DNA of 64,000 nt from Acidobacteriota bacterium (GTDB taxonomy: Bacteria > Acidobacteriota > Vicinamibacteria > Vicinamibacterales > CAVVIG01), in the NCBI GenBank assembly GCA_003222395.1, contig QHWB01000064.1, forward strand, positions 62,001-126,000, written 5' to 3'. The notes beneath the pieces were generated by a model. It did no database searches and had not been told where the DNA came from. It saw only the letters and a list, made by a program, of their open reading frames with translations. Of this stretch, positions 1 to 64,000 are shown in pieces (the first letter of the stretch is position 1; each line of letters begins with the position of its first letter). A program made the position numbers and the translations under genes.

Positions 1-2409
1 GATCGCATCTCATCGATCTCACGATATTTCCAATCGTTCCTGCCCACTCCAACCAACGCCGGCCTGCAGAGCAACTATCTCGGCGGCGCGCTGCCAATCA
101 GCTTCAACAACAAGAACGTCACAGCAAAAGTCGATCTGAAGGTCAGCGCGCGGCAGCAGATGTCCGTGCTGTTCGCGCACGGCAAGCGCGGCCAGTCGAC
201 GCCGTTCCGTGGCGGCACCAATCCGCAAACGGCGTTGCCGTTGCCGTATACGGAGACGCGCCTGGTCGAAGAGATTCCGACGAGCGCTCAGATCAGGCAC
301 ACGTCCGTCGTGAGCTCAAGGTGGGTGAACCAGGCCAGCCTCGGGTTCTCGCGCCTGTCAGTGCCGATTTTCAACGCGACGATCGACGGCCAGTATCCGA
401 TCAAGGCCGGTCTGCGCGGGTTGCCGCCGGGCGAGGCCGATTCGTCGTTTCCGGAGATTGCGTTTGCCGGCCCCAACGCGCCGACGCAGTGGCGCGGCAC
501 CGACGCGCGAGCCTTCACGGAATATCTGAACAACTATACGGTCCAGGACAATCTGAACTGGACTCATGGCAAACATGCGACCACGTTCGGTGCGCAGGCG
601 CAGCGCATGGACGCCGACGAGCGCGAGCGCACGTACGGCAGCCTTGCAACCTTCGGCTTCAGTAACGTGCAGACCGCCGGGTTCAATGCGGCCGGCACGC
701 TCCTCACGACCACCGGCAACGCCTACGCGAGTTTTCTGCTCGGCGAGCTGAACGCCACCACCGTCGTCCAGGATTCCGAGGTTGCTACGAGCGGACGTTT
801 CTACGCCTACGCGTTCTGGGCGCAAGACAACTTCAAGGTGCGGCCGAACCTCACGTTCAACCTCGGTCTGCGCTACGACATCATGAAGCCGTACGTCGAG
901 GTGCACGATCGGTGGTCCTTCCTCGATCCGGGATTGCCGAATCCGGCGATCGGCGGCTACCGCGGCGCGATCGTATTCGCCGGCGACGGCCCGAACAGTT
1001 GCCACTGCCGGACGCCGATTAAGACGTTTTACGGGGCGATCGGCCCGCGGCTGGGCCTCGCGTACAGTGTCAACGATCGCACCGTCCTGCGCGCGGCGTA
1101 TGGGATCAACTATTCCCGCCGCGGTGCCGTGGGCGGTCGCGCCGGCGCGCGCAACGGCACGGGCACGCTCGGCTTCTCGGCCAACGCGAGCTTTCCGAGT
1201 GCGAACGGCTTCGATCCCGCGTACAACTGGAACAACGGCGTCCCCGCCTATCCGCCGCCGCCTTTCTTCGACCCGACGCTGAATACCGGCTTCGTCGCCG
1301 GACGAGGAACCGGTGGCGGCGTCACGTACGGCGATCCGGAAATCGGCGGGCGACCACCGCGCTATCAGAACTGGAATGCGGGCTTGCAGTACGGCCTCGC
1401 GAGGACGCTCACGTTCGGCGCGACGTACGCCGGAAGCCACGGCGATTTCCTGGGTGGCAGCGGACGCGGATTCTACGCGAATCAGCTCGATCCGCGCTAT
1501 CTCGTCCTGGGCAATCTGCTAACGCAGCCGGCGACACCCGCCAACATCGCCGCCGCACAAGCGATCGTGTCCGGCGTCGCAATGCCGTACGCGAATTTCT
1601 CCGGCACGATCGCGCAGATGCTGCGGCCCTTCCCGCAGTACTCGGGCGTGACCGACGTCTACGGCGACGTCGCACGGTCCAACTACCACTCGCTGCAGCT
1701 CACCGTCGAGAAGCGGCGATCGGACGACGGTCTGACGGTGAGTCTCAATTACACGTTCAGCCGGACGACCGACAATCTGGCCGCGCGGACAGGCTACAAC
1801 TTCGACCAGGACTGGTCCGTCGGCGCCAACGATCAGCCGCACGTCTGGAATGCGATGGTCGTCTACAACGTGCCGTTCGGCGCTGACGGCAGGCCGGGCA
1901 GCGGCAACACGGTCGTGCGCGCGATGGTGAAGGACTGGCAGATCTCGGGAATCACGCAGTTCCGCTCGGGCCGTCCGCTCGGTTCGATTGGCGCCGCATG
2001 CAATCTTCCGAATGCCGGCACCTGCTACGCCGATTTCAATCCGAGTTTCACCGGCGCCGTGCGCATCAATGGCGACTACGGGGACGGCGACGTGCTTGGC
2101 GCGAACCCGCCCTCCTACATCGACCGCAACGCGTTCCAGTCGCCTGCGGCGTTCACGTACGGAAACACCCCAAGGGCCCTCGCCTTCGATCTCCGCAACC
2201 CGAGTTCGTTCAACCAGGATCTCAGCGTTCGCCGCGATGTCCGCGTCTCACACGTCAAGCTCGGGCTCGGCGTCGACCTGTTCAATGTGTTCAACACGGT
2301 CGTTTTCGGCGGCATCCAGACCAACATCACCAACGAGAATTTCGGCAGGGTCAGCTCGCAGAGCAACACTCCACGTGTGGGGCAGATCAAGGTGCGACTG
2401 GAGTTTTGA
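1..2409 (+). CDS. TonB-dependent receptor, Oar-like, 5' truncated by window edge
   Basis: The frame is open from the first base to a stop at 2409, so the signal peptide, any carboxypeptidase-like domain and most of the plug lie outside the window. The visible 802 residues look like the outer-membrane beta-barrel of an Oar/CarboxypepD_reg-type TonB-dependent transporter: short amphipathic strands separated by Gly, Asn and Asp-rich loops, a strand around residue 275 (DNFKVRPNLTFNLGLRYD), and a C-terminal strand ending KVRLEF, whose final Phe is the usual barrel-assembly signature. The family takes up large ligands using energy from TonB; the substrate is not visible. It faces a pectin-fragment lyase tail to tail with a 23-bp overlap, so a plant-polysaccharide ligand is possible but is inference only. 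Confidence 0.9.
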   Translation, partial: DRISSISRYFQSFLPTPTNAGLQSNYLGGALPISFNNKNVTAKVDLKVSARQQMSVLFAHGKRGQSTPFRGGTNPQTALPLPYTETRLVEEIPTSAQIRHTSVVSSRWVNQASLGFSRLSVPIFNATIDGQYPIKAGLRGLPPGEADSSFPEIAFAGPNAPTQWRGTDARAFTEYLNNYTVQDNLNWTHGKHATTFGAQAQRMDADERERTYGSLATFGFSNVQTAGFNAAGTLLTTTGNAYASFLLGELNATTVVQDSEVATSGRFYAYAFWAQDNFKVRPNLTFNLGLRYDIMKPYVEVHDRWSFLDPGLPNPAIGGYRGAIVFAGDGPNSCHCRTPIKTFYGAIGPRLGLAYSVNDRTVLRAAYGINYSRRGAVGGRAGARNGTGTLGFSANASFPSANGFDPAYNWNNGVPAYPPPPFFDPTLNTGFVAGRGTGGGVTYGDPEIGGRPPRYQNWNAGLQYGLARTLTFGATYAGSHGDFLGGSGRGFYANQLDPRYLVLGNLLTQPATPANIAAAQAIVSGVAMPYANFSGTIAQMLRPFPQYSGVTDVYGDVARSNYHSLQLTVEKRRSDDGLTVSLNYTFSRTTDNLAARTGYNFDQDWSVGANDQPHVWNAMVVYNVPFGADGRPGSGNTVVRAMVKDWQISGITQFRSGRPLGSIGAACNLPNAGTCYADFNPSFTGAVRINGDYGDGDVLGANPPSYIDRNAFQSPAAFTYGNTPRALAFDLRNPSSFNQDLSVRRDVRVSHVKLGLGVDLFNVFNTVVFGGIQTNITNENFGRVSSQSNTPRVGQIKVRLEF

Positions 2410-3670
2410 TCTCGACGGCGTACACGTGGCGCTGGCCCGGCGCGAACTGGCCGGTGAAGACCACCCATTTCTTGTCGGGCGTGATGTGGACGTTGGGTTC
2501 GACGCCGCCGCGCCCGGTCACGTAGTTGTGCCGCGACATGTTGAACAGTTTCTCGCGCGTCACCGTGCCGTTCGGTTGCACGCGGAACAGATTGATCCAC
2601 ATGCCGTTGGTCGAGTACGCGACCTGAGACGGATCGCCGCCATCGTCGGCAAAGAGCGCGTCATCGCGGGAGCTGTTGAAGTGCACGCCCCACCAGTCGC
2701 GTTCGATGTGATAGCGGACGGCCTGGCCGGTTTCCATCTTGACGCCGGCGATCCAGAAGACCTGACTGCGCGGCGTCTGGAGATCGAACCACACGGTCTT
2801 GCCGTCCCAGCTCCACCACTCGTGGCCGTTGATTTCCATGTCCATCGTCCGCTTGTGGATCAGCCGCATCTGACTGCCGTCGCTCCGGATCGTCCATGTG
2901 CGGTCCAACTCGTGCCACGTGCCTTCGTGGCAATACAGCAACAGCTGCGAATCAACGGGATTGAACTGCATGTGATTCAGGTCGCCGTACTGAAAGCCGG
3001 TTTCCCACGAGGCGCCGGTCTTCAGGTTCGTGAATACGAACGACTGCAGACCAGGATTGAGCGCGCGACGCGCCAGGCCGTCCTCCTTGGTGACGGAGTA
3101 CTGCTGATCGGGCGTGAGATCTTCCATGGTCTTGCCTGGGAACATGCGCTGCAGTTGTGGAAGGACCGGGCGGGTCGGAGGGCGCGCGTATTTGCCGTCA
3201 AGGTCGGCGGCGTTCGCGTTCTTGACGACCGACAGGCTCTCGTCCGCGTTCACCAGTCCACGGGCGTTTGGCACGCCGCGGATTCGCCTGGTGTCGATGT
3301 TCACGGCCTTGAGCGTCCCGCCACCGCGGCCACCGGCATTGGCGGCGTCGTCGAAGTAGATCTCTCGCGTCCGCCGGGCAAAGTACCCGCCGCGCGCGCC
3401 GGGAGCGACGATTTGCAGCTTTGCTCCGTCTGTGCCGATCTTCGCGACATCGATGACGGCGATTCCATTTGGCGTATTGACCATCAGCGTGTCGCCGTCG
3501 GGCGAGAAGGCATTGTCGTGAAAGTACAGCGTCGATCCGCCGGCATCGTCGGTCAGCCGAACCGCGTGATGTCCGGTGTCGCGGTCGATCCAGTCTCGCG
3601 GCGGCTGTTGCGGGATGGAGAGGATTGTGCCTGCCGTCATCGACAGCGCGGCGAGAAGGCAGGGTCTCAT
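2387..3670 (-). CDS. Oligogalacturonate lyase family protein (PL22-like)
   Basis: A 427-residue protein with a Sec signal peptide (first ~20 residues) followed by a WD40-like beta-propeller. Motifs match the oligogalacturonate lyase family: an N-terminal DRDTGHHAVRLT segment, YFHDNAF, NHMQFNP, YCHEGTWHELDRTW, INGHEWWSWDG and a late EPNVHITPD. Known members cleave short oligogalacturonides by beta-elimination with a bound metal; the conserved His residues of these motifs are retained. The signal peptide implies periplasmic or extracellular action, whereas the best known enterobacterial enzymes are cytoplasmic. The start is supported by a TATGAT hexamer 8 nt upstream. A glycan-related propeller of other specificity cannot be excluded. 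Confidence 0.8.
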   Translation of the reverse strand: MRPCLLAALSMTAGTILSIPQQPPRDWIDRDTGHHAVRLTDDAGGSTLYFHDNAFSPDGDTLMVNTPNGIAVIDVAKIGTDGAKLQIVAPGARGGYFARRTREIYFDDAANAGGRGGGTLKAVNIDTRRIRGVPNARGLVNADESLSVVKNANAADLDGKYARPPTRPVLPQLQRMFPGKTMEDLTPDQQYSVTKEDGLARRALNPGLQSFVFTNLKTGASWETGFQYGDLNHMQFNPVDSQLLLYCHEGTWHELDRTWTIRSDGSQMRLIHKRTMDMEINGHEWWSWDGKTVWFDLQTPRSQVFWIAGVKMETGQAVRYHIERDWWGVHFNSSRDDALFADDGGDPSQVAYSTNGMWINLFRVQPNGTVTREKLFNMSRHNYVTGRGGVEPNVHITPDKKWVVFTGQFAPGQRHVYAVEIKTPVAP

Positions 3671-3947
3671 GAACGGTCATCATACCGTTCCAGGCTGGCT
3701 TGCGTTGCGATCGCTTGACGCCAGCCGACGCGGTGCATACGCTGAGCGGCCGTGATCCGCAAGGCCCTCGCCAAAGTCGGGCCGCCGCGTTCTGAGCCAC
3801 ATCCGTTGCGGCGGTGATCGCTTGACGGCGCTTCAGTGCGACAGCATCGATCAGCGTATCCATCGACGCGGCGGCATCACGCCAGTACAAGCGCCGCGCC
3901 AACGGTATTACCGAGGCAGCGCCCCCGCGCGACGCATCCTGCTTGCG

Positions 3948-4973
3948 TCAGGCAGCGCGTCGCTCGTATCGATGGTGCAATCCACCAACTTCCGCGAACT
4001 CGATTACCGAACCTTCCGTCGTGTGCTGGGTCCGTCGTGATGTCGGTGCGTCTTTGTCCAGCGACAGATGTGTTCGCGACGCATGATAGTAGGAAAGATA
4101 ACGCATGAGCACGCGCCGCAAATATCGTTCGCTGAGGACGATGACGTGATCCAGACACTCGCGCCGTATCGATCCGATCAGTCTCTCCACATATGGATTC
4201 TGCCAGGGACTCGACGGACTCGAGACGACCTCTGTGATGCCCATGCCGGCGACACGGCGCTGGCAGACGTCACCGTAGATGGCATCGCGGTCTCGCAAGA
4301 GCCACTTTGGCGCGGTGTCTTCCGGAAAGGCGGCCACGATCTGTTGCGCGGTCCATTCGGCCGTCGGATGTTCAGTGACTGTCACATGAACGACACGGCG
4401 TCGTTGATGCGCGAGGAGAACCAGCACGAACAGCACGCGGCCCGTCAGTGTCGGCACCGTGAAGAAATCCACGGAGACCAGCGCGGAAAGGTGATTCGTG
4501 AGGAAGGTTCGCCATGTCTGTGATGGAGGTCGCTGACGCCGACGGACGAGCCGTGACACCGTTCGCTCCGAGACCTCGATGCCCAGTTTGCACAATTCAC
4601 CATGGATCCGGGGTGCGCCCCAGAGGGGATTCGCAGACACCATCTTGTCGACGAGTGTCCGAATCGCCGCGGTCCTCGGGCGGCCGGGATGTTTCTGCCG
4701 CGACCGCTCCGTCCAGCGACGTCGCAGCCATTGGCGATGCCAGCGCACGACCGTGTCTGGCTGGACGATGAGCAAGGCGCCGCGCCACTCCCGCCAGGAC
4801 TTGGCGAGCACGATCCAAAAGAATCGGTCACGCGGGCGAAGATGCGGGCGTTTTGTGCGGCGCGTCAACGCGGCCACCTGCTGACGCAGCGCGAGGTTCT
4901 CGAGCGCGACGGCCCGGCGCCCTCGGCAGAGCAATCCGACCGATCGGAGAAGTACGACCAGCGCCGTCAGCAT
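3948..4973 (-). mobile_element. IS transposase with DDE integrase core
   Basis: A 341-residue transposase, taken from the ATG at 4973 because the upstream extension shows no family character. The N-terminal part has the ENLALRQQVAAL segment and a helix-turn-helix (PDTVVRWHRQWLRRRW) usual in integrase-core transposases of soil bacteria. The catalytic core shows Asp in VSVDFFTV, Asp in LLRDRDAIYG and Glu in NPYVERLIGSIRRECLDH, so the DDE triad is complete and the ORF uninterrupted. It points away from the integrase at 5018 and appears to have removed that gene's N-terminus. Terminal inverted repeats and a target duplication could not be fixed; a 7-bp match (TGATCGC near 3815, inverted near 5028) is too weak. 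Confidence 0.85.
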
Positions 4974-5017
4974 CCGTGATCCTGTCGCGCACTCGAACAG
5001 AAAATCAATCGACGTGA

Positions 5018-6116
5018 CAGGGCGATCAGATATTGGCGAAGCACAGGTGGGCAATTCGCTGGCGGGAGTGGGAAATCGCTCCCGACGGCGCGACTCGGCG
5101 AGTGTTGCGGTTCGAACGGCTTGGGGACATTTCGCGACGCGAAGCATCCGATGTTCTCGCCCAGAAACTCGCCGCAACAGCTAACGGCAAGAAGCCGACA
5201 CGATCGCGAGTGCTATTTAGCACGCTGGTGCGCGAATGGGAGGCATCGGTGCTTGCGATGTACAAAGCCTCGACCCAGAAACATCGCCGGTTCATGCTGA
5301 GGAAGCACTTGCTGCCGCGATTCGGCGACACGCCCGTCTCAGAGATCACGCGACAGGAGATCCAACGGTGTATCGCCCACCTCGCGGAAGTGGGATACGC
5401 GCCCAAGTCCATCGATCACATCCACGATGTGCTCAGCGCGGTACTCCGAACGGCCGTGAAGTGGGGGCATCTCCAGGACAATCCGGCCTCGCGGCATCGA
5501 CATGCCCAAGCTCAAATGCGTTCGGCCCAAGTGGGCGTTAACGGCCGCACAAGCCACGGCACTGCTGGATGCGCTGAAGCTGATGGCTCGCACGATGGTC
5601 GGGTTGGCGATTCTCTCCGGCATACGGCGTGGCGAGTTGTTCGCGCTCCGGTGGCGGGACATCGACGAACAGGACCGCACGGTCACGGTGCGAGAGGCCG
5701 TTTACGACGGTCACTTCGACACGCCGAAAACCGAAGCGGGCGTGCGCCGGATTCCGCTAGCGGACGCAGCTGTTCACCTGATCGCGGCATGGAAGTGTCG
5801 TGCAAAGAACGTCCAGCCAGACGCGCTGGTCTTCGCGACACACGCCGGCAAGCCCATCTCGCCGAACAACGTTCTGCGGCGGGCCGTGTTCCCCGCGTGC
5901 AAAACGTTAGCGCTGCCGAACGCGACTTGGCTGACGTTTCGGCGAACGTTCTCGTCCTGGTCGCATGAGAAGGGCGTGCCGGGAAAGGTCGTCGCTTACC
6001 TGATGGGCCACGCGAATGTCGACACGACGTTGAACGTGTACACGCAGGTGCTCGAGGAATCGGTGCGCGCTGCCGTAGACAAAGTCGGCGGCGAATTGTT
6101 CACGATTGTTCACTGA
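5018..6116 (+). pseudogene. Tyrosine recombinase (phage-type integrase), frameshifted and 5' truncated
   Basis: The core-binding half (FSTLVREWEASVLAMYKAST onward) reads in one frame up to about 5490, and the catalytic half (RPKWALTAAQATALLDALKL) continues in the next frame to a stop at 6116. One extra base in the GGCCTC stretch at 5485-5490 explains the shift: removing it restores NPARGIDMPKLK. Catalytic residues are present after the shift: Arg in GIRRGELFAL, Lys in TPKTEAGVRR, Arg in LTFRRTFSSW, His in LMGHANV, Tyr in TTLNVYTQ. The usual first His of the HxxR box is Leu, as in related integrases. The N-terminal arm is missing where the IS begins. The gene ends 47 bp from a tRNA-Arg, the classic position for an island integrase. 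A sequencing error cannot be ruled out for the single-base shift. Confidence 0.85.
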
Positions 6117-6163
6117 CCGGGGCAGATCGGGTCCCCGAGCATGGGTTAAGTCGTTGGAAACAA

Positions 6164-6240
6164 TGGCGGGCCCAGCAGGACTCGAACCTGCGACCTCCTG
6201 GTTCGTAGCCAGACGCTCTATCCAACTGAGCTATGGGCCC
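6164..6240 (-). tRNA. tRNA-Arg (anticodon ACG)
   Basis: Read on the minus strand, 5' end at 6240. The acceptor arms GGGCCCA and TGGGCCC pair, the D arm (AGCTCAGTTGGATAGAGC), the anticodon loop CTACGAA with anticodon ACG, and the T arm with GGTTCGAGTCC are all canonical. The CCA tail appears to be encoded (6164-6166). Its 3' end faces the integrase pseudogene, so it is the probable attachment site of the former element; no direct-repeat copy of its 3' end was found further left. Confidence 0.96.
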
Positions 6241-6274
6241 TGTGAGGTCTCGCGAGGCAGACGAAACCAAGATC

Positions 6275-7099
6275 CTAGCATTGTTCGAGCCGCTCGCGGA
6301 ACAGCCGGTCGTCGCGCAGCAGCGCAGCGAGACGCGCGCGAAGCTCGCGGGCGCCGGCGACGTGGTGCGGATCGAGTCGCGTGGCCTCGGCGCCGCGGCG
6401 CGCCAGCCACGAGAACACGAGCGGGGCCAGCCTCACGACGCGCGCTGAACGAAATGCGCGCGTCCCGAAAAAGAACTTCATCAGCCGCTGCGTGTGGACG
6501 GCGAGATCGGCGCCGCTCTTGCGCGTCCGCTGAATCATCCAGCCGCCGTCGGCGCGCGCGGCGATCAGCTCCACGGAGTCGTCTTCAATCGACGGCAGCA
6601 CGACGATCACGTCGCGGATCAGTGACGGAGGGATCGCGCGTGCGCGCAGATCGGGCGCGGCGATCTGCACGTTGACCTCCGGCTGCAGCTCGTCGATGAG
6701 CGCGGCCTCGCCCAGCAGCGCCTCGAGCTCGGATCCGACCTCGCGCCACTCCGCGTCCGCCGCGCGCGTCATCGCCGACTTCGTGGCGCGCCAGCGGCGC
6801 TCGGCGAAATGGGCGCGCAGACGGCGCCGCAGGTTCACGGCTTTGCCGACGTACAACGGACGGCCGTCCGCGTCCTTGAGAATGTAGACGCCCGGCGCCG
6901 CGGGCGCGTCGCGGCAGATGCGCTCACCCACCCGGCGCCACACCTCGCGGCGATCCTCGACGACGAGCGCCTGCGCCACCAGCTTGCGCGCGAGATCCGG
7001 CGGCGCGCCGCGGATGCCAAGGACGTCCGCGGCCAGACGCTGATAGTCGGGGCTGTCGCCCATTTCGTGCAATCGCGCAATCAGGGCGTCCCGGAGCAT
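6275..7099 (-). CDS. GIY-YIG nuclease domain protein (UvrC/Cho-like)
   Basis: A 274-residue protein. After ~70 residues of unassigned helical sequence comes a GIY-YIG domain: GVYILKDADG with the first motif as GVY, LYVGKAVNLRRRL with the second as YVG and the catalytic Arg, and a Glu in GEAALIDELQPEVN that matches the metal-binding Glu. The last ~100 residues resemble no family I know and lack the UvrC EndoV and HhH domains, so this is a stand-alone nuclease rather than UvrC. The ATG at 7099 lies 2 bp after the stop of the GH3 gene, implying translational coupling in one operon; no functional link between a glycosidase and a DNA nuclease is known to me. Confidence 0.85.
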   Translation of the reverse strand: MLRDALIARLHEMGDSPDYQRLAADVLGIRGAPPDLARKLVAQALVVEDRREVWRRVGERICRDAPAAPGVYILKDADGRPLYVGKAVNLRRRLRAHFAERRWRATKSAMTRAADAEWREVGSELEALLGEAALIDELQPEVNVQIAAPDLRARAIPPSLIRDVIVVLPSIEDDSVELIAARADGGWMIQRTRKSGADLAVHTQRLMKFFFGTRAFRSARVVRLAPLVFSWLARRGAEATRLDPHHVAGARELRARLAALLRDDRLFRERLEQC

Positions 7100-7101
7100 G
7101 G

Positions 7102-8958
7102 CTAGCGGCGCGATGGATCTCGAAGAAGGCCGTGACCAATCGGGAACATGCCGGGCAGTGAAATCGGGAGCCTGCCCGCGATCGGCGCGTCGCCGGCGAG
7201 CGCGCGCACGGCCGCCGCCTCCATCCCGTCGAACGCTTCGTAGGTGAGCAGCATCGCCGGCAGCTTCTGGACGAACGTCGCAGTGTAAGGATTCCCGAAC
7301 AACACGGTGACGTACGGCTTGTTCATCGCCGACAGGCCGTCGAGCAGCGCGACCTGCCGCTCGGACAAGTCCATCCGGCCGCTGTACGAAGCGATGCGCA
7401 CGAACACCGACGCGACGATCGCGTCGGCGCGCCGCGCGAGGCCGCGCACCAGATCGAATTCGTCCGCCGTCGTCCGATCGGAAATCTCGACCGCCGTCAC
7501 GTTCGGCCACCGCCTCTTCAGCTCCGGCAGAAACGTCCGGCTCGGCGCGCCTTCCCGCCAGCCGCTCGCGTAATCGATCACCGACAGATAGAGCACGTTC
7601 GCCGCCGGCGGAACGGCGAGCGGCACCTGACGGCGATCGTCCTTGATCAAGGTGATGGCGCGCGCGGCGAGGTCGTCGGCGAGCTGCTCATGATCGCGCG
7701 TCCCCAGCTTCGCATCGATCGACGCGAGGTCGACGCCGCGCGCGGCGTGCAGCCCCGCGCGCGCTTTTGCCGTCAGCACACGCTCGACCGACTGCGTAAT
7801 CTGAACGTCGGAGATTTCTCCGGCCGCGACCGCCGCCTTGATGCCGCGAAACGCCGCGTCATCGTCCGGCGAGTGCAACACTTGATCGGCGCCGGCTCTG
7901 ACCGCGAGCGCGGCGGCGCGATCCGGCGCCACGTTCTGGGAGATTGCGAACATCGACATCGAGTCGGTGTAGATGAGGCCGTCGAACTTCATCCGCTCGC
8001 GCAGCAGGCCGGTGAGAATGGGACGGCTCAGCGTCGCCGGCGTCGGCAGCCTCCGCGCCGCCCCGGGCACATCCGCCGGATCGAGCGCGGGCAGCGCGAT
8101 GTGCGACGACATGACCGCACCGGCGCCCGCGTCGATTGCCGCCTGGAACGGCGGCAGCTCGATGGTCTCGAGATGCGAGCGCGGATGCTCGATGACGGCG
8201 AGGCCAAGATGCGTGTCGGTGGCGGTGTCGCCGTGTCCGGGGAAATGCTTCGCCGTCGGGATCATCGCGCCGTCGCGGACGCCGCGGATGTACGCGCGCG
8301 CCATGTCGGACACGAGCTTCACGTCCTCGCCGAACGATCGGATGTTGATGATCGGATTGCGCGCGTTGTTGTTGACGTCGACGATCGGATAGAAATCGAC
8401 GCAAACGCCGAGGGCGCGTCCTTCTTCGGCCGACACCTTGCCGGCGCGGTACGCGAGCTCGGTGTCGCGCGTTGCGCCAATCGCCATCGCGCGCGGCAGT
8501 CGCGTGGCGCCGTTCATCATGTAGCCGACGCCGCCCTCGAAATCGGCGGTCGTGAGCAGCGGCACCTCCGCCTCGCTCTGCAGCCGGTTGAGCAGCGCCG
8601 CCGCGACGTAGGGATCGCCTTTGCGCGACGCGCCGCCGCCCGCGCCGTAGGTGGAATTGAGCAGCAGCGCCGGCATCGGTTCGGTCGCGCCGAACACGTG
8701 GATGCCGCCGACCTTCACGTCGCGCACCAGGTGACGCAGCGTCACGAACGCGTCGCTGTCCACGCTCGTGAAGCTGGCGTTGAGCGTGGTGACGAGCAGC
8801 TGGCCGATCTTCTCGTCGAGTGTCATCTTCTTCAGCGTCTGTTCGACCCAGCTCTGCGCGGCCCGGTCGAGCGGCGCGAGCTTCGTCTGCGCGATCGGCC
8901 GCGCCAGAACGGACGTCGCAAACACTGCGATGGCGAGCACCGCGCGCGGCAAAGGCAT
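7102..8958 (-). CDS. Glycoside hydrolase family 3 (NagZ/beta-glucosidase-like), secreted
   Basis: A 618-residue protein with a signal peptide (MPLPRAVLAIAVFATSVLA). The N-terminal TIM barrel has LDEKIGQLL, the KHFPGHGDTATDTH motif diagnostic of the beta-N-acetylglucosaminidase branch of GH3, and IYTDSMSM carrying the nucleophile Asp. A C-terminal alpha/beta domain follows (residues ~420-618). Bacterial members with this architecture remove N-acetylhexosamine or glucose from the non-reducing end; the substrate here is not determined. AGGA 8 nt before the ATG gives a ribosome binding site. The outer group II intron ends only about 40 bp upstream, so its native promoter may have been displaced. 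Confidence 0.9.
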   Translation of the reverse strand: MPLPRAVLAIAVFATSVLARPIAQTKLAPLDRAAQSWVEQTLKKMTLDEKIGQLLVTTLNASFTSVDSDAFVTLRHLVRDVKVGGIHVFGATEPMPALLLNSTYGAGGGASRKGDPYVAAALLNRLQSEAEVPLLTTADFEGGVGYMMNGATRLPRAMAIGATRDTELAYRAGKVSAEEGRALGVCVDFYPIVDVNNNARNPIINIRSFGEDVKLVSDMARAYIRGVRDGAMIPTAKHFPGHGDTATDTHLGLAVIEHPRSHLETIELPPFQAAIDAGAGAVMSSHIALPALDPADVPGAARRLPTPATLSRPILTGLLRERMKFDGLIYTDSMSMFAISQNVAPDRAAALAVRAGADQVLHSPDDDAAFRGIKAAVAAGEISDVQITQSVERVLTAKARAGLHAARGVDLASIDAKLGTRDHEQLADDLAARAITLIKDDRRQVPLAVPPAANVLYLSVIDYASGWREGAPSRTFLPELKRRWPNVTAVEISDRTTADEFDLVRGLARRADAIVASVFVRIASYSGRMDLSERQVALLDGLSAMNKPYVTVLFGNPYTATFVQKLPAMLLTYEAFDGMEAAAVRALAGDAPIAGRLPISLPGMFPIGHGLLRDPSRR

Positions 8959-9019
8959 TGGTAGATCCTACTGGTCGCCAGTCGGCCAATCCGACTGAGT
9001 GAAAGCAAGACCCCCGTTC

Positions 9020-9053
9020 AAACCGTGCGTGCGGATTTCCCGCACACGGCTTA
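9020..9053 (-). ncRNA. Group II intron domain V (outer intron)
   Basis: A 34-nt hairpin on the minus strand with the catalytic AGC near its 5' end, a lower stem CCGTG/CACGG, an upper stem GCGG/CCGC and a GAAA-type loop. Length and layout match group II domain V exactly. It lies 12 nt after the stop codon of the RT C-terminal fragment (stop at 9065), the expected order. Confidence 0.9.
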
Positions 9054-9064
9054 CCAGGCGGTCT

Positions 9065-9625
9065 TCAGGTCGTGGCATGCGCGCCTCCCGGATACTGAAT
9101 CGTACCGCGCAGGCGAATGAGCCCGAGGGCTTCGAAGAAAGGGCGGCGCCAGGCCGCGGCCCGGCCGACAGGGAGCCGCGAGCCCGCCCGCTTCAGCAGG
9201 AGGCCACGCAGGCGCTCTTCGACGTAGGCATCGACGTGGATAAATTTCGTCGCCGCATTACCCGTGCGAAAGTACTGACCCCAGCCGCGCAGCACGCGAT
9301 TCACATCCGCAATCACGGTGCGGAGGTCGTCGTGACAGCGCCGGCGCGGCGTCAGGTCTCGCACGCGTGTGCGCACCCGTCGCATGGCGCGCGCGGACGG
9401 CCATCGATGCAGGTAGTAGACACGTTTCCGCGCCCGTTCCCATATCGGGCCGCTCATGCGCTTACGCAGGTGACACCCGAGAAAGTCGAAGCCTTCGCGG
9501 CCACGCGAGAGGTCGACTGTTCTGGTCTTCTCCGAATGCAGCTCGAGCCCGAGACGCGTGAGCACGCAGCTCACCCGCCGTTGGGCCTCCTCGACCGCCG
9601 CTTTCGTGTCGCACACGACCACGAG
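9065..9625 (-). pseudogene. Outer group II intron RT/maturase, C-terminal fragment
   Basis: Family similarity begins abruptly at LVVVCDTKAAVEEAQ, immediately after where the RT active-site YADD should be, and continues through the end of the palm, KTRTVDL, GFDFLGCHL, the thumb/maturase helices and RGWGQYFRTGNA to a stop at 9065. There is no start codon of its own in the conserved part. Together with the N-terminal fragment at 11546-12092 it would make one intron-encoded protein, but roughly 80 residues containing the catalytic YADD are missing between the two fragments, so it cannot be an active RT. Confidence 0.85.
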
Positions 9626-9737
9626 TGGAGTGGAGCACTGACGCGGTGGTGTACAGGCGCACCTTGGCTGTGTCCGCCGTTTCCAGCTTCGTGCCCGTGT
9701 AGGTGTCACCATCACTCCGTCTTCAGCGCCCCTCATC
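9626..9737 (-). other. Unexplained segment between inner intron domain V and outer RT fragment
   Basis: These ~110 bp lie between the end of the inner domain V and the point where outer RT similarity resumes. They should contain inner domain VI and the 3' splice site. A short pairing (CGCT with AGTG) follows domain V, but most of the segment resembles neither intron nor RT. It is likely scar sequence from a rearrangement. Confidence 0.4.
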
Positions 9738-9771
9738 AAACCGGACGGGACCATTTCGGTCATCCGGCTTC
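9738..9771 (-). ncRNA. Group II intron domain V (inner intron)
   Basis: A 34-nt hairpin on the minus strand with the catalytic AGC, lower stem CCGGA/TCCGG, upper stem GACC/GGTC and an AAA-containing loop. The TGA stop of the inner RT (9762-9760) falls inside it, so the reading frame overlaps domain V; in most introns the ORF ends before it. Confidence 0.88.
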
Positions 9772-11045
9772 CCGACTGTGTTCACCGCGTAGCGTGCGGA
9801 AGCGATGCACGACCGTGCCGTGGGGCTGATAGAGCCCCGCCTTCTTGAAGAAGGAGGGAGGGAATGCCCGAAAGCCCTTGCCACGTCGTTTGTGCTTCCG
9901 CCGCAGGAAGTTCACGAGCTTGGTGTAGACGTAGGAGTCCACCTTCTTGAAATGCCGGTGGGCGTTGCCGATGCGGAAGTACTGACTCCAGCCCCGAAGA
10001 ATCGGATTCAGCGCCCGAATTTTCTCCTCGAGACTGTAGATGTCGTCGTACCCGACCGCATCGCGGACCTTGTGTCGGATGCTGCGCATCGCTTTCGTAG
10101 ACGGCCAGCGATAGCAGAAGCGTCGTTTCGGGTTGCTGCGCATCGGCATGAGCCGAAAGTGCATCCCGAGAAAGTCGAATCCATCGGCGGCGTCGACCGT
10201 ACGCGTCTTCTCCGCGTTCAGGGTCAGACCCAGGCGCCCGATGATGTCCTCCAACCGGCGAAACCACGGCTGCGGGTTTCCTCGGCAGAGAATCACCAGG
10301 TCGTCACAGTAGCGAATCAATTTCGCTCCGCGCATCCGCGTCTCCCATTCGACGTCGAGAGCATGCAGATATGCGTTCGCGATCAATGGCGAAATCGGGC
10401 CGCCTTGCGGGATACCCGCCTCCGTGCGGACGACGACGCCGTCTTGCATGACGCCAGCCCTGAGCCATTTACCAATCAGGCGCAGGATGACGCCGTCTGC
10501 AATGCGGTGCGCCACCATCCGCTTCAGCCACTGATGGTTGATGTGGTTGAAGTATCCGCGAATGTCGGCCTCGTAGAGGTGCCGCACTTTCTTGGTGACC
10601 AGCGTGGCTCTCAGGGTACGCAGCGCGTGATGCGCGCTGCGTCGTGGCCGAAATCCGTACGAGCAGTCCAGAAAGTCCGCCTCGAACACCGCTTCGACGA
10701 TGCGCGCGACCGCACGTTGAACCAATCGGTCCTCGACGGTGGGAATACCAGCGGTCTCGTTCCGACTTTGCCGGGGCCTTTCGGAATCTCCACCCGACGT
10801 ACCGGTGGTGCCCGATAGGTACCGGCTTTCAGCCGTGCACAAATGTCTTGGACTCGTGTCTCCACCTCGCGCTCGAACTCCGTCGTCGTTTCCCCGTCCA
10901 CTCCGCTGGCACCGCGCCGGTTCATCTGCTGCCAGGTCTCGATGAGAAACGCTGGTGTCAGCACATGCGCCAACGAGGTGAAGCGCAGCGTGCGGTCTGC
11001 CTTGGCCTTGGTCGCAATCTGTTCCAGTTGTGTGGACATCCGCAT
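9760..11045 (-). pseudogene. Inner group II intron reverse transcriptase/maturase, one frameshift
   Basis: About 428 residues in two frames. The N-terminal part runs MSTQLEQIATKAKADR through GVDGETTTEF to GKVGTRPL; similarity continues in the next frame from GIPTVEDRLVQRAVARI. One missing G in CTG(G)GTATTCCC near 10748-10750 accounts for the break. Further landmarks are FLDCSYGFRPRRSAHHAL, YEADIRGYFNHINH, IPQGGPISPLIANAYLH, the active site RYCDDLVIL (YCDD instead of the common YADD), KTRTVDAADGFDFLGMHF and RGWSQYFRIGNA. The catalytic Asp pair is intact, so this may have been active until recently, or the shift is a sequencing error. No HNH endonuclease domain is seen. Confidence 0.88.
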
Positions 11046-11544
11046 CCTACTTCTGAGCGTAGGGGATGTATCCCTGGCCCAGCTCCTCGACCTGCTCCGC
11101 CGCTTCCCCCTGTGCGCGGCTTTCCCGCGCGCCGAGTACTACCAGCGGATCCGACTTCCACGACAGCGTTGGCCTTCCTATGGATGGTCCTTTCAGTCGG
11201 CCTACTCGATTCACCGTTCAAGACCGTCGTGGATCTCCCAGGTTCCGTGACGCTTCCGTGTCCGCCCGTGCCGTGCTCTCAGACCCCGCCGGAGTCTCCG
11301 GTCCCCTCGCCTCTGGCGGGGACCTACTTGTGCCTTCCAAGTTTTCGACCTTGTCGGCCTCCGGATTCCCGAATCACGAGGCTCCATCGCTTCACTTGCG
11401 TTACGGCCCGGACGTCGCTCGGCCTACGCTTAACTCATGTCGTTACCTCCATGAGCCCAAGGCTCGATTCCAGGTGGAGCGGCTCGTTCTCCTTGCCTGG
11501 GCGGGAATTGCACCCGCTGGAAGCGCCCGGCTTGGCCTGGCGCA
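11046..11544 (-). ncRNA. Inner intron 5' ribozyme region (domains I-III)
   Basis: About 500 bp without a plausible gene. Its position between the GTGCG 5' end and the RT start, and the conserved GGTGCAAT stem near its start, identify it as the structured 5' half of the group II ribozyme. I did not fold it, so domain limits are not given. Confidence 0.6.
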
Positions 11545-11545
11545 C

Positions 11546-12092
11546 CAAAGTAATCGCGGATGTCGGCGTCCAGCACGTGGTTGCCGCCGCGCGCGCCGTG
11601 CACGCGAAGGGTTTCCAGCGCCTGGGTCGCCCTCCGCTTCGGCCGGAAGCCATACGACGACGGCCGAAAGTCGGCTTCGAAGATGGGCTCCAGCACGAGC
11701 GTCGCCGCCATCTGCGCCACTCGGTCTCGGACTGTTGGAATGCCGAGGGGCCGCTGTCGGCCATCGGCCTTCGGGATGTATCGCCGCCGAACCGGCGGCG
11801 GACGATACGTGCCTGCGCGCAGCACCGCACCCAGCTCACTCAGCATGCGCTCGATGCCATACTGCTCGACGCCGGCGAGCGTCTCCCCATCGATGCCCGC
11901 CGCGCCGCGGTTCCGTTTCACATGCCGCCACGCTTCCCAGAGGATGTCAGCCCTCCAGATCCGATCCATCAGCGCGTGGAAGCGTCGATCCGGCGATCGT
12001 TTGGCTGCGACCCAGAGTCGACGTTGCAATTGGCGCACTTTGACGGCGGAGTCGCCTCCACCGGGGTTGTTGGAACCGGTGCCGCCGGTCAT
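11546..12092 (-). pseudogene. Outer group II intron RT/maturase, N-terminal fragment
   Basis: About 182 residues from the ATG at 12092: KVRQLQRRLWVAAKRSPDRR, GAAGIDGETL, LRAGTYRPPPVRRRYIPK, QRPLGIPTVRDRV, FRPSSYGFRPKRRATQALE and VLDADIRDYF, covering RT blocks 0 to the first catalytic Asp. The frame then runs into the inner intron at 11545, giving unrelated residues. This is the 5' exon of the protein whose C-terminus is at 9065-9625. Confidence 0.85.
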
Positions 12093-12620
12093 GCCCTCGC
12101 GCGTCCTTGCGTCCTCGACGTGACCACCGCAGGGGCCCTTCCCTCCCGCCGCGTTCTTCGTCGCGACGATTGCCGGTACTACGACCCCTCGGACGCCCGC
12201 TGCGCACGTCTCGCTTTCGCCATCGGCTTATACGAGGCGCGGTGCCCCGACCTCGGGCCGCGCAGACGGGCCTCTCGTGTTCCACCTCACTCCGTGCATG
12301 CGTGCTGCGCCCTCTACCCCGCCGAGACCTGTTGCGCGACTTCCGGATTCGCGCGCAGCAGGCGTGGCCTTCGCCGCGACATGACCGGCTCGGCTCTCGG
12401 ATTGTGAATCTGACGAGGCTGCAGGCTTCACGTGATGTTGCGGCCCGCGTGCTTGCTTTCTCCGTGGAGACTTTTGACACCCCGCTCGAGCCGCAGGACT
12501 CTCATCCCGCGCTTGGGGTCCGCTACTCGGCGCTCCGGCGCTTACCGAGACGGGACTTGCACCCGTTGGAGGAAGGTAGCGTGGAGCGATGACGCTATTC
12601 ACCGCTCCGTCACGACGCAC
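12093..12620 (-). ncRNA. Outer intron 5' ribozyme region (domains I-III)
   Basis: About 530 bp without a supported gene, between the GTGCG 5' end and the RT start. It contains the stem around GGTGCAAG (12550-12566) and an early hairpin GGAGCG/CGCTCC, both in positions usual for group II domain I. Domain limits were not resolved. Confidence 0.6.
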
Positions 12621-12639
12621 CATGCGAAAATCCTACCTG

Positions 12640-13161
12640 ATGTCGCTGTCACCAGACAGTCCGACGAGCGAGCACAAGGCGCAGGCGCCCCGGTCGATCG
12701 GCTGCTTCGTCGTCACCGTCAGCGACACGCGTACCGAAGCGAACGACACGAGCGGCCGGGCCATCGGCGAGCTGCTTTCGGCCGCCGGCCATCGTGTCGT
12801 CGGACGCGCGATCGTCAAAGACGATCCGGATCTCGTGCGCGGCGCGATCGAGCGGCAGCTCGCGCACGCGGACGTGCAGGTGCTGATCACGACTGGCGGC
12901 ACGGGCATCACGTCGCGCGACAGCACGTACGAAGCGGTCGTCGGGATGCTCCAGAAACGGCTCGACGGCTTCGGCGAATTGTTTCGGATGCTCAGCTACG
13001 AACAGATCGGATCGGCCGCGATGATGAGCCGCGCCTGCGCGGGCCTCGTCGCCGGACGGATCGTCGTCTCGCTGCCGGGATCCGAGAAAGCCGTCCGTCT
13101 CGCGATGGAGAAGCTGTTGCTCCCCGAGCTCGGACATTTGGTGCAGCAGGCGTCACGATAG
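12640..13161 (+). CDS. moaB: Molybdenum cofactor biosynthesis protein MoaB/MogA
   Basis: A 173-residue single-domain protein of the MoaB/Mog family, which adenylylates molybdopterin before metal insertion. Visible motifs are VTVSDTRTEANDTSG, TTGGTGI with the following Ser/Arg/Asp, and the C-terminal GRIVVSLPGSEKAV loop that binds the pterin. I take the ATG at 12640; an in-frame ATG at 12622 lies one base after the outer intron's 5' end, and anything upstream is intron. No convincing Shine-Dalgarno is present for either. moeA, the next enzyme of the pathway, follows after a repeat array. Confidence 0.92.
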   Translation: MSLSPDSPTSEHKAQAPRSIGCFVVTVSDTRTEANDTSGRAIGELLSAAGHRVVGRAIVKDDPDLVRGAIERQLAHADVQVLITTGGTGITSRDSTYEAVVGMLQKRLDGFGELFRMLSYEQIGSAAMMSRACAGLVAGRIVVSLPGSEKAVRLAMEKLLLPELGHLVQQASR

Positions 13162-13224
13162 AACGTGTGCACGGCAATCTCGCGAAAGCCGGACACGATG
13201 TACGCGCGTACTTCACGATACCGT

Positions 13225-13302
13225 TATTGCGGATTGCGGGATCTCGGACTGCGGATCGTCCGAAATCCGCAATCCACAATCCGAAATCCGAAATCCGAAA
13301 TC
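13225..13302. repeat. Palindromic heptamer array upstream of moeA
   Basis: Six direct 7-bp units occupy 13261-13302 (CGAAATC, CGCAATC, CACAATC, then three CGAAATC). Just upstream (13225-13258) lie degenerate inverted units such as GATTGCG and GACTGCG. The two halves can pair into a long imperfect hairpin. The array ends 4 bp before the moeA ATG and fills the place where a ribosome binding site would be. Confidence 0.85.
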
Positions 13303-13306
13303 CGCG

Positions 13307-14521
13307 ATGATGCGTCCATTCACTTCCACGATTTCTCTCGACGAAGCGCGCCGGCGACTCGACGCCAACGTGCGTCCGATCTCGCGAACCGAGCGGGTGC
13401 GGCTCGACGCCGCGGCGGGACGGGTCGCGGCTGCCGACGTGACGTCTCCGCTCGACGTGCCGCCGTTCGCGCGGTCGGCGATGGACGGGTACGCCGTCGT
13501 CGCGGCCGACACCGCGTCCGCGTCGCGGCACCACCCGGCCGTCCTCGGACTGATCGATCGGATCTACACGGGCCAGCCGTCGGAAGTCGTCGTGACCAAC
13601 GGCAGCTGCGCGGAGATCGCGACCGGCGCCCCGCTGCCGAGCGGCGCAGATGCGGTCGTCATGGTCGAGGAAACGGCGAAGTCGGCGGACGATCGCATCC
13701 ACATCTTCGCGGCCGCCGTGCCGGGACAGAACGTCGGCCGCCGCGGCGCCGACATCCTTCGCGGCGATCGCGTCGTCGCGAGCGGCGATCACCTGACGGC
13801 GAGCCGCGTCGGCGCGCTGGCGGCAATCGGCTGCACCGAAGTCGACGTGTACGCCAGGCCGCGGGTCGCGATCCTCTCGACCGGCAACGAAGTCGTCGAG
13901 CCCGGCGCGCGGCTCGCGCCGGGACAGATCTTCGACGTGAACCGGTTCACGCTGGCCGCGATCGTGTCGGCGCACGGCGGCGTTGCCGAATCGCACCGGG
14001 CCGTGCCCGACACCGTCGCCGACCTGGCCGCGGCCCTTGATGCCTGCGCCGGCGCGGACCTCATCGTCTTCTCCGGCGGCAGCTCGGTCGGCGAGCGCGA
14101 TCTCATCGTCGACGCGATCGCGTCACGCGCTGGCGAAATGATCTTCCACGGCATCGCCGTACGCCCGGGAAAACCGACCGCGTTCGCACGCTTCGGCACC
14201 GCGTCGTTCTTCGGCATGCCGGGCAATCCGACGTCGTGTCTGTCGAACGCATACATCCTGCTCGTGCCGTTTCTGCGCGCAACGGCACGATTGCCGCCCT
14301 ACGCGCCGCGCATCGTGCGTGCGCCGCTCGCGCGCCGGATCGTCTCGGCAGCCGGACGGCATCAGTTCTATACCGTCCGCATCCGCGACGGCGTGGCGCA
14401 TCCCGCCTTCAAGGGGTCGGGCGACATCACAAGCCTCTCGCAGGCCGATGGCTACATTGAAATCGCCGCCGATCAGGACACCGTCGAAGAAGGATCGCCG
14501 GTCGACGTGACCCTTCTCTGA
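13307..14521 (+). CDS. moeA: Molybdopterin molybdenumtransferase MoeA
   Basis: A 404-residue protein of normal MoeA length. It has the N-terminal PFARSAMDGYAV motif, the ATGAPLPSGADAVV segment with VMVEET, the MogA-like domain with ILSTGNEVVEPG, FSGGSSVGERD and the GMPGNPTSC loop, then the C-terminal beta-barrel (GSGDITSLSQADGY). MoeA inserts molybdate into adenylylated molybdopterin, so it works directly after MoaB. The ATG follows the heptamer array with no Shine-Dalgarno. A second, octamer array lies directly after the stop. Confidence 0.96.
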   Translation: MMRPFTSTISLDEARRRLDANVRPISRTERVRLDAAAGRVAAADVTSPLDVPPFARSAMDGYAVVAADTASASRHHPAVLGLIDRIYTGQPSEVVVTNGSCAEIATGAPLPSGADAVVMVEETAKSADDRIHIFAAAVPGQNVGRRGADILRGDRVVASGDHLTASRVGALAAIGCTEVDVYARPRVAILSTGNEVVEPGARLAPGQIFDVNRFTLAAIVSAHGGVAESHRAVPDTVADLAAALDACAGADLIVFSGGSSVGERDLIVDAIASRAGEMIFHGIAVRPGKPTAFARFGTASFFGMPGNPTSCLSNAYILLVPFLRATARLPPYAPRIVRAPLARRIVSAAGRHQFYTVRIRDGVAHPAFKGSGDITSLSQADGYIEIAADQDTVEEGSPVDVTLL

Positions 14522-14524
14522 ATT

Positions 14525-14668
14525 GGCTAATTGGATAATCGGGTAATCGAGTAATTGGGTCGATGATTCATTACCCGATTACCCGATTACCCGATTACCC
14601 GATTACCCGATTACCCGATTACCCGATTACCCGATTATCCGATTACCCGATTACCCGATTATCCGATT
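14525..14668. repeat. Palindromic octamer array downstream of moeA
   Basis: Twelve consecutive 8-bp units occupy 14570-14665: ATTACCCG ten times and the variant ATTATCCG twice, with a partial unit after. Upstream (14525-14558) about four degenerate inverted units (for example CGGGTAAT) can pair with the direct units. The array fills the gap between the convergent moeA and zinc-ribbon genes, ending 3 bp before the latter's stop codon, and could act as a two-way terminator. Any ORF through it is an artefact. Confidence 0.92.
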
Positions 14669-14670
14669 CC

Positions 14671-15135
14671 CTATCTGCGTCCGATCTTCCGCTCGTATTC
14701 GACTTCGAGGACGTCGGCCGTATGGAGATCGAAGGCGGGCGCCGTGCGCGCGTAAGCGCCGCGGAATTCGGAGTGGCAGCGATAGCAGACGGTCAAATCT
14801 TTCAGGCGACCGTAGACGACGAGATCGACGAGCGCAGCGGAGGCGAGGACCGCGTACGCGACGAGATCCTTGCCGAACCAGTAGAACGTGCCGCTGATGA
14901 CGGCGCCGATGACGACCACGGTGAGGCCGACTTTGGGATCGAAGTCTTTGCGCGTGTAGAAGTCGGCGCCGTTACAGACAGGGCATCGATCGACGCCGCG
15001 GTCCGTCCGCACCGGCTCGGTGATGGTCAGCGCAATCTCATGGCCGCAGCGTCCGCATTTGATTGCCGACGGCGCATCGGCCCCGCGAAGGGGAAGGCCC
15101 GCATCGCATTTCGGACACTTCGCGAGAATCTGCAC
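14671..15135 (-). CDS. Zinc-ribbon membrane protein, unknown function
   Basis: A 154-residue protein from the GTG at 15135. Residues 5-40 form a zinc ribbon (KCPKC then KCGRCGHE), a second CPVC follows, then a hydrophobic stretch of about 45 residues (two membrane segments around VGLTVVVIGAVISGTFYW and VAYAVLASAALVDLVVYG), and a last CYRCHSEF pairing with CPVC as a second zinc site. The order is ribbon, half ribbon, membrane hairpin, half ribbon. No enzymatic motif is visible. The upstream ADOP permease stops at 15159, 24 bp away on the same strand, so cotranscription is likely. Confidence 0.75.
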   Translation of the reverse strand: MQILAKCPKCDAGLPLRGADAPSAIKCGRCGHEIALTITEPVRTDRGVDRCPVCNGADFYTRKDFDPKVGLTVVVIGAVISGTFYWFGKDLVAYAVLASAALVDLVVYGRLKDLTVCYRCHSEFRGAYARTAPAFDLHTADVLEVEYERKIGRR

Positions 15136-15158
15136 GATCCATATCGTACCGTGGCGAT

Positions 15159-17849
15159 TCACTCCTCTCGAAGCGCGACCGTCGGTTCGAGCCGCGACGC
15201 ACGGACGGCCGGCACGTAGCTCGCGAGCGCGGCGACGGCGGTCAGCGCCACCGCCGCCGCGGCCAGCGTGACGGGATCGCTCGGATGCAGACCGAACAGC
15301 AGCGCGCTCGTCCACCGCGCGGCGGCGATTGCCGCGACGGCGCCGACGATCAGGCCCGCTGCGAGGAGCGTCGCCGCCTCGCGCATGATCATCGCGACGA
15401 CGCTGCCGCGATCGGCGCCGAGCGCGATGCGGATGCCGATTTCGTTCTTCCGGCGCTCGACCATGTACGACATGACGCCGTAGAGCCCGATCGTCGCCAG
15501 CAATCCGGCGAGCAGGCCGAAGAATCCCGACAGCGTCGCCATCAACCGCTCGCGCAGCAGCGAGTCGTGAACCATCGAGTTCATCGTCTGGAACTGGATG
15601 ATGACAGACGGGCGAGCGGCCGAAACCGCGCTCGTCACCTCGCTCGTCACCGTCGCCAGCGGAGCGCTGGATCGCAGCACGACCTGCAGGAACGGATCCG
15701 GCTCGGCTTCCTGCGACGCCGCGAGGAACGCGATCGGCGTGAACTCTTCGCGCAGGTCGGTGTACTTCGCATCCTTCACGAGGCCGACGATCTCGTAGAC
15801 CGGCCGCTCGACGCCCGCGCCCTCTTCGACCTGAAACGTCCTGCCGATCGGATTGCGCCCCTCGAAAAAGAGATTGGCGAACCGCTCCGTGACGATCGCG
15901 ACCTTGCGCGACTGCGTGGTATCGCGATCGTCGAAATCACGGCCCGCCAGCATCGGCGTCGCCAGGGTGCGGAAGTACCCGCGTCCGACCTCGTTGAAGT
16001 TGACGTTCTGGGTGCGCGCGGCGCCGTCGATGACGATGCGGTTGTTCCAGCCCGATCCACTGACCGGGACGATGAACGCTTCGGCCGCGGCGTCGACGCC
16101 GGGCAGCGCCCGCAGCCGCGCCGACAACTCCTCGAACGCGGCGCGGCGGCCCTGCCCGGCGATACCGGACCCGCGCAGGTCGAGGTTCACGACGAGCACG
16201 CCATCCTGGCGGAAGCCGGCGTCGAGGAGCATGAGATTCCGCAGGCTCCGGACGAACAGCAGCGCGCCGACGACGAGGACGAGCGAGAGCGCCACCTGCA
16301 CGACCACGAGGCTGCGGCGGAGACCGAAGCGTTCGCGCGAATCGGTCGATCCGCGGCTCCCCGCCTTCATCGCGGCGCCCGGCTCGGTCGACGTCGCGCG
16401 AATCGCCGGCGTCAGTCCGAAGATCAGGCACGTGGCGACGGCCAAAGCGCCGGTGAACGCGAACACGCGCCAGTCAGTCGTGAGATCGACGAAGATGCGG
16501 TTCGAGTCGGTGCGAAGGAAGCCGACGAGAAACTGACTGAGCCACCGCGCGATCAACAGTCCGCCACCGGCGCCGATCGCCGACAGCAGGAGGCTCTCGG
16601 CGAGCAGTTGACGAACGATCCGGCCGCGCGACGCGCCGATGGCGAGGCGGACCGCAATCTCGCGCTCGCGCGCGGTCGCGCGCGCGAGCAGCAGGTTCGC
16701 GAGGTTCGCGCACGCGATGACGAGCACGAGGCCCGTCGTCGCGAGCAGCAGCCACAGCGACGCCTCGTAGTCGCGCCGGAGCGACGACACGCCGGTGCCG
16801 GCCGGAAACGCCGCGAGCTTGAACGCGAGGTAGCTCTTCGTGTCCTCGGGTCGATAGCGCGGGGGTGACGTCAGCTGAAAAATCTGCGGCGAGATCGCCG
16901 CCAGATGCGCCGTGGCCCGCTCGATCGTCCATCCCTCCTTCAACCTCGCGAACAGGCCGAGGAACCAGACGTCCGGTTTGTCGAGGCTGCTCTGCACGCG
17001 CGTGAGCGGCTCGGCGCACAACGGAACCGCGACGTCGAACGTACGGCCGACTTCAATCCCGAAGAACTGCGGCGGCGCCACCCCAACGATCCGAAACGCG
17101 TGACCCTCTAGATCGAGCGCGCGACCAATCGCCGATGCTTCGCCGCCGAGCTCGCGCTGCCAGAATCCGTAGCTGACGACGGCGGCGGGCGACGCGCAGC
17201 CGCGGCCGTCGTCGTCGACGTTCAGCGTGCGGCCGAGCATCGCCTTCACGCCGAGCGTGTTGAAGAACTCGCCGTTCACCCAGATCCCCAGCGCGTAGCG
17301 CGCTTCGCCGCTGCGCGTCAGGTTGAACGACGTCGTGCCCCACGCGGCCAGTCCGTCGAACGCCTGCTGGCGATCGCGGATCTGCTCGAAGAGCGGATAG
17401 GTGAGCATCGGCCGGCGGCCGGTGAACCGTCCCGTGCGGCCGCCCTTGGTATCGGCAATCCGAAGCTCGACGAGCTGCTGCGGGTTCACGACCGGCAGCG
17501 TGCGAATGCGCACGGCGTCGAGCAGCTGGAAGATCGCGGTGTTGGCGCCGACGCCGAGCGCGAGCGACAGAATCGCCACGAGGGCGAAGCCGGGGTTGAG
17601 TCGAAGCAGCCGCGCGCCGTACTTGAGATCCCGCCACGCGCCGTCGAGGAAGCCGATGGTGTTCATCTGATAAATGTCCTCGCGCACCCGGGTTCGGTTG
17701 CCAAGCTTGCGAAGCGCGGCGAGCCGGGCCTCTTCGGGCGCCATGCCGCGCGCGATGTTCTCGTCGGTCTCGATCGCGACGTACGACTCGAGCTCGCGCG
17801 CCCGCTCGTCGTCCCATCGACTGCGATTGAAGAAGCGTTTGATGCTCAT
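15159..17849 (-). CDS. ADOP-type ABC transporter permease (MacB/FtsX-like)
   Basis: An 896-residue permease from the ATG at 17849. An N-terminal cytoplasmic prefix (WDDERARELESY, about 80 residues) is followed by two MacB-type units, each a membrane helix, a periplasmic domain and an FtsX-like bundle: LALGVGANTAIFQLL begins the first, AREREIAVRLAIGASRGRIV its cytoplasmic loop, and RRKNEIGIRIALGADRGSVV the matching loop of the second. This is the acidobacterial duplicated orphan permease layout, where no ATPase gene is adjacent. Substrate unknown; relatives export peptides, lipids or drugs. padR lies upstream on the same strand with a palindromic repeat between them. Confidence 0.93.
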   Translation of the reverse strand: MSIKRFFNRSRWDDERARELESYVAIETDENIARGMAPEEARLAALRKLGNRTRVREDIYQMNTIGFLDGAWRDLKYGARLLRLNPGFALVAILSLALGVGANTAIFQLLDAVRIRTLPVVNPQQLVELRIADTKGGRTGRFTGRRPMLTYPLFEQIRDRQQAFDGLAAWGTTSFNLTRSGEARYALGIWVNGEFFNTLGVKAMLGRTLNVDDDGRGCASPAAVVSYGFWQRELGGEASAIGRALDLEGHAFRIVGVAPPQFFGIEVGRTFDVAVPLCAEPLTRVQSSLDKPDVWFLGLFARLKEGWTIERATAHLAAISPQIFQLTSPPRYRPEDTKSYLAFKLAAFPAGTGVSSLRRDYEASLWLLLATTGLVLVIACANLANLLLARATAREREIAVRLAIGASRGRIVRQLLAESLLLSAIGAGGGLLIARWLSQFLVGFLRTDSNRIFVDLTTDWRVFAFTGALAVATCLIFGLTPAIRATSTEPGAAMKAGSRGSTDSRERFGLRRSLVVVQVALSLVLVVGALLFVRSLRNLMLLDAGFRQDGVLVVNLDLRGSGIAGQGRRAAFEELSARLRALPGVDAAAEAFIVPVSGSGWNNRIVIDGAARTQNVNFNEVGRGYFRTLATPMLAGRDFDDRDTTQSRKVAIVTERFANLFFEGRNPIGRTFQVEEGAGVERPVYEIVGLVKDAKYTDLREEFTPIAFLAASQEAEPDPFLQVVLRSSAPLATVTSEVTSAVSAARPSVIIQFQTMNSMVHDSLLRERLMATLSGFFGLLAGLLATIGLYGVMSYMVERRKNEIGIRIALGADRGSVVAMIMREAATLLAAGLIVGAVAAIAAARWTSALLFGLHPSDPVTLAAAAVALTAVAALASYVPAVRASRLEPTVALREE

Positions 17850-17857
17850 CGGCCCAC

Positions 17858-17924
17858 GCTCGGCCAAAAGCCTCGCGCTACAAGCGCCACCACGACGGCT
17901 GCAGCGCGAGCCTTTCAGGCGAGC
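17858..17924. repeat. Family A palindromic element, copy 1
   Basis: Two 26-nt arms match inverted at about 21 positions; the right arm contains GCGCGAGCCTTTCAGGCGAG. The same arm sequence recurs at 36984-37053 and, split, at 43168-43236. It lies between padR and the ADOP permease, so it is transcribed within that operon. Confidence 0.75.
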
Positions 17925-17932
17925 GAGCTCCG

Positions 17933-18280
17933 CTAGGCCGGCCTCAGAATTCGATTGATCGCGCGGACGATCTCGTCCCAGCGGTTCGTCTGTTCTTCCA
18001 ACTGCTTCCGTCCCGCGGGCGTGAGCCGGTAGTACCGCGCGCGGCGGTTGTTCTCCGACGTACCCCAGAACGACGCGATCCAGTCGCGATCCTCGAGACG
18101 GTGCAGCGCCGGGTAGAGCGACCCGTGTTCCACCTGCAGCACCTCGTCTGATTGCCGCTCGATCGCGTAGCCGATGGTGTGTCCGTGCGCCGGCCCCAGC
18201 GCCAGCGTTTTCAGGATCAACAGGTCGAGCGTTCCCTGGAGCATTTCCCCTTGAATCGGCCGATTTCCACGTTTCGGCAT
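17933..18280 (-). CDS. PadR-family transcriptional regulator, acidobacterial ADOP-linked type
   Basis: A 115-residue protein from the ATG at 18280. The winged helix is clear: [39 protein letters not shown] and [16 protein letters not shown], followed by a short C-terminal dimerisation helix. This matches the PadR subgroup found next to ADOP permeases. A TATCAT hexamer lies 9 nt before the ATG and a perfect palindrome just upstream of it, so it probably represses itself and the permease 84 bp downstream. The inducing ligand is unknown. Confidence 0.93.
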
Positions 18281-18297
18281 GGCCAGACGATGATACT

Positions 18298-18316
18298 CCA
18301 CTAGATCATCTAGTGG
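18298..18316. promoter_or_regulatory. Probable PadR operator
   Basis: A perfect 9-bp inverted repeat with one central base, CCACTAGAT-C-ATCTAGTGG. It lies immediately upstream of the TATCAT -10-like hexamer (18290-18295, minus strand), in the spacer/-35 zone of the padR promoter, where binding would block RNA polymerase. Confidence 0.75.
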
Positions 18317-18354
18317 AAGGCTTAGACGAGGGGCGACGCCGAAACGTTTGCGGC

Positions 18355-19280
18355 TTACCGTCCGGAAAAGAACGACGGCAGCGGCAGATCGCGCATGGTG
18401 TGCAAGCCGGGTGCGGCGCTCAGCACTTTGGGAATCGAGTTGACGATGATCGACGCCGTGGCGACGTCGCCGTGAATCCCCCCGGCGATTCTCATCGACA
18501 GGCTGGGCAACCCTTCGATGTCGACCGAATCGTAGGTTTCCGGCGAGCCGAGATATGCCTCCATGTGCAGTTTGATCACCGGCTCGCCTTTGCGGTATCC
18601 GATCCCGTCCTGAATGATGCCGCACACGTAACCCGGATCGACCGCGAGGTACTCGCTCGAGATCGTCACCGACGCGAGCTTCGGCTGAATGTCATCGGCG
18701 ATTCGATCGAGCGTCCAGCCGAGCGAATCGGCAATCATCGCGATCGATTCCGTCATCCCGACGTGGCGCACGCTGCCGTCGTCGACTTTCTTCTGGAACT
18801 GCTCGGTCGTCAGGCCGGCGCCGATCTTCTGCTGGAACGGCAGACGGCGGATTCGCGCATCCTGCACGCGGTTGACGACGATGCGATCGACCCGTTCGCA
18901 CACCGACGTCAACGCGATCGGCAGCGCGTCCATCGCGAAGCCCGGGTTCACACCCGTCCCGAGCACCGCGACCTTCGCCTTCTTCGCCAGCTGATGGATC
19001 TGCCGCGCCTGCCGGATGTGCGTGTAACCCGGGTACGACAACTCCTCCGTCGTCGACACGATCGGCGTCTTCGACTTGAGAATCGTTTCGACCTGCGGCA
19101 GGACACCCTTGATCGACGAGCCGGTGCAGAGGATGACGACGTCGGGCTTCGCGCGCTTCAACGCTTTGGCCCCATCGCCCGCCACTTGATGATCGTGAAC
19201 CCAGGCCGCTGCGCGACTTGCTTGACGATGGCAGCGCCGATAGGACCGAGCCCGAAATGCATCACTTTGATGTTCGGCAT
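18355..19280 (-). pseudogene. 2,4-diaminopentanoate dehydrogenase-like protein, internal out-of-frame deletion
   Basis: The N-terminal Rossmann segment reads MPNIKVMHFGLGPIGAAIV then QRPGFTII from the ATG at 19280, and the frame then stops. In another frame the protein continues AKALKRAKPDVVILCTGSS, then TTEELSYPG, GTGVNPGFAMDALP and a long C-terminal domain to 18355. About 25 residues that normally hold the first cofactor-binding Asp region are missing between the two parts, so the break is a deletion plus frame change rather than a simple base slip. Relatives are NAD(P)-dependent dehydrogenases resembling dihydrodipicolinate reductase. A shortened product starting at 19185 could still be made but would lack NAD(P) binding. 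Confidence 0.75.
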
Positions 19281-19295
19281 AAACTTTTGGATTAT

Positions 19296-20228
19296 ATGCC
19301 AGACCATCCCGGCGGCCTCACACGCGAGCACGTCGTGTGGGCGTACCGATTGCTCCTCGATCGCGATCCCGAGAGCGACGACGTGATCGGTCCGAAGCTC
19401 GCCGGCTCGCGCGACACGCGCGAACTGCGGCATCACCTGATGACGTCTTCAGAATTCCAGGAGAAGAATCGCGACTACGCACACACCAACGACCGAACCA
19501 TCGTGATCAAGGAGCTCGAGAACGGTGTCCGTCTCTTTGTCGATTTGTCCGATCATGTCATCGGTTTGAACATCGTGCGCGGACAGTACGAGCGGGACGC
19601 CACCGAGCTGGTCAGGCGGAGTTTACATCCTGGTGACATCGCGATCGACGCCGGCGCGCACATCGGGCTGTTCGCGATGGAGATGGCGGCGGCGGTTGGA
19701 GCCGGTGGCGTCGTGTACGCGTTCGAGCCGTTCGGCCCCAACGCGGATCTGGTAGAGCGTTCGATTGCCGAGAATCAATTCGAGAAGCGTGTGGTGCTGC
19801 GCCGCTCGGCCGTCGGCGCGGAATCGGGAACGGCAACGCTGACGTTTCCAGTCGAGACGCTGAACACCGGCGGCGCTTACATCGTGCGGCCGGGAACGGC
19901 ACCGATGCCGGGCAACAGGACGACCGAGGTACCGATCGTCGCGCTCGACGATCTCGACATCCGCCGTCCCGTGCGGCTCATCAAGATGGATGTCGAAGGC
20001 GCGGAGCCACTGGTCGTGCGCGGTGCGACGCGTCTGCTCGCTGAAGATCGGCCGCTGATCGTCTCGGAGCTGCATCCGGCGCAGCTCGAACGCGTGTCGG
20101 GCGTGAGCGCCGCGGCATTTCTCGATCAGATGCGCGCGCTCGGCTATCGCGCGACGACGATCGACGGCGCGCCGATCGATCGCACGCCGCATGACGCACT
20201 CGCCTCCGTCGTCTTCCGCACGAACTGA
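19296..20228 (+). CDS. FkbM family methyltransferase with N-terminal DUF4214-like domain
   Basis: A 310-residue protein from the ATG at 19296. Residues 1-60 (HVVWAYRLLLDRDPESDDV, LMTSSEF) resemble DUF4214, common in glycan-related enzymes. The rest is a Rossmann methyltransferase of the FkbM type: IDAGAHIGLFAMEMA (SAM-binding motif I), VYAFEPFGPN, RLIKMDVEGAEP and VSELHP. FkbM enzymes O-methylate sugars or polyketides, so surface polysaccharide modification is likely. Its start is 15 bp from the divergent dehydrogenase pseudogene. Confidence 0.9.
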   Translation: MPDHPGGLTREHVVWAYRLLLDRDPESDDVIGPKLAGSRDTRELRHHLMTSSEFQEKNRDYAHTNDRTIVIKELENGVRLFVDLSDHVIGLNIVRGQYERDATELVRRSLHPGDIAIDAGAHIGLFAMEMAAAVGAGGVVYAFEPFGPNADLVERSIAENQFEKRVVLRRSAVGAESGTATLTFPVETLNTGGAYIVRPGTAPMPGNRTTEVPIVALDDLDIRRPVRLIKMDVEGAEPLVVRGATRLLAEDRPLIVSELHPAQLERVSGVSAAAFLDQMRALGYRATTIDGAPIDRTPHDALASVVFRTN

Positions 20229-20322
20229 ACAATCCGCTCGCTCATTTTGTTGCCGTCAGGCTGCAACGGGACATCGACATCGCAACGAGCCGCACGGCAG
20301 CAGTGGTGTAGCATTCTCGAGC

Positions 20323-22263
20323 ATGCGCGGCGCATTTGTCGCCATCCTTTCGATCGTGCAGGGGGCGACGCCGGCGGCCGCCCAGGGCATCATCACGCCG
20401 CCGCTCTCGCCGCGCAACGCCAGCTACACGATCACCGCGCGCCTCGATCCATCCACGCACACGATTGCGGCATCCGAGACGCTCGTGTGGCGCAACATCT
20501 CCACGACGACGGCCACCGAGCTGCGCTTTCATCTGTACTGGAACGCGTGGCGCAACAACCGCTCGACCTACATGCGCGAATCGCGACTGGGAGGGACTCC
20601 TCCGAACGAGGACGCCGACAACACGTCCGATGCCGAGCGCTCGCGCATAGACGTCACGTCCATCCGCCTTGCCGCCCCCTTCGCGGCAGACCTGACGGCC
20701 GCGCAGCATTTCATCGCGCCGGACGATGACAACGAGAGCGACCAGACGGTGATGGCCGTGCCGCTGCCGCGTCCGATCGGTGCGGGTCAATCGGCCACGA
20801 TCGAGATCGCGTGGACCGCGCATGTGCCCCGCGCGATCGCTCGCACCGGCGTCGTCGGACATTTCTACTTCATCGCACAGTGGTTTCCGAAGCTCGGCGT
20901 CCTGCAGGACGACGGATGGAACTGCCATCAGTTCCATTCGAGCACCGAGTTCTTCGCCGATTACGGATCGTACGACGTCTCGCTCACCGTGCCGCGCGGC
21001 TGGATCGTGGGCGCGACGGGCGTCGAGCGCGAGCGGCGCGACGAGGGCGGCAACGCGACCGTCCATCGCTACTACCAGGACGACGTTCACGACTTCGCGT
21101 GGACGACGAGCCCCGACTACGTCGAGCGCGTCGAACTGTTCGAGCATCCGACGCTGCCGCGCGTCACGATGCGGCTGCTGCTGCAGCCGGAGCACGCCGT
21201 GCAGGCCGATCGCCATTTCGCGGCGACGCGCGCCACGCTGCAGTACTACGGCGAGTGGTTCGGCGCGTATCCGTACGATCACATCACGATCGTCGATCCC
21301 GCGTACCACAGCCGCGCAGGCGGCATGGAATATCCGACGCTCTTCACCGCCGGAACGCGCTGGCTGGCGCCGAGCGGCGTCGTGACGCCCGAGGAAGTGA
21401 CCGTGCACGAGGCCGGACATCAGTGGTGGTACGGGATGGTCGGCAGCAACGAGTTCGAAGACGCGTGGCTCGACGAAGGCTTCAATCAATTCTCGACCGC
21501 CCGCGCCGTCGCCGCCGCGTACGCGCCGCACTATTACACCCGGCGCTATTTCGGCGGCTTCGTCCCGTACGTGTTCAGCGACATCGTGCTCTCGCGCGAG
21601 GTCGACGACAACGACTGGAGCGCCTACGCGGCGGCCGCCAGACGCGACGTCCAGTCGACGCCGAGCTACCGATACTTTCCGACGTCGGCCGGCGGCATCA
21701 CGTACGCCAAGACGGCGCTGTGGCTGAACACGATGGAGCGCTGGCTCGGGTGGCCGCTGCTGCAGCGGATCATGTCCACGTACTTCGCGCGCTGGAAGTT
21801 CGCTCATCCCTCGCCGCACGACTTCTTCGATACGGCCACGGCCGTCGCCGGCCGCGATCTCGGATGGTTCTTCGATCAGGTGTACCGCAGCTCGAATGCG
21901 TTCGACTACGGCATCGACGACTTGTCCAGCGTCGACGATGGCGGCGAGCAGCGGACGACGGTGGTCGTGCGCCGGTACGGTGAAGCGATCTTCCCAATCG
22001 ACGTGCGCGTGACGTTCGCGAACGGCGAGCAGGTGACGGAACACTGGGAAGGACGCGATCGCTGGAAGGCGTACGTCTACACCCGCGCCGCCGCCGCGCA
22101 GTCGGCCGAAGCCGATCCCGGCCACGTGCTGCTGCTCGACGTGAACCGAACGAACAACTCCAGATCGCTCGCGCCGCGCGCGCCGGACGCCGGCGCGAAG
22201 TGGTCGACGATCTGGCTCGTGTGGCTCGAGGACTGCGTCCTGTCATGGGCATCGTTGGCGTGA
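20323..22263 (+). CDS. M1 family metallopeptidase, secreted
   Basis: A 646-residue protein from the ATG at 20323 with a signal peptide ending near PAAAQG. The aminopeptidase N-like N-terminal beta domain is followed by the catalytic domain: AGGMEYPTLF (the GXMEN-type exopeptidase motif), HEAGH at residues 362-366 and the third zinc ligand Glu385 in WLDEGF, with exactly 18 residues between as in gluzincins. It should cleave N-terminal residues from peptides in the periplasm. A TAGCAT hexamer lies 8 nt before the ATG. It overlaps the next gene by 19 bp. Confidence 0.92.
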   Translation: MRGAFVAILSIVQGATPAAAQGIITPPLSPRNASYTITARLDPSTHTIAASETLVWRNISTTTATELRFHLYWNAWRNNRSTYMRESRLGGTPPNEDADNTSDAERSRIDVTSIRLAAPFAADLTAAQHFIAPDDDNESDQTVMAVPLPRPIGAGQSATIEIAWTAHVPRAIARTGVVGHFYFIAQWFPKLGVLQDDGWNCHQFHSSTEFFADYGSYDVSLTVPRGWIVGATGVERERRDEGGNATVHRYYQDDVHDFAWTTSPDYVERVELFEHPTLPRVTMRLLLQPEHAVQADRHFAATRATLQYYGEWFGAYPYDHITIVDPAYHSRAGGMEYPTLFTAGTRWLAPSGVVTPEEVTVHEAGHQWWYGMVGSNEFEDAWLDEGFNQFSTARAVAAAYAPHYYTRRYFGGFVPYVFSDIVLSREVDDNDWSAYAAAARRDVQSTPSYRYFPTSAGGITYAKTALWLNTMERWLGWPLLQRIMSTYFARWKFAHPSPHDFFDTATAVAGRDLGWFFDQVYRSSNAFDYGIDDLSSVDDGGEQRTTVVVRRYGEAIFPIDVRVTFANGEQVTEHWEGRDRWKAYVYTRAAAAQSAEADPGHVLLLDVNRTNNSRSLAPRAPDAGAKWSTIWLVWLEDCVLSWASLA

Positions 22264-23249
22264 CGTTTCTCGACGGCGTCCGGCGCGTCAACCGCGCGCC
22301 GGCCATCCTGATCGGCGTGTGGCTGTTGACGTGCGCGGTGACACTGCCGCTCGCGCTCGCGATGCGCGCGATGATCGTCGAGCACCTCGGCAGCAGCCTG
22401 GCGGCCGACGCCGCGGCGAACGGCGTCAACTACGAATGGATGCAGGAATTCGCCGACCAGGCCACCGGCATCGGCGTCACGTTCAAGCCGACCATCATCG
22501 GCTTCGCGGCGGTCGTCGACAACATGAGCGCCTTCATGGACAACAGCTCGCGGCCGATCGTCATCGTCTGCGCCGGCGGCGCCTACATCGCGCTGTGGAT
22601 TTTCCTCGCGGGCGGAATCATCGATCGGTACGCGCGCGATCGCGCGCTCCACGCGCACGGTTTCTTCGCGGCCTGCGGCGTGTTCTTCTTCCGCTTTCTT
22701 CGGCTCGCCGTGGTCCAGTGGCTGGTGTACGCGTTCCTGTTCGGCGCGATGCACGGCTGGCTCTTCGATCGGCTCTACGCTCGAATGACCCGCGACGTCA
22801 CGTCCGAGCGGACCGCGTTTTTCGCGCGCGTCGCGCTGTATCTCGTCTTCGGCGTCCTGGTTGCCGGATGCAATCTGGTGTTCGACTACACGAAAGTCCG
22901 CGCCGTCGTCGAGGACCGCCGCAGCATGCTCGGCGCCGTGAACGCCGCGCTGCAATTCATCCAGCGGAACTACGCGGCGGCCGTCGCGTTGTACGCGCTC
23001 GACTTCGCCGCGTTTCTCGCCGTCATCGCGGCGTACGCGATGGTCGCCCCGAGCGCGGGCGGCGCCGGGGCGATGGTGTGGGCCGCGTTCACGATCGGGC
23101 AGCTGTACGTGCTCGCGCGGTTGTGGGTGAAGCTGGTGTTCTGGTCGTCGGAGACGGCGCTCTTCCAACAGCGGCTCGCGCACGCCGGCTATGTCGCCCG
23201 GCCGGAACCGACCTGGCCCGATTCGCCGGCAGCAGAGAGCATTTCGTAG
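22245..23249 (+). CDS. Polytopic membrane protein, unknown function
   Basis: A 334-residue protein from the ATG at 22245, inside the end of the M1 peptidase gene, so the two are probably translationally coupled. It has about six hydrophobic segments, including PAILIGVWLLTCAVTLPLAL near the N-terminus, IVCAGGAYIALWIFLAGGII and VALYLVFGVLVAGCNLVFDY, separated by short charged loops (DRYARDRAL, DYTKVRAVVEDRRS). No transporter or enzyme signature is recognised. The layout resembles integral membrane proteins sometimes found next to peptidases in this phylum. Confidence 0.85.
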   Translation: MGIVGVTFLDGVRRVNRAPAILIGVWLLTCAVTLPLALAMRAMIVEHLGSSLAADAAANGVNYEWMQEFADQATGIGVTFKPTIIGFAAVVDNMSAFMDNSSRPIVIVCAGGAYIALWIFLAGGIIDRYARDRALHAHGFFAACGVFFFRFLRLAVVQWLVYAFLFGAMHGWLFDRLYARMTRDVTSERTAFFARVALYLVFGVLVAGCNLVFDYTKVRAVVEDRRSMLGAVNAALQFIQRNYAAAVALYALDFAAFLAVIAAYAMVAPSAGGAGAMVWAAFTIGQLYVLARLWVKLVFWSSETALFQQRLAHAGYVARPEPTWPDSPAAESIS

Positions 23250-23250
23250 G

Positions 23251-23268
23251 GCGGACCGATGTGTCCGC
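23251..23268. repeat. GGCGGAC-type hairpin (family D) between convergent genes
   Basis: GCGGAC and GTCCGC form a 6-bp stem with a 6-nt loop directly after the stop of the membrane protein gene and 11 bp before the stop of the convergent DUF1259 gene. A T-run is absent, so it is not a standard terminator. The arms recall the hairpin upstream of ftsH at 26011-26027. Confidence 0.5.
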
Positions 23269-23279
23269 TCCTGCGGGCA

Positions 23280-24185
23280 CTACGGCTTCTTCAACTCCGC
23301 CAGCGCGGCTTTCAAGCCGCTCGCGACGGTCGCCGCATCGCCTTCTCCCCAGAAGTGCATGAAGTAGAGATCTGGCGATCCGTGAAGCATGTGATTGTGC
23401 AGCGCGGTGATGCCAATGTCGTGCTGACGCAGCACCCGCGCGATCTTGTTCACTTCATCGGCGAGCATCACGAAATCGCCGGTCGCGGCGACCTTGCCGT
23501 TGCCGGTTGACTGAAAGTTGATCGCCGTCGCCATCCCCATGCTCGGGGGAAGCGTGACGCCCATCATCTGAATCGTCTCGGGACGCGGCTGCGACAAGCC
23601 GAGCACGCCGTTGTTGACGGTCCCCTTCAGGCCGATCGCCTGCTGGATTTGATCGGCGGCGAGATCATCGGTTGCGCCGCTCGTGCCTGTCGGCGCCGGC
23701 GGCGCGGACATCGGCGTCCTGGTTTTCGAGAGCGCGTCCTTCAGGCTCGCGGCGAGCGTCGGCGCGCTGCCCTGCCCCCAGAAATGGAGATACATCACGC
23801 TCGGCGTCTCGTTGATCAAGTGATTGTGGAGCGCGGTAATCTCGAAGCCGTGCTGCTGCAGCGTGGAGATGACCGGATTGATCTCGGCATCCGTCAGCAC
23901 GAGGTCGCCGTGCGCGACTGCCGACGATCCGTTGGCCTTGAACGCCGCCCATCCGCCGAGCGCGAAGCCGGCTTTGACTTTCACGCTGCCGACGGTGACG
24001 TTCAGATCCGATCGCGGAAAGGCAACGCGGTACACGTCACCCGGCATCACCTGACCGCTCTTGCCGATCGCGCGATCGATGGCCGCCGTGTCGAGACCGG
24101 CAGCTTTGGGCGGGGCGGGCGTCTGTGCGCGGACACAGATCGCCGCAAGCGTAAGAATGAGGTAAAGGAGAATGGGGCGCTTCAT
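23280..24185 (-). CDS. Secreted protein with two DUF1259 (LpqO/LppY-like) domains
   Basis: A 301-residue protein from the ATG at 24185 with a signal peptide (LLYLILTLAAICVRAQ). Two copies of the DUF1259 fold are visible: residues ~30-150 (GDVYRVAFPRSDL, ITALHNHLINETP, MYLHFWGQG) and ~170-300 (GITALHNHMLHGSP, LYFMHFWGEG). The repeated ALHNH and HFWG motifs are rich in His and could bind metal. Members are known mainly as actinobacterial lipoproteins of unknown role. GATAAT lies 7 nt before the ATG. Confidence 0.88.
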   Translation of the reverse strand: MKRPILLYLILTLAAICVRAQTPAPPKAAGLDTAAIDRAIGKSGQVMPGDVYRVAFPRSDLNVTVGSVKVKAGFALGGWAAFKANGSSAVAHGDLVLTDAEINPVISTLQQHGFEITALHNHLINETPSVMYLHFWGQGSAPTLAASLKDALSKTRTPMSAPPAPTGTSGATDDLAADQIQQAIGLKGTVNNGVLGLSQPRPETIQMMGVTLPPSMGMATAINFQSTGNGKVAATGDFVMLADEVNKIARVLRQHDIGITALHNHMLHGSPDLYFMHFWGEGDAATVASGLKAALAELKKP

Positions 24186-24200
24186 ACGCCCCATTATCGA

Positions 24201-25985
24201 CTACGCGGCGTTGGCGATGATCGTCTTGATGGCGTCGGCGTCGAGCGACTCGACCGCCAGCAGCTCTTCCGCCATCGCGCGCACGGCCGCGCGGTTCTTC
24301 GCGACGACCTGACGCGCGGTCTCGTAGCCACGCATCACGAGCTCGTGCACTTCCTCGTCGACGCGCTGCGCCGTCGCTTCGCTGATGCCGGCGCCGCGAT
24401 CGGTCTCCCACGGGTTGCCCGGCGTCCGGTACGCCAGCGGGCCGAGCGTCGACATGCCGAACTCGCAGACCATGCGGCGCGCGATGTCGGTCGCCCGCTC
24501 GATGTCGTTTCCAGCGCCGCTCGTCATCTGGCGGAGGAACAACTCCTCGGCGACGCGTCCGCCCATCAGAATCGCCAGCTGCGCGTCGAGGAACTCGCGC
24601 GTGTGCGTATAGCGGTCGCCTTCGGGCAGCTGCATCGTCACGCCGAGCGCGCGGCCGCGCGGGACGATCGTGACTTTGTGCAGCGGATCGGCGTCGGGCA
24701 GCAGCGCCGCGACAACCGCGTGCCCCGCTTCGTGATACGCGCAGGTAATGCGCTCGTGCTCGCTCATCGCGAGCGACTTGCGCTCGACGCCCATGAGGAC
24801 CTTGTCGCGCGCCTGATCGAGATCCTCGTTCGTCACGACCTGGCGGCCGCTGCGGACGGCGAACAGCGCGGCTTCGTTGATCAGGTTCGCGAGATCGGCG
24901 CCCGAGAAGCCGGGCGTGCCGCGCGCAATCTGACGGAGATCGATGTCCGTATCGAGCGCGACTTTCTTCGAATGGATCTTCAGGATCTGCTCGCGTCCCT
25001 TGACGTCGGGCGCGCCGACGGTCACCTGGCGATCGAAGCGGCCGGGACGCAGCAGCGCCGGATCGAGAATGTCGGGCCGATTGGTCGCCGCGATGATGAC
25101 GATGCCCTGGTTGGGCGCGAAACCGTCCATCTCGACGAGCAGCTGATTCAGCGTCTGCTCACGCTCCTCGTGCGACAGCGAGTTGCCGCCGCGGCTGCGG
25201 CCCACGGCGTCGAGCTCGTCGATGAAGACGATGCACGAGGGATGACGGCGCGCATCGCGGAACAGTTTGCGGATGCGCGATGCGCCGACGCCCGCATACA
25301 TCTCGACGAAGTCCGATCCGCTCGCAAACAGGAACGGCGCCTTCGCTTCGCCGGCGATCGATCGCGCCAGCAGCGTCTTGCCGGTTCCGGGAGGTCCGAC
25401 GAGCAGCACGCCCTTCGGAATGCGTCCACCGATCGCCGAGAACCGCTCGGGCTCGCGGAGGAAGTCGACAATCTCCTTCACTTCTGCCTTGGCCTCGTCG
25501 ACCCCGGCGACGTCGTCGAAGGTCACTGTCGCCGTCTCCGGATCGGCTTCGCGCGTCTTGCTCTCCAGCGCCGGAATGCGTCCCGTCGTCACGCGATACA
25601 GGGTGAAGCCGAGCAGGCCGACGAAGCCGACGCCAAGCACCAGCGCGCCGTAGCTGTACGCGCTCTGTTCGCTCGCGGTCCGCACATCGAGCCGCACGTT
25701 GCGGCGCGCGAGCTCCGGCACGAACGCCGCATTGCTCGTTACGTAGTTGGCCGGCGCCGTCGTCCGAAACGCCTCACCGCTCCTCAGCTTGAAGTCGAGC
25801 GTGTCGCCGTTGACGACCACTTCGGCCAGCGCACCGCGGTCGAGATGCCGCAGCAGGTCGGAAAACGGCACCTGCGCTACTTGCACGCCGCTCCTCGAAC
25901 GCAGCAGGGCGACGGCCGCGATCAGAACGAGCACGGCGACGGCGGAACCAATGATGGCGCGGCGGGACCACTTGCGACCAAACAC
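24201..25985 (-). CDS. ftsH: ATP-dependent zinc metalloprotease FtsH
   Basis: A 594-residue protein from the GTG at 25985, chosen because GGAG lies 7 nt upstream. Two membrane helices (residues ~11-28 and ~112-130) flank a periplasmic domain. The AAA module has Walker A GPPGTGKT at 197-204, Walker [11 protein letters not shown] and the [22 protein letters not shown]; the protease domain has HEAGH at 418-422. It degrades unassembled membrane and regulatory proteins. Slightly shorter than E. coli FtsH at the C-terminus, otherwise complete. A palindrome lies in its leader region. Confidence 0.96.
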
Positions 25986-26010
25986 GTGACACTCCAGTGC
26001 TTTGCGACCG

Positions 26011-26027
26011 GTCCGCCAAAGGCGGAC
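26011..26027. repeat. Family D hairpin upstream of ftsH
   Basis: A perfect 7-bp hairpin, GTCCGCC-AAA-GGCGGAC, 26 nt upstream of the ftsH GTG. It would be in the mRNA leader if transcription starts further upstream. Related GGCGGAC sequences occur at 23251-23268 and inside the AMP-ligase insertion at 43181-43224. Confidence 0.65.
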
Positions 26028-26091
26028 ACTACCTACCAGGTCGTCGTGAGTAGCTCGGGTTGTGTGAGGAATCTCCGCGGGGGACGCGGAA

Positions 26092-26856
26092 ATGTGTTCA
26101 CATCTTAACATACGTATCGGCTGTTCGGGCTGGCAGTACAAGCACTGGCGGGGAGATTTTTATCCTGTCGACCTGCCCCAGACGCGATGGCTCGAGCATT
26201 ACGCCGAACGCTTCGATACGGTCGAGATCAACAACACCTTCTATCGCCTTCCCGATGCGACGACCTTCGCCGCCTGGGGACGCCGCGCGCCGCGCGGCTT
26301 CGTCTACGCCGTCAAGGCGAGCCGGTTCCTGACGCACATGAAGAAGCTGAAGGATCCCGAGGAGCCGCTACAGCTGTTCTTCTCGCGGGCGGCGCGACTC
26401 GCGCGGATGTTCGGTCCGGTCCTCTACCAGCTGCCGCCGCGTTGGCCTGTGAACCTCGAACGGTTCGAGCATTTCCTCAAAGCGCTGCCGCGCCGGCGCC
26501 GGCACGCGATCGAGTTTCGCGAGCCGAGCTGGTATAACGACGATGTGTTCGCGCTGATGCGGAAGCATCGCGTGGCGCTCTGTCTTCACGACATGGCCGG
26601 GTCCGCGAGCGGCCGTCGCGCCATCGGACCGTTCGTGTACGCGCGGTTCCACGGCGCCCAGAAGTACTCCGGCAGCTACAGCGACGCCGCGCTCGAACAG
26701 TGGGCGTCGTGGCTCGGCGAACAGGCGAAGCGCGGCGCGCCGATCTACGCGTACTTCAACAACGACACCGGAGGACACGCGCCGCGCGATGCCGTTCGCT
26801 TGCGCGAACGGCTCGACATTCTCTTAACGCGTGGGGAATCCACCCCCACGCGCTGA
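26092..26856 (+). CDS. DUF72 family protein (YecE-like)
   Basis: A 254-residue protein. DUF72 hallmarks are present: IGCSGWQYKHWRGDFYP at the N-terminus, FDTVEINNTFYRLP, FVYAVKASRFLTHMKKL, FEHFLKALPRRRRHAIEFRE and the C-terminal IYAYFNNDTGGHAPRDA. The family folds as a TIM barrel of unknown biochemical role. It is divergent from ftsH and 48 bp upstream of nadE. Its last ~9 codons are formed by a 9-bp GC palindrome resembling family B repeats, so the normal C-terminus may have been replaced. Confidence 0.9.
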   Translation: MCSHLNIRIGCSGWQYKHWRGDFYPVDLPQTRWLEHYAERFDTVEINNTFYRLPDATTFAAWGRRAPRGFVYAVKASRFLTHMKKLKDPEEPLQLFFSRAARLARMFGPVLYQLPPRWPVNLERFEHFLKALPRRRRHAIEFREPSWYNDDVFALMRKHRVALCLHDMAGSASGRRAIGPFVYARFHGAQKYSGSYSDAALEQWASWLGEQAKRGAPIYAYFNNDTGGHAPRDAVRLRERLDILLTRGESTPTR

Positions 26857-26877
26857 CGCGCTCGCGCTCGCCCTTTC
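26828..26877. repeat. Family B-like palindrome at the DUF72 3' end
   Basis: On the minus strand it reads GCGAGCGCGAGCG, then a perfect 9-bp stem CGCGTGGGG/CCCCACGCG around 26828-26852. The order of a GAGCG-rich stretch followed by a GTGGGGGTGG hairpin matches elements at 60047-60119 and 63151-63223, although the GAA-loop hairpin of those copies is absent. It may also end transcription before nadE. Confidence 0.45.
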
Positions 26878-26892
26878 TACCATTCCTGCCCC

Positions 26893-26898
26893 TACAAT
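26893..26898 (+). promoter_or_regulatory. -10-like hexamer of nadE, leaderless spacing
   Basis: TACAAT lies 6 nt before the nadE ATG, so a transcript starting at the usual distance would begin at or next to the A of the start codon. No Shine-Dalgarno is present. No clear -35 was seen. Confidence 0.5.
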
Positions 26899-26904
26899 GC
26901 CTCC

Positions 26905-27669
26905 ATGTCGAAAAGTGATCGCATCGCCGCGTGGATGCGGCGGCAGATGACCGCCGCGGGCGCGCGCGGCTTCATCGTCGGGCTGAGCGGCGGCGTCGAT
27001 TCGGCGGTCGTCGCGCGGCTCTCGCAGCTCGCGGCGCCGGGCAACGTCATCGCGGCCATCCTGCCGTGCCACAGCGATCCGCAGGACGAATACGATGCAG
27101 CGCTCGTCGCGCGGCATTTCTCGCTGGCGACGCTGCGCGTCGACCTGACGCCGACCTACGAGGCGCTCGCCGGCGACGTGCAGGCGGCGCTCAACGCCCT
27201 GCCGCCGCAGACGCGCGCCGCGTCTCCTTCCGATCCGCTGCGCGGCCGCGTGCCGCTCGCCAACATGAAGCCGCGCCTCCGCATGACGACCCTCTACTTC
27301 TTCGCGAACACGCTGAACTACCTCGTCGCCGGGACCGGCAACGAGTCCGAGCTTTCGATCGGCTACTTCACGAAGTACGGCGACGGCGGGTGCGATCTGC
27401 TCCCGCTCGGCAACCTCGTGAAGAGCGAAGTGCGCGCGCTCGCGCGCGAGCTGAACGTGCCGCAGGCCATCGTGGATCGGCCGCCGAGCGCCGGCTTGTG
27501 GCTCGGTCAGGTCGACGAAGAAGAAATGGGGTTCACCTACGCGGATCTGGAGCGGTATCTGGAAGACGGCGCGCAGGGCGTGTCACCGGCGCTCGCGATG
27601 AAGATCGAGCGGCTCGTGCGGATCAGCGAGCACAAACGTCAGTTACCGCCGCTGCCGGAGGGCGATTGA
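26905..27669 (+). CDS. nadE: NH3-dependent NAD+ synthetase
   Basis: A 254-residue single-domain enzyme that amidates nicotinic acid adenine dinucleotide to NAD+. The ATP PP-loop SGGVDS is at residues 28-33; NYLVAGTGNESELSIGYFTKYGDGG, DLLPLGNLVKSEVRALA and DRPPSAGLW form the deamido-NAD site. There is no glutaminase domain, so free ammonia is the amide donor. It is followed by a convergent response regulator 69 bp away. Confidence 0.96.
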   Translation: MSKSDRIAAWMRRQMTAAGARGFIVGLSGGVDSAVVARLSQLAAPGNVIAAILPCHSDPQDEYDAALVARHFSLATLRVDLTPTYEALAGDVQAALNALPPQTRAASPSDPLRGRVPLANMKPRLRMTTLYFFANTLNYLVAGTGNESELSIGYFTKYGDGGCDLLPLGNLVKSEVRALARELNVPQAIVDRPPSAGLWLGQVDEEEMGFTYADLERYLEDGAQGVSPALAMKIERLVRISEHKRQLPPLPEGD

Positions 27670-27738
27670 CCTCTCTACCACGAAGGACGCGGAAAACAAA
27701 TTCCGGCCACGAAGAGACGAAAAAAGAAGCGTGGCGAG

Positions 27739-28464
27739 CTATGTTTCCGCGAACTTGTAGCCGACGCCCCAGACGGTGAGGAGCAGATGCGGATTCGCCG
27801 GATCGGATTCGATGCGCCGGCGCAGGCGCTTGACGAGCGTGTCGACGCTCCGGACCGTAACGAAAGTGTCGCCGCGCCAGATCTTCGCGAGCAGCGCTTC
27901 GCGGCTGAACACGATGCCCGCGTGCGTCGCGAGCAGATAGAGCAGCCGGAATTCCTGATCGGTCAACTCGATCTCGCGTCCGGCAATCCGCACGCGGCGC
28001 CGCGCCGGATCGATGTCGACGCCGTGCACGGTGACCGGCGGGCCGAGCTCGTCGCCGTTGGAGGCGGGCGCCGCCACCGCACGCGGGCGCCGCAGCAGGG
28101 CGCGCGCGCGCGCGACCAGCTCGCGGACGCCGAACGGCTTGGTCAGGTAGTCGTCCGCGCCGCTCTCGAGGCCGACGACCTTGTCCGACTCGTCGCGCCG
28201 CGCCGTCAGCATCAGGATCGGCACGTCGTGATTCGTCCGCCCGTTGCGAACCGCGCGGCACAACGCGAGCCCGTCAAGGCCCGGAATCATCAGATCGAGC
28301 ACCAGCAGATCGAAGCGATCGCGCTCGGCGCGTTTCAGCGCCTCCTGTCCGTCGCCGACGCCTTCGCACGAGTAGCCTTCCAGCCCGAGATGCAGGCACA
28401 CGAGCTCGCGGATGTTCGGCTCGTCCTCGACGATCAGCACGCGCGGATGCGACGCCTGGGTCAT
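27739..28464 (-). CDS. OmpR/PhoB-family response regulator, orphan
   Basis: A 241-residue protein with an N-terminal receiver domain (VEDEPN acidic pair, phospho-acceptor Asp57 in LLVLDLMIPG, Lys in DYLTKPFG) and a C-terminal winged helix (ELTDQEFRLLYLLA, SVDTLVKRLRRRIE, VWGVGYKF). No histidine kinase gene is adjacent. It is divergent from a Spy/CpxP-like gene, and a tandem TTCATTA repeat lies between them, so an envelope-stress circuit similar in layout to CpxR-CpxP is a reasonable inference. Confidence 0.94.
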   Translation of the reverse strand: MTQASHPRVLIVEDEPNIRELVCLHLGLEGYSCEGVGDGQEALKRAERDRFDLLVLDLMIPGLDGLALCRAVRNGRTNHDVPILMLTARRDESDKVVGLESGADDYLTKPFGVRELVARARALLRRPRAVAAPASNGDELGPPVTVHGVDIDPARRRVRIAGREIELTDQEFRLLYLLATHAGIVFSREALLAKIWRGDTFVTVRSVDTLVKRLRRRIESDPANPHLLLTVWGVGYKFAET

Positions 28465-28470
28465 GATTTT

Positions 28471-28488
28471 TTCATTATTCGTTCATTA
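28471..28488. promoter_or_regulatory. Tandem TTCATTA repeat, probable response-regulator box
   Basis: TTCATTA occurs twice with 4 bp between (28471-28477 and 28482-28488), a centre spacing of 11 bp, one helical turn. This is the usual geometry for tandem binding by OmpR/PhoB-type regulators. It lies 7 bp before the regulator start and overlaps its AATAAT -10-like sequence, facing the divergent Spy-like gene. Confidence 0.6.
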
Positions 28489-28532
28489 GGACGTCACGCG
28501 CCGTCCGTCACAGTTAGACAGGAGGCACTACC

Positions 28533-29075
28533 ATGACGTTCCACAGGAATTCGGTCGTTCTCGGCGCCGGCGCCCTCATCTTTACATTGGCCATGCTCGC
28601 GATCGCCGCTGGCGTTCACGTCTCTGCTCAGAATACGAATCCCGGGCCGCCGCCGTTTAGGGGGCGCGGGGCGATGGGCCCCGGCGGACATTTCGCACCG
28701 GGAGGACCGGGCCTCGGTCCGCTCGAGATGCTGTTGGGACACGCCGCCGAGCGGCTTGGTCTGTCGGACGCGCAGACGTCGCAGATCAAGAGCATCGCCG
28801 AATCGCACAAGACCGAGATTCAGGCGCTGATGAAGGCGATCGGCGACGCCCGACGGGCGCTGATCACCGCTCAGATCAACGCGCAATCCGACGATCAGAT
28901 CCGCCAGCTCTCGACCGCGGTCGGAACGGCGGAAACGGAGATGGCCGTGGCCCAGGCGCACATCGCCGCGCAGGTGATGCAGCTGCTCACGGCCGATCAG
29001 CAGGCTCAGGTCAAGCAGATGGTCGCGCAGTTTGGCCAACGAGGTCCGGGCGGACCGCGCGGACCGCGTCGATGA
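28533..29075 (+). CDS. Spy/CpxP-like periplasmic protein
   Basis: A 180-residue protein with a signal peptide (LGAGALIFTLAMLAIAAGVH). A Gly/Pro-rich linker (FRGRGAMGPGGHFAPG) leads to a helical domain with GLSDAQTSQIKSI and a C-terminal LTADQQAQVKQM, the LTxxQ-type motif of Spy/CpxP chaperones and metal sensors. AGGAGG 7 nt before the ATG is one of the strongest ribosome binding sites in the window. The tail is again Gly/Pro/Arg rich, and the last 65 bp overlap the convergent transketolase gene. Confidence 0.85.
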   Translation: MTFHRNSVVLGAGALIFTLAMLAIAAGVHVSAQNTNPGPPPFRGRGAMGPGGHFAPGGPGLGPLEMLLGHAAERLGLSDAQTSQIKSIAESHKTEIQALMKAIGDARRALITAQINAQSDDQIRQLSTAVGTAETEMAVAQAHIAAQVMQLLTADQQAQVKQMVAQFGQRGPGGPRGPRR

Positions 29076-30921
29076 TGTGAGCGGCGGAAATCCCGAAGCG
29101 CTCGAGGAGCTCTTCGGGTTTTCCGCTGCGCGGGATCTCACGGACGGCGAGCCGATGCACGGTGAACCCGGCATCCGCTACCGCTTCGGCGACCGCGTCG
29201 CCGACGCCGCCCGCCGCATAGTGATCTTCCACGGTAATCACATGGCCGCCGGTCGCGCGCGCCGCGGCGACGAGTCCGTCGCGATCGACCGGCGACACAG
29301 AGTAGAGGTCGATCACGCGGATTGACGTCCCGCGCGCCTTCAGCTGATCGTACGCTTTGAGCGCCTCGAACACCGTCACGCCGGCGCCTATCACCGTCGC
29401 CACGTCCTGCGAGCTCTGGCGCAGTACCTTCAGCCCGCCGATCGAAAACGTCTCGTCGTTGCCGTAGATGACCGGCGTCTTCGGCCGGCTCATACGGATG
29501 TACGCCGGCCCTTTCGCATTCGCCGCGAGCGCGACGAGCCGCTCGGCGCTGACGCCGTCGCACGGATACAAGACGGTGAAGTTCGGCTGGGCGCGGAATA
29601 TCGCGAGATCCTCGAGCGCCATCTGCGACGGCCCGTCTTCGCCGATCGACACGCCGGCGTGCGATCCGGCGAGCTTCACGCCGACGTTGCTGATGGCGGC
29701 CATGCGGATGAAATCGGCCGCGCGCGACAGGAAGCATGCAAACGTCGACGGAAACGGTATGGCGCCGCGCGCCGCGAGCCCCATGGCCGATCCCACCATC
29801 ACCTGCTCGGCGATATAGCTCTGAAAAAACCGGTCGGGATATGCTTTCTCGAATTTGTCGCTGAAGGTCGAGTTCTTCACGTCGGCGTCGAGCACGACGA
29901 CGCGCGGATCGGCGTCGCCGAGCTTGACGAGCGCCGTGCCGTAGGCCTCGCGCGTGGCGACCTGATCGCCGAGCTTGTACGACGGCGGCGCCACCAGCTT
30001 GGGCGCCACGACGGCGCGCGGCCCCGTCGGCGGCTTCGGGATGTGAGCGGCGAGTTTGATCGCCTGCCCGCCGGCGGGCACCGGGACGAACTGCCTCTCG
30101 AGCTCCGCGATCGCGCGGTCCATCTCCTCGCCCTTCTTGAACGCCTTGCCGTGCCACCCCTCCTTGCCCTCGGCGAACGACACGCCTTTCCCTTTGATCG
30201 TGCGGGCGAGAATCATCGTCGGCCGGCCGCTGGTGTTGCGCGCCTCGAGCAGCGCGTCGAGAACCGCCGCCACGTCGTGGCCATCGATGACGAGCGCGTG
30301 CCAGCCGAACGCGCGCCAGCGGCGTGCGAACTGCTCGAGATCGTGGTTCCACATCGTCGGCCGGCTCTGTCCGAGACCGTTCACATCGGTGATGGCGCAC
30401 AGGTTGTCGAGGCCGTCGATGACCGCCACGTTGCCCGCCTCCCACACGGAACCTTCCGCCGACTCGCCGTCGCCGAGCAGCACGTACGTGCGATACGGCG
30501 ACTTGATGCGGCGCGCGTTGAGCGCGCTGCCGACGGCGGCGCAGATGCCCTGGCCGAGCGATCCGGTGGCGACGTCGACGAACGGGAGGCGCGGTGTCGG
30601 GTGTCCTTCGAGATCCGATCCAATCTCGCGGAGCCTGAGCAGCTCGTCGCGCGGGAAGGCGCCGGCTTCGGCCCACGCCGCGTACAAAATCGGCGCCGCA
30701 TGTCCCTTGGAGAGGATGAAGCGGTCGGCGTCGGGGTTGTGCGGATCTTTCGGATCGAATCGCATTTCGCCGAAGAACAGCGCCGCCATCAGCTCGGCCA
30801 TCGAGCAGCAGCTCGTCGGATGGCCACTGGCGGCTTCAGACGTGGCGCGAATCGAATCGATGCGAAGCCGTGTCGCAACGTTCTTGAGGGCGGGAATCAA
30901 CGACGCGCGATCGACAGACAT
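29011..30921 (-). CDS. tkt: Transketolase
   Basis: A 636-residue thiamine-diphosphate enzyme from the ATG at 30921. The N-terminal half has SEAASGHPTSCCSMAELMAA, FILSKGHAAP and the diphosphate site GDGESAEGSVWEA with ITDVNGLGQS; the middle domain has VVLDADVKNST and the catalytic Glu region FFQSYIAEQVMVG; the C-terminal domain follows. It moves two-carbon units in the pentose phosphate pathway. Distances fit the shorter, mammalian-like branch rather than the ~665-residue bacterial TktA. TAGAAT lies 13 nt before the start. Its 3' end overlaps the Spy-like gene. Confidence 0.95.
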   Translation of the reverse strand: MSVDRASLIPALKNVATRLRIDSIRATSEAASGHPTSCCSMAELMAALFFGEMRFDPKDPHNPDADRFILSKGHAAPILYAAWAEAGAFPRDELLRLREIGSDLEGHPTPRLPFVDVATGSLGQGICAAVGSALNARRIKSPYRTYVLLGDGESAEGSVWEAGNVAVIDGLDNLCAITDVNGLGQSRPTMWNHDLEQFARRWRAFGWHALVIDGHDVAAVLDALLEARNTSGRPTMILARTIKGKGVSFAEGKEGWHGKAFKKGEEMDRAIAELERQFVPVPAGGQAIKLAAHIPKPPTGPRAVVAPKLVAPPSYKLGDQVATREAYGTALVKLGDADPRVVVLDADVKNSTFSDKFEKAYPDRFFQSYIAEQVMVGSAMGLAARGAIPFPSTFACFLSRAADFIRMAAISNVGVKLAGSHAGVSIGEDGPSQMALEDLAIFRAQPNFTVLYPCDGVSAERLVALAANAKGPAYIRMSRPKTPVIYGNDETFSIGGLKVLRQSSQDVATVIGAGVTVFEALKAYDQLKARGTSIRVIDLYSVSPVDRDGLVAAARATGGHVITVEDHYAAGGVGDAVAEAVADAGFTVHRLAVREIPRSGKPEELLERFGISAAHIIDAVRAVRPDLVGQTARPSA

Positions 30922-30937
30922 GGTGTGTTTCAAAATT

Positions 30938-31744
30938 CTACTGTACGAGCAACTCCAAGAGGGCAAGACCGTATGCCGCGGCCTCGCGCGGATCGTCGAG
31001 CGCACGCGGCGCCTGCCGCGTCAGGATTCGCTCGGCATCCGCGCGATAGTCCGCGTGCGGAGCGACCACCGCCGCGGCGACGTAATCGTCGTCGCTGTGC
31101 AGCGACGCGAGCCTGCCGAACACGCGCGCGGCGTCGCACGAGGCGATGACGCCGCACGCGTCCCATCCCTGCCGCTGCGCCGTCTGCATCAGCTCTTCGG
31201 CGAGCATCGAATACGGCAGCCGTCCGCTGATCTCGTACGCCGTCAGCAGCGCAGACGCCGCGTAAATCTGATCTGCCAGCTCGAACGCGCCGCTCGGATC
31301 GAGCAGCCCTTCACCGGGCGAATACGCCGGACCGACGACGCGCTCGAGCTCGTCGATCGCCGCGGCGATAGCGTTGCGGTTGTCGACGACGCAGGCCGCG
31401 CCGAGACAGGCCTCGAGCGCCGCCGCCGCCTCGGCCGTCGTCGTCGCCGACCGCCAGCAGCGGCTGACCGCGGCGAGCAGGTCGCCCGCGGTCTCGCGCA
31501 TGCGTTCGTCGTCGGAGACAGTGGCGGCTTCGGCGAACAATGTCAGCCACTCGGCGCGCCGCTGCATGGCGACGTCGCCGGCGTGCTGATCGAGCGCGCG
31601 CGCGAGCGCGGGCCCGAGCGCGTCGCGCAGATCGTCGCGACCGGTCGCGCGAAAGCGGCGCAGAAGGAAACGAAGCACGATCGGATCGTCGCGATCGCCG
31701 CGTCCGATCGCTTCGAGCAGGCGCGCCGTCACCTCGTCGATCAT
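30938..31744 (-). CDS. Conserved hypothetical helical protein
   Basis: A 268-residue protein from the ATG at 31744, ending 16 bp before the transketolase start on the same strand, so both may share a transcript. It is almost entirely helical, rich in Ala, Arg, Asp and Glu, with no signal peptide or membrane segment. A GAFELADQIYAASALLTAYE segment recalls the alpha/alpha-toroid C-terminal part of DUF255/thioredoxin-domain proteins, but the similarity is weak and the thioredoxin part is absent. I assign no function. Confidence 0.7.
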   Translation of the reverse strand: MIDEVTARLLEAIGRGDRDDPIVLRFLLRRFRATGRDDLRDALGPALARALDQHAGDVAMQRRAEWLTLFAEAATVSDDERMRETAGDLLAAVSRCWRSATTTAEAAAALEACLGAACVVDNRNAIAAAIDELERVVGPAYSPGEGLLDPSGAFELADQIYAASALLTAYEISGRLPYSMLAEELMQTAQRQGWDACGVIASCDAARVFGRLASLHSDDDYVAAAVVAPHADYRADAERILTRQAPRALDDPREAAAYGLALLELLVQ

Positions 31745-31752
31745 GCGCAAAT

Positions 31753-31758
31753 TATAAT
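31753..31758 (+). promoter_or_regulatory. -10 hexamer TATAAT with leaderless spacing
   Basis: A consensus TATAAT lies 6 nt before the ATG at 31765. Transcription from it would begin at the start codon. It also lies 8 bp from the divergent gene start at 31744. The GAGGGG directly before the ATG is too close to act as a Shine-Dalgarno. Confidence 0.6.
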
Positions 31759-31764
31759 GAGGGG

Positions 31765-32079
31765 ATGGTCGCGGTCCGGTTCGCCGCGCTGGCGGCGCTC
31801 GTCGTGTGGCTGGGCGGCATCCTGGCCATCCTCTTCGGTGACGCGCTGCGGCGCGACCAGCTCATCACCTACGCGTGCGGCGGCACCGTGTTCCTGAGCC
31901 TGCTGGTGATGAAATTCGTCGGGCCGCCGCCGCGCGCCTTCGTCCCGCGTGCGGTCATCGTGCTCGTCATGCTGGCGGTGGCGCTGCTCGCCACACTCAA
32001 TCGTGTTCCCGTGAGCACATTCGCTGCGCTGGACCTCGCGCTCGGATTCGTTCTCCTTTTCTGGTACGTGCACGAGTAG
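31765..32079 (+). CDS. Small three-helix membrane protein
   Basis: A 104-residue hydrophobic protein: helix one FAALAALVVWLGGILAILFG, a second YACGGTVFLSLLVMKFVG and a third AVIVLVMLAVALLATLN, followed by ALDLALGFVLLFWYVHE. No functional motif. It lies 36 bp upstream of the isocitrate-dehydrogenase-like gene on the same strand and may be cotranscribed. The start is supported by the TATAAT spacing. Confidence 0.75.
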   Translation: MVAVRFAALAALVVWLGGILAILFGDALRRDQLITYACGGTVFLSLLVMKFVGPPPRAFVPRAVIVLVMLAVALLATLNRVPVSTFAALDLALGFVLLFWYVHE

Positions 32080-32115
32080 TTGCTCGCACAGCGAGTCAGC
32101 GGGTGATGGCCTCGA

Positions 32116-33120
32116 ATGAAACACACGATCACGCTGATCCCCGGTGACGGCATCGGGCCTGAAGTCACCGAAGCCGTTGTCCGCATCCTGAACGCGTCGG
32201 GCGTTCAGATCGAGTGGGAGCCGCAGCTCGCCGGCGTCCTGGCGCTCGAGCGCACGGGGCACACGCTGCCGGTCGACCTGCTCGACTCGATCCGCCGGAA
32301 CAAGGTTGCCCTGAAGGGGCCAGTGACGACGCCGATCGCCGAGGGGTTCACGAGCGTGAACGTCGGCCTGCGCAAGGCGCTCGATCTGTTCGCGAACCTG
32401 CGGCCGGTGTGGAACCTGCCGGGCGTCGATTCGAGATTCCAGGGCGTCGACCTGGTGGTCGTGCGCGAAAACACCGAGGACCTCTATGCCGGCCTCGAAC
32501 ATCAGGTCGTCGACGGCGTGGTCGAGAGCCTGAAGATCATCACCGAGCGCGCGTCGACGCGGATCGCGCAGTTCGCCTTCTCGCACGCGCGCCGGCATGG
32601 GCGCAGGAAGGTGACCGCGATTCACAAAGCGAACATCATGAAGTTGAGCGACGGGCTGTTTCTCGAGTGCAGCCGCCGCACCGCGCGCGAATACGCCGAC
32701 ATCAAGTACGACGAGCGCATCGTCGATGCCGCGTGCATGCATCTGGTGATCAATCCGGCGCAGTTCGACGTGCTGCTGCTGCCGAACCTGTACGGCGACA
32801 TCGTCTCGGACCTGTGCGCCGGACTCGTCGGCGGCCTCGGCGTCGTCGGCGCCGCGAACCTCGGAACCGAAGTCGCCGTGTTCGAAGCGGTGCATGGCAG
32901 CGCGCCCGACATCGCCGGCAAGCTGATGGCGAATCCGACCGCACTGCTCCTCTCGGCCGTCTTGATGCTCGAGCACATCGACGAGCGGGACGCGGCCCGG
33001 AGGATCATGCACGCGCTCGGCGCCGTGCTGAGCGCGGGCGCCGTTCGGACGCGGGATCTTGGCGGCGCGGCGTCGACGCTGGAATTCGCCGACGCCGTGT
33101 GCCGCGCGCTCGCCGACTGA
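32116..33120 (+). CDS. Isocitrate/isopropylmalate dehydrogenase family, probable NAD-dependent isocitrate dehydrogenase
   Basis: A 334-residue beta-decarboxylating dehydrogenase. Motifs are IPGDGIGPEV, a substrate loop VNVGLRKALDLFANLRPV with Ser/Arg/Arg as in isocitrate-type enzymes, VVRENTEDLYAGLEH, the Lys/Asp catalytic residues (HKANIMK, NLYGDIVSDL) and FEAVHGSAPDIAGK. The ENTEDLYAG motif favours isocitrate over isopropylmalate (ENTGGLYFG). The short length resembles mitochondrial NAD-IDH-like enzymes. Homoisocitrate or tartrate dehydrogenase activity cannot be excluded from sequence alone. Confidence 0.88.
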   Translation: MKHTITLIPGDGIGPEVTEAVVRILNASGVQIEWEPQLAGVLALERTGHTLPVDLLDSIRRNKVALKGPVTTPIAEGFTSVNVGLRKALDLFANLRPVWNLPGVDSRFQGVDLVVVRENTEDLYAGLEHQVVDGVVESLKIITERASTRIAQFAFSHARRHGRRKVTAIHKANIMKLSDGLFLECSRRTAREYADIKYDERIVDAACMHLVINPAQFDVLLLPNLYGDIVSDLCAGLVGGLGVVGAANLGTEVAVFEAVHGSAPDIAGKLMANPTALLLSAVLMLEHIDERDAARRIMHALGAVLSAGAVRTRDLGGAASTLEFADAVCRALAD

Positions 33121-33170
33121 TCGCCGGCAACTTCGAACTCCCGCCGTGCTATAGTCGCCGTGACGGCCCA

Positions 33171-34292
33171 ATGCACGACGATATTTCACAGGCCGTGCTC
33201 GCGCGCGCGGAAGTACTGAAGTACCTGCGCGGCGGGTACGGCGAGAGCGGCGCGCAGGCTCGCGAGAGAATTCACGGGTATCTCGACGAGCTGCGCACGA
33301 CGCAGCGGTATCCGATTTACCGCGCGCTGCAGCATCCTCTCTTTCCCATCCTCCGCAAGATCGAACGCCATCACGAACAACTCCATTACGTCGCCAACGC
33401 GGTCCGGTCGCACCGCATCATCTACGCGTCGAATCACAAGAGCCACACCGACTACCTCGTCGAGCCGCTCGTGCTCGACGACAACGGCATTCGACCGCCG
33501 CTCATCGCCGCCGGCATCAACCTTTTCGGCGGACCGCTCGGGCTGCTCCACAAGCACGTCACCGGCGCGATTCCGATTCGCCGCAACACCAAAGACCCGG
33601 CGTACCTGATCACGCTGAAGGCGTATGTCGCGGAGATTCTCAAGAAGCACGACCTGTTCTTCTATCCGGAAGGCGGGCGCAGCTACAGCGGCGAGCTGAA
33701 GCTCGCCAAGACCGGACTGCTCCAGGCGGCGCTGACCGCCGGACGCGCCGACCTGCTCATCATTCCGGTGGCGGTCGCGTACGATCTCGTGCTCGAGGAT
33801 CGCATCCTCGCGCATCAGCAGGTCAAGAAGCGGCAGCGGCCGTTCACGCGCGAGCTCGCCGAAATGGTGCGCTACGCCGTCGGCTATCGTTCGCGCGCGT
33901 TCGTGACGTTCGGCGCGCCTATTGCCGCGGGCGCGTGCGATGGTCAGTCCCGCACCGAAGTGCTCGACCTCGCGCGCCTCGTGCGCGCGCGCATCGGCGC
34001 GCTGTACAAGGTGGTGCCGACTGCTGTCGTCGCCGCCGCCATGCGGCCGTCGATCGCGCGCCGCGATCTCGAATCGCGCATCGACCACCTGCTCGACGAG
34101 CTCGCCGCCCGCCGCGCCAATCTCGGCGTGACGAGCGGACGCGAGGCGATCGAGCAAGGGGCCGAGCTCCTCGAGACGCGAGGCATCATCGTCGCGGAGC
34201 GCGGCCGATTCCGCGTGCGCGAACGCACGGTGCTTCGCTACTACGCGCGCACGATCGAGCATCTGCTGGTGACGACGGGCCGGACGCATTGA
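33171..34292 (+). CDS. Glycerol-3-phosphate 1-O-acyltransferase (PlsB-like)
   Basis: A 373-residue acyltransferase. The catalytic block SNHKSHTDYLVE (NHxxxxD), GAIPIRRN, FFYPEGGRSYSGEL and IIPVAVAYDLVLED match the PlsB/GPAT branch of the lysophospholipid acyltransferase superfamily, although the protein is less than half of E. coli PlsB length and lacks its N-terminal extension. It would acylate glycerol-3-phosphate at the inner membrane. TATAGT lies 15 nt before the ATG. It is fused tightly to the next gene: its TGA is followed directly by the ATG of proline dehydrogenase. Confidence 0.88.
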   Translation: MHDDISQAVLARAEVLKYLRGGYGESGAQARERIHGYLDELRTTQRYPIYRALQHPLFPILRKIERHHEQLHYVANAVRSHRIIYASNHKSHTDYLVEPLVLDDNGIRPPLIAAGINLFGGPLGLLHKHVTGAIPIRRNTKDPAYLITLKAYVAEILKKHDLFFYPEGGRSYSGELKLAKTGLLQAALTAGRADLLIIPVAVAYDLVLEDRILAHQQVKKRQRPFTRELAEMVRYAVGYRSRAFVTFGAPIAAGACDGQSRTEVLDLARLVRARIGALYKVVPTAVVAAAMRPSIARRDLESRIDHLLDELAARRANLGVTSGREAIEQGAELLETRGIIVAERGRFRVRERTVLRYYARTIEHLLVTTGRTH

Positions 34293-35231
34293 ATGTTTGG
34301 CGCGGCGTCAAAAGGCTTCTTCAACCTCCTCGCTCGCAGCCGCATCCTGAACACGCTGGCGTCGCGCTACGGCATGCGGCGTCCGAACAGCTTCGCGCGT
34401 AGATTCATCGCCGGAGAGACGATCTCCGAGGCCATCGAGGCGGCGCGCCGCGTCGAGGCGCGCGGCCTGACGCACACCCTCGACCTGCTCGGCGAGAGCG
34501 TCACCACGCTCGAGCAAGCCGACGCAGCCGCGCGCGCGTACCTGAAGGTCGTCGACGCCATCGTGCAGTCGGGGATCGGCCGCAACCTCTCGCTGAAGCT
34601 GACGCAGCTCGGCCTCGACGTCGACAAGGCGAGCGCCATCGACAACCTTCGCAAGATTCTCGAGCGCGCGGAGCCGGCCGCCTTCTTCGTCCGCGTCGAC
34701 ATGGAGAGCTCCCACTACACCGACGTGACGCTCGAAGTCTTCGAAACGCTCTGGCAGCAGGGCCACAGGCAGATCGGCATCGTGCTGCAGTCGGCCCTGC
34801 ACCGGAGCGATCAAGATCTGCGGCGCATCAACGCGCTCGGCGCGCGCGTGCGTCTCGTCAAGGGCGCGTACAACGAACCGAAGTCGGTCGCGTATCAGAA
34901 GAAGGCCGACGTCGACGCCGCGTACGCGCGGATGATGAGGACGTTGCTGACCGAGGGCGTCTATCCGGCGATCGCGACCCATGATCCGAAAATGATCGAG
35001 CTGACGCGTACGTACGCCAATGAGCATGGCGTCGCGCCCGATCGCTTCGAGTTCCAGATGTTGTACGGAGTCCGCCGCGATCTTCAGGCGCGCCTGGTCA
35101 GGGATGGATACCGGCTGCGTGTCTACATACCTTTCGGACGGGAATGGTTCCCTTACTTCATGCGCCGGCTCGGCGAACGACCGGCGAACATCGGATTCGT
35201 GCTTCGCGGGATCCTTGGGGAAACTGGGTAA
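34293..35231 (+). CDS. Proline dehydrogenase
   Basis: A 312-residue FAD-linked proline dehydrogenase barrel: THTLDLLGESVT, SLKLTQLGLD, VRVDMESSHYTDVTLE, GIVLQSALHRSDQDL, RLVKGAYNEP, AIATHDP, FEFQMLYGVR, LRVYIPFGREWFPYFMRRL. These match monofunctional ProDH, which oxidises proline to pyrroline-5-carboxylate. No P5C dehydrogenase gene is adjacent. The ATG follows the upstream stop codon with no gap, implying coupled translation with the acyltransferase. Confidence 0.94.
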   Translation: MFGAASKGFFNLLARSRILNTLASRYGMRRPNSFARRFIAGETISEAIEAARRVEARGLTHTLDLLGESVTTLEQADAAARAYLKVVDAIVQSGIGRNLSLKLTQLGLDVDKASAIDNLRKILERAEPAAFFVRVDMESSHYTDVTLEVFETLWQQGHRQIGIVLQSALHRSDQDLRRINALGARVRLVKGAYNEPKSVAYQKKADVDAAYARMMRTLLTEGVYPAIATHDPKMIELTRTYANEHGVAPDRFEFQMLYGVRRDLQARLVRDGYRLRVYIPFGREWFPYFMRRLGERPANIGFVLRGILGETG

Positions 35232-35424
35232 GGTCTTTCCACTGTTGCCGGTCGAAACACATCTCTCTCACGCCTCACCGCCGCCTCTTCGAAGCAACCA
35301 CGGCACATCGTGCGGGTTACACCAAACAGGCTCAGCACGGCACGCCTCTTGATATCACCTGAACCGCACGGAGCGCCGGCGGCGTCCTTACCAGGGGACC
35401 CGTAGCGGCGGGAGGAGCGGGAGA

Positions 35425-35706
35425 ATGGTTACCGAAGGATTGCACGCGGTCGACGCGATCCAAACCGACGAAGGCGTCGGCACGCGCGTCGTCGAGCGGC
35501 TGCGGCAGATGTTGTGCGGTCTGCATGGACACGACACGATGTTGCAGTTCCGACAGGATCGCATGTTCCTGCGCTGCGTCACCTGTGGTCACGAAACTCC
35601 CGGGTGGGAGCTGAATGAGACGCGGCCGAACGTCACGATCCGCGGCGACAGCCGGCGTCACGCCCTCGTCAGACCGCAGCTCATCAGTGCGCGCCGGATT
35701 GCGTAG
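35425..35706 (+). CDS. Small zinc-finger-like hypothetical protein
   Basis: A 93-residue protein. The core LCGLHGHDTMLQFRQDRMFLRCVTCGHETPGW has one Cys before a His pair and a CVTCGH knuckle that together could bind zinc; an Arg-rich C-terminus (GDSRRHALVRPQLISARRIA) follows. The pattern, including ETPGW, looks conserved rather than random, so I consider it a real gene. GGAGGAGCGGGAG stands just before the ATG and could serve as ribosome binding site. The 190 bp between it and proline dehydrogenase show no recognisable RNA or gene. Confidence 0.7.
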   Translation: MVTEGLHAVDAIQTDEGVGTRVVERLRQMLCGLHGHDTMLQFRQDRMFLRCVTCGHETPGWELNETRPNVTIRGDSRRHALVRPQLISARRIA

Positions 35707-35781
35707 CCAATCCCGACAGCGTGCGAATGGGTTTGAGCATAAACGCGCCGGGACCGGCCGAAAGCAAACGGTCCATCGCTT

Positions 35782-36945
35782 TCAGGTCCGGCCCGGGCGC
35801 GACCCTTCGCAAAAACATCTCACAACCTCAGCTAAGGCATCGCGACAAACGACGACGTCCGCCACGTTGACGTATTCCTCGGTTGAATGAAGTCCGGCGC
35901 CGCCGGGGCCGAACAGCACCGACGGAATCTCGGCATGTCCGAGTACTGCACTATCGGCCCAAAAACTCGCGCCGCACGTTCCGCCGTCATGGCGCCCGCC
36001 GCTGACTGCCTGAATTGCTTTCGCAAGCAACGTCGGCAGCTCATGGCGTGCGGCGATTTCATACGCGGGTCGGCTGAACAGTGGACGAGCCGTCGCACGG
36101 AACGTCGGATCCTCGTCGACAAGGCAACGCACGATGTGCTGCACTTCGTCGTAAGCCTGCGTCCCGGAATCGTGCGGCAGCGTCCGCCGCTCCATCTGCA
36201 GCGTCGCGCGATCCGGATAGCTGCTCAATTCCCGTCCCCCTTCGACGAATGACGCATGCAGCGATCCGGTGCCGAGCAGCGCGTGGGGCGGCCGGGCCTG
36301 CAGCGCGCGATCGAGCGATTCGAGTCGAGCGAGAACACGGCCGAGACGGAGAATCGCGTCCTGCCCTTCGGTCGGCCGGCTGCCGTGCGCCGCCTTTCCC
36401 AGCACTTCGACTTCGACCCACGCGAAGCCTTTGTGCGCGATCGCGATGGCGAGGTCGGTGGGCTCGGTGACGATCGCGGCATCCGCGGTCCAGCGGCGCA
36501 CCAGCGCATCGGCGCCGATGCTCGAATGCTCTTCGTCGACGACCGCCGCGATGATGAGCCGGCCCGATTCGAGCCGGCGCTGCGCGACGACGCGCGCGGC
36601 GTCGATCATCGCGGCGACACCCGCCTTCATGTCCTGCGCGCCGCGCCCGTACAGCCGGCCGTCGCGCTCGACCGGATTGAACGGGTCGCTCATGCCTGCG
36701 ACGCCGACCGTGTCGGTGTGTCCGCAGAACATCATCGCCCGACCCTTCGATCGACCTTCCAGCACACCGACGACGTTCGGGCGACCGGGCGCTGCGGCTT
36801 CAACTGTCACGTCGAGGCCGATCCGCCGCATCTCGATCGCAATCGCGTCGGCGACCTGCTGCTCGCCGGGCGCGCCAGGGACGAGCGTCGGATTGACGGA
36901 GTTGATGGCGACGAGATCGCGAAGCAGGCGGATCGCTGGATCCAT
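35782..36945 (-). CDS. M20 family metallopeptidase (ArgE/DapE-like)
   Basis: A 387-residue protein from the ATG at 36945. Metal and catalytic residues are visible: CGHTDTVG (first His and Asp), GRGAQDMKAGVAAM (bridging Asp), VDEEHSSIGA (catalytic and metal Glu), TEPTDL, and the late FGPGGAGLHSTEEYV with the last His. A lid domain with AHGSRP and SLHASFVEGG lies between. The family cleaves acyl or succinyl groups from amino acids (acetylornithine, succinyl-DAP) or acts as a dipeptidase; the substrate is open. TAAGCT lies 8 nt before the ATG. Confidence 0.88.
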   Translation of the reverse strand: MDPAIRLLRDLVAINSVNPTLVPGAPGEQQVADAIAIEMRRIGLDVTVEAAAPGRPNVVGVLEGRSKGRAMMFCGHTDTVGVAGMSDPFNPVERDGRLYGRGAQDMKAGVAAMIDAARVVAQRRLESGRLIIAAVVDEEHSSIGADALVRRWTADAAIVTEPTDLAIAIAHKGFAWVEVEVLGKAAHGSRPTEGQDAILRLGRVLARLESLDRALQARPPHALLGTGSLHASFVEGGRELSSYPDRATLQMERRTLPHDSGTQAYDEVQHIVRCLVDEDPTFRATARPLFSRPAYEIAARHELPTLLAKAIQAVSGGRHDGGTCGASFWADSAVLGHAEIPSVLFGPGGAGLHSTEEYVNVADVVVCRDALAEVVRCFCEGSRPGRT

Positions 36946-36983
36946 GGCGCTGTAGCTTACAGCCATCAGCTCTCAGCTCTCCG

Positions 36984-37053
36984 TGTAGCGCGAGCCTTTC
37001 AGGCGAGCGGCGATAAAGGCAGCGGCCCCGCTCGGCTAAGAGCCTCGCGGTAC
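36984..37053. repeat. Family A palindromic element, copy 2
   Basis: The left arm contains GTAGCGCGAGCCTTTCAGGC and the right arm GCTCGGCTAAGAGCCTCGCG; about 21 of 27 positions pair. The left arm is nearly identical to the right arm of copy 1 at 17858-17924. It lies in the divergent promoter region between the M20 peptidase and the SDR gene. Confidence 0.75.
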
Positions 37054-37070
37054 GCGTGTAAGCTGGTGAC

Positions 37071-37853
37071 ATGCGCGTCGTGGCCATCACCGGCGCTTCG
37101 GCGGGCATCGGACGGGCGACGGCGGTGCGGCTGGCGCGCGATGGGGCGGCGGTCGCGATGTGCGCGCGGCGGAGGGAGATGCTCGAGGCCGCGGCGCGTG
37201 ACGTCGACGCGGCGGGCGGCGAGGCGCTGCCGATCGTCGCGGACGTCACGTCGGTCGACGACATGGAGCGATTCGTGTCCGCGGCGGTCGATCGGTTCGG
37301 TCGGCTCGACGTGATCGTCTGCAACGCCGGCTTCGGCATTGCAGGCACGATCGACGACATCAGTCCCGATCAGATGCGGAAGCTCGTCGACATCAACTAC
37401 ATGGGAACGTTCTACGCCGCGCGCGCGGCGCTGCGCGTGTTTCGCCGCCAGCACCACGGTCACGTCGTGATCATCTCTTCGATCGTCGGCAAACGCGGCG
37501 TCCCGTACATGGGCGCGTACGCTGCGACGAAGTTCGCGCAGGTCGGCATGGCCGAGTGCCTGCGCGCCGAAGTCGCAGGATCGCCCATCCACGTGAGCGT
37601 GGTGTACCCCGTGTCCACCGAATCGGAGTTCTTCGACGTGATGTCGCGCGAAACCGGAACGGCGATTACGCACGCCTTCGGTCCGCGGCAGGACACCTCT
37701 ATCGTCGCAGATGCCATCGCGCGCGCGATCGAACGTCCCGTGCCGGAAGTTTTCCCGCACTTCCAGTCGCGCGCGCTCGTGTGGCTCAACACGATGGCGC
37801 CCGGCCTGTGCGATCGCGTCGTCAAGCGTTTCGGCCGAAAACCTGTACGATAA
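37071..37853 (+). CDS. Short-chain dehydrogenase/reductase
   Basis: A 260-residue classical SDR: cofactor motif TGASAGIG at residues 7-14, NAG in VCNAGFGI, catalytic Ser in VIISSIVG and Tyr150/Lys154 in YAATK. An Arg after the glycine motif (CARRREML) favours NADP(H). Substrate unknown; the C-terminal FPHFQSRALVWLNTMAPGLCD segment resembles SDRs acting on hydrophobic substrates. TAAGCT ends 6 nt before the ATG. Confidence 0.92.
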   Translation: MRVVAITGASAGIGRATAVRLARDGAAVAMCARRREMLEAAARDVDAAGGEALPIVADVTSVDDMERFVSAAVDRFGRLDVIVCNAGFGIAGTIDDISPDQMRKLVDINYMGTFYAARAALRVFRRQHHGHVVIISSIVGKRGVPYMGAYAATKFAQVGMAECLRAEVAGSPIHVSVVYPVSTESEFFDVMSRETGTAITHAFGPRQDTSIVADAIARAIERPVPEVFPHFQSRALVWLNTMAPGLCDRVVKRFGRKPVR

Positions 37854-37855
37854 AA

Positions 37856-37937
37856 GCAACCGCAGAGATCGCAGCGGCCGCAGAGAAAATAATCGTCGGC
37901 GAACTCTGCGTTCTCCGCGTTCCGTGCGTTCTCGATC
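37856..37937. repeat. GCAGAG/CTCTGC imperfect palindrome upstream of cca
   Basis: GCAGAGATCGCAGCGGCCGCAG on the left and CTCTGCGTTCTCCGCGTTCC on the right form an imperfect inverted repeat filling the 84-bp gap between the SDR and cca genes. CTCCGCG-type sequence also appears near 53256-53290. It is too degenerate to define a family here. Confidence 0.45.
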
Positions 37938-39299
37938 ATGACGACACCCCTCGAACGGGCCACCGCAATCGCCCTCGCGGTCCGCGACGCGGGCGGGCGC
38001 GCGTTGATCGTCGGCGGCTGGGTCCGCGATCGACTGATGGGGCGCGACTCCCCCGACATCGACATCGAAGTGTTTCAACTGCCGTCCGACCGCCTCCGGC
38101 AGGTGCTCGAGTCGTTGGGCCGCGTCGAAGCCGTCGGCGAAAGCTTTCAGGTCTACAAAGTCGGCGACATCGACGTGTCGCTGCCTCGACGCGACTCGAA
38201 GGCCGGACGCGGGCACAAAGGATTCATCGTCGTCGGCGACCCCGACATGATGATCGAGGAGGCGGCGCGCCGCCGCGATTTCACCGTGAACGCGGTCTCG
38301 TGGGATCCGCTGACCGGCGACTACTTCGATCCGTTCGACGGACGGGGCGATCTCGCGCGCCGGGTGCTGCGCGCGGTCGACCCGGCGACCTTTCCCGACG
38401 ACAGCCTGAGAGTGCTGCGCGCGATCCAGTTCGCCGCGCGCCTCGAGTTCGCGGTCGACGATGACACGCGCGCGCTGTGCCGCGCGATTCCGCTCGACGA
38501 TCTGCCCGCCGAGCGCGTGTGGGGCGAGATCGAGAAGCTTCTGTTCGCGAGCCGTCCGTCGATTGGTTTCGCGCTCGCGCTGGACCTCGGCGCCGTCGAC
38601 AAGCTGTTTCCGGAGCTTCGCGCGCTCGTTGGATGCGCGCAGGAGCCCGAGTGGCATCCCGAAGGCGACGTGTGGGTGCACACCCTCCAGGTGATCGATC
38701 AGGCCCGCCTGCGCATCGACGACCTCTCGCGGCCGGAACGGATCGCTGTAATGCTGGGCGCCGTCTGCCACGATTTCGGCAAGCCGGCAACCACGGCGTT
38801 CATCGACGGCAGGATTCGATCGATGGATCACGAGGAGCAGGGCGTCGCGCCGGCGACCGCGTTTCTCGATCGCCTCAACGTCCAGTCGTTCGACGGGTAC
38901 GACGTGCGGCGACAGGTGCTCGGCATTACCGCGCAGCACCTCAAGCCGGGATCCTGGTACAAGGCGCGCGATGAGGTGGGCGACGGCGCGTTCCGCCGGC
39001 TCGCGCAGAAAGTCGACCTCGAGCTGCTCGCGCGCGTTGCGAAGGCCGATTGCGAGGGGCGCAAGCCGGGAGCGTTCGATTGCTCGGCGATGGACTGGTT
39101 TCGCGAGCGCGCGCACGCGCTCGGCGTCGAGCATCGCCCGCCGGCGCCGATCCTGCTGGGTCGCCATCTGCTGGCGCTCGGCCTTCAGCCGGGGCCGCGT
39201 ATCGGCGAGATTCTCAAAGCGGTCTATGACCAGCAACTCGATGGATCGGTGACCACGATCGATCAAGCCGTGGAATCGGCGAAGCGCATGATTAAATGA
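37938..39299 (+). CDS. cca: CCA tRNA nucleotidyltransferase / poly(A) polymerase family with HD domain
   Basis: A 453-residue protein. The class II nucleotidyltransferase head has ALIVGGWVRDRLMG and PDIDIEVF with the catalytic Asp pair, then EEAARRRDFTVNAV and LRVLRAIQFAARL. An HD phosphohydrolase domain follows (VCHDFGKPATT, ITAQHLKP), as in bacterial CCA enzymes with 2',3'-phosphodiesterase activity. It adds or repairs the tRNA 3' CCA. Only 4 bp separate its stop from the next small gene. Confidence 0.93.
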   Translation: MTTPLERATAIALAVRDAGGRALIVGGWVRDRLMGRDSPDIDIEVFQLPSDRLRQVLESLGRVEAVGESFQVYKVGDIDVSLPRRDSKAGRGHKGFIVVGDPDMMIEEAARRRDFTVNAVSWDPLTGDYFDPFDGRGDLARRVLRAVDPATFPDDSLRVLRAIQFAARLEFAVDDDTRALCRAIPLDDLPAERVWGEIEKLLFASRPSIGFALALDLGAVDKLFPELRALVGCAQEPEWHPEGDVWVHTLQVIDQARLRIDDLSRPERIAVMLGAVCHDFGKPATTAFIDGRIRSMDHEEQGVAPATAFLDRLNVQSFDGYDVRRQVLGITAQHLKPGSWYKARDEVGDGAFRRLAQKVDLELLARVAKADCEGRKPGAFDCSAMDWFRERAHALGVEHRPPAPILLGRHLLALGLQPGPRIGEILKAVYDQQLDGSVTTIDQAVESAKRMIK

Positions 39300-39303
39300 C
39301 CCT

Positions 39304-39534
39304 ATGGCAAGGTACACGCTCGTCTACGGTGTCCGGCTGATTCCCGAAGGCACATTGAAGGGAGTCGAGGAAGCGACGCTGAAACTCGCCGATGGCTCGA
39401 TTGCGGGCCTGACACTTCATACGTTCGACGGTACGATTCCACAACTGCGCCGCTCGCTCGATCGCAGCCTCGACGCCTTCTTCGATCTGCTGCCCGGGGC
39501 CGCCGACGAGGACGTCGAGCAATTCGGCGAGTGA
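39304..39534 (+). CDS. Small hypothetical protein
   Basis: A 76-residue acidic protein starting 4 bp after cca, so probably cotranscribed. It contains ARYTLVYGVRLIPEGTLKG, a beta-rich start, and an acidic helical end (SLDAFFDLLPGAADEDVEQF). No signal peptide or known motif. Its tight packing between two real genes supports it. Confidence 0.65.
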   Translation: MARYTLVYGVRLIPEGTLKGVEEATLKLADGSIAGLTLHTFDGTIPQLRRSLDRSLDAFFDLLPGAADEDVEQFGE

Positions 39535-39561
39535 TCGTTCGCCCTGAAGCCCCGACCGACC

Positions 39562-40674
39562 ATGCTGCGCGCGATCGCGGACAATCGTCTCAACATCCTG
39601 CTCGGCGTCGTCCCCGTTTGCTGGGCGATGCGCGTCGCGGCGCCCGGCTCGCCGTGGATCTTCATCACGGCCGCGGTGTCGCTGATCCCGCTCGCCGGCC
39701 TCATCGGCCTCGGCACCGAGACGCTCGCCGAACGCGCCGGACCTGCGTGGGGTGGCTTCCTGAACGCGACATTCGGCAACGCCGCGGAACTCATCATCGC
39801 GATCGTCGCGCTGAACGGCGGTCACGTGTCGCTCGTGAAGGCCTCGGTCAGCGGAAGCATCATCGGCAATCTGCTGCTCGTGCTCGGACTGTCGTTCTTC
39901 GTCGGCGGACTCGGCCGCACTTCTCAGAAATTTCACCGGACGTCGGCTACCAACGCGGCAGCGATGCTCTTCCTCGCCGTCGTCGCGCTGGTCACGCCGG
40001 CGGTGGTCGAACTGACGCTGTACGGCAGCCTCGCGCCGCGACCGCCGGCTATCGATCGTCTCAGCCTCTTCAGCGCCCTGATTCTGATCGCGGCCTATGT
40101 CGGCAGCGTCATCTACGGCTTCACCGCGCACCGCGACCTGTTTCGATCGACCCGTCGCGGTGATGGCGACGAAGCGACAGTATCGACGGGCGTGGCGATC
40201 GCGATGCTCTCCGTCGGGACGGTGCTGACGACGATTCAGGCCGAAGTTCTGGTCGGCGCCATCGAACCGGCGCTGGCGCGGTTCGGGTTCACGGAATTGT
40301 TCGCCGGCGTGATCGTCGTCGCGCTCATTGGCAACGCCGCGGAGCACTATTCCGCCGTCGCGGCGGCGCATCGGGATCACATGACGCTGGCCGTGGAGAT
40401 TGCCGTGGGCAGCAGCGCGCAGATCGCGCTGCTCGTCGGACCGGTCCTCGTGCTGTACTCGTGGATCATCGGCCACCCGATGTCGCTCGTCCTGCATCCG
40501 CTCGAAATTGCGGCCGTGACCGTCTCGGTTCTCGCGACGAGCATGGTGGTCGTCGACGGCGAGAGCAACTGGGTGGAAGGACTGCAGTTGCTGGCGGTAT
40601 ATCTCATCCTGGCGCTCGCGTTCTATCTCATGCCCGCCGACGGGTCGCGACAGGCGTTCGGACCCCGCGGCTGA
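39562..40674 (+). CDS. cax: Calcium/proton exchanger (CAX family)
   Basis: A 370-residue membrane protein with about 11 helices in two inverted halves. Each half holds the acidic helix of the cation/Ca exchanger superfamily: FLNATFGNAAELIIAIVAL and VVALIGNAAEHYSAVAAA, and an acidic loop joins the halves (RRGDGDEATVST). It should export Ca2+ in exchange for H+. The GNAAE pair is diagnostic for CAX/ChaA-type exchangers. Confidence 0.94.
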   Translation: MLRAIADNRLNILLGVVPVCWAMRVAAPGSPWIFITAAVSLIPLAGLIGLGTETLAERAGPAWGGFLNATFGNAAELIIAIVALNGGHVSLVKASVSGSIIGNLLLVLGLSFFVGGLGRTSQKFHRTSATNAAAMLFLAVVALVTPAVVELTLYGSLAPRPPAIDRLSLFSALILIAAYVGSVIYGFTAHRDLFRSTRRGDGDEATVSTGVAIAMLSVGTVLTTIQAEVLVGAIEPALARFGFTELFAGVIVVALIGNAAEHYSAVAAAHRDHMTLAVEIAVGSSAQIALLVGPVLVLYSWIIGHPMSLVLHPLEIAAVTVSVLATSMVVVDGESNWVEGLQLLAVYLILALAFYLMPADGSRQAFGPRG

Positions 40675-40703
40675 GGTCCGACCGCGTGCGATAATGATTT
40701 TCG

Positions 40704-41411
40704 ATGGCTGACCTGAGCGATCGCTTGATCGCCGAGCTCGTCGACGCCGTCCGCGCCCAGTTGCGGCGCGAAATCGTCGAGCGCCTTCGCGATGTCTATC
40801 TGATTGGCGACATAGAGAAAGACACCGCACGCCAGGCGATCGAGCGGCTGCGCGACCTGGCGAACGACAACAACCGTCCCATCACGCTCTACATCAACAG
40901 CGCGGGCGGCAACGTCACAGACGGTCTCGCGATCCACGACGCCGTACGGCACATCGTCAGCCGCGGCATCGAGGTCACGATCATCGTGCAGGGCATGGCC
41001 TATTCGATGGGTTCAATCGTGCTGCAGGCGGCCAGCGACGGGCGGCGACTCGCATTCCCCCACTCGTGGATCATGATTCACGAGCCGGCGAAATGGGCCG
41101 GCTGGCAGTCGACGACCGCCGCGGCGCAGCATCTCGAACGGCTGAAGCAGATGCAGGATCAGATCTACAAGATCCTGTCGGTGCGTTCGGGAAAACCGCT
41201 GCGTCAGATCATCAAGGACACGAAGCGCACTGATTTCTACCTCGACGCGCAGAACGCGCTCGAATACGGGTTGATCGATGCGGTCGTCGCGGGAGAGCTG
41301 CCGGCGCCGAAATCGTCGGTGGTGGAACTGCGCGAGGTGTCGAGCGAGCCGGCACCACAAATTCAAGCGCCTGCCATGGCGCCGGCTGCGAAAGCTCCTG
41401 TCGATTCCTGA
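40704..41411 (+). CDS. ClpP family serine protease
   Basis: A 235-residue protein: IYLIGDIEKD-like start, LYINSAGGNVTDGLAIHD, and the catalytic triad Ser101 (GMAYSMGS), His126 (SWIMIHEPA) and Asp177 (KRTDFYLDA), with spacing close to canonical ClpP. The last ~30 residues are a Pro/Ala-rich tail not found in housekeeping ClpP. No ClpX or ClpA gene is near, and the oxyanion segment (AYSMGS rather than AASMGA) differs, so it may be a secondary ClpP. GATAAT lies 8 nt before the ATG. Its stop codon abuts that of the convergent epimerase. Confidence 0.92.
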   Translation: MADLSDRLIAELVDAVRAQLRREIVERLRDVYLIGDIEKDTARQAIERLRDLANDNNRPITLYINSAGGNVTDGLAIHDAVRHIVSRGIEVTIIVQGMAYSMGSIVLQAASDGRRLAFPHSWIMIHEPAKWAGWQSTTAAAQHLERLKQMQDQIYKILSVRSGKPLRQIIKDTKRTDFYLDAQNALEYGLIDAVVAGELPAPKSSVVELREVSSEPAPQIQAPAMAPAAKAPVDS

Positions 41412-42335
41412 TCAGTTCCTCGACGCACGCCACTCTTCGAGCAGGCGCGCCGCGTTGCCGGCGACCGAGTGCAGCGTCGGCATCCACCCCAGCGCGCGGG
41501 CGCGCGGACTGCGGACGACCTGATCGAGCGCGAGCGCGTCGGCGTACGCGCCCATCTTGTTGCGCGCCTCGTCGATCGGCACGTAGCGGACGTCGGGCTT
41601 CACCGGCAGATACGGTTTGATCGCGTCCACGATGTCGTTCACGCGCTCGTCGCCTTCGTCGTTCGCGTGGTAAATGCCGGCGGCGTCGTCGCGCGCCGCG
41701 ATTCGCGCGTAGAGATCGGCGAGGTCGCGCTCGTAGACGAGGGGCCAGTGATTGTTGCCGTCGCCGATCACGCGCACGAGGCCGTTGCTGGCCGACTTGA
41801 AGAGGTCCGCGATCATGCCGTTGCCGCCGCCGTACACGACGCCAGGCCGCACGACGATCGTCCGCAGCCGATCGTCGGCCGCGTCGAGCACCAGCCGTTC
41901 GTGCTTCGGGCGGAACGACGCCATGGCAATCGGATTGATCGGCGCGTCTTCGGTGGCGGGCTCCGGCGTCTTGCCGAGGATCCAGACGCCCGACGTGTAG
42001 ATGATGAACCGCGTCGCCGGCGCCGCCGAAGCGACGGTCCGCGGACGCCTCGCCGCCGCGATGATCGATTGCAGCGCCGTCTGCTCCACGGACGGACCGC
42101 CGGCGGCCGAGTAATCGAACGCCGCGTGGATGTAGCCGTCCTGCGCTTCCACCGCGTCCGCGAACGAATCGGGCTCCGCAAGATTGCCGATGACTGGCCG
42201 CGCGCCGCGCTTGGCGACGCCTTTCGCCTTCTCGTTCGTGCGCACGAGCGCCGTGACGTCGTGGCCCGCGCGCACGAGCGCGTCGAGCACTCCGCCGCCG
42301 ATGTAGCCGGTTGCACCAGTGAGGAAAATCCGCAT
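41412..42335 (-). CDS. NAD-dependent epimerase/dehydratase-like protein
   Basis: A 307-residue extended SDR. The N-terminal Rossmann motif GATGYIGGGVL is clear. The usual YxxxK is not obvious: the segment ASFRPKHERLV keeps the Lys but has Phe in place of Tyr, so catalysis may be altered or lost. RTIVVRPGVVYGGGNG and GIYHANDEGDERV follow. It may be a sugar epimerase-like or atypical NAD(P)-binding protein. Its stop codon touches the ClpP stop (TGATCA). Confidence 0.85.
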   Translation of the reverse strand: MRIFLTGATGYIGGGVLDALVRAGHDVTALVRTNEKAKGVAKRGARPVIGNLAEPDSFADAVEAQDGYIHAAFDYSAAGGPSVEQTALQSIIAAARRPRTVASAAPATRFIIYTSGVWILGKTPEPATEDAPINPIAMASFRPKHERLVLDAADDRLRTIVVRPGVVYGGGNGMIADLFKSASNGLVRVIGDGNNHWPLVYERDLADLYARIAARDDAAGIYHANDEGDERVNDIVDAIKPYLPVKPDVRYVPIDEARNKMGAYADALALDQVVRSPRARALGWMPTLHSVAGNAARLLEEWRASRN

Positions 42336-42390
42336 CGCGTCCGGTCCGCGCGGTCTTCGCCGCGCAGCGGCCGTATATCATAGTTCACTC

Positions 42391-44925
42391 GTGGTCCGCG
42401 ACACGCTGCTTGATTTTTTCGGCGATCTGGCTCTTGCGCGCGGCGAGTTTCTCGTCCACGACGATGGCTTTCGAAGCCGCGGTTACACATACGAAGAAGT
42501 GGCGCGCGCCGCGCGTGGATTCGCCGCGCGGCTCGCCGCGGCCGGCGTCGGAAAAAACGACAAGGTTGTCTTCTGGAGCGAGAACCGTCCCGAATGGATC
42601 GTCGCCTTCTGGGGCTGTCTGCTCGCGGGCGTCGTCGTCGTCCCGATCGACTATCGCGCGTCGCCCGATTTTCTCGCCCGCGTCGGCCGCATCGTCTCCG
42701 CCAAACTGATCCTCATCGGTCAGGACGTTCCTCCGGTGCCTGGAACGGCCGCTCCGCTCTGGAAACTCCATGAGATCGATTGGCGCGGCGGCCAGCCGCC
42801 GCCCGTGGCGATCGTAAAAGACGATGTCGCCGAAATCATCTTCACGTCAGGTGCGACGGCGGAGCCGAAAGGCGTCGTCATCACGCACCGCAACATCCTG
42901 GCGAACATCGTTCCGGTGGAGCGCGAGGTTCACAAACATCGGAAATGGGGAAGACCCTTCTATCCGCTGCGCTTTCTGAACCTGCTGCCGCTCAGCCACA
43001 TGTTCGGTCAGGCGATGGCCACGTTCATTCCGCCGATGATTCCCGGCGTGGTCGTCTTCATGCGCGGCTACAGCCCGGTCGACATCGTTTCGCAGATCAA
43101 AACGCGACGCATTTCGGTGCTCGTGTCCGTGCCGAAGATTCTCGACGTGCTGCGCGAATATGTGATCGCGCGAGCCTTTCCGCCTTCGCCAAACGCTTCG
43201 GCGGACCACCGTAGCCTTGGCGGTCAGGCGAGCGGTACGATTCAGCCGAGCGGGAGACATTTCCTGATCCGCTGGTGGCAGTACCGCAAGATCCACCACA
43301 TGTTCGGCTGGAAGTTCTGGGCGTTCGTCGTCGGCGCCGCGCCGCTCCACGGCGATCTCGAATCGTTCTGGCGCGAGCTCGGATACGTGGTCATCCAGGG
43401 CTATGGCCTGACCGAAACGGCGCCCATCGTCACCCTGAATCACCCGTTCGAGACGAAGAAAGGTTCCGTGGGCAAGCCGATCGCAGGCGTGGAAATGAAA
43501 ATTGCGCCGGACGGCGAGATTCTCGTGCGCGGCGACAACGTGACGAAAGGGTACTTCAACGCGGGTGGAGAAGCGGCCGGCGCGTTCGAGGATGGATGGT
43601 TCCACACCGGCGACGTCGGCGTGCTCGGCGCCGACGGGCAGCTCTACATCCGCGGCCGTAAGAAGGAAATGATCGTCACGCCGGAAGGGCTGAACGTCTT
43701 TCCGGAAGACGTCGAGCGCGTCCTCGATCGGATCCCCGGCGTGCGAGAGTCCGGCGTCGTCGGTGTGCCGATCGGGTCCGAGGAGCGGGTGCACGCCGTC
43801 CTCATCCTCGATCCCGGCGTCGACGCCGACGCGGTGGTGCGCGCGGCCAACGCGCAGCTGCAGGACGCGCAGAAGATCAGGCGCGCTGTCGTGTGGCCCG
43901 GGCGCGAGCTGCCAAGGACCGAAGGCACACGCAAGCTGAAACGCGCGGCGATCCGCGAATGGGTGAAGAGCGGCTCGACGGCGTCGCCCGCCATGCAGGC
44001 GGGAACCGATCGGCTCGCGGCGCTGCTGACGAAATATGGAGCGCGCGCGGACATCGCGCCGAAGACGACGCTCGAAGAGCTGGGACTGAGCTCCCTCGAT
44101 CGCGTTGAGCTGATGGTCGCGATCGAGGACGCCTTTCAGACGCGCATCGACGAGAGCGCGTTCTCGGAAGCGCGCGACGTCGGTCAGCTGCGATCGCTGG
44201 TGGATCGTGCGGCCGCGTCCGATCAACCGCCGATCGACCCGGTGGAATTTCCCTCATGGAACCGATCGTTGGCCGCGCGCGCGATTCGACGGGTGAGCCT
44301 GCCGACGTGGATTCTGCCGCTCGCGCGCGCGTTCGCGTGGCTGCGCGTCGAAGGACGCGAGCATCTGCGTGCGATCGACGCGCCGGTCATCTTCGCGTCG
44401 AATCATTTGAGCCACATGGATGCGCCGGTCATTCTCGCCGCGCTGCCGCCGCGGCTGCGGTACCGCGTGGCGCCGGCGATGGCGAAGGAAGTCTTCAAAG
44501 CGCATTTCTTCCCAGAACAGCACGGTCGGCTGGCGCGGTTCACGAACAGTCTCAATTACTACCTGGCCGCGTTGTTTTTCAACGCCTTCCCCCTGCCGCA
44601 GCGCGAAGCGGGGGCGCGGCAGACGCTCCGCTACATCGGCGACGTGCTCGAGGACGGATTCTCGGTGCTCATCTTTCCTGAGGGCGAGCGCAGCGAGTCG
44701 GGCGCGATCAGGCCGTTTCGGCCCGGAATCGGGATGATCGCGTCGCGGCTCGGCGTGCCGGTCGTGCCGGTCAGGATCCAGGGACTCGAGCACGTCCTGC
44801 GAGTCGGCTGGGGGATGGCGCGTCCGGGCCGCGTCCGCGTCGCGTTCGGCTCTCCTATCCGATTGACCGGCGACGACTATCACGCGCTCGCCGGACAGGT
44901 CGAGAAGGCGGTTCGGCAGTTATGA
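42391..44925 (+). CDS. Fusion of AMP-dependent acyl ligase, acyl carrier domain and PlsC-type acyltransferase
   Basis: An 844-residue protein from the GTG at 42391 (TATCAT 9 nt upstream). Residues 1-~540 are an ANL ligase: FTSGATAEPKGVVITH near 149, GYGLTETAPIV, DGWFHTGDVG and a C-terminal domain ending GTRKLKRAAIREW. Around 567 lies a carrier motif GLSSLDRVEL with the Ser for phosphopantetheine. Residues ~640-844 are a PlsC-like acyltransferase with NHLSHMDAP near 670 and FPEGERSESG near 762. It could activate a fatty acid, load its own carrier and pass it to a (lyso)phospholipid, similar in plan to Aas with an added carrier. About 25 residues at ~260-285 come from an inserted palindromic element. 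Confidence 0.9.
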   Translation: MVRDTLLDFFGDLALARGEFLVHDDGFRSRGYTYEEVARAARGFAARLAAAGVGKNDKVVFWSENRPEWIVAFWGCLLAGVVVVPIDYRASPDFLARVGRIVSAKLILIGQDVPPVPGTAAPLWKLHEIDWRGGQPPPVAIVKDDVAEIIFTSGATAEPKGVVITHRNILANIVPVEREVHKHRKWGRPFYPLRFLNLLPLSHMFGQAMATFIPPMIPGVVVFMRGYSPVDIVSQIKTRRISVLVSVPKILDVLREYVIARAFPPSPNASADHRSLGGQASGTIQPSGRHFLIRWWQYRKIHHMFGWKFWAFVVGAAPLHGDLESFWRELGYVVIQGYGLTETAPIVTLNHPFETKKGSVGKPIAGVEMKIAPDGEILVRGDNVTKGYFNAGGEAAGAFEDGWFHTGDVGVLGADGQLYIRGRKKEMIVTPEGLNVFPEDVERVLDRIPGVRESGVVGVPIGSEERVHAVLILDPGVDADAVVRAANAQLQDAQKIRRAVVWPGRELPRTEGTRKLKRAAIREWVKSGSTASPAMQAGTDRLAALLTKYGARADIAPKTTLEELGLSSLDRVELMVAIEDAFQTRIDESAFSEARDVGQLRSLVDRAAASDQPPIDPVEFPSWNRSLAARAIRRVSLPTWILPLARAFAWLRVEGREHLRAIDAPVIFASNHLSHMDAPVILAALPPRLRYRVAPAMAKEVFKAHFFPEQHGRLARFTNSLNYYLAALFFNAFPLPQREAGARQTLRYIGDVLEDGFSVLIFPEGERSESGAIRPFRPGIGMIASRLGVPVVPVRIQGLEHVLRVGWGMARPGRVRVAFGSPIRLTGDDYHALAGQVEKAVRQL
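43168..43236. repeat. Family A arm split by a family D palindrome, inside the AMP-ligase gene
   Basis: The family A arm GCGCGAGCCTTTC-AGGCGAGCG seen at 17.9 and 37.0 kb is here cut after CCTTTC. About 44 bp rich in GGCGGAC/GTAGCC palindromic sequence (43181-43224) is inserted, and the arm resumes CAGGCGAGCGG. The whole lies in frame between REYVIAR and FLIRWWQY of the ligase, so it is translated as ~23 extra residues. Confidence 0.7.
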
Positions 44926-44964
44926 ATGTGGCATAATAGTTGTCTGAGAAAGGACTTCTAGCAG

Positions 44965-45183
44965 TTGAGCAAGGACGATCTGATTGACATGCAGGGTACC
45001 GTGGTGGCGGTTCACAGCGGCGGACTTTACCGCGTGCAATGCGACGCTGGCCACGAGGTGCTGGCCCAGCTCAGCGGCCGCATGCGTCGCTTCCGCATCA
45101 AAGTGGTGCCGGGGGATCGAGTCACCGTGGGCGTCTCGCCGTACGATCCAGTCCGCGGCATCATCACGTTCCGCGCCCGCTAG
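44965..45183 (+). CDS. infA: Translation initiation factor IF-1
   Basis: A 72-residue S1/OB-fold protein starting at TTG 44965. The sequence MSKDDLIDMQGTVVAVHSGG, VLAQLSGRMRRFRIKVVPGD and GIITFRAR is IF-1 throughout. AAAGGA about 11 nt upstream serves as ribosome binding site, and CATAAT at 44932-44937 is a plausible -10, so this mRNA has a normal leader. It is followed 15 bp later by a DEAD-box helicase, an arrangement that would couple two translation/RNA functions. Confidence 0.95.
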   Translation: MSKDDLIDMQGTVVAVHSGGLYRVQCDAGHEVLAQLSGRMRRFRIKVVPGDRVTVGVSPYDPVRGIITFRAR

Positions 45184-45197
45184 AACAGAAACCAGTT

Positions 45198-46583
45198 TTG
45201 AATTCCAATACAACCGATCGATCCCAGGGAAAACGGGGACCTCGCCGGGGTCCGCGCCGTGGCTCGCGGCGGCCCGGACATACTCATGGCGGCAGCCAGG
45301 GTGTGGCGCGGCCCGTTCAGGGCCGCGAGGACGGCGGGCCTGAAAGGTCCTCTGCGCACAGCGCTCCCGCGCTCGAGGCCACGCCGTGCGACTCCACGCC
45401 GGTACCGTTCACATCGCTCGGCCTCGATGCGCGTCTGCTCGAAGGCGTCCGCGATCTCGGGTTCGTCGAAACGCGGCCGATTCAGAGCGCCGTCATTCCG
45501 TTCGCCCTGGCCGGGCACGATCTGATCGCGTGCGCCGAGACCGGCACCGGTAAGACCGCTGCCTTCGTCGTGCCGACGCTGCAGTGGCTGGTGAATGCGG
45601 GAGCACCGCTAAAGGCCTGCGCTAGGGATGCGCGGGAAACGACTATGGACGCGCGAGGATCGACGGCCGAAGCGGTAGCGCAGTCCTTTAGCGCTGCCAA
45701 ATCGCGCGTGCTCGTGCTCGCGCCGACGCGCGAGCTCGCCGTGCAGATCGAAGACGAGATCCACGGCCTCGCGTACCACACGACCGTCACGAGCGCCGCG
45801 GTCTACGGAGGCGTCGAAATGGGCGCGCAGGAACGTGCGCTCAAGGCCGGCGTCGATATCATCGTCGCCACGCCGGGGCGGCTGATGGATCACATGCGCC
45901 AGCAGAACGCCGACCTGAGCGCCATCGAGCTGCTCGTGCTCGACGAAGCCGATCGCATGATGGATATGGGCTTCTGGCCCGACGTCCGCCGCATCATCGC
46001 GGCGCTGCCGACGGTGCGACAGACGCTGCTGTTCTCTGCGACGATGCCGAACGAAGTCGTGCGCGACGCGCTCGAGATCACGCGCGACGCGAAGTACGTG
46101 CAAATCGGTCAGCGCAGCGCGCCGCCGAAGAGCATCACGCACCGCGTCGAGCACGTCGCGTCGGGCGAGAAACTGAAGTGGCTGATCGAGCATCTACGCC
46201 GTCCCGAAGGCCCGGTGCTCGTCTTCACCCGCACGAAGATCGGCGCCGATCGCCTCGCACGGCAGCTCGCCTCCGCCGGCGTGCGCTGCACAGCGTTGCA
46301 CGCCAATCGGAGCCAGGATCAGCGGCGCATCGCCGTCGAGGGATTCAAGGGCGGCCGATTCAGCGTCCTGGTCGCGACCGACATCGCGGCGCGCGGACTC
46401 GACATCGACGCCATTCACACCGTCATCAATTACGAAGTTCCGGATTCCGCCGAGACATATGTGCACCGCGTCGGGCGCACCGGCCGCGCCGATGAGGTGG
46501 GACAAGCCATCACGCTCGTGGCGCCCGAGGAGCGCCGCGCGCTCGGCTATGTGGCGAAGGCCATCGGCGTTCGCTTAGAATAA
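45198..46583 (+). CDS. DEAD-box RNA helicase (RhlE-like) carrying two inserted palindromic elements
   Basis: A 461-residue helicase, taken from TTG 45198 because the reading frame upstream overlaps infA; the start is uncertain. Motifs: TSLGLDARLLEGV and TRPIQ (Q motif), AETGTGKT near residue 113, PTRELAVQ, DEAD near 248 in VLDEADRMMDMGF, SAT, TRTKIGADRLARQL, ATDIAARGLD and HRVGRTGRA. The N-terminal ~55 residues are low-complexity and partly encoded by a family C element. Residues ~135-167 (LKACARDARETTMDARGSTA) interrupt the helicase core between motif I and PTRELA and are encoded by a strong palindrome; frame is kept. RNA unwinding, perhaps in ribosome or cold-stress roles, is the family function. 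Confidence 0.92.
   Translation: MNSNTTDRSQGKRGPRRGPRRGSRRPGHTHGGSQGVARPVQGREDGGPERSSAHSAPALEATPCDSTPVPFTSLGLDARLLEGVRDLGFVETRPIQSAVIPFALAGHDLIACAETGTGKTAAFVVPTLQWLVNAGAPLKACARDARETTMDARGSTAEAVAQSFSAAKSRVLVLAPTRELAVQIEDEIHGLAYHTTVTSAAVYGGVEMGAQERALKAGVDIIVATPGRLMDHMRQQNADLSAIELLVLDEADRMMDMGFWPDVRRIIAALPTVRQTLLFSATMPNEVVRDALEITRDAKYVQIGQRSAPPKSITHRVEHVASGEKLKWLIEHLRRPEGPVLVFTRTKIGADRLARQLASAGVRCTALHANRSQDQRRIAVEGFKGGRFSVLVATDIAARGLDIDAIHTVINYEVPDSAETYVHRVGRTGRADEVGQAITLVAPEERRALGYVAKAIGVRLE
45299..45358. repeat. Family C palindromic element, copy 1, in helicase N-terminal coding region
   Basis: Two hairpins in a row: CGCGGCCC-GTTCA-GGGCCGCG, then GGGCC-TGAAA-GGTCC with one G-T pair. On the other strand the 60771-60838 element shows the same order, loops (TTTCA, TGAAA) and flanking TGTGG. 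It is read through in frame by the helicase. Confidence 0.7.
45607..45693. repeat. Family F palindrome inserted in frame in the helicase core
   Basis: Left arm CGCTAAAGGCCTGCGCTA (45607-45624) and right arm TAGCGCAGTCCTTTAGCG (45676-45693) are inverted repeats matching at 17 of 18 positions, separated by 51 bp. The element adds about 30 codons to the helicase without breaking the frame or adding a stop. Confidence 0.85.
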
Positions 46584-46591
46584 GGGCAGCA

Positions 46592-46867
46592 ATGTCTGAT
46601 CCGTTTTCGACGCCTCCCGCACCGACGACGCCTCAACCGCAGTCGCCCTCAGCAGTGGAATCTGCATGGACGCCGGCGATGGCGAAGTTCAAGTCGTGCC
46701 GCTGGCGGCGGCCACCGGACGAAGGCGTGGAATGCTGCGGCCACCGCGACGTGCTGCCGATGGCAGGCACGACCGGATTCGATCCCGAGGCCTGGTGCCC
46801 GGATTGCACGTTCTACAAGCTGCGCCGTACCCCGAAAAAACGATCGCCCGACGAATACCGCTATTAG
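46592..46867 (+). CDS. Small Cys-rich hypothetical protein
   Basis: A 91-residue protein: a Pro/Ser/Thr-rich first 25 residues, then KFKSCRWRRPPDEGVECCGHRDVLP and EAWCPDCTFYKLRR. The CCGH and CPDC pairs could form a zinc ribbon. It starts 8 bp after the helicase stop and is probably cotranscribed with infA and the helicase, suggesting an RNA or ribosome-related role, which is inference. Confidence 0.72.
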   Translation: MSDPFSTPPAPTTPQPQSPSAVESAWTPAMAKFKSCRWRRPPDEGVECCGHRDVLPMAGTTGFDPEAWCPDCTFYKLRRTPKKRSPDEYRY

Positions 46868-46903
46868 CGGTTCGGCGTCCGGCCGAAGGCGAACACGACC
46901 GAT

Positions 46904-47488
46904 TCACGCACGCGCGCGCGACAACCCGACCGCGAAGACCGCGGCGGCCCCCGTCGCCGTAATCGCGATCGCGGTCGGCGACCACCCGTCACTCAGCCAC
47001 GCCGACCACCACCCGGGACGGCGCGAACTGCCCTGCAGCGACGGCACGCGAGTACCCGCAGCGTGTGTCGTGAGACGGCTGTCAACGCTGCAAACGCCGC
47101 GAACGTTTTCTACTCCCGACACAATCGCATCGACCTCGGACGCCAGCGCGTCACCGGTCAATCTCACGCAGCCGTTCTCGACGATCACCGTGATCGCACG
47201 CGGATGCGATGAGACGCGACCCAGCTTCGCGCGCACGCGTTCGCCGATCGTCCAGTCGTCGGCCCCGTCGCCGCTGAGCTGTGAGCGGACCTCTGCCGCC
47301 GCGCCGCTAAGGCGATTGCCGAAGTCGCGGCGCGTCGCGTCGTAGGCATCCCGGGTCTTGTGCGCTGCGCGCACGACTCTGTCGCGGACCATCGACCGCC
47401 GCCGGGCTCCCCGCGCGGGATCGAACAGAAACATGAGGCCGGCGCCGATCCCGGCGCCGCATATCGTCGAGCGGAGCGCGCTATCCAT
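46904..47488 (-). CDS. BON domain membrane protein
   Basis: A 194-residue protein with AGIGAGLMFLFDPARGARRRS at the N-terminus, a segment typical of YtxH-like proteins, then a single BON domain at ~80-140 (ERVRAKLGRVSSHPRAITVIVENGCVRLTGDAL, SVDSRLTTH) and a C-terminal hydrophobic helix (AIAITATGAAAVFAVGL). BON domains bind phospholipid or peptidoglycan and protect the envelope. GGAGGA lies 7 nt before the ATG. Confidence 0.88.
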   Translation of the reverse strand: MDSALRSTICGAGIGAGLMFLFDPARGARRRSMVRDRVVRAAHKTRDAYDATRRDFGNRLSGAAAEVRSQLSGDGADDWTIGERVRAKLGRVSSHPRAITVIVENGCVRLTGDALASEVDAIVSGVENVRGVCSVDSRLTTHAAGTRVPSLQGSSRRPGWWSAWLSDGWSPTAIAITATGAAAVFAVGLSRARA

Positions 47489-47545
47489 AGTCGTCCTCCC
47501 GGTTACGCCGGAAAAACGTTCAAGGCATGTGCCCGATGGAGCGCT

Positions 47546-48640
47546 CTATTCGGAAAATTCTCTGGCGAGCTCGACCCACTCGCCATTGGGCTCGAGCTGC
47601 TGGTAAGCGCGCCAGTGCGGACGAGCCTGCTGGGAAAGTCCCATCTTTTCGAACGTGACCGCGAGATAGAAATGGGCATCGGCGTAGGAGGGATTCAGTT
47701 TGATCGCTTCGCTGTAGCAGGTCTGCGCTTCGGCAAATCGGCCGAGATCGTGGTAGATGTTCCCGAGGTTGAAATGCGCCTCGAAAAAATCCGGCTCGAG
47801 GCCTATCGCCCGCTCGTAAAGCGCCTGCGCCTCCACGATCTCGTCGCGGCTGTAATGAATATTGGCGAGATTGATCATCGCGGCGACCAGATACGGGTCG
47901 AACTCGAGCGCCTTCCGGTACTCCGCCGCCGCTTCTTCCCGCTTCGATTCATCGCCGTCGTCGAGCGCCGACCCTGTGCGGAAGTGGGCTTCGGCCTTGA
48001 ACGTGTCGCGCACGCGCGGGTGCGGTGGATCGGACGCCATCGCGGCGAACGTCTGCTTCGATGCAGGACGGCGAAGCGTCAGGATTTTCGCCGGCGCCGC
48101 ATCGATGCGGAAGTCGAATTCGAGCTGTCCCTGGCGCGACGCCAGCAGTGCGCGCACGATACTCTTGAACGAGAGCCCCTGCTCGAGGCCGTCGTTCAGT
48201 TGCTTGACGACCGGCAAATCAGGAAACGCGAAGAAGGTGTCGGCATTGGTGCGCACGACCGGGCGGATGATGCCGCACTTCACGAGGTACCGAAGGTGAT
48301 CCTCGCGGACGGCGCGATAGCGCTGCGCGAGATCGCGCATGGCGTGATATTGCCGCTTCAGCGCGTGGTGCGAGGGCATTCCCGCGAGACGGCAGAATTC
48401 CTCTTCGCTGACGACCCGGACGTTTAGTTCTTCGGCACGCCTGAGCTTCTGACTCTTCTCGCCCTCGGGTGACGGACCGAAGCCTTCGCCGCCGACGACG
48501 ACCATCGTGGTCCGCACGTTGACGTCGTCGCCGGTCGCGCCGCCAAGCTGCGCGACAAGGGCGCGCGCGTCTTTGCGTCCGAGCGAGCTGAGTTTTCCGG
48601 TAAAAACGACGATCTGTCCTGCGAGCGGCTGCAGACCCAT
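47546..48640 (-). CDS. BRCT domain, MerR-like HTH and TPR repeat protein
   Basis: A 364-residue protein from the ATG at 48640 (48664 is an alternative). Residues 1-85 form a BRCT domain: LAGQIVVFTGKLSSLGRKDA, LVAQLGGATGDDV and VRVVSEEEFCRL. Residues ~110-180 resemble a MerR-type winged helix (AVREDHLRYLVKCGIIRP, FAFPDLPVVKQL). From ~220 come four TPR units (AEYRKALEFDPYLVAAMINL, ALYERAIGLEPDFFEAHFNL, CYSEAIKLNPSYADAHFYLA). BRCT is otherwise known in NAD-dependent DNA ligases and eukaryotic repair proteins; this three-part order may link DNA binding to protein scaffolding. Function unknown. It is divergent from glk. Confidence 0.85.
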   Translation of the reverse strand: MGLQPLAGQIVVFTGKLSSLGRKDARALVAQLGGATGDDVNVRTTMVVVGGEGFGPSPEGEKSQKLRRAEELNVRVVSEEEFCRLAGMPSHHALKRQYHAMRDLAQRYRAVREDHLRYLVKCGIIRPVVRTNADTFFAFPDLPVVKQLNDGLEQGLSFKSIVRALLASRQGQLEFDFRIDAAPAKILTLRRPASKQTFAAMASDPPHPRVRDTFKAEAHFRTGSALDDGDESKREEAAAEYRKALEFDPYLVAAMINLANIHYSRDEIVEAQALYERAIGLEPDFFEAHFNLGNIYHDLGRFAEAQTCYSEAIKLNPSYADAHFYLAVTFEKMGLSQQARPHWRAYQQLEPNGEWVELAREFSE

Positions 48641-48675
48641 CGTCAGAAACGAACCTGAGGGCAAGCGACTCGAAG

Positions 48676-49689
48676 ATGAAGGAGAATGAAGCGAATGTCA
48701 ACGACAAAAGACGTTCGCGCATGCTGCTAGCCGGCGACATCGGCGGCACGAAGACGCTGCTGGGGCTGTTCGATTGCGCGTCGCCGCGTCCGGAGCCGAT
48801 CGCGACCGATTCTTTTCCGACGCTCGAGTACGACGATCTGTCCGCGATGATCGCCGCGTTCCTCCAGCAGCACGAGTCCCGCCGGGAATCCATCTCTGCC
48901 GCTTGCTTCGGCGTCGCGGGACCCGTCATCGGCGACACAGCCGAGCTGACGAACGTGCCGTGGCGCGTCGACGCGCGTCGCGTGGCCGAGGCATTTCGCC
49001 TCAAACGCACCGCCCTCCTCAACGATCTGCAGGCGATGGCGTACGCCGTGCCGCTGCTGCGACCTTCGGAGATTCACGTGCTGCAGACCGGCGCGCCGAA
49101 GCCGGGAGGGAACATCGCGGTCATCGCGGCCGGCACCGGACTCGGCCAGGCGCTTCTTCACAACGTGAACGGCCGCTTCCTGCCGTCGCCGACCGAAGCC
49201 GGGCACGCCGATTTCTGCGCACGTACCGAGCGCGAGATCGTCCTGCTGCGCGAGCTCACGGCGAGGTTCGGCCGCGCGGAGGTCGAGCGCGTCGTGTCGG
49301 GACGAGGACTCTCGAACATCCACCGCGTCGTCCACGACGGAACGTGCGCCGCCGGCATCGATCCCGACGATCTGGAATCGCCCGCGGCCATCTCCACGGC
49401 GGCCCTCGAGCGGCGCTGCGCGGAATGCGTCGAAGCGTTCGACATTTTCATCGAAGCGTACGGCGCCGAAGCGGGCAATCTCGCGCTGCGCGCGATGGCG
49501 ACGGCGGGCGTGTTTCTCGGCGGCGGCATCGCGCCGAAAATTCTCGACGCTCTCGGCGGCGGCGCGTTCATGCGCGCGTTTCGCGCGAAGACGCCGCTCG
49601 AACCGCTGCTCGAAGCGGTGCCGGTCAACGTGATCCTGAACGCCGAAGCAGGTTTGCTCGGCGCCGCTGTTTTTGCCGCAGCGCAATAA
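48676..49689 (+). CDS. glk: Glucokinase
   Basis: A 337-residue ROK/Glk-type sugar kinase. LLAGDIGGTKTLLGLFD is the phosphate loop, FGVAGPVIGD and LTNVPW follow, LLNDLQAMAY carries the catalytic Asp, GTGLGQALL is the second phosphate motif, and SPTEAGHADFC and GGGIAPKIL complete the pattern of bacterial glucokinase. The start could be 48721 instead, which would remove 15 charged residues. It phosphorylates glucose to glucose-6-phosphate. Confidence 0.94.
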   Translation: MKENEANVNDKRRSRMLLAGDIGGTKTLLGLFDCASPRPEPIATDSFPTLEYDDLSAMIAAFLQQHESRRESISAACFGVAGPVIGDTAELTNVPWRVDARRVAEAFRLKRTALLNDLQAMAYAVPLLRPSEIHVLQTGAPKPGGNIAVIAAGTGLGQALLHNVNGRFLPSPTEAGHADFCARTEREIVLLRELTARFGRAEVERVVSGRGLSNIHRVVHDGTCAAGIDPDDLESPAAISTAALERRCAECVEAFDIFIEAYGAEAGNLALRAMATAGVFLGGGIAPKILDALGGGAFMRAFRAKTPLEPLLEAVPVNVILNAEAGLLGAAVFAAAQ

Positions 49690-49779
49690 GGCGACAGAGA
49701 GGTCACCGAGCGAACTGTGGCGACGAGCGCGAAAGAGCGCGGCGTACGGCGCGCTGCGCTGTTGTATTCTTGAACTTCA

Positions 49780-49977
49780 ATGATCTGGTTCTTCGACAAG
49801 GACGGCGAGAAACTTCGCTACGAAATCAGCCGCTACCGCGGCGGTCGCTATCGTGTCGTCATCACGCGTCCTGATGGAACGGAATCGGTTGAGGAAGTCG
49901 ACGAGCCGACCGAGTTAATCGAGCGCTCCGTCCAAATCATGAACTCGCTGCGCGGCGACGGCTGGCGCGTGGCATAG
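49780..49977 (+). CDS. Small hypothetical protein
   Basis: A 65-residue protein, MIWFFDKDGEKLRYEISRYR then YRVVITRPDGTESVEEVDEP and ELIERSVQIMNSLRGDGW: a small beta-sheet followed by a helix. The pattern of alternating hydrophobic residues and conserved-looking PDG turn supports a real gene. A TGTATT hexamer lies ~11 nt before the ATG. Its 3' end overlaps the convergent GH88/105 gene by 41 bp. Confidence 0.7.
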   Translation: MIWFFDKDGEKLRYEISRYRGGRYRVVITRPDGTESVEEVDEPTELIERSVQIMNSLRGDGWRVA

Positions 49978-51475
49978 TGGCGAGCTCGTACATCTCCACC
50001 GCCGCCGCCAGCGCCATCGCCCCTCCACGATCGTCGGCGCCGGTAATCGCCTGCCGATCCATGTAATACCGCTTCGTCGGACCCGACCCGGTGCTCGTGC
50101 ACACATCGATCACGGTGCCGTCGTCGGCGACGTGCGCCGCCAGCCCGCGCCACGCGCGGTCGACCGTGCCGCGGTACGACGCGTCGAGCCAGCCGAGGCG
50201 GATGCCGCGCGCCATCGCCGTCATCAGCATCGCCGTCGCCGTTTCTTCGCGATAACTGGCGGGCTCGTCGATGACTTCACGCCACATCCCATCCGGCGCA
50301 ACGTGCTGCTTCACGGCAGCCATGTGACGTCGAAACACGTCGAGCAGTGCGGCGCGGCCCGGGTGCGATGCCGGCATGACCGTGAGCGCTTCCATCAACC
50401 CGAAGGCCGCGAATCCATTCCCGCGACCCCATGCGGCCGGCCCGTCGACCGCGTGATTGAACAAGCCGTCGGGACGCTGGAGACGCGACGCGTAGGCCGT
50501 CAGCAGCCGGACCGCCGTTTCGAGCGCCTGCGAATCGCCGCGCGCGCCAGCCCGCGCGAGTACCGACGTCACCATGAACATGTCATCGGTCCAGCCGCCG
50601 CCGTATTCGGTCACGCCCGGCGCCTTCTCCTTCATCGCGAGCGCCGCTCCCTGGTCGGCAAGCGCCCGTGCCCGCGCGTCGCCGGCCGCCGCGAGATCCG
50701 CGAACACTATCGTGCCGGCGATTGCCGTCAGCTGAATCCGATCACCGAAGAGCGGTTTGTCACCGGATCGCCACGGCGATGTTTCGCGATCGACTTTCGC
50801 GCGCCAGGAAGCGTCGCCGGTGATCGACCCCAGACGCAGCGTGCCCGTCCAGGCAACCGAAGGTATGTAGCTGATCGACGGGGCGCCAGGATATTTGGCC
50901 GCGAGCATCTTTGCGATCGTCAGCGGATCGCGGCTGACGCGCGATCGGACCGTTTCGTGGACGTTCGAGCGGCCGGGCTTCGCCCCACGCAGGATGCGCT
51001 CGAACGATTCGTTTCGCTGGAGCGGCCCGACCACCCACGGGTGTGCGTCGGCGCCGAAACCGATCGGGCGCGCGTCCTCGTCCACGAATTCGATGGCCAC
51101 GTCGGGCGCCTGGAACGTGCACCAGCGAACGAACGATTTCTCGTCGCCGTCAGCAAACGCAACCGCCGGCAACGCGCTCACGCTCCATTGGTCGCGGAGC
51201 TCGCGCGGCGCCTGCGTCTTGAACCAGCGGACCGCTTCCAGCACTGCCGCCGACGCCGCGTCGCTGCTCGCGCCCGCATACACCACGACGCGACGCTTCG
51301 TCGATTCGGCGTCGAACGCAGAGCTGTTCTCGAGCGTGAGGATCGGCCGATCGTCGCGCGTCATGCCGACGGCGCTGACGACGGACGGCTCGCCGGGCAG
51401 CCTGGCCACTGCGTTCAGATCGTCGACCGATGGGACGGCCGCGAGCACCGCGGAAACGATCAGCGTGGTGATCAT
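49937..51475 (-). CDS. Glycoside hydrolase family 88/105-like unsaturated glycuronyl hydrolase
   Basis: A 512-residue protein from the ATG at 51475 with a signal peptide (LIVSAVLAAVPS). The first ~200 residues are not typical of the family and resemble a peptidase-like alpha/beta extension (RRVVVYAGASSDAASAAVLE). The rest is an (alpha/alpha)6 barrel: YGGGWTDDMFMVTSVLARAG, DGLFNHAVDG, WGRGNGFAAFGLMEALTVMP, and GMWREVIDEPASYREETATAM, the signature of GH105/GH88. These enzymes remove the unsaturated uronic acid left by pectate or rhamnogalacturonan lyases, complementing the PL22 lyase at 2.4 kb. Tandem 16-bp repeats lie just upstream. Confidence 0.85.
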   Translation of the reverse strand: MITTLIVSAVLAAVPSVDDLNAVARLPGEPSVVSAVGMTRDDRPILTLENSSAFDAESTKRRVVVYAGASSDAASAAVLEAVRWFKTQAPRELRDQWSVSALPAVAFADGDEKSFVRWCTFQAPDVAIEFVDEDARPIGFGADAHPWVVGPLQRNESFERILRGAKPGRSNVHETVRSRVSRDPLTIAKMLAAKYPGAPSISYIPSVAWTGTLRLGSITGDASWRAKVDRETSPWRSGDKPLFGDRIQLTAIAGTIVFADLAAAGDARARALADQGAALAMKEKAPGVTEYGGGWTDDMFMVTSVLARAGARGDSQALETAVRLLTAYASRLQRPDGLFNHAVDGPAAWGRGNGFAAFGLMEALTVMPASHPGRAALLDVFRRHMAAVKQHVAPDGMWREVIDEPASYREETATAMLMTAMARGIRLGWLDASYRGTVDRAWRGLAAHVADDGTVIDVCTSTGSGPTKRYYMDRQAITGADDRGGAMALAAAVEMYELATMPRASRRRAASS

Positions 51476-51479
51476 GAGC

Positions 51480-51511
51480 GAAGTGTAACGTGAAGGAAGT
51501 GTAACGTGAAG
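51480..51511. promoter_or_regulatory. Tandem 16-bp repeat upstream of the GH88/105 gene
   Basis: GAAGTGTAACGTGAAG occurs twice in direct succession (51480-51495 and 51496-51511), starting 4 bp before the start codon. Each unit contains the near-palindrome GTGTAAC/GTTACAC on the other strand. It could be a pair of operator sites or a simple duplication. Confidence 0.55.
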
Positions 51512-51515
51512 ATCG

Positions 51516-52025
51516 TCAGAAGCCGACGCCGATGTGGACGCCGACGCCGATCGACGTGAACGTTCCGTTGCCATCGTCCTGGAAACGGATGGGCACCACG
51601 AGCTCGCCGAAGAGCGTGGCGCCGCGGCCGACGTTCAACAAGCCGTGATTCAGAATCGGCGTGAATCCCCACGAAGCCTTGTTGACGTCGAATGCCAGGC
51701 GCGCGCCGGCGCCCCACCCGTTGCCGAGGCCCCACACCGCGCCCGGATGCAGCGTGAGATCGACGTGCAGCGGATCGTTCTGGATGACCGGCACGAGCTC
51801 GAGGTCGAACGCAAACGTCTGGCTTCGCCGGACGGTGATGCCGGTCGGAAATCCGATCACGAAATCGTCGGAGATCGTGCTCGTCGTGCCGTTCGCGCGC
51901 GTCGCGAGCGGCAGAACGAATCCGATGTGACCGCCTAGGGTGTCCTGCGCCGGCGCGGCGGCGACCAGTGGTCCGAAGAACGAGACGACGGCAACGATCG
52001 CGATGACGAGTCGACGAGCGCGCAT
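51516..52025 (-). CDS. Secreted beta-rich protein, probable outer-membrane barrel
   Basis: A 169-residue protein from the ATG at 52025 with signal peptide (RRLVIAIVAVVSFFGPLVAAAPAQ-like start) and AAGGAG 7 nt upstream. The mature part alternates polar and hydrophobic residues in short strands (FVIGFPTGITV, HVDLTLHPGAVW, GAGARLAFDV, GELVVPIRF) and ends GVGVHIGVGF with a C-terminal Phe, as in small outer-membrane barrels. No ligand motif. Function unknown. Confidence 0.75.
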   Translation of the reverse strand: MRARRLVIAIVAVVSFFGPLVAAAPAQDTLGGHIGFVLPLATRANGTTSTISDDFVIGFPTGITVRRSQTFAFDLELVPVIQNDPLHVDLTLHPGAVWGLGNGWGAGARLAFDVNKASWGFTPILNHGLLNVGRGATLFGELVVPIRFQDDGNGTFTSIGVGVHIGVGF

Positions 52026-52038
52026 GTGTGCTCCTTCG

Positions 52039-52566
52039 CTACTTGAGATGATGGACGCGATCCAAAAGATCCGCGGCGGGCGATGCCGCGTCGGCGGCAA
52101 TCCAGCCGACGAGCGCGCCCGGCGATCCGAAGAGCACGATGACGGCGCCGTGACGCGGTGGCGCTGGCGCCACGCCGCGCTCGACGCGCATCCCCCGCGC
52201 GCCGCCCGCGACGAGCGCCGCCGACGGCGCCTCGATGCGCGTGGCGCCGCGGGCGCGCATCGACGCGGCCTTTCTCTGGCAGCGCGCGTACGTCTCGGGC
52301 CCGCCGGTCAACACCTCGATCGGAAGAGCGACGCGCTCGGCCGCGCCGTCTCCGATGTCGACGGCCCACAGTTGACGCTGTATCGTCGGAAGATCGCGAG
52401 GATCGGTGATTTCTTCGTGCCGCAGGAATTCCGCCCACGCGCCGTCGGGCGTGTCGGAGAAATAGTGCGCGGGACCGTCGCCGTCCGCGTGCCACCGCCC
52501 CGCCGGCTGACGATCGTCCTCCCAGAGGAATGGATAACGCGCGTCGACCTGGCGAAACCCCATCAT
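52039..52566 (-). CDS. RES domain protein, probable toxin
   Basis: A 175-residue RES-family protein from the ATG at 52566, which overlaps the stop of the upstream gene (ATGA). Family residues include the early Arg/Tyr region DARYPFLWEDDRQPAGRWH, GPAHYFSDTPDGAWAEFLRHEE with the conserved Glu, and a Ser/Asp-rich C-terminal strand pair. Characterised RES toxins degrade NAD+ and are held by an Xre-type antitoxin. The preceding gene is such an antitoxin, so this is a type II toxin-antitoxin pair with the antitoxin first. Activity is inferred, not shown. Confidence 0.85.
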   Translation of the reverse strand: MMGFRQVDARYPFLWEDDRQPAGRWHADGDGPAHYFSDTPDGAWAEFLRHEEITDPRDLPTIQRQLWAVDIGDGAAERVALPIEVLTGGPETYARCQRKAASMRARGATRIEAPSAALVAGGARGMRVERGVAPAPPRHGAVIVLFGSPGALVGWIAADAASPAADLLDRVHHLK

Positions 52567-53183
52567 GTCGCGGAGAGCGACACGAGGTCGCGCGCGAGCT
52601 GCCTGACGCGCGCCGGCCCTTCTTCGTCGGGGTCCCATTCACCTTTCAGCAGCGAGGCGGGCGAACGCCCGTCCAGCAGCGTCCGCTTGCGGTGAAACCA
52701 GCGCCGGATCCCGACGTCGTTGTACGAGCCGGCGAGGTCGCCCACGACGAGCGCGAGGAAGTGCAGCCGCGCCGCGACGGCGTCGGGTGTGGCGCGCTCT
52801 TCGGATTGATAGCGTTTCAGGCTCGATGCCGACACGTTCAGCAGCGCGCCGAGCTCGTCGGCCGGAAACACGCGCGCCAGGCCGCCCCATTCGAATTTCG
52901 GCACCGGCGACGCCTCGAGCGCCGCAATCATCATCTCGAGCACGCCCGTTACCTCCTCGGAGGTCGGCGCCGCAACATTATTGAGGTGGTCGGCCGCCGA
53001 CGCGGCAATCCCCGCGCGCCGGACGCGGCTTGCCAGATGGCGGACGGCATCGGCGTCGCCGCGCGTCACGGCGCCCGGCTCGACGAGCCCCATCGCTTCC
53101 GCGCGCCGGACCGCCTCGAACAGGAGCCGCGGCACCGACGGCATCGGGGCCTGGGCGTTGGAGCTTCTTCGGACTAGCGCCAT
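52563..53183 (-). CDS. Xre/MbcA/ParS-type antitoxin (DUF2384-like)
   Basis: A 206-residue protein. The central part has a Xre-like helix-turn-helix (FPADELGALLNVSASSLKRYQ) and the C-terminal ~55 residues are the toxin-binding domain (NDVGIRRWFHRKRTLLDGRSPASLLKGEW, then EGPARVRQLARDLVSL). The N-terminal ~80 residues are longer than usual. It overlaps the toxin gene by 4 bp, the standard arrangement. It should neutralise the RES toxin and bind the operon promoter. Confidence 0.87.
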   Translation of the reverse strand: MALVRRSSNAQAPMPSVPRLLFEAVRRAEAMGLVEPGAVTRGDADAVRHLASRVRRAGIAASAADHLNNVAAPTSEEVTGVLEMMIAALEASPVPKFEWGGLARVFPADELGALLNVSASSLKRYQSEERATPDAVAARLHFLALVVGDLAGSYNDVGIRRWFHRKRTLLDGRSPASLLKGEWDPDEEGPARVRQLARDLVSLSAT

Positions 53184-53321
53184 ACCCCAATTCTACTCCA
53201 TCTCTGGTCCGCAGGTCGACCGCGTCGAAATGCTCTAGAATCGATCGGATCGGTCCGAGGAGACGGAGCGGGCGGGAGGACGCGGAGAAAGATTGGTCTG
53301 TCGCGTACTCAGAGAGGCTCA

Positions 53322-54473
53322 ATGCGCATCGCAGTCCCCAGGGAAACAGCTCCCGGCGAGCGTCGCGTCGCCCTGGTGCCGGAATCGTGCAAGAAGCTGA
53401 TCCAGGCCGGATATCAGATCGCCGTCGAAGCCGGCGCGGGCGACGCCGCGGGTTTCGCCGACGCCGAGTACCGACAGCTCGGCGTCGATCTGCAGACCGA
53501 CGCGGCGGCGCTGCTCGGATCGGCCGAGCTCGTGCTGAAGGTGACCGCGCCGGCCGGACGCGAATCGCAGCGCGACGAAGTGCAGTGGATGCGCCCGGGC
53601 GCGATCTACGTCGGCTCGCTGATGCCGCTGCGCAACCTCGACGCGACGCGCGCGCTCGCCGCGCGGCACGTCACGGCGTTCGCCACCGACGCGATCCCGA
53701 GGACGACGCGCGCGCAATCGATGGATACGCTGTCGTCGATGGCCAACATCAGCGGCTACAAGGGCGTGCTCCTCGCCGCCGTGGAGCTCGATCGCTACTT
53801 TCCGATGCTGATGACGGCTGCCGGAATGGTCCGCCCGGCGAAGGTGTTCGTCATCGGCGCCGGCGTCGCCGGCCTGCAGGCGATTGCGACGGCGAAGCGT
53901 CTCGGCGCCAACGTCGTCGCGACCGACGTGCGGCCCGAAGTCAAGGAACAGATCGAGAGCGTCGGCGCCAAGTACGTCGGCATCGAGCTGAAGGACAGCG
54001 CGGCGGCAGCCGGCGGTTACGCGCGCGAGCTGTCAGAGGACGATCGCCGGCGTCAGAGCCAGCTGCTGGCCGAAGAATGCGCGCAGTCGGACGTCGTGAT
54101 CACGACCGCGCTCATCGGCGGCGTGTTCGCGCCGCGTCTGATTGCGGCCGACACGGTCTCGAAGATGAAGCCGGGATCGATCATCGTCGATCTCGCGGCC
54201 GACGGCGGCGGCAACTGCGAGCTGTCGAAGCCGGGCCAGACGGTCCGCAGCGGCGGCGTCACGATCCTCGCGCCGCTCAACGTACCGTCGACGATGGCGT
54301 ATCACGCGAGCCTGCTGTTCTCGCGAAACCTGACGGCGTTCGTGCTCGCGTTCACGAAGGACGGCGCATTTCAACTCGACTTCAACGACGACATCCAGCA
54401 GGGCGCCGTCATCACGCACGACGGCGATGTGAAGCACGCGCGCACGCGCGAGGCCCTGCAGAAGCGTCAATGA
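53322..54473 (+). CDS. pntAA: NAD(P) transhydrogenase subunit alpha part 1
   Basis: A 383-residue NAD(H)-binding subunit (domain I): MRIAVPRETAPGERRVALVP at the start, GAGDAAGF, PRTTRAQSMDTLSSMANISGY and the nucleotide loop VIGAGVAGLQAIATAKRLGA, then VDLAADGGGNCE. GAGAGG lies 4 nt before the ATG and TAGAAT at 53236-53241 is a plausible -10. Split alpha subunits like this occur in Rhodospirillum-type enzymes. The complex moves protons while reducing NADP+ with NADH. Confidence 0.95.
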   Translation: MRIAVPRETAPGERRVALVPESCKKLIQAGYQIAVEAGAGDAAGFADAEYRQLGVDLQTDAAALLGSAELVLKVTAPAGRESQRDEVQWMRPGAIYVGSLMPLRNLDATRALAARHVTAFATDAIPRTTRAQSMDTLSSMANISGYKGVLLAAVELDRYFPMLMTAAGMVRPAKVFVIGAGVAGLQAIATAKRLGANVVATDVRPEVKEQIESVGAKYVGIELKDSAAAAGGYARELSEDDRRRQSQLLAEECAQSDVVITTALIGGVFAPRLIAADTVSKMKPGSIIVDLAADGGGNCELSKPGQTVRSGGVTILAPLNVPSTMAYHASLLFSRNLTAFVLAFTKDGAFQLDFNDDIQQGAVITHDGDVKHARTREALQKRQ

Positions 54474-54508
54474 CAAAGAGTCACTGACACCCGCGCGAGA
54501 GATAAACA

Positions 54509-54829
54509 ATGGACTTCTGGCCCACCCTCTACGTGTTCGTGCTCGCGTCGTTCATCGGCCTCGGGGTCATCCGGCGTGTCTCGCGCCTGCTGCACACGCC
54601 GCTGATGTCGCTCACCAATGCCATCTCCGCGATTGCCGTCGTCGGATCAATCCTGGTCACCGGCGGCGACTATCCGCCCCGGATCCGCGCGCTCGGCGCC
54701 ATTGCGCTCTTCGCTTCGATGACGAACATCGTGAGCGGCTTCCTGATCACCGATCGGATGCTCAGGATGTTCAAGACCGACAGACGCCCGCCGACCGAGC
54801 CCGGCGCCAGGTCCGGAGGCGGTTCATGA
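54509..54829 (+). CDS. pntAB: NAD(P) transhydrogenase subunit alpha part 2
   Basis: A 106-residue membrane subunit with three helices: WPTLYVFVLASFIGLGVI, TPLMSLTNAISAIAVVGSILVT and LGAIALFASMTNIVSGFLI. The SLTNAISAI motif is characteristic of transhydrogenase domain II. A charged tail follows (DRRPPTEPGARSGGG). It overlaps pntB by 4 bp (ATGA). Confidence 0.94.
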   Translation: MDFWPTLYVFVLASFIGLGVIRRVSRLLHTPLMSLTNAISAIAVVGSILVTGGDYPPRIRALGAIALFASMTNIVSGFLITDRMLRMFKTDRRPPTEPGARSGGGS

Positions 54830-56235
54830 TCTACGGCATCAGCCAGCTCGGGTACCTGGTCGCGTCGGCGCTGTTCATCTTCGCGCTGCACTGGATGAAC
54901 ACCCCTGCGACGGCGCGCAAAGGCGTGTACGCGGGCGTCGCCGGCACGATGATCGCCGTCGTCGTCACATGGGCCGAACCGGCGGTCATTCACCACGCGT
55001 GGATCGTCGTCGCGATCGCCGCCGGCTTCGTCGTCGGCGTGCCGCTGTCGAAGGTGCCGCTCACGGCGGTGCCGCAGCGGACGGCGCTCTCGCACGCGTT
55101 CGGCGGCGCGGCCGCCGGCCTCGTCGGCACCGCGGAGTACTACCTGCGGCTGTCGGAAGGCGGCGAATACCTGACGCCGTTCCGGATGATCGCGCTCATC
55201 GCCGAGATCATCCTCGGCTACCTGACGCTGACGGGCAGCCTGATGGCGGCGGGCAAGCTGCAGGAAGTGAAATGGGTGCCGCAGCGGCCGGTCACGTACC
55301 CGCTCCAGAACATCAGCAACCTCGCGCTGTTCGGCCTCGCGCTGGCGCTCGCCGGCGCGATCACGCGGAGTCCGACGGCGGCGTGGGCGCCGTTCGTGTT
55401 CGGCGGCATCATCGCGCTCGCGCTCCTCTTCGGCGTGCTGCTCATCATCCCGATTGGCGGGGCCGACATGCCGACCGTCATCGCCATCCTCAATTCGTAC
55501 GCCGGCTTGTCCGCCGTGGCGATGGGATTCGTGCTCGACAACAAGCTGCTCATCACCGCCGGTGCGCTCGACGGGTCGAGCGGTCTCATCCTCGCCATCA
55601 TCATGTGCAACGCGATGAACCGATCGTTCACCAACGTGCTGTTCGGCGCGTTCGGTCAGGTGAAGGCGTCGCGGGCGGCGGGTGAAGAAAAAGTCTACAA
55701 GTCGGAAACCGTCGAAGGCGCGGCGCAGGTGCTCGAACAGGCCAACCTCGTCGTCATCGTTCCCGGCTACGGCATGGCGGTCGCGCAGGCGCAGCACAAA
55801 GTGCGAGAGCTCTACGATCAATTGAAGAAGCGGGGCATCACGGTGAAGTTCGCGATTCATCCGGTCGCCGGCCGGATGCCGGGTCACATGAACGTGCTGC
55901 TCGCCGAAGCGGACATCCCCTATACCGATCTCGTCGAGATGGACGAAATCAATCCCGATATGCCGCAGGTCGATGTCGCGCTCGTCGTCGGCGCCAACGA
56001 CGTCGTCAACCCCGCCGCGCGCACGGAGAAAGCGAGTCCGATATACGGCATGCCGATCATCGACGCCGACAAGGCGCGCAGCGTGTTTGCCATCAAACGG
56101 AGCAAGAATCCTGGATTTGCAGGCATCGACAACGAGCTGTACTTCGGCGATCGCACGTGGATGTTGTTCGGCGATGCGAAGAATGTGATCGGGGAATTGG
56201 TGAAACAGCTCGCGGGCGGCTCCGGCATGCACTGA
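54826..56235 (+). CDS. pntB: NAD(P) transhydrogenase subunit beta
   Basis: A 469-residue protein. Residues 1-~270 are the membrane domain with nine helices (SQLGYLVASALFIFALHWM, GGADMPTVIAILNSYAGLSA, GALDGSSGLILAIIMCNAMN); residues ~290-469 are the NADP(H)-binding domain III with VVIVPGYGMAVAQAQH, AIHPVAGRMPGHMNVLLAEA, LVVGANDVVNPAA and GMPIIDADKAR. The three pnt genes form a complete operon. Confidence 0.96.
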   Translation: MIYGISQLGYLVASALFIFALHWMNTPATARKGVYAGVAGTMIAVVVTWAEPAVIHHAWIVVAIAAGFVVGVPLSKVPLTAVPQRTALSHAFGGAAAGLVGTAEYYLRLSEGGEYLTPFRMIALIAEIILGYLTLTGSLMAAGKLQEVKWVPQRPVTYPLQNISNLALFGLALALAGAITRSPTAAWAPFVFGGIIALALLFGVLLIIPIGGADMPTVIAILNSYAGLSAVAMGFVLDNKLLITAGALDGSSGLILAIIMCNAMNRSFTNVLFGAFGQVKASRAAGEEKVYKSETVEGAAQVLEQANLVVIVPGYGMAVAQAQHKVRELYDQLKKRGITVKFAIHPVAGRMPGHMNVLLAEADIPYTDLVEMDEINPDMPQVDVALVVGANDVVNPAARTEKASPIYGMPIIDADKARSVFAIKRSKNPGFAGIDNELYFGDRTWMLFGDAKNVIGELVKQLAGGSGMH

Positions 56236-56283
56236 CCAGACGGCTTTCGACGTGCCAGCTATTCTCCTCGGGGATGTTCCGAG

Positions 56284-56764
56284 AACCACGAGCGCGAAGA
56301 TCCGAACCGCAACGCCGAAGTCGAGGGCCGCGTAGCGTCGATCGCCGGAAGCGCGCTCACGGTCGGAACCAGAACGGTCAACGTGAGCGCGACGACGCGC
56401 ATCGTTCACGGCGACACGGTGCTGACGCTGACCAGCATCCACGTCGGCGATCGCATCCACGTTCACGGAACGGTGAACGGCAGCGCGTCGATGCGGCAAA
56501 GATCGAGGTCGAGAACGGCCAGGAGACGCCGGGACGCGGCGACGAGCGAACGAGGTCGTGATCAGCGGATCGATCTCGAACAAGGGCGGTGTGTGCCCGG
56601 CCCTCACGTGTACGGTCGGCTCGACGCCGGTCGTCACGGACAGCACGACGGAGTTCAAGAACGCCGGCTGCAGCGCGCTCGCGAATAACGTGCGCGTCGA
56701 GGTGAAAGGCACGAAGCGGTCGATCGGCAGCGTGCTCGCGACGAGGGTCGAGAAGAAAGATTAA
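56284..56764 (+). pseudogene. DUF5666-like protein remnant with two frameshifts
   Basis: EVEGRVASIAGSALTVGTRT and ATTRIVHGDTVLTLTSIHVG in one frame, AAKIEVENGQETPG in a second and VVISGSISNKGG then NNVRVEVKGTKRSIGSVLAT in a third together resemble a DUF5666 (OB-like beta-barrel) protein. No start codon or signal peptide is attached to the first part. Two frame changes lie near 56480-56500 and 56545-56560. Only the last segment, from 56558, has its own start. A decayed gene is the simplest reading; assembly errors are possible. Confidence 0.7.
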
Positions 56765-57738
56765 GCGGGTTCGACCAGCGTCAACGCGAACCGATCCTCG
56801 TCATCGATCCACTGCTCGAGCGGACGGAAGGCCGCCCGCTCGAGCATCGCGACCACGCAGGCCGGCTCGTATTTGTACGAGCTCTCGGTCCAGACCGTCT
56901 CGCCTTCTCGGAATGCGATCTCCAGGCCGGCCCTCGAGACGCGCACCCGCTGCGCACGCGTGCTGACGAGATGCATTTCCACGCGCGACGCTGCCGCATT
57001 CCACGATGCGCGATGCGCGAACGCGGCCACGTCGAAGTCGCCGCCGATCTCCCGGTTGATTCTCACGAGCAGGTTCCGGTTGAAGGCGGCGGTGACGCCG
57101 AGCGGATCGTCGTATGCGAGCAGCAGCTTGCGTTCCTCCTTCACCAGATCGGCGCCGACGAGCAGCGCGTCTCCCGGCGCGAGGCCGCCGCGGATCGATC
57201 GGAGGAGCGCGTGCGCGCCAGGCGGATCGAAGTTGCCGATGTTCGATCCAAGGAAAAGCGTCAGCGTGCGCCCGTTCGCCGGACCGCTGCGGCGCACCGC
57301 GGCCAGTCCCGATTCGTACGGCGCCTGATGCGTGAAGACGTCGACGCGGCCGCCGTCGCTCAGCGTCCGCGCGGCCGCCGCGAGCGCGGCAGCCGACACA
57401 TCCACGAGGTGGACGCTCACATGGCGCCACGACGGCGACGCGTCGAGGATCGTCGCCAGCTTGGCGCCGCTTCCCGGTCCAAGCTCCACGAGCGTGGAAG
57501 GCTGAACGCGCTCGATCAGCTTGCGGCGATGACGCTCGATGAGCCGCTGCTCTGCGCGCGTGATGCGGTACCACGGGAGCTCGCAGATCGCCTCGAACAA
57601 CGCCGACCCGAGCGCGTCGTAGAAGTACTTCGAGGGCAGCTGACGCGGTGACAACGCCAGGTAGTACGCGATGTCGTCGGCGAACTGCCTAATTTCGGAG
57701 GCTGACGGGGCGGTCCGTGGCGCAACGGAAAGTGGCAT
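56761..57738 (-). CDS. egtD: L-histidine N-alpha-methyltransferase EgtD
   Basis: A 325-residue SAM-dependent methyltransferase: FYDALGSALFEAICELPWYRITRAE at the N-terminus, LVELGPGSGAKLATIL (motif I), VDVSAAAL, FLGSNIGNF with the conserved GSxIGN, and the C-terminal RVEMHLVS and FREGETVWTESSYKY. These identify EgtD, which trimethylates histidine to hercynine. The gene starts inside the end of egtB (50-bp overlap), so translation is probably coupled. Confidence 0.96.
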   Translation of the reverse strand: MPLSVAPRTAPSASEIRQFADDIAYYLALSPRQLPSKYFYDALGSALFEAICELPWYRITRAEQRLIERHRRKLIERVQPSTLVELGPGSGAKLATILDASPSWRHVSVHLVDVSAAALAAAARTLSDGGRVDVFTHQAPYESGLAAVRRSGPANGRTLTLFLGSNIGNFDPPGAHALLRSIRGGLAPGDALLVGADLVKEERKLLLAYDDPLGVTAAFNRNLLVRINREIGGDFDVAAFAHRASWNAAASRVEMHLVSTRAQRVRVSRAGLEIAFREGETVWTESSYKYEPACVVAMLERAAFRPLEQWIDDEDRFALTLVEPA

Positions 57739-59026
57739 ATACGTATGGGTACCGTGGACGAAACCAGTTGCGGAAGGTGGGACGCAGCAGCTCGCGCGCG
57801 GTCGCGGGCGACGCGCCCTTCATCACGACGTGCTCGCCGTCGAAGAAGTCCGCTGAGTATTCGGGATACGACGCCATGGCTCGAAATCCTGGGAACGGCC
57901 CGAACGGCGTCGTGGTCCACTCCCATCCATTACCGACGAGGTCGTGCACGTTCCACGCACTATTTCCCTTTGGATGGGTACCGGCCGGTTCGGGATCCCA
58001 GCTCGAAAAATCGAACACGCCGTGGACGGCCGACGGCGTCTCGCAGCCCCATGGATGCAGACGCTCGCCGTCCGGCGAGCCGAATGCTGCGCGCTGGAAC
58101 TCGGCTTCCGTCGGCAGACGTCCACCTCGCCATCGCGCGTACGCGCGTGCTTCGGCGTTGCTGACGTACACGGGCCATGCGGCCGGCAGCGGAACGAGAG
58201 CGAACATGCCGCGCCAGAACCAGTCGTCGTCGTGGACTTCCCAGAACAGCGGATGCGTTATCTGCTCGCGCTGCACCCACTCCCAGTCCTCGGGCCGCCA
58301 CCACTGCTGATCGCGGTACCCGCCGGCGTCGACGAATTCGAGGAACTGCTGGCTCGTCACGTCGTGCTGCTCGATCGCGAACGCCGGCACATCGCAGGTC
58401 AGCGCCGAAAACTCGTTGTCCCAGCCGAACGGAACCGCCGCTCGATCGACGCCGAGCGTTGCGCGGCCGGCGGGAATCTCGATCCATTCGTGACGAGGCG
58501 GCGCGCCATTTGTGCGAGGACTGTAGCCAGCGGGCCGCCGTTTCCGCGCGAGCGGCAGCCGATGCCACATATACAACAGCGTCTCCTGATGCATCGCCTC
58601 GTGCTCGAGAATCGCGAACACCGCTTCGCCGCGATCGAGCAGCGCGTCGCCCGGGCGATCGACGTCGGCATTCGCGAGGGCGCGGAGCACCTGATGATCC
58701 GCTTCCTCGGCGAATTGATGCACGACCTCCCGCGTCGGCCACGCCGCGTCGGCGGCCGTTTCCTTCGGACCTGCCGTCTCGTGCGGATCGATCCCGCGCG
58801 CGAAGAGCGTTTCGAGACGGCCGTCGATGCTCGCGCCGCCGAGCGCCTTCTTCACGAGCGTGTTGAAGCTGAACGCTGGCAGGTGGCCTTCGTAGAAGAC
58901 GATCGGATGGCGCAGCGCAATCGGCTTCGTGTAGTAGGCCTCGTCGTCGACGAGGTCGAAGAGCGCGCGCGATCGCGCGCGGTTGCGGCGATACCAGTCG
59001 ATGAGCGGCGGGCGGTCCAGAGGCAT
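57689..59026 (-). CDS. egtB: Hercynine oxygenase EgtB
   Basis: A 445-residue non-haem iron enzyme. An N-terminal DinB-like domain carries the iron motif HEAMHQE near residue 140 (EHEAMHQETLLYMWHRL); a C-terminal FGE-sulfatase/C-type-lectin domain follows with DVTSQQFLEFVDAGGY, RLPTEAEFQRAAF, NVHDLVGNGWEWT and KGASPAT, ending YVYATFRC. It joins hercynine to a thiol (gamma-glutamylcysteine or cysteine) to form the sulfoxide. No EgtC or EgtE gene is present in the window. GATAAT lies 9 nt before the ATG, back to back with the thiS promoter. Confidence 0.96.
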   Translation of the reverse strand: MPLDRPPLIDWYRRNRARSRALFDLVDDEAYYTKPIALRHPIVFYEGHLPAFSFNTLVKKALGGASIDGRLETLFARGIDPHETAGPKETAADAAWPTREVVHQFAEEADHQVLRALANADVDRPGDALLDRGEAVFAILEHEAMHQETLLYMWHRLPLARKRRPAGYSPRTNGAPPRHEWIEIPAGRATLGVDRAAVPFGWDNEFSALTCDVPAFAIEQHDVTSQQFLEFVDAGGYRDQQWWRPEDWEWVQREQITHPLFWEVHDDDWFWRGMFALVPLPAAWPVYVSNAEARAYARWRGGRLPTEAEFQRAAFGSPDGERLHPWGCETPSAVHGVFDFSSWDPEPAGTHPKGNSAWNVHDLVGNGWEWTTTPFGPFPGFRAMASYPEYSADFFDGEHVVMKGASPATARELLRPTFRNWFRPRYPYVYATFRCATDRPVSLRN

Positions 59027-59061
59027 GAATCTGTGATTATCGATTAGAATTGACCGAATTG

Positions 59062-59259
59062 ATGATCAAACTGAACGGCGATCCGTACGAGGTCGCCGGT
59101 CCGTTGACCGTGGCCGAGCTCCTGGCGCGGCTCGACGTCGATTCACGCCGCGTCGCCGTCGAGCACAATCTCGCCATACTGAAGCGCGAGACATTCGACC
59201 GGACAAGGATCGCGGACGGTGACGAGATCGAAATCGTGAATTTCGTGGGCGGCGGCTGA
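59062..59259 (+). CDS. thiS: Sulfur carrier protein ThiS
   Basis: A 65-residue ubiquitin-like protein: [21 protein letters not shown] to [11 protein letters not shown], with the C-terminal Gly-Gly that is adenylylated and thiocarboxylated. The ATG at 59062 is preferred over a TTG at 59050, which would overlap the TAGAAT hexamer (59045-59050). The TGA overlaps the thiG ATG by one base. Confidence 0.95.
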
Positions 59260-60029
59260 TGGACACCTTCACAATCGCAGGCAAGACATTCTCTTCGCGA
59301 CTCATCGTCGGCACCGGCAAGTACTCGTCGCCTGCCGTGATGGTGCAGGCGCACGAGGCCTCGGGCGCCGAGATGATCACCGTCGCCGTCCGGCGCGTGA
59401 ATCTGGACCGCACGAAGGAATCGCTCCTCGACTACATCGACGCGTCGAAGTACTTCCTCCTGCCGAACACCGCCGGCTGCTACACGGCCGATGAGGCCGT
59501 CCGGACGGCGCGGCTCGGGCGCGAGGTGGGGCTGTCGAACTGGGTGAAGCTCGAAGTGATCGGCGACGAGAAGACGTTGTTTCCCGACAACGAAGCGCTG
59601 CTCGAGGCGACGCGCGTGCTCGTGCGCGAAGGTTTCGTCGTGCTGCCGTACACCAGCGACGATCCCGTCGTCTGCCGCAAGCTCGAGGACGCCGGCGCCG
59701 CGGCGGTGATGCCGCTCGGCGCGCCGATCGGTTCGGGCCTCGGCATCCAGAACGCGAACAACATCCGGATCATCCGCGAGTTCGCGCGTGTCCCCGTCAT
59801 CGTCGACGCGGGCGTGGGCACGGCGTCGGATGCCGCGCTCGCGATGGAGCTCGGCGCCGACGGCGTGCTGATGAACACCGCGATTGCGGGCGCGCAGGCG
59901 CCGATCGCGATGGCCGAAGCGATGAAGCTCGCCGTCCGTGCGGGCCGGCTCGCGTATCTGTCGGGACGCATTCCGCGCAAGATGTACGCGAACGCGAGCA
60001 GTCCGGTCGAGGGGTTGGTTGGTCGATAA
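59259..60029 (+). CDS. thiG: Thiazole synthase ThiG
   Basis: A 256-residue TIM barrel: [38 protein letters not shown], Lys97 in [17 protein letters not shown] (the imine-forming lysine), [22 protein letters not shown] and [22 protein letters not shown]. It forms the thiazole ring of thiamine from DXP, dehydroglycine and ThiS thiocarboxylate. The dehydroglycine source (ThiO or ThiH) and ThiF are not in the window. Confidence 0.97.
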
Positions 60030-60046
60030 AGCATCTGCGCCCGCGT

Positions 60047-60119
60047 GAGGCGCCGGAGGGAAGCGCGGCGAAGCCGCGCCGCCGAGCGCGAGCGAGCGGG
60101 GGTGGGGCCCCGCGAGCAT
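60047..60119. repeat. Family B element, copy 1 (73 bp, two hairpins)
   Basis: Hairpin one is GCGCGGC-GAA-GCCGCGC (60063-60079); hairpin two is GCGGGG/CCCCGC around 60096-60114. About 64 of 73 bases match copy 2 at 63151-63223. In hairpin one two base pairs differ in both strands so that pairing is kept. The element lies between thiG and the next gene and ends on that gene's TTG start codon. Confidence 0.85.
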
Positions 60120-60763
60120 TGATTGACGACCCGGCGAGGCTCAAAGCGGAACGCGACGCGGCCGACCGCGAATACAACGACGCGCTGACGCGGCTCGATC
60201 GCGCCATCCAGCGGCTGCCGGCCGATTTCCCCCACCCGCCTCCCGGCCTCGACGAACATCAGATCACGTCGCTCAACGCGCTCTGGAAGATCGACGTGCC
60301 GGCCGGCGGCGGCGGCGTCCGCGGACGCATCGCGAGAGTGGTGCGGCGGTTCGTCGCGCCGCTCGTCGAGCAGCAGCAGGCCTTCAACTCCGCGGTCGTC
60401 GATCACATCAACCGCAACGTACCGGTCGCGCGCGAGACGCAGGCGTCGATCGCCACGACGCTGACCGTCCTTCACGACACGATCGCCGAACTGGTACGCT
60501 TTCAAAGCGTCCTCGTGATGTTCCTCCAGCAGATCACGCCCTACGTCGACACGCGCGACCGCGACGTCGCCGGTCTCCTCCGGGGATTGTCGGGTGCGAT
60601 CAACGCCGTCGCCGACGAGCTGATGAAGCGATCCGAAGCGCTGACGGCGCGCGACGCGCGCCGCGAGCTGCAGCTCGACGCGCTCGACGAGCGGATTGCC
60701 GACATCCGGTCGCGCCTCGACGATCTGGTGCGCGCGCTGCCGGCTGTCCGTCGCGATGGCTAG
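60119..60763 (+). CDS. Coiled-coil protein of a surface-polysaccharide-type locus, unknown function
   Basis: A 214-residue protein starting at TTG 60119. It is helical and charged, with heptad-like patterns at ~1-30 (RLKAERDAADREYNDALTRL) and in the last 50 residues (ARDARRELQLDALDERIADI). The middle RIARVVRRFVAPLVEQQQAFN, with AVVDHINRN, resembles the N-terminal region of glycosyltransferase or methyltransferase partner proteins in polysaccharide clusters. It overlaps the O-antigen-ligase-like gene by 8 bp. No function is assigned. Confidence 0.7.
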   Translation: MIDDPARLKAERDAADREYNDALTRLDRAIQRLPADFPHPPPGLDEHQITSLNALWKIDVPAGGGGVRGRIARVVRRFVAPLVEQQQAFNSAVVDHINRNVPVARETQASIATTLTVLHDTIAELVRFQSVLVMFLQQITPYVDTRDRDVAGLLRGLSGAINAVADELMKRSEALTARDARRELQLDALDERIADIRSRLDDLVRALPAVRRDG

Positions 60764-62726
60764 CGCTGCCACGGGTGGCGCGGGCCTTTCACGCCCGCGG
60801 TCGGCGGCCCTGAAAGGGCCGCTCCACAACCCCGTGGCCATTCGCTTCCTTCTTGCGCTGTTTCCGCTGTGGTGCACCGCCGCCGTTCTCGTGCTGTGGA
60901 CACCGTGGCGGCAGAAGCTCATCGTCGGGTCGGTCGCCGCGCTCACGCTCGTTTCGCCAGCCTACGGGCTGCTCGCGCTCGCCGTGCTCACGCCGCTCGG
61001 TACGATGATCGAGTCGGCAACCGCGCTGCCGTACCGCCTCAGCGAATCGTTCGTGCTGGCCTTTCTCGGCGCGTGGCTGCTCCGCGCGGGAACCGATCGG
61101 CGAGGTCCGGCGGTTCCGCGCGCGATGGCGGCGGCGGGCTGGCTGCTTGGTCTCGCCGTGCTCGCATCGGTCGCATCGGTCACATGGCTGAACCGGGAAT
61201 ATCCTGGCCTGATCGCCGACTTGAGGACGTGGCTGCTGCAGGCGTACTACGTGTTCATCGATCGCGTCGGCTTCGTCGATGCGGCGCGAATCGTCGAAGG
61301 ACTCGCGCTCGTCGTCGCAACGTTGTACGTGTTCCGCCGGAAACCGGCGCTCGCCGTATCGCTGCCGGCGGCGTTATGTGTGTCGGGCGCCGTTTCGGCT
61401 CTCTCGGCGGTCTTCATCTGGCGCGGCATCGGTCCCTCTGCGCTCGTGGACAAATACACCAGGCTCGGCTATCGCGCGGCCCACGTGCTCGATGTCAACG
61501 CCGCGGGATCGTATTTCGCGATGGTGGTGTGCCTGTCGTTGGGGATGATGCTTCGCGCGCACGGCAAGGCGCGTGGTCTGTGGGCTGCGCTCGCCGTCGC
61601 GAACGCGATCGGGCTGTGGTTCTCCGAATCGCGAAGCGCGATGGCTGCGGCGGCGGTTGTCCTGGCCATGAGCGCCGGCTGGATGCTGACCGCGCGGTGG
61701 ACGATGCGTGCGCGCCTGGCGGCGGTGGCGGTGGTGCTCGCGATCGGGATCGCGGCGACCGCCGCTCGCGAACGCGGCCTCGAGCGCGATCAAGGGTCGC
61801 AGGCGGGAGCGTTCCGCGGGCAGTTCAACGTCACGAGCCTTCGGATGATTGCCGCGCGTCCGCTCGCGGGTGTGGGCGTCGGCCAGTACTACCGAACGTC
61901 AGCGCTCTTCCTGACGCCGCAGATGGCCTGGACCTACGGACACGAAAACGCGCACAACTATTTCCTGCAGACCGCCGCGGAGCTCGGCCTGCCGGGACTC
62001 GCGCTGTTTCTCGTCTGGATTGGCGCAGCATTCCTTGCGATCGTCCGATCGCTGACGCGCTGGGCCGAGCCGAGGCTGCTCGGCGCCGCGGCTGGAGTGT
62101 CGGCGATGCTCGCGACGTGCGCGACCGGCCACCCGCTGCTCGTGAACGAAGCCGCGTTTCCGTTCTGGATCCAGTTCGCGCTGGCGTTCGGCCTCGCACA
62201 ATCGTCGCTGATGAACGCGGACGTGATCCCTGATCGGCGACAGCAATGGCGCGCGAGCGGCCGGCTCCTCACGATCGCCGCCGCAGCGGCGATCGTGCTT
62301 GCCGCTCTGACCAGCGCTGCGCGCGGGCTGGTCGAGCCGCCGGCATCCCGCGGCGTCAACGGACTGTTCGAATGGGAGACGGCCGACGACGGACGGCGCA
62401 GCCGATGGACCGAGCAGTACGCGAGCTTGTTCGTGCCCGGCGACGTCACCCGCGTGTCGATCGCGGCGCGCGTGCCGGCAACCGTCCGCGCGATCTCGCC
62501 GATGGGTGTGACGGTCGGAGCCGGCGGCGTGCCGCAGTATCGAACGCTGGTGGGACCCGAGTGGGTGAACCTCGACGTCGCCGTTCCGGGCATCGATCTG
62601 CCCAGCCGGTTCAAGCGGATCGACTTGAGGGTCGATCGCACATGGCAGCCGGCCGTCTACATCGCCGGCAGCGGCGATCTGCGTCACGTCGGCGTGCAGC
62701 TCGGCGAATGCGAGCTCATACGCTGA
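60756..62726 (+). CDS. O-antigen ligase/polymerase-like membrane protein
   Basis: A 656-residue protein from ATG 60756; GTG 60834, just after a palindromic element, is an alternative start. It has about 11-12 membrane helices (FLLALFPLWCTAAVLVLW, AYGLLALAVLTPLGTMIE, GLALVVATLYVF), the Wzy/WaaL-type periplasmic loop with RMIAARPLAGVGVGQYY and YGHENAHNYFLQTAAELGLPGL, which matches the O-antigen ligase domain motif, and a C-terminal periplasmic beta domain of ~170 residues. It probably polymerises or ligates a lipid-linked glycan. The first ~22 residues are encoded by a repeat and may not be functional. Confidence 0.88.
   Translation: MASAATGGAGLSRPRSAALKGPLHNPVAIRFLLALFPLWCTAAVLVLWTPWRQKLIVGSVAALTLVSPAYGLLALAVLTPLGTMIESATALPYRLSESFVLAFLGAWLLRAGTDRRGPAVPRAMAAAGWLLGLAVLASVASVTWLNREYPGLIADLRTWLLQAYYVFIDRVGFVDAARIVEGLALVVATLYVFRRKPALAVSLPAALCVSGAVSALSAVFIWRGIGPSALVDKYTRLGYRAAHVLDVNAAGSYFAMVVCLSLGMMLRAHGKARGLWAALAVANAIGLWFSESRSAMAAAAVVLAMSAGWMLTARWTMRARLAAVAVVLAIGIAATAARERGLERDQGSQAGAFRGQFNVTSLRMIAARPLAGVGVGQYYRTSALFLTPQMAWTYGHENAHNYFLQTAAELGLPGLALFLVWIGAAFLAIVRSLTRWAEPRLLGAAAGVSAMLATCATGHPLLVNEAAFPFWIQFALAFGLAQSSLMNADVIPDRRQQWRASGRLLTIAAAAAIVLAALTSAARGLVEPPASRGVNGLFEWETADDGRRSRWTEQYASLFVPGDVTRVSIAARVPATVRAISPMGVTVGAGGVPQYRTLVGPEWVNLDVAVPGIDLPSRFKRIDLRVDRTWQPAVYIAGSGDLRHVGVQLGECELIR
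60771..60838. repeat. Family C palindromic element, copy 2
   Basis: CCACGGG at one end pairs with CCCGTGG at the other; inside are CGCGGGC/GCCCGCG and the GAA-loop hairpin GCGGCCCT-GAA-AGGGCCGC. On the opposite strand it matches the 45299-45358 element in order and loops. It overlaps the N-terminal codons of the O-antigen-ligase-like gene. Confidence 0.75.
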
Positions 62727-63399
62727 CGGTGTCGACGCCGACGACCGCCTTCCACGTCAGCTGCAGCGCGGCGGCCGACGGACGGGCGGGAATCAGCCAC
62801 GCGAGCGTCCAGCCGACGGCGAGCGTTGCCGCGAGGCCGAACGTCGACGGCCACATGAACCCAATCGGCGAGTGATACGCGACGACGTAGCTGGTGACGC
62901 TGCCGGCGACGCCGCCAGCGAGCGCCGGAAGCGCCGTCGCCTTGCGGCTGAACATGGCAAGCAGGTAGATCCCGAACCAACGGTCCGGCAAAGGCGTTGA
63001 TCAGCTTGTTCGCAATTTCCAGCAGCGTCCGATCCGCGACACGTTGGTCGCCAGCAGCGTGCCGAGCATACCGAATGCGACCGTCGCGATGCGCGACACG
63101 AACACCTGCTGCCTCGCGTCTCGCGCAGCCGAAGCGCCTGCGGCACGAGCGAGGCGGCGGAGCGAACCGCCGCGAAGCGGCGGCGCCGAGTGAGAGCGAG
63201 CGGGGGTGGGGCCCTGCGAGCATAAGAATCGATCGGCCATCAGCGAGAGCCCGACGGGCAGCCACGCCATCGTCTGACGGGCGCGGAAGAATTCGTTCAA
63301 ATCGGTCTGGCGGCGCGAGAAGTACACGCCGACCGCGGCGAGCGTCGCAAGGTATGCCGCGACGATGGCGACATCGAGCAGGTGGAACGCCGGACTCAT
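62716..63399 (-). pseudogene. Sodium/solute symporter (SSS family), internal deletion and frameshift
   Basis: The start is typical: LLDVAIVAAYLATLAAVGVYF, SRRQTDLNEFFRARQTMAW, VGLSLMA. About 330 residues of the central transporter are then missing; instead a family B element follows (63151-63223). Similarity resumes with VSRIATVAFGMLGTLLATNV, continues in another frame with LEIANKLINAFAGPL and in a third with FGIYLLAMFSRKATALPALA and the last helices to 62716. The gene is clearly dead. Its 3' end overlaps the O-antigen-ligase-like gene by 11 bp. Confidence 0.85.
63151..63223. repeat. Family B element, copy 2 (73 bp, two hairpins)
   Basis: Hairpin one is CCGCCGC-GAA-GCGGCGG (63167-63183), the same shape as in copy 1 with two compensated base-pair changes; hairpin two is GCGGGG/CCCTGC with one G-T pair. 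It stands where the middle of the symporter gene has been lost, in the antisense orientation to that gene. Confidence 0.85.
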
Positions 63400-63428
63400 C
63401 GCGGAGGTTGTACTACAATCGCGCGCGT

Positions 63429-64000
63429 ATGACGCCCGTCTGGGGCCTGCTTGCAGCCGCGGCGCTGCTCTGGCCCGATCGCATCAGTGGACCGTTCGAC
63501 GGCGTGCCGCTCGATCGCGTCGCCGAAGCGATCGCGGCCGCCGTCGTCTTTCCAATCCTGTGGTGGCTGCATCCACGATTTCTGACCACGCGAATCGCGC
63601 GAGCGGCAATCGTGTTGCTGATCGTCTGGAAGGCGTGCGCGACCGCGATCTTCGTGCAGGACGGCTGGTGCGTGCGATTCGTCCCGTCTCGTCCCTATTT
63701 CAAGGATGCGCGCGGCGCTCCTCACGCGTGGGACCTCCGCGCCGACTGGCGATCGCCCGACCCGGCGTGCTCGGCCATCATGACGCGGTCGTATCACGAA
63801 TTGAGCGAGTTTCCCGCGTGGTTCTTCAACCTGCCTCCGGACAACGAGAGCTGGCCGATCGCCGCCGATCGTCCACCCGGTGCGCGCGTGGCGATGACCG
63901 TTCAGGGTTTTCTCTACGCGCGTGCGGCGGGCCTCCTGAACATCGGGACCGGACCTGATGTGGCCGCGTCGATCTCGGTCGACGGACACGCGGTCGACGG
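63429..64000 (+). CDS. Membrane protein, 3' truncated by window edge
   Basis: An open frame from the ATG at 63429 to the last base, at least 190 codons with no stop: MTPVWGLLAAAALLWPDRI, then hydrophobic segments IAAAVVFPILWWLHP and AAIVLLIVWKACATAIFVQDGW, followed by a soluble region (RSYHELSEFPAWFFNLPPDN). TACAAT lies 9 nt before the ATG. Two to three N-terminal helices followed by an extracytoplasmic part could suit a glycosyltransferase or polysaccharide-related membrane protein, consistent with the neighbouring ligase-like gene, but the truncated sequence does not decide it. Confidence 0.75.
   Translation, partial: MTPVWGLLAAAALLWPDRISGPFDGVPLDRVAEAIAAAVVFPILWWLHPRFLTTRIARAAIVLLIVWKACATAIFVQDGWCVRFVPSRPYFKDARGAPHAWDLRADWRSPDPACSAIMTRSYHELSEFPAWFFNLPPDNESWPIAADRPPGARVAMTVQGFLYARAAGLLNIGTGPDVAASISVDGHAVD

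Follow-up and report, generated by a model that had tools for sequence, protein, structure and literature searches.

Relation to described repeat elements

GTAG-headed REPs are short repeats with a stem of 6-13 bp that are linked to RAYT genes and lie mostly between genes (Di Nocera et al. 2013, PMC3733652). In the passages of that paper used here, REP dimers are described with the GTAG either inside (TT) or outside (HH), and dimers within genes are reported to add 20-30 residues to the product, RNA helicases of Opitutus terrae being among the hosts. The same passages record that recB carries different REPs at nearly one place in two Xanthomonas species, and judge most N-terminal REPs to be extragenic. 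REPs in frame within tnpAREP genes (subclass 2.4) are described in the parts of PMC6006769 used here, where cleavage and rejoining of REPs by the E. coli TnpAREP is also cited. The RPE sequences of Rickettsia conorii that were examined end in CGTC, and CGTC repeats are given as not associated with transposase genes (PMC3733652, same passages). Finally, an RU-2 element lies within the predicted signal peptide of a Yersinia pestis ORF (Delihas 2007, PMC2759123, in the passages used).

The locus described here is an inverted repeat within a DEAD-box helicase gene, found in a 64-kb stretch of DNA (the window) from an Acidobacteriota genome. It consists of two degenerate REP elements of the GTAG type, arranged tail to tail; very probably such pairs have been mobilised by RAYT transposases and survive in genes only where they are in frame and in tolerant loops. 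The helicase pair agrees with the REPs of PMC3733652, as far as these are described in the passages used, in being GTAG-headed and in lying in frame within an RNA helicase gene; copies of its family were seen beside RAYT genes in two relatives. Since GTAG REPs inside genes, RNA helicase genes included, were already on record in 2013, the insertion is a further case of a known type. It appears to differ in its consensus and host group. The tnpAREP case (PMC6006769, in the parts used) likewise has a REP in a protein gene, with the frame intact and in a tolerated place, but there the host gene is the transposase itself, whereas the present hosts are unrelated to the REP. The original prediction had compared the palindrome to the RPE and had named Rickettsia as the group in which palindromic elements inside protein genes are established. 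The likeness holds in that palindromic repeats lie in frame inside many unrelated protein genes. However, each arm is a GTAG-headed REP hairpin of a kind found beside RAYT genes, and the helicase element is not an RPE, because its head is GTAG and the RPE of R. conorii ends in CGTC; moreover, in-frame palindromes have been published outside Rickettsia, the Opitutus helicases included (PMC3733652, passages used). In the open-licence literature, nothing was found on the present REP family or on REP-derived signal peptides in Acidobacteriota.

A REP pair within the helicase gene

The features of the locus, in coordinates of the window, are as follows.

45378..46583 (+): DEAD-box RNA helicase core, frame open from 45039, Pfam PF00270 and PF00271
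45603..45697 (+): tail-to-tail REP pair, which adds ~31 residues in frame to the loop joining motif I and the PTREL motif
45603..45625 (-): REP 1, reading CTAGCGCAGGCCTTTAGCGGTGC, with CTAG in place of the GTAG head; its + strand encodes APLKACAR
45626..45674: spacer of 49 nt separating the two REP tails
45675..45697 (+): REP 2, GTAGCGCAGTCCTTTAGCGCTGC, GTAG kept, 19/20 fixed consensus positions; encodes VAQSFSAA

A short frame just upstream of the helicase, at about 44965-45183, presumably encodes translation initiation factor IF-1, which it resembles.

The palindrome was first reported with 18-nt arms (17 matches) and a 51-nt loop, in frame between the ATP-binding motif and the PTRELA motif. 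These figures proved exact on recheck of the sequence, and the ORF check found the frame open throughout. The inverted repeat extends further, to 22-nt arms at 45603-45624 and 45676-45697, with 20/22 positions paired (91% complementary) around the 51-nt loop. The peptide encoded by the insert, APLKACARDARETTMDARGSTAEAVAQSFSAA, lies between GTGKT and PTRELA. Since the arms belong to a dispersed REP unit, described below, each arm is one REP, and the two form a pair with their GTAG ends inward. The stems are decayed in both REPs; in REP 1 the hairpin is partly lost, with several stem pairs gone. The copy in the helicase is probably old and immobile, because REP 1 lacks the GTAG head as well as these stem pairs. 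The spacer is overlapped by a 2 x 21-nt tandem repeat at 45622-45664.

A dispersed family of GTAG-type REPs

No further copy of the arm was found within the window at up to 3 mismatches, nor could the 'family A', whose style had been attributed to the arm, be identified there at that threshold; the arm's family is genome-wide. A search of the genome for the arm, suggested in the original prediction, indeed revealed a repeated and dispersed family. Its consensus, derived from copies read in the own genome (G000), is GTAGCGCAGNCCTTNAGGNCTGC, in which a GTAG head is followed by a 7-bp stem with a 4-nt loop. The string TAGCGCAGNCCTTTAG has 21 exact matches in the 7.74-Mb genome (reversed control, 0), GTAGCGCAGNCCTTTAG has 111 matches at up to two mismatches vs 20 in the control, and the full consensus has 79 copies at one mismatch or fewer (control, 0). 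Consensus matches are present in 25 of 60 genomes, own included (24/59 relatives), some of them with only one or two. In a draw of 297 genomes from the phylum, the exact consensus was found in one, the own genome; this limits the spread of the family only loosely, because 20 of the 24 REP-bearing relatives were outside the draw and the other four (G033, G039, G048 and G055) have one-mismatch copies only.

The family shows the properties of GTAG-type REPs: a short palindrome with an unpaired GTAG at one end, present in many dispersed copies that are mostly intergenic (10 of 148 examined clusters were gene-internal) and often paired. The folding energy of a consensus copy is -13.3 kcal/mol (z -3.62). 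Support for the hairpin also comes from covariation in 162 REPs, picked on their 5' half in loci taken from four genomes. Positions 10 and 19 are the two places in the stem that no consensus pattern constrained; they were Watson-Crick in 141 of the 162 and G-T in 6 (chi-square p 4e-21). The remaining stem columns are less informative because the searches that brought in the loci had fixed them.

A REPIN consists of two inverted REPs with conserved spacing and the GTAG ends outward. Head-to-head pairs in these genomes resemble REPINs in their tight spacing, 12-16 nt in 23 of 31 pairs (fetched loci of G000, G017, G025 and G009). The helicase element is of a different build: its GTAG ends point inward, its spacer is 49 nt, and in such inward pairs the spacers vary, from 7 to 118 nt in the fetched loci of the four genomes. 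Outside open upstream frames, 14 nt was the commonest head-to-head spacer. Spacer lengths of 1 mod 3 were seen in 9/14 pairs lying upstream in an open frame vs 3/16 elsewhere.

RAYT transposase genes

Matches to PF01797 (RAYT) were found in 43 of the 60 genomes, own included. The own genome has one such gene (L107:795-2056). It is surrounded by about 20 REPs of a sister family, GTAGCGCGAGSCTTTCAGSCGAGCG, in a REPtron-like arrangement: upstream there are 15 in tandem and 2 inverted, and downstream at least 3 inverted ones. It was rejected as the cognate transposase of the present family, since this sole match sits among a different REP type. In two relatives, a RAYT gene does lie beside REPs of the present family. 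The G025 gene is flanked by them on both sides (18-19/20); it matches just profile positions 6-86 of 121 and looks frameshifted. In G033, whose genome holds 35 family copies at one mismatch, one copy (19/20, with a GTGG head) is close to one end of a RAYT frame of 172 residues. The RAYT gene of G036 lies among a sister repeat at 17/20. In all, the scan covered 30 RAYT loci out of a larger set of matches and allowed up to 4 mismatches. When its hits at four loci were read and rescored, L129 and L136 reached 18-19/20, L133 had a sister repeat at 17 and L126 had nothing at 17 or more; no other locus with a family REP at 18 or more of 20 was noted among the 30 read.

The helicase loop across relatives

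Helicase matches at E <= 1e-60 were obtained in 57/60 genomes, own included, some of them being paralogues only. Thirty helicase loci were aligned, and the loop was readable in 23 of 27 same-family genomes; those left out were G023, where the locus is cut at this point, and G001, G013 and G024, which had no orthologue locus. All residues invariant in the alignment are retained in the own-genome protein. The insert residues, which had been thought absent from the family pattern, are indeed missing in most close homologues: the loop is much shorter, 6-23 residues, in 17 of the 23, and measures 31-45 residues in six (G000, G016, G026, G025, G011 and G012). The own loop is 35 residues long in the same cut as used for the tree.

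Among the 23 loops, clear REPs were found in those of G000 (19/20) and G016 (20/20), the latter with three REPs in frame. The G012 loop has an eroded REP (15/20, a score reached by 0/200 shuffles); in the next 900 nt of the helicase gene, no orthologue ever rose above 14/20. The long loops of G025 and G011 hold no convincing REP, so the loop also lengthens without one. An eroded REP suspected by eye in the G011 loop was discarded, as its 13/20 was matched by 22/200 shuffles, and the best matches in the G017 and G025 loops (13/20) are likewise within the shuffle range (9 and 15 of 200). The best inverted repeat of G004 pairs at 14/16, vs a maximum of 13 in only 20 shuffles. In G026 the loop carries a perfect palindrome with 16-nt arms, different in kind from the present REP. 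This palindrome is itself dispersed, with 84 matches in G026, 39 in G016 and 19 in G024, all of the same genus, and only 3-6 in each of four other genomes; the counts include both strands of the palindromic query. G026 is a near sister of G016 in the tree, on short branches (support 94/78). Unlike in the cases in the passages of PMC3733652 used here, a single helicase loop is occupied by unrelated palindromes in genomes that are sisters. The nearest named relatives are Acidobacteriota MAGs, with Vicinamibacterales and Luteitalea represented; they overlap in part with the genomes compared here, the loop peptide of L214 being identical to that of G026, and were not counted as additional evidence.

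In no relative were the insert residues seen without the palindrome, the observation that the original prediction had named as speaking against it; G016, whose residues match closely, has canonical REPs. The borders of the insert nearly coincide (marked by slashes) in G000, LVNAG / APLKACAR...VAQSFSAA / KSR, and in G016, LLTD / AALKGCAT...VAQAFRPA / HSR. In the tree, the long loops are scattered among short ones and the forks between these lineages are poorly supported. With a weak tree and almost coincident borders, the insert may stem from repeated insertion or from a single old one. A single insertion in an ancestor shared by G000 and G016, with loss or replacement elsewhere, would fit the near-identical borders; we nevertheless regard it as somewhat unlikely, since G026, the sister of G016, has another repeat in its loop and members with short loops occur throughout the clade of 9 rows, though with poor support at the forks between these lineages.

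REPs within other protein genes

REPs of the family also lie in frame in diverse other protein genes. Clusters in frame within genes numbered 4/69 in the own genome, 3/40 in G017, 1/20 in G025 and 2/19 in G009. These totals cover only the clusters that were fetched and lay at a sufficient distance from the ends of contigs or loci, and 20 stretches were taken from each of G025 and G009. The calls come from a home-made codon model, for which the window served as training set. The four cases in the own genome are the helicase, a PEP carboxylase, a GH38 mannosidase and an FMN oxidoreductase; an asparagine synthase is also among the hosts. PEP carboxylase orthologues were found in 9 of 40 genomes, own included, and those of G017, G020, G009, G015 and G034 are without the REP residues. 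In an Lhr-type helicase, G017 and G025 share the position of a REP pair and differ in its spacer, and the G017 gene has a second REP site; the two G017 pieces have a Pfam assignment.

Some further in-frame repeats were seen at these loci. In L001 (own genome C1:153221-156236, minus), the FMN oxidoreductase frame continues through 16 copies of GSASLSGER, all in frame; these represent tandem units of the REP family of the own RAYT (16 matches at up to 3 substitutions). The Lhr helicase piece of L341 (G017 C213) has a further in-frame, repeat-like GLRQGYGGPPKLHAKAEAGRHR, possibly of another palindrome family, and a similar-looking stretch, AKASAVRRSFSEGG, occurs in L344.

REPs at N-termini

Several REPs are located at the N-termini of apparent secreted proteins, where they are read as A(A/G)LK(G/A)CAT or VAQ(A/P)F(R/G)(P/A)A. 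REPs just upstream of or at a gene start were in phase 0 in 35/69 cases (binomial p 0.002), an excess driven by G000 (23/42) and G017 (9/16), not by G025 (0/3) or G009 (3/8). By a simple rule, itself uncalibrated, 16 of the 148 clusters fall within a signal peptide, all of them in G000 and G017 and none in G025 or G009. Thirteen of the 16 lacked an alternative downstream start under this rule, which rejected a plausible downstream ATG in at least two of the 13 (L010 and L331) and misses cases seen by eye, including the G000 copy of the gene described next.

The best case is an amidohydrolase-like protein, matched in 10 of 40 genomes, own included; the part scanned gave no Pfam match, and the name is our reading. 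In G000, G024, G020 and G017 the REP peptide directly precedes the conserved mature start (G000, ..VVVSVAQAFGPAFAQQN; G024, ..VVAQAFRPAAAQQN). The orthologues of G009, G016, G040, G002, G018 and G028 have REP-free signal peptides that end at a similar place. Further along, the G017 copy contains a stop in frame, and a second G017 gene (L428, the gene of L331), with its REPs upstream of a plausible ATG, is ambiguous. Whereas N-terminal copies are mostly judged extragenic in the passages of PMC3733652 used, here, to judge from the sequences, they apparently are translated signal peptides in at least one orthologue group. The RU/ERIC elements (PMC2759123) are similar in that part of a predicted signal peptide comes from a small mobile repeat; they differ in their size of 103-168 bp, with few examples, and a RAYT link is unmentioned in the passages of that paper used.

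One might go further and regard the REP as domesticated into a reusable protein-export module, with the tolerant loops of housekeeping enzymes, such as the helicase, as its second niche. One frame from either strand (AALKGCAT reverse, VAQAFRPA forward) would supply signal-peptide parts of many secreted proteins, and selection for secretion would therefore help to keep a non-autonomous hairpin. We think this unlikely. Should the signal-peptide pattern hold, this group would have coding REPs at N-termini, a position mostly regarded as extragenic, and export signals would have a source in mobile repeats.

Origin and retention of the helicase insert

The structure model suggested at the outset puts the insert in a predicted disordered loop. 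In the AlphaFold model (32 sequences, mean pLDDT 84.6), the single segment with pLDDT <50, residues 76-105, is the REP-encoded insert. Foldseek confirmed the DEAD-box fold, with TM-scores of 0.47-0.69 by query length among the 50 matches listed. The best-scoring solved chain is DDX3X, and the aligned DDX3X also has a long stretch at the insert site. For the helicase protein, the insert is most likely near-neutral.

The reading that we prefer is that of mobile REPs filtered by their effect on the host gene; we infer both the transposition by RAYT and the number of independent insertions. The REPs would be non-autonomous single-strand hairpins, moved now or formerly by RAYT (Y1/HUH, TnpA_REP-like) transposases. 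Their insertions would scatter widely, and those inside genes would persist only if the combined length preserves the frame, if read-through is free of stops (A-x-L-K-x-C-A-T in reverse, V-A-Q-x-F-R-x-A forward) and if the site tolerates extra residues, with frame-breaking or core insertions being removed by selection. The helicase loop between motif I and PTREL would be such a tolerant site; palindromic repeats of at least two kinds have entered it in this family of genomes. Because some relatives lack the insert, some have another palindrome in this loop and some carry candidate transposases, frame filtering, site tolerance and re-use can be tested. The locus is a clear example from nature of how a mobile hairpin of bacteria becomes part of a protein.

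Alternatively, the pair may have been co-opted, such that regulation of the helicase depends on a hairpin in the mRNA or on the added loop, for instance through the helicase acting on its own transcript, or that the loop serves as an RNA- or protein-binding arm. The occupation of the same loop by unrelated palindromes in G016 and G026 and the long stretch in DDX3X are in keeping with such a role, and as RNA the whole REP pair folds into a long stem of -42.5 kcal/mol. However, this fold is only moderately above shuffles (z -1.83; 11/200 at least as good), the loop is short in 17/23 same-family helicases, and the stems have decayed in REPs whose like also occur in unrelated genes, so that we consider co-option very improbable. 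A chance or codon-driven palindrome in a fast-evolving linker, GC-rich and with a tandem repeat though this linker is, can be dismissed, as in the 300-nt stretch around the palindrome the 20/22 pairing was reached by 0/100 dinucleotide shuffles (best 18) and 0/200 synonymous-codon shuffles (best 19), and the arms come from a family dispersed through the genome.

Other features of the window

Three Rfam group II intron matches lie on the - strand of the window, at 8974-9054, 11274-11510 and 12433-12568. At 14521-14669 there is an array of the 8-nt repeat ATTACCCG in 12.4 copies, and the stretch before this array pairs with it as inverted repeats of ~40 nt.
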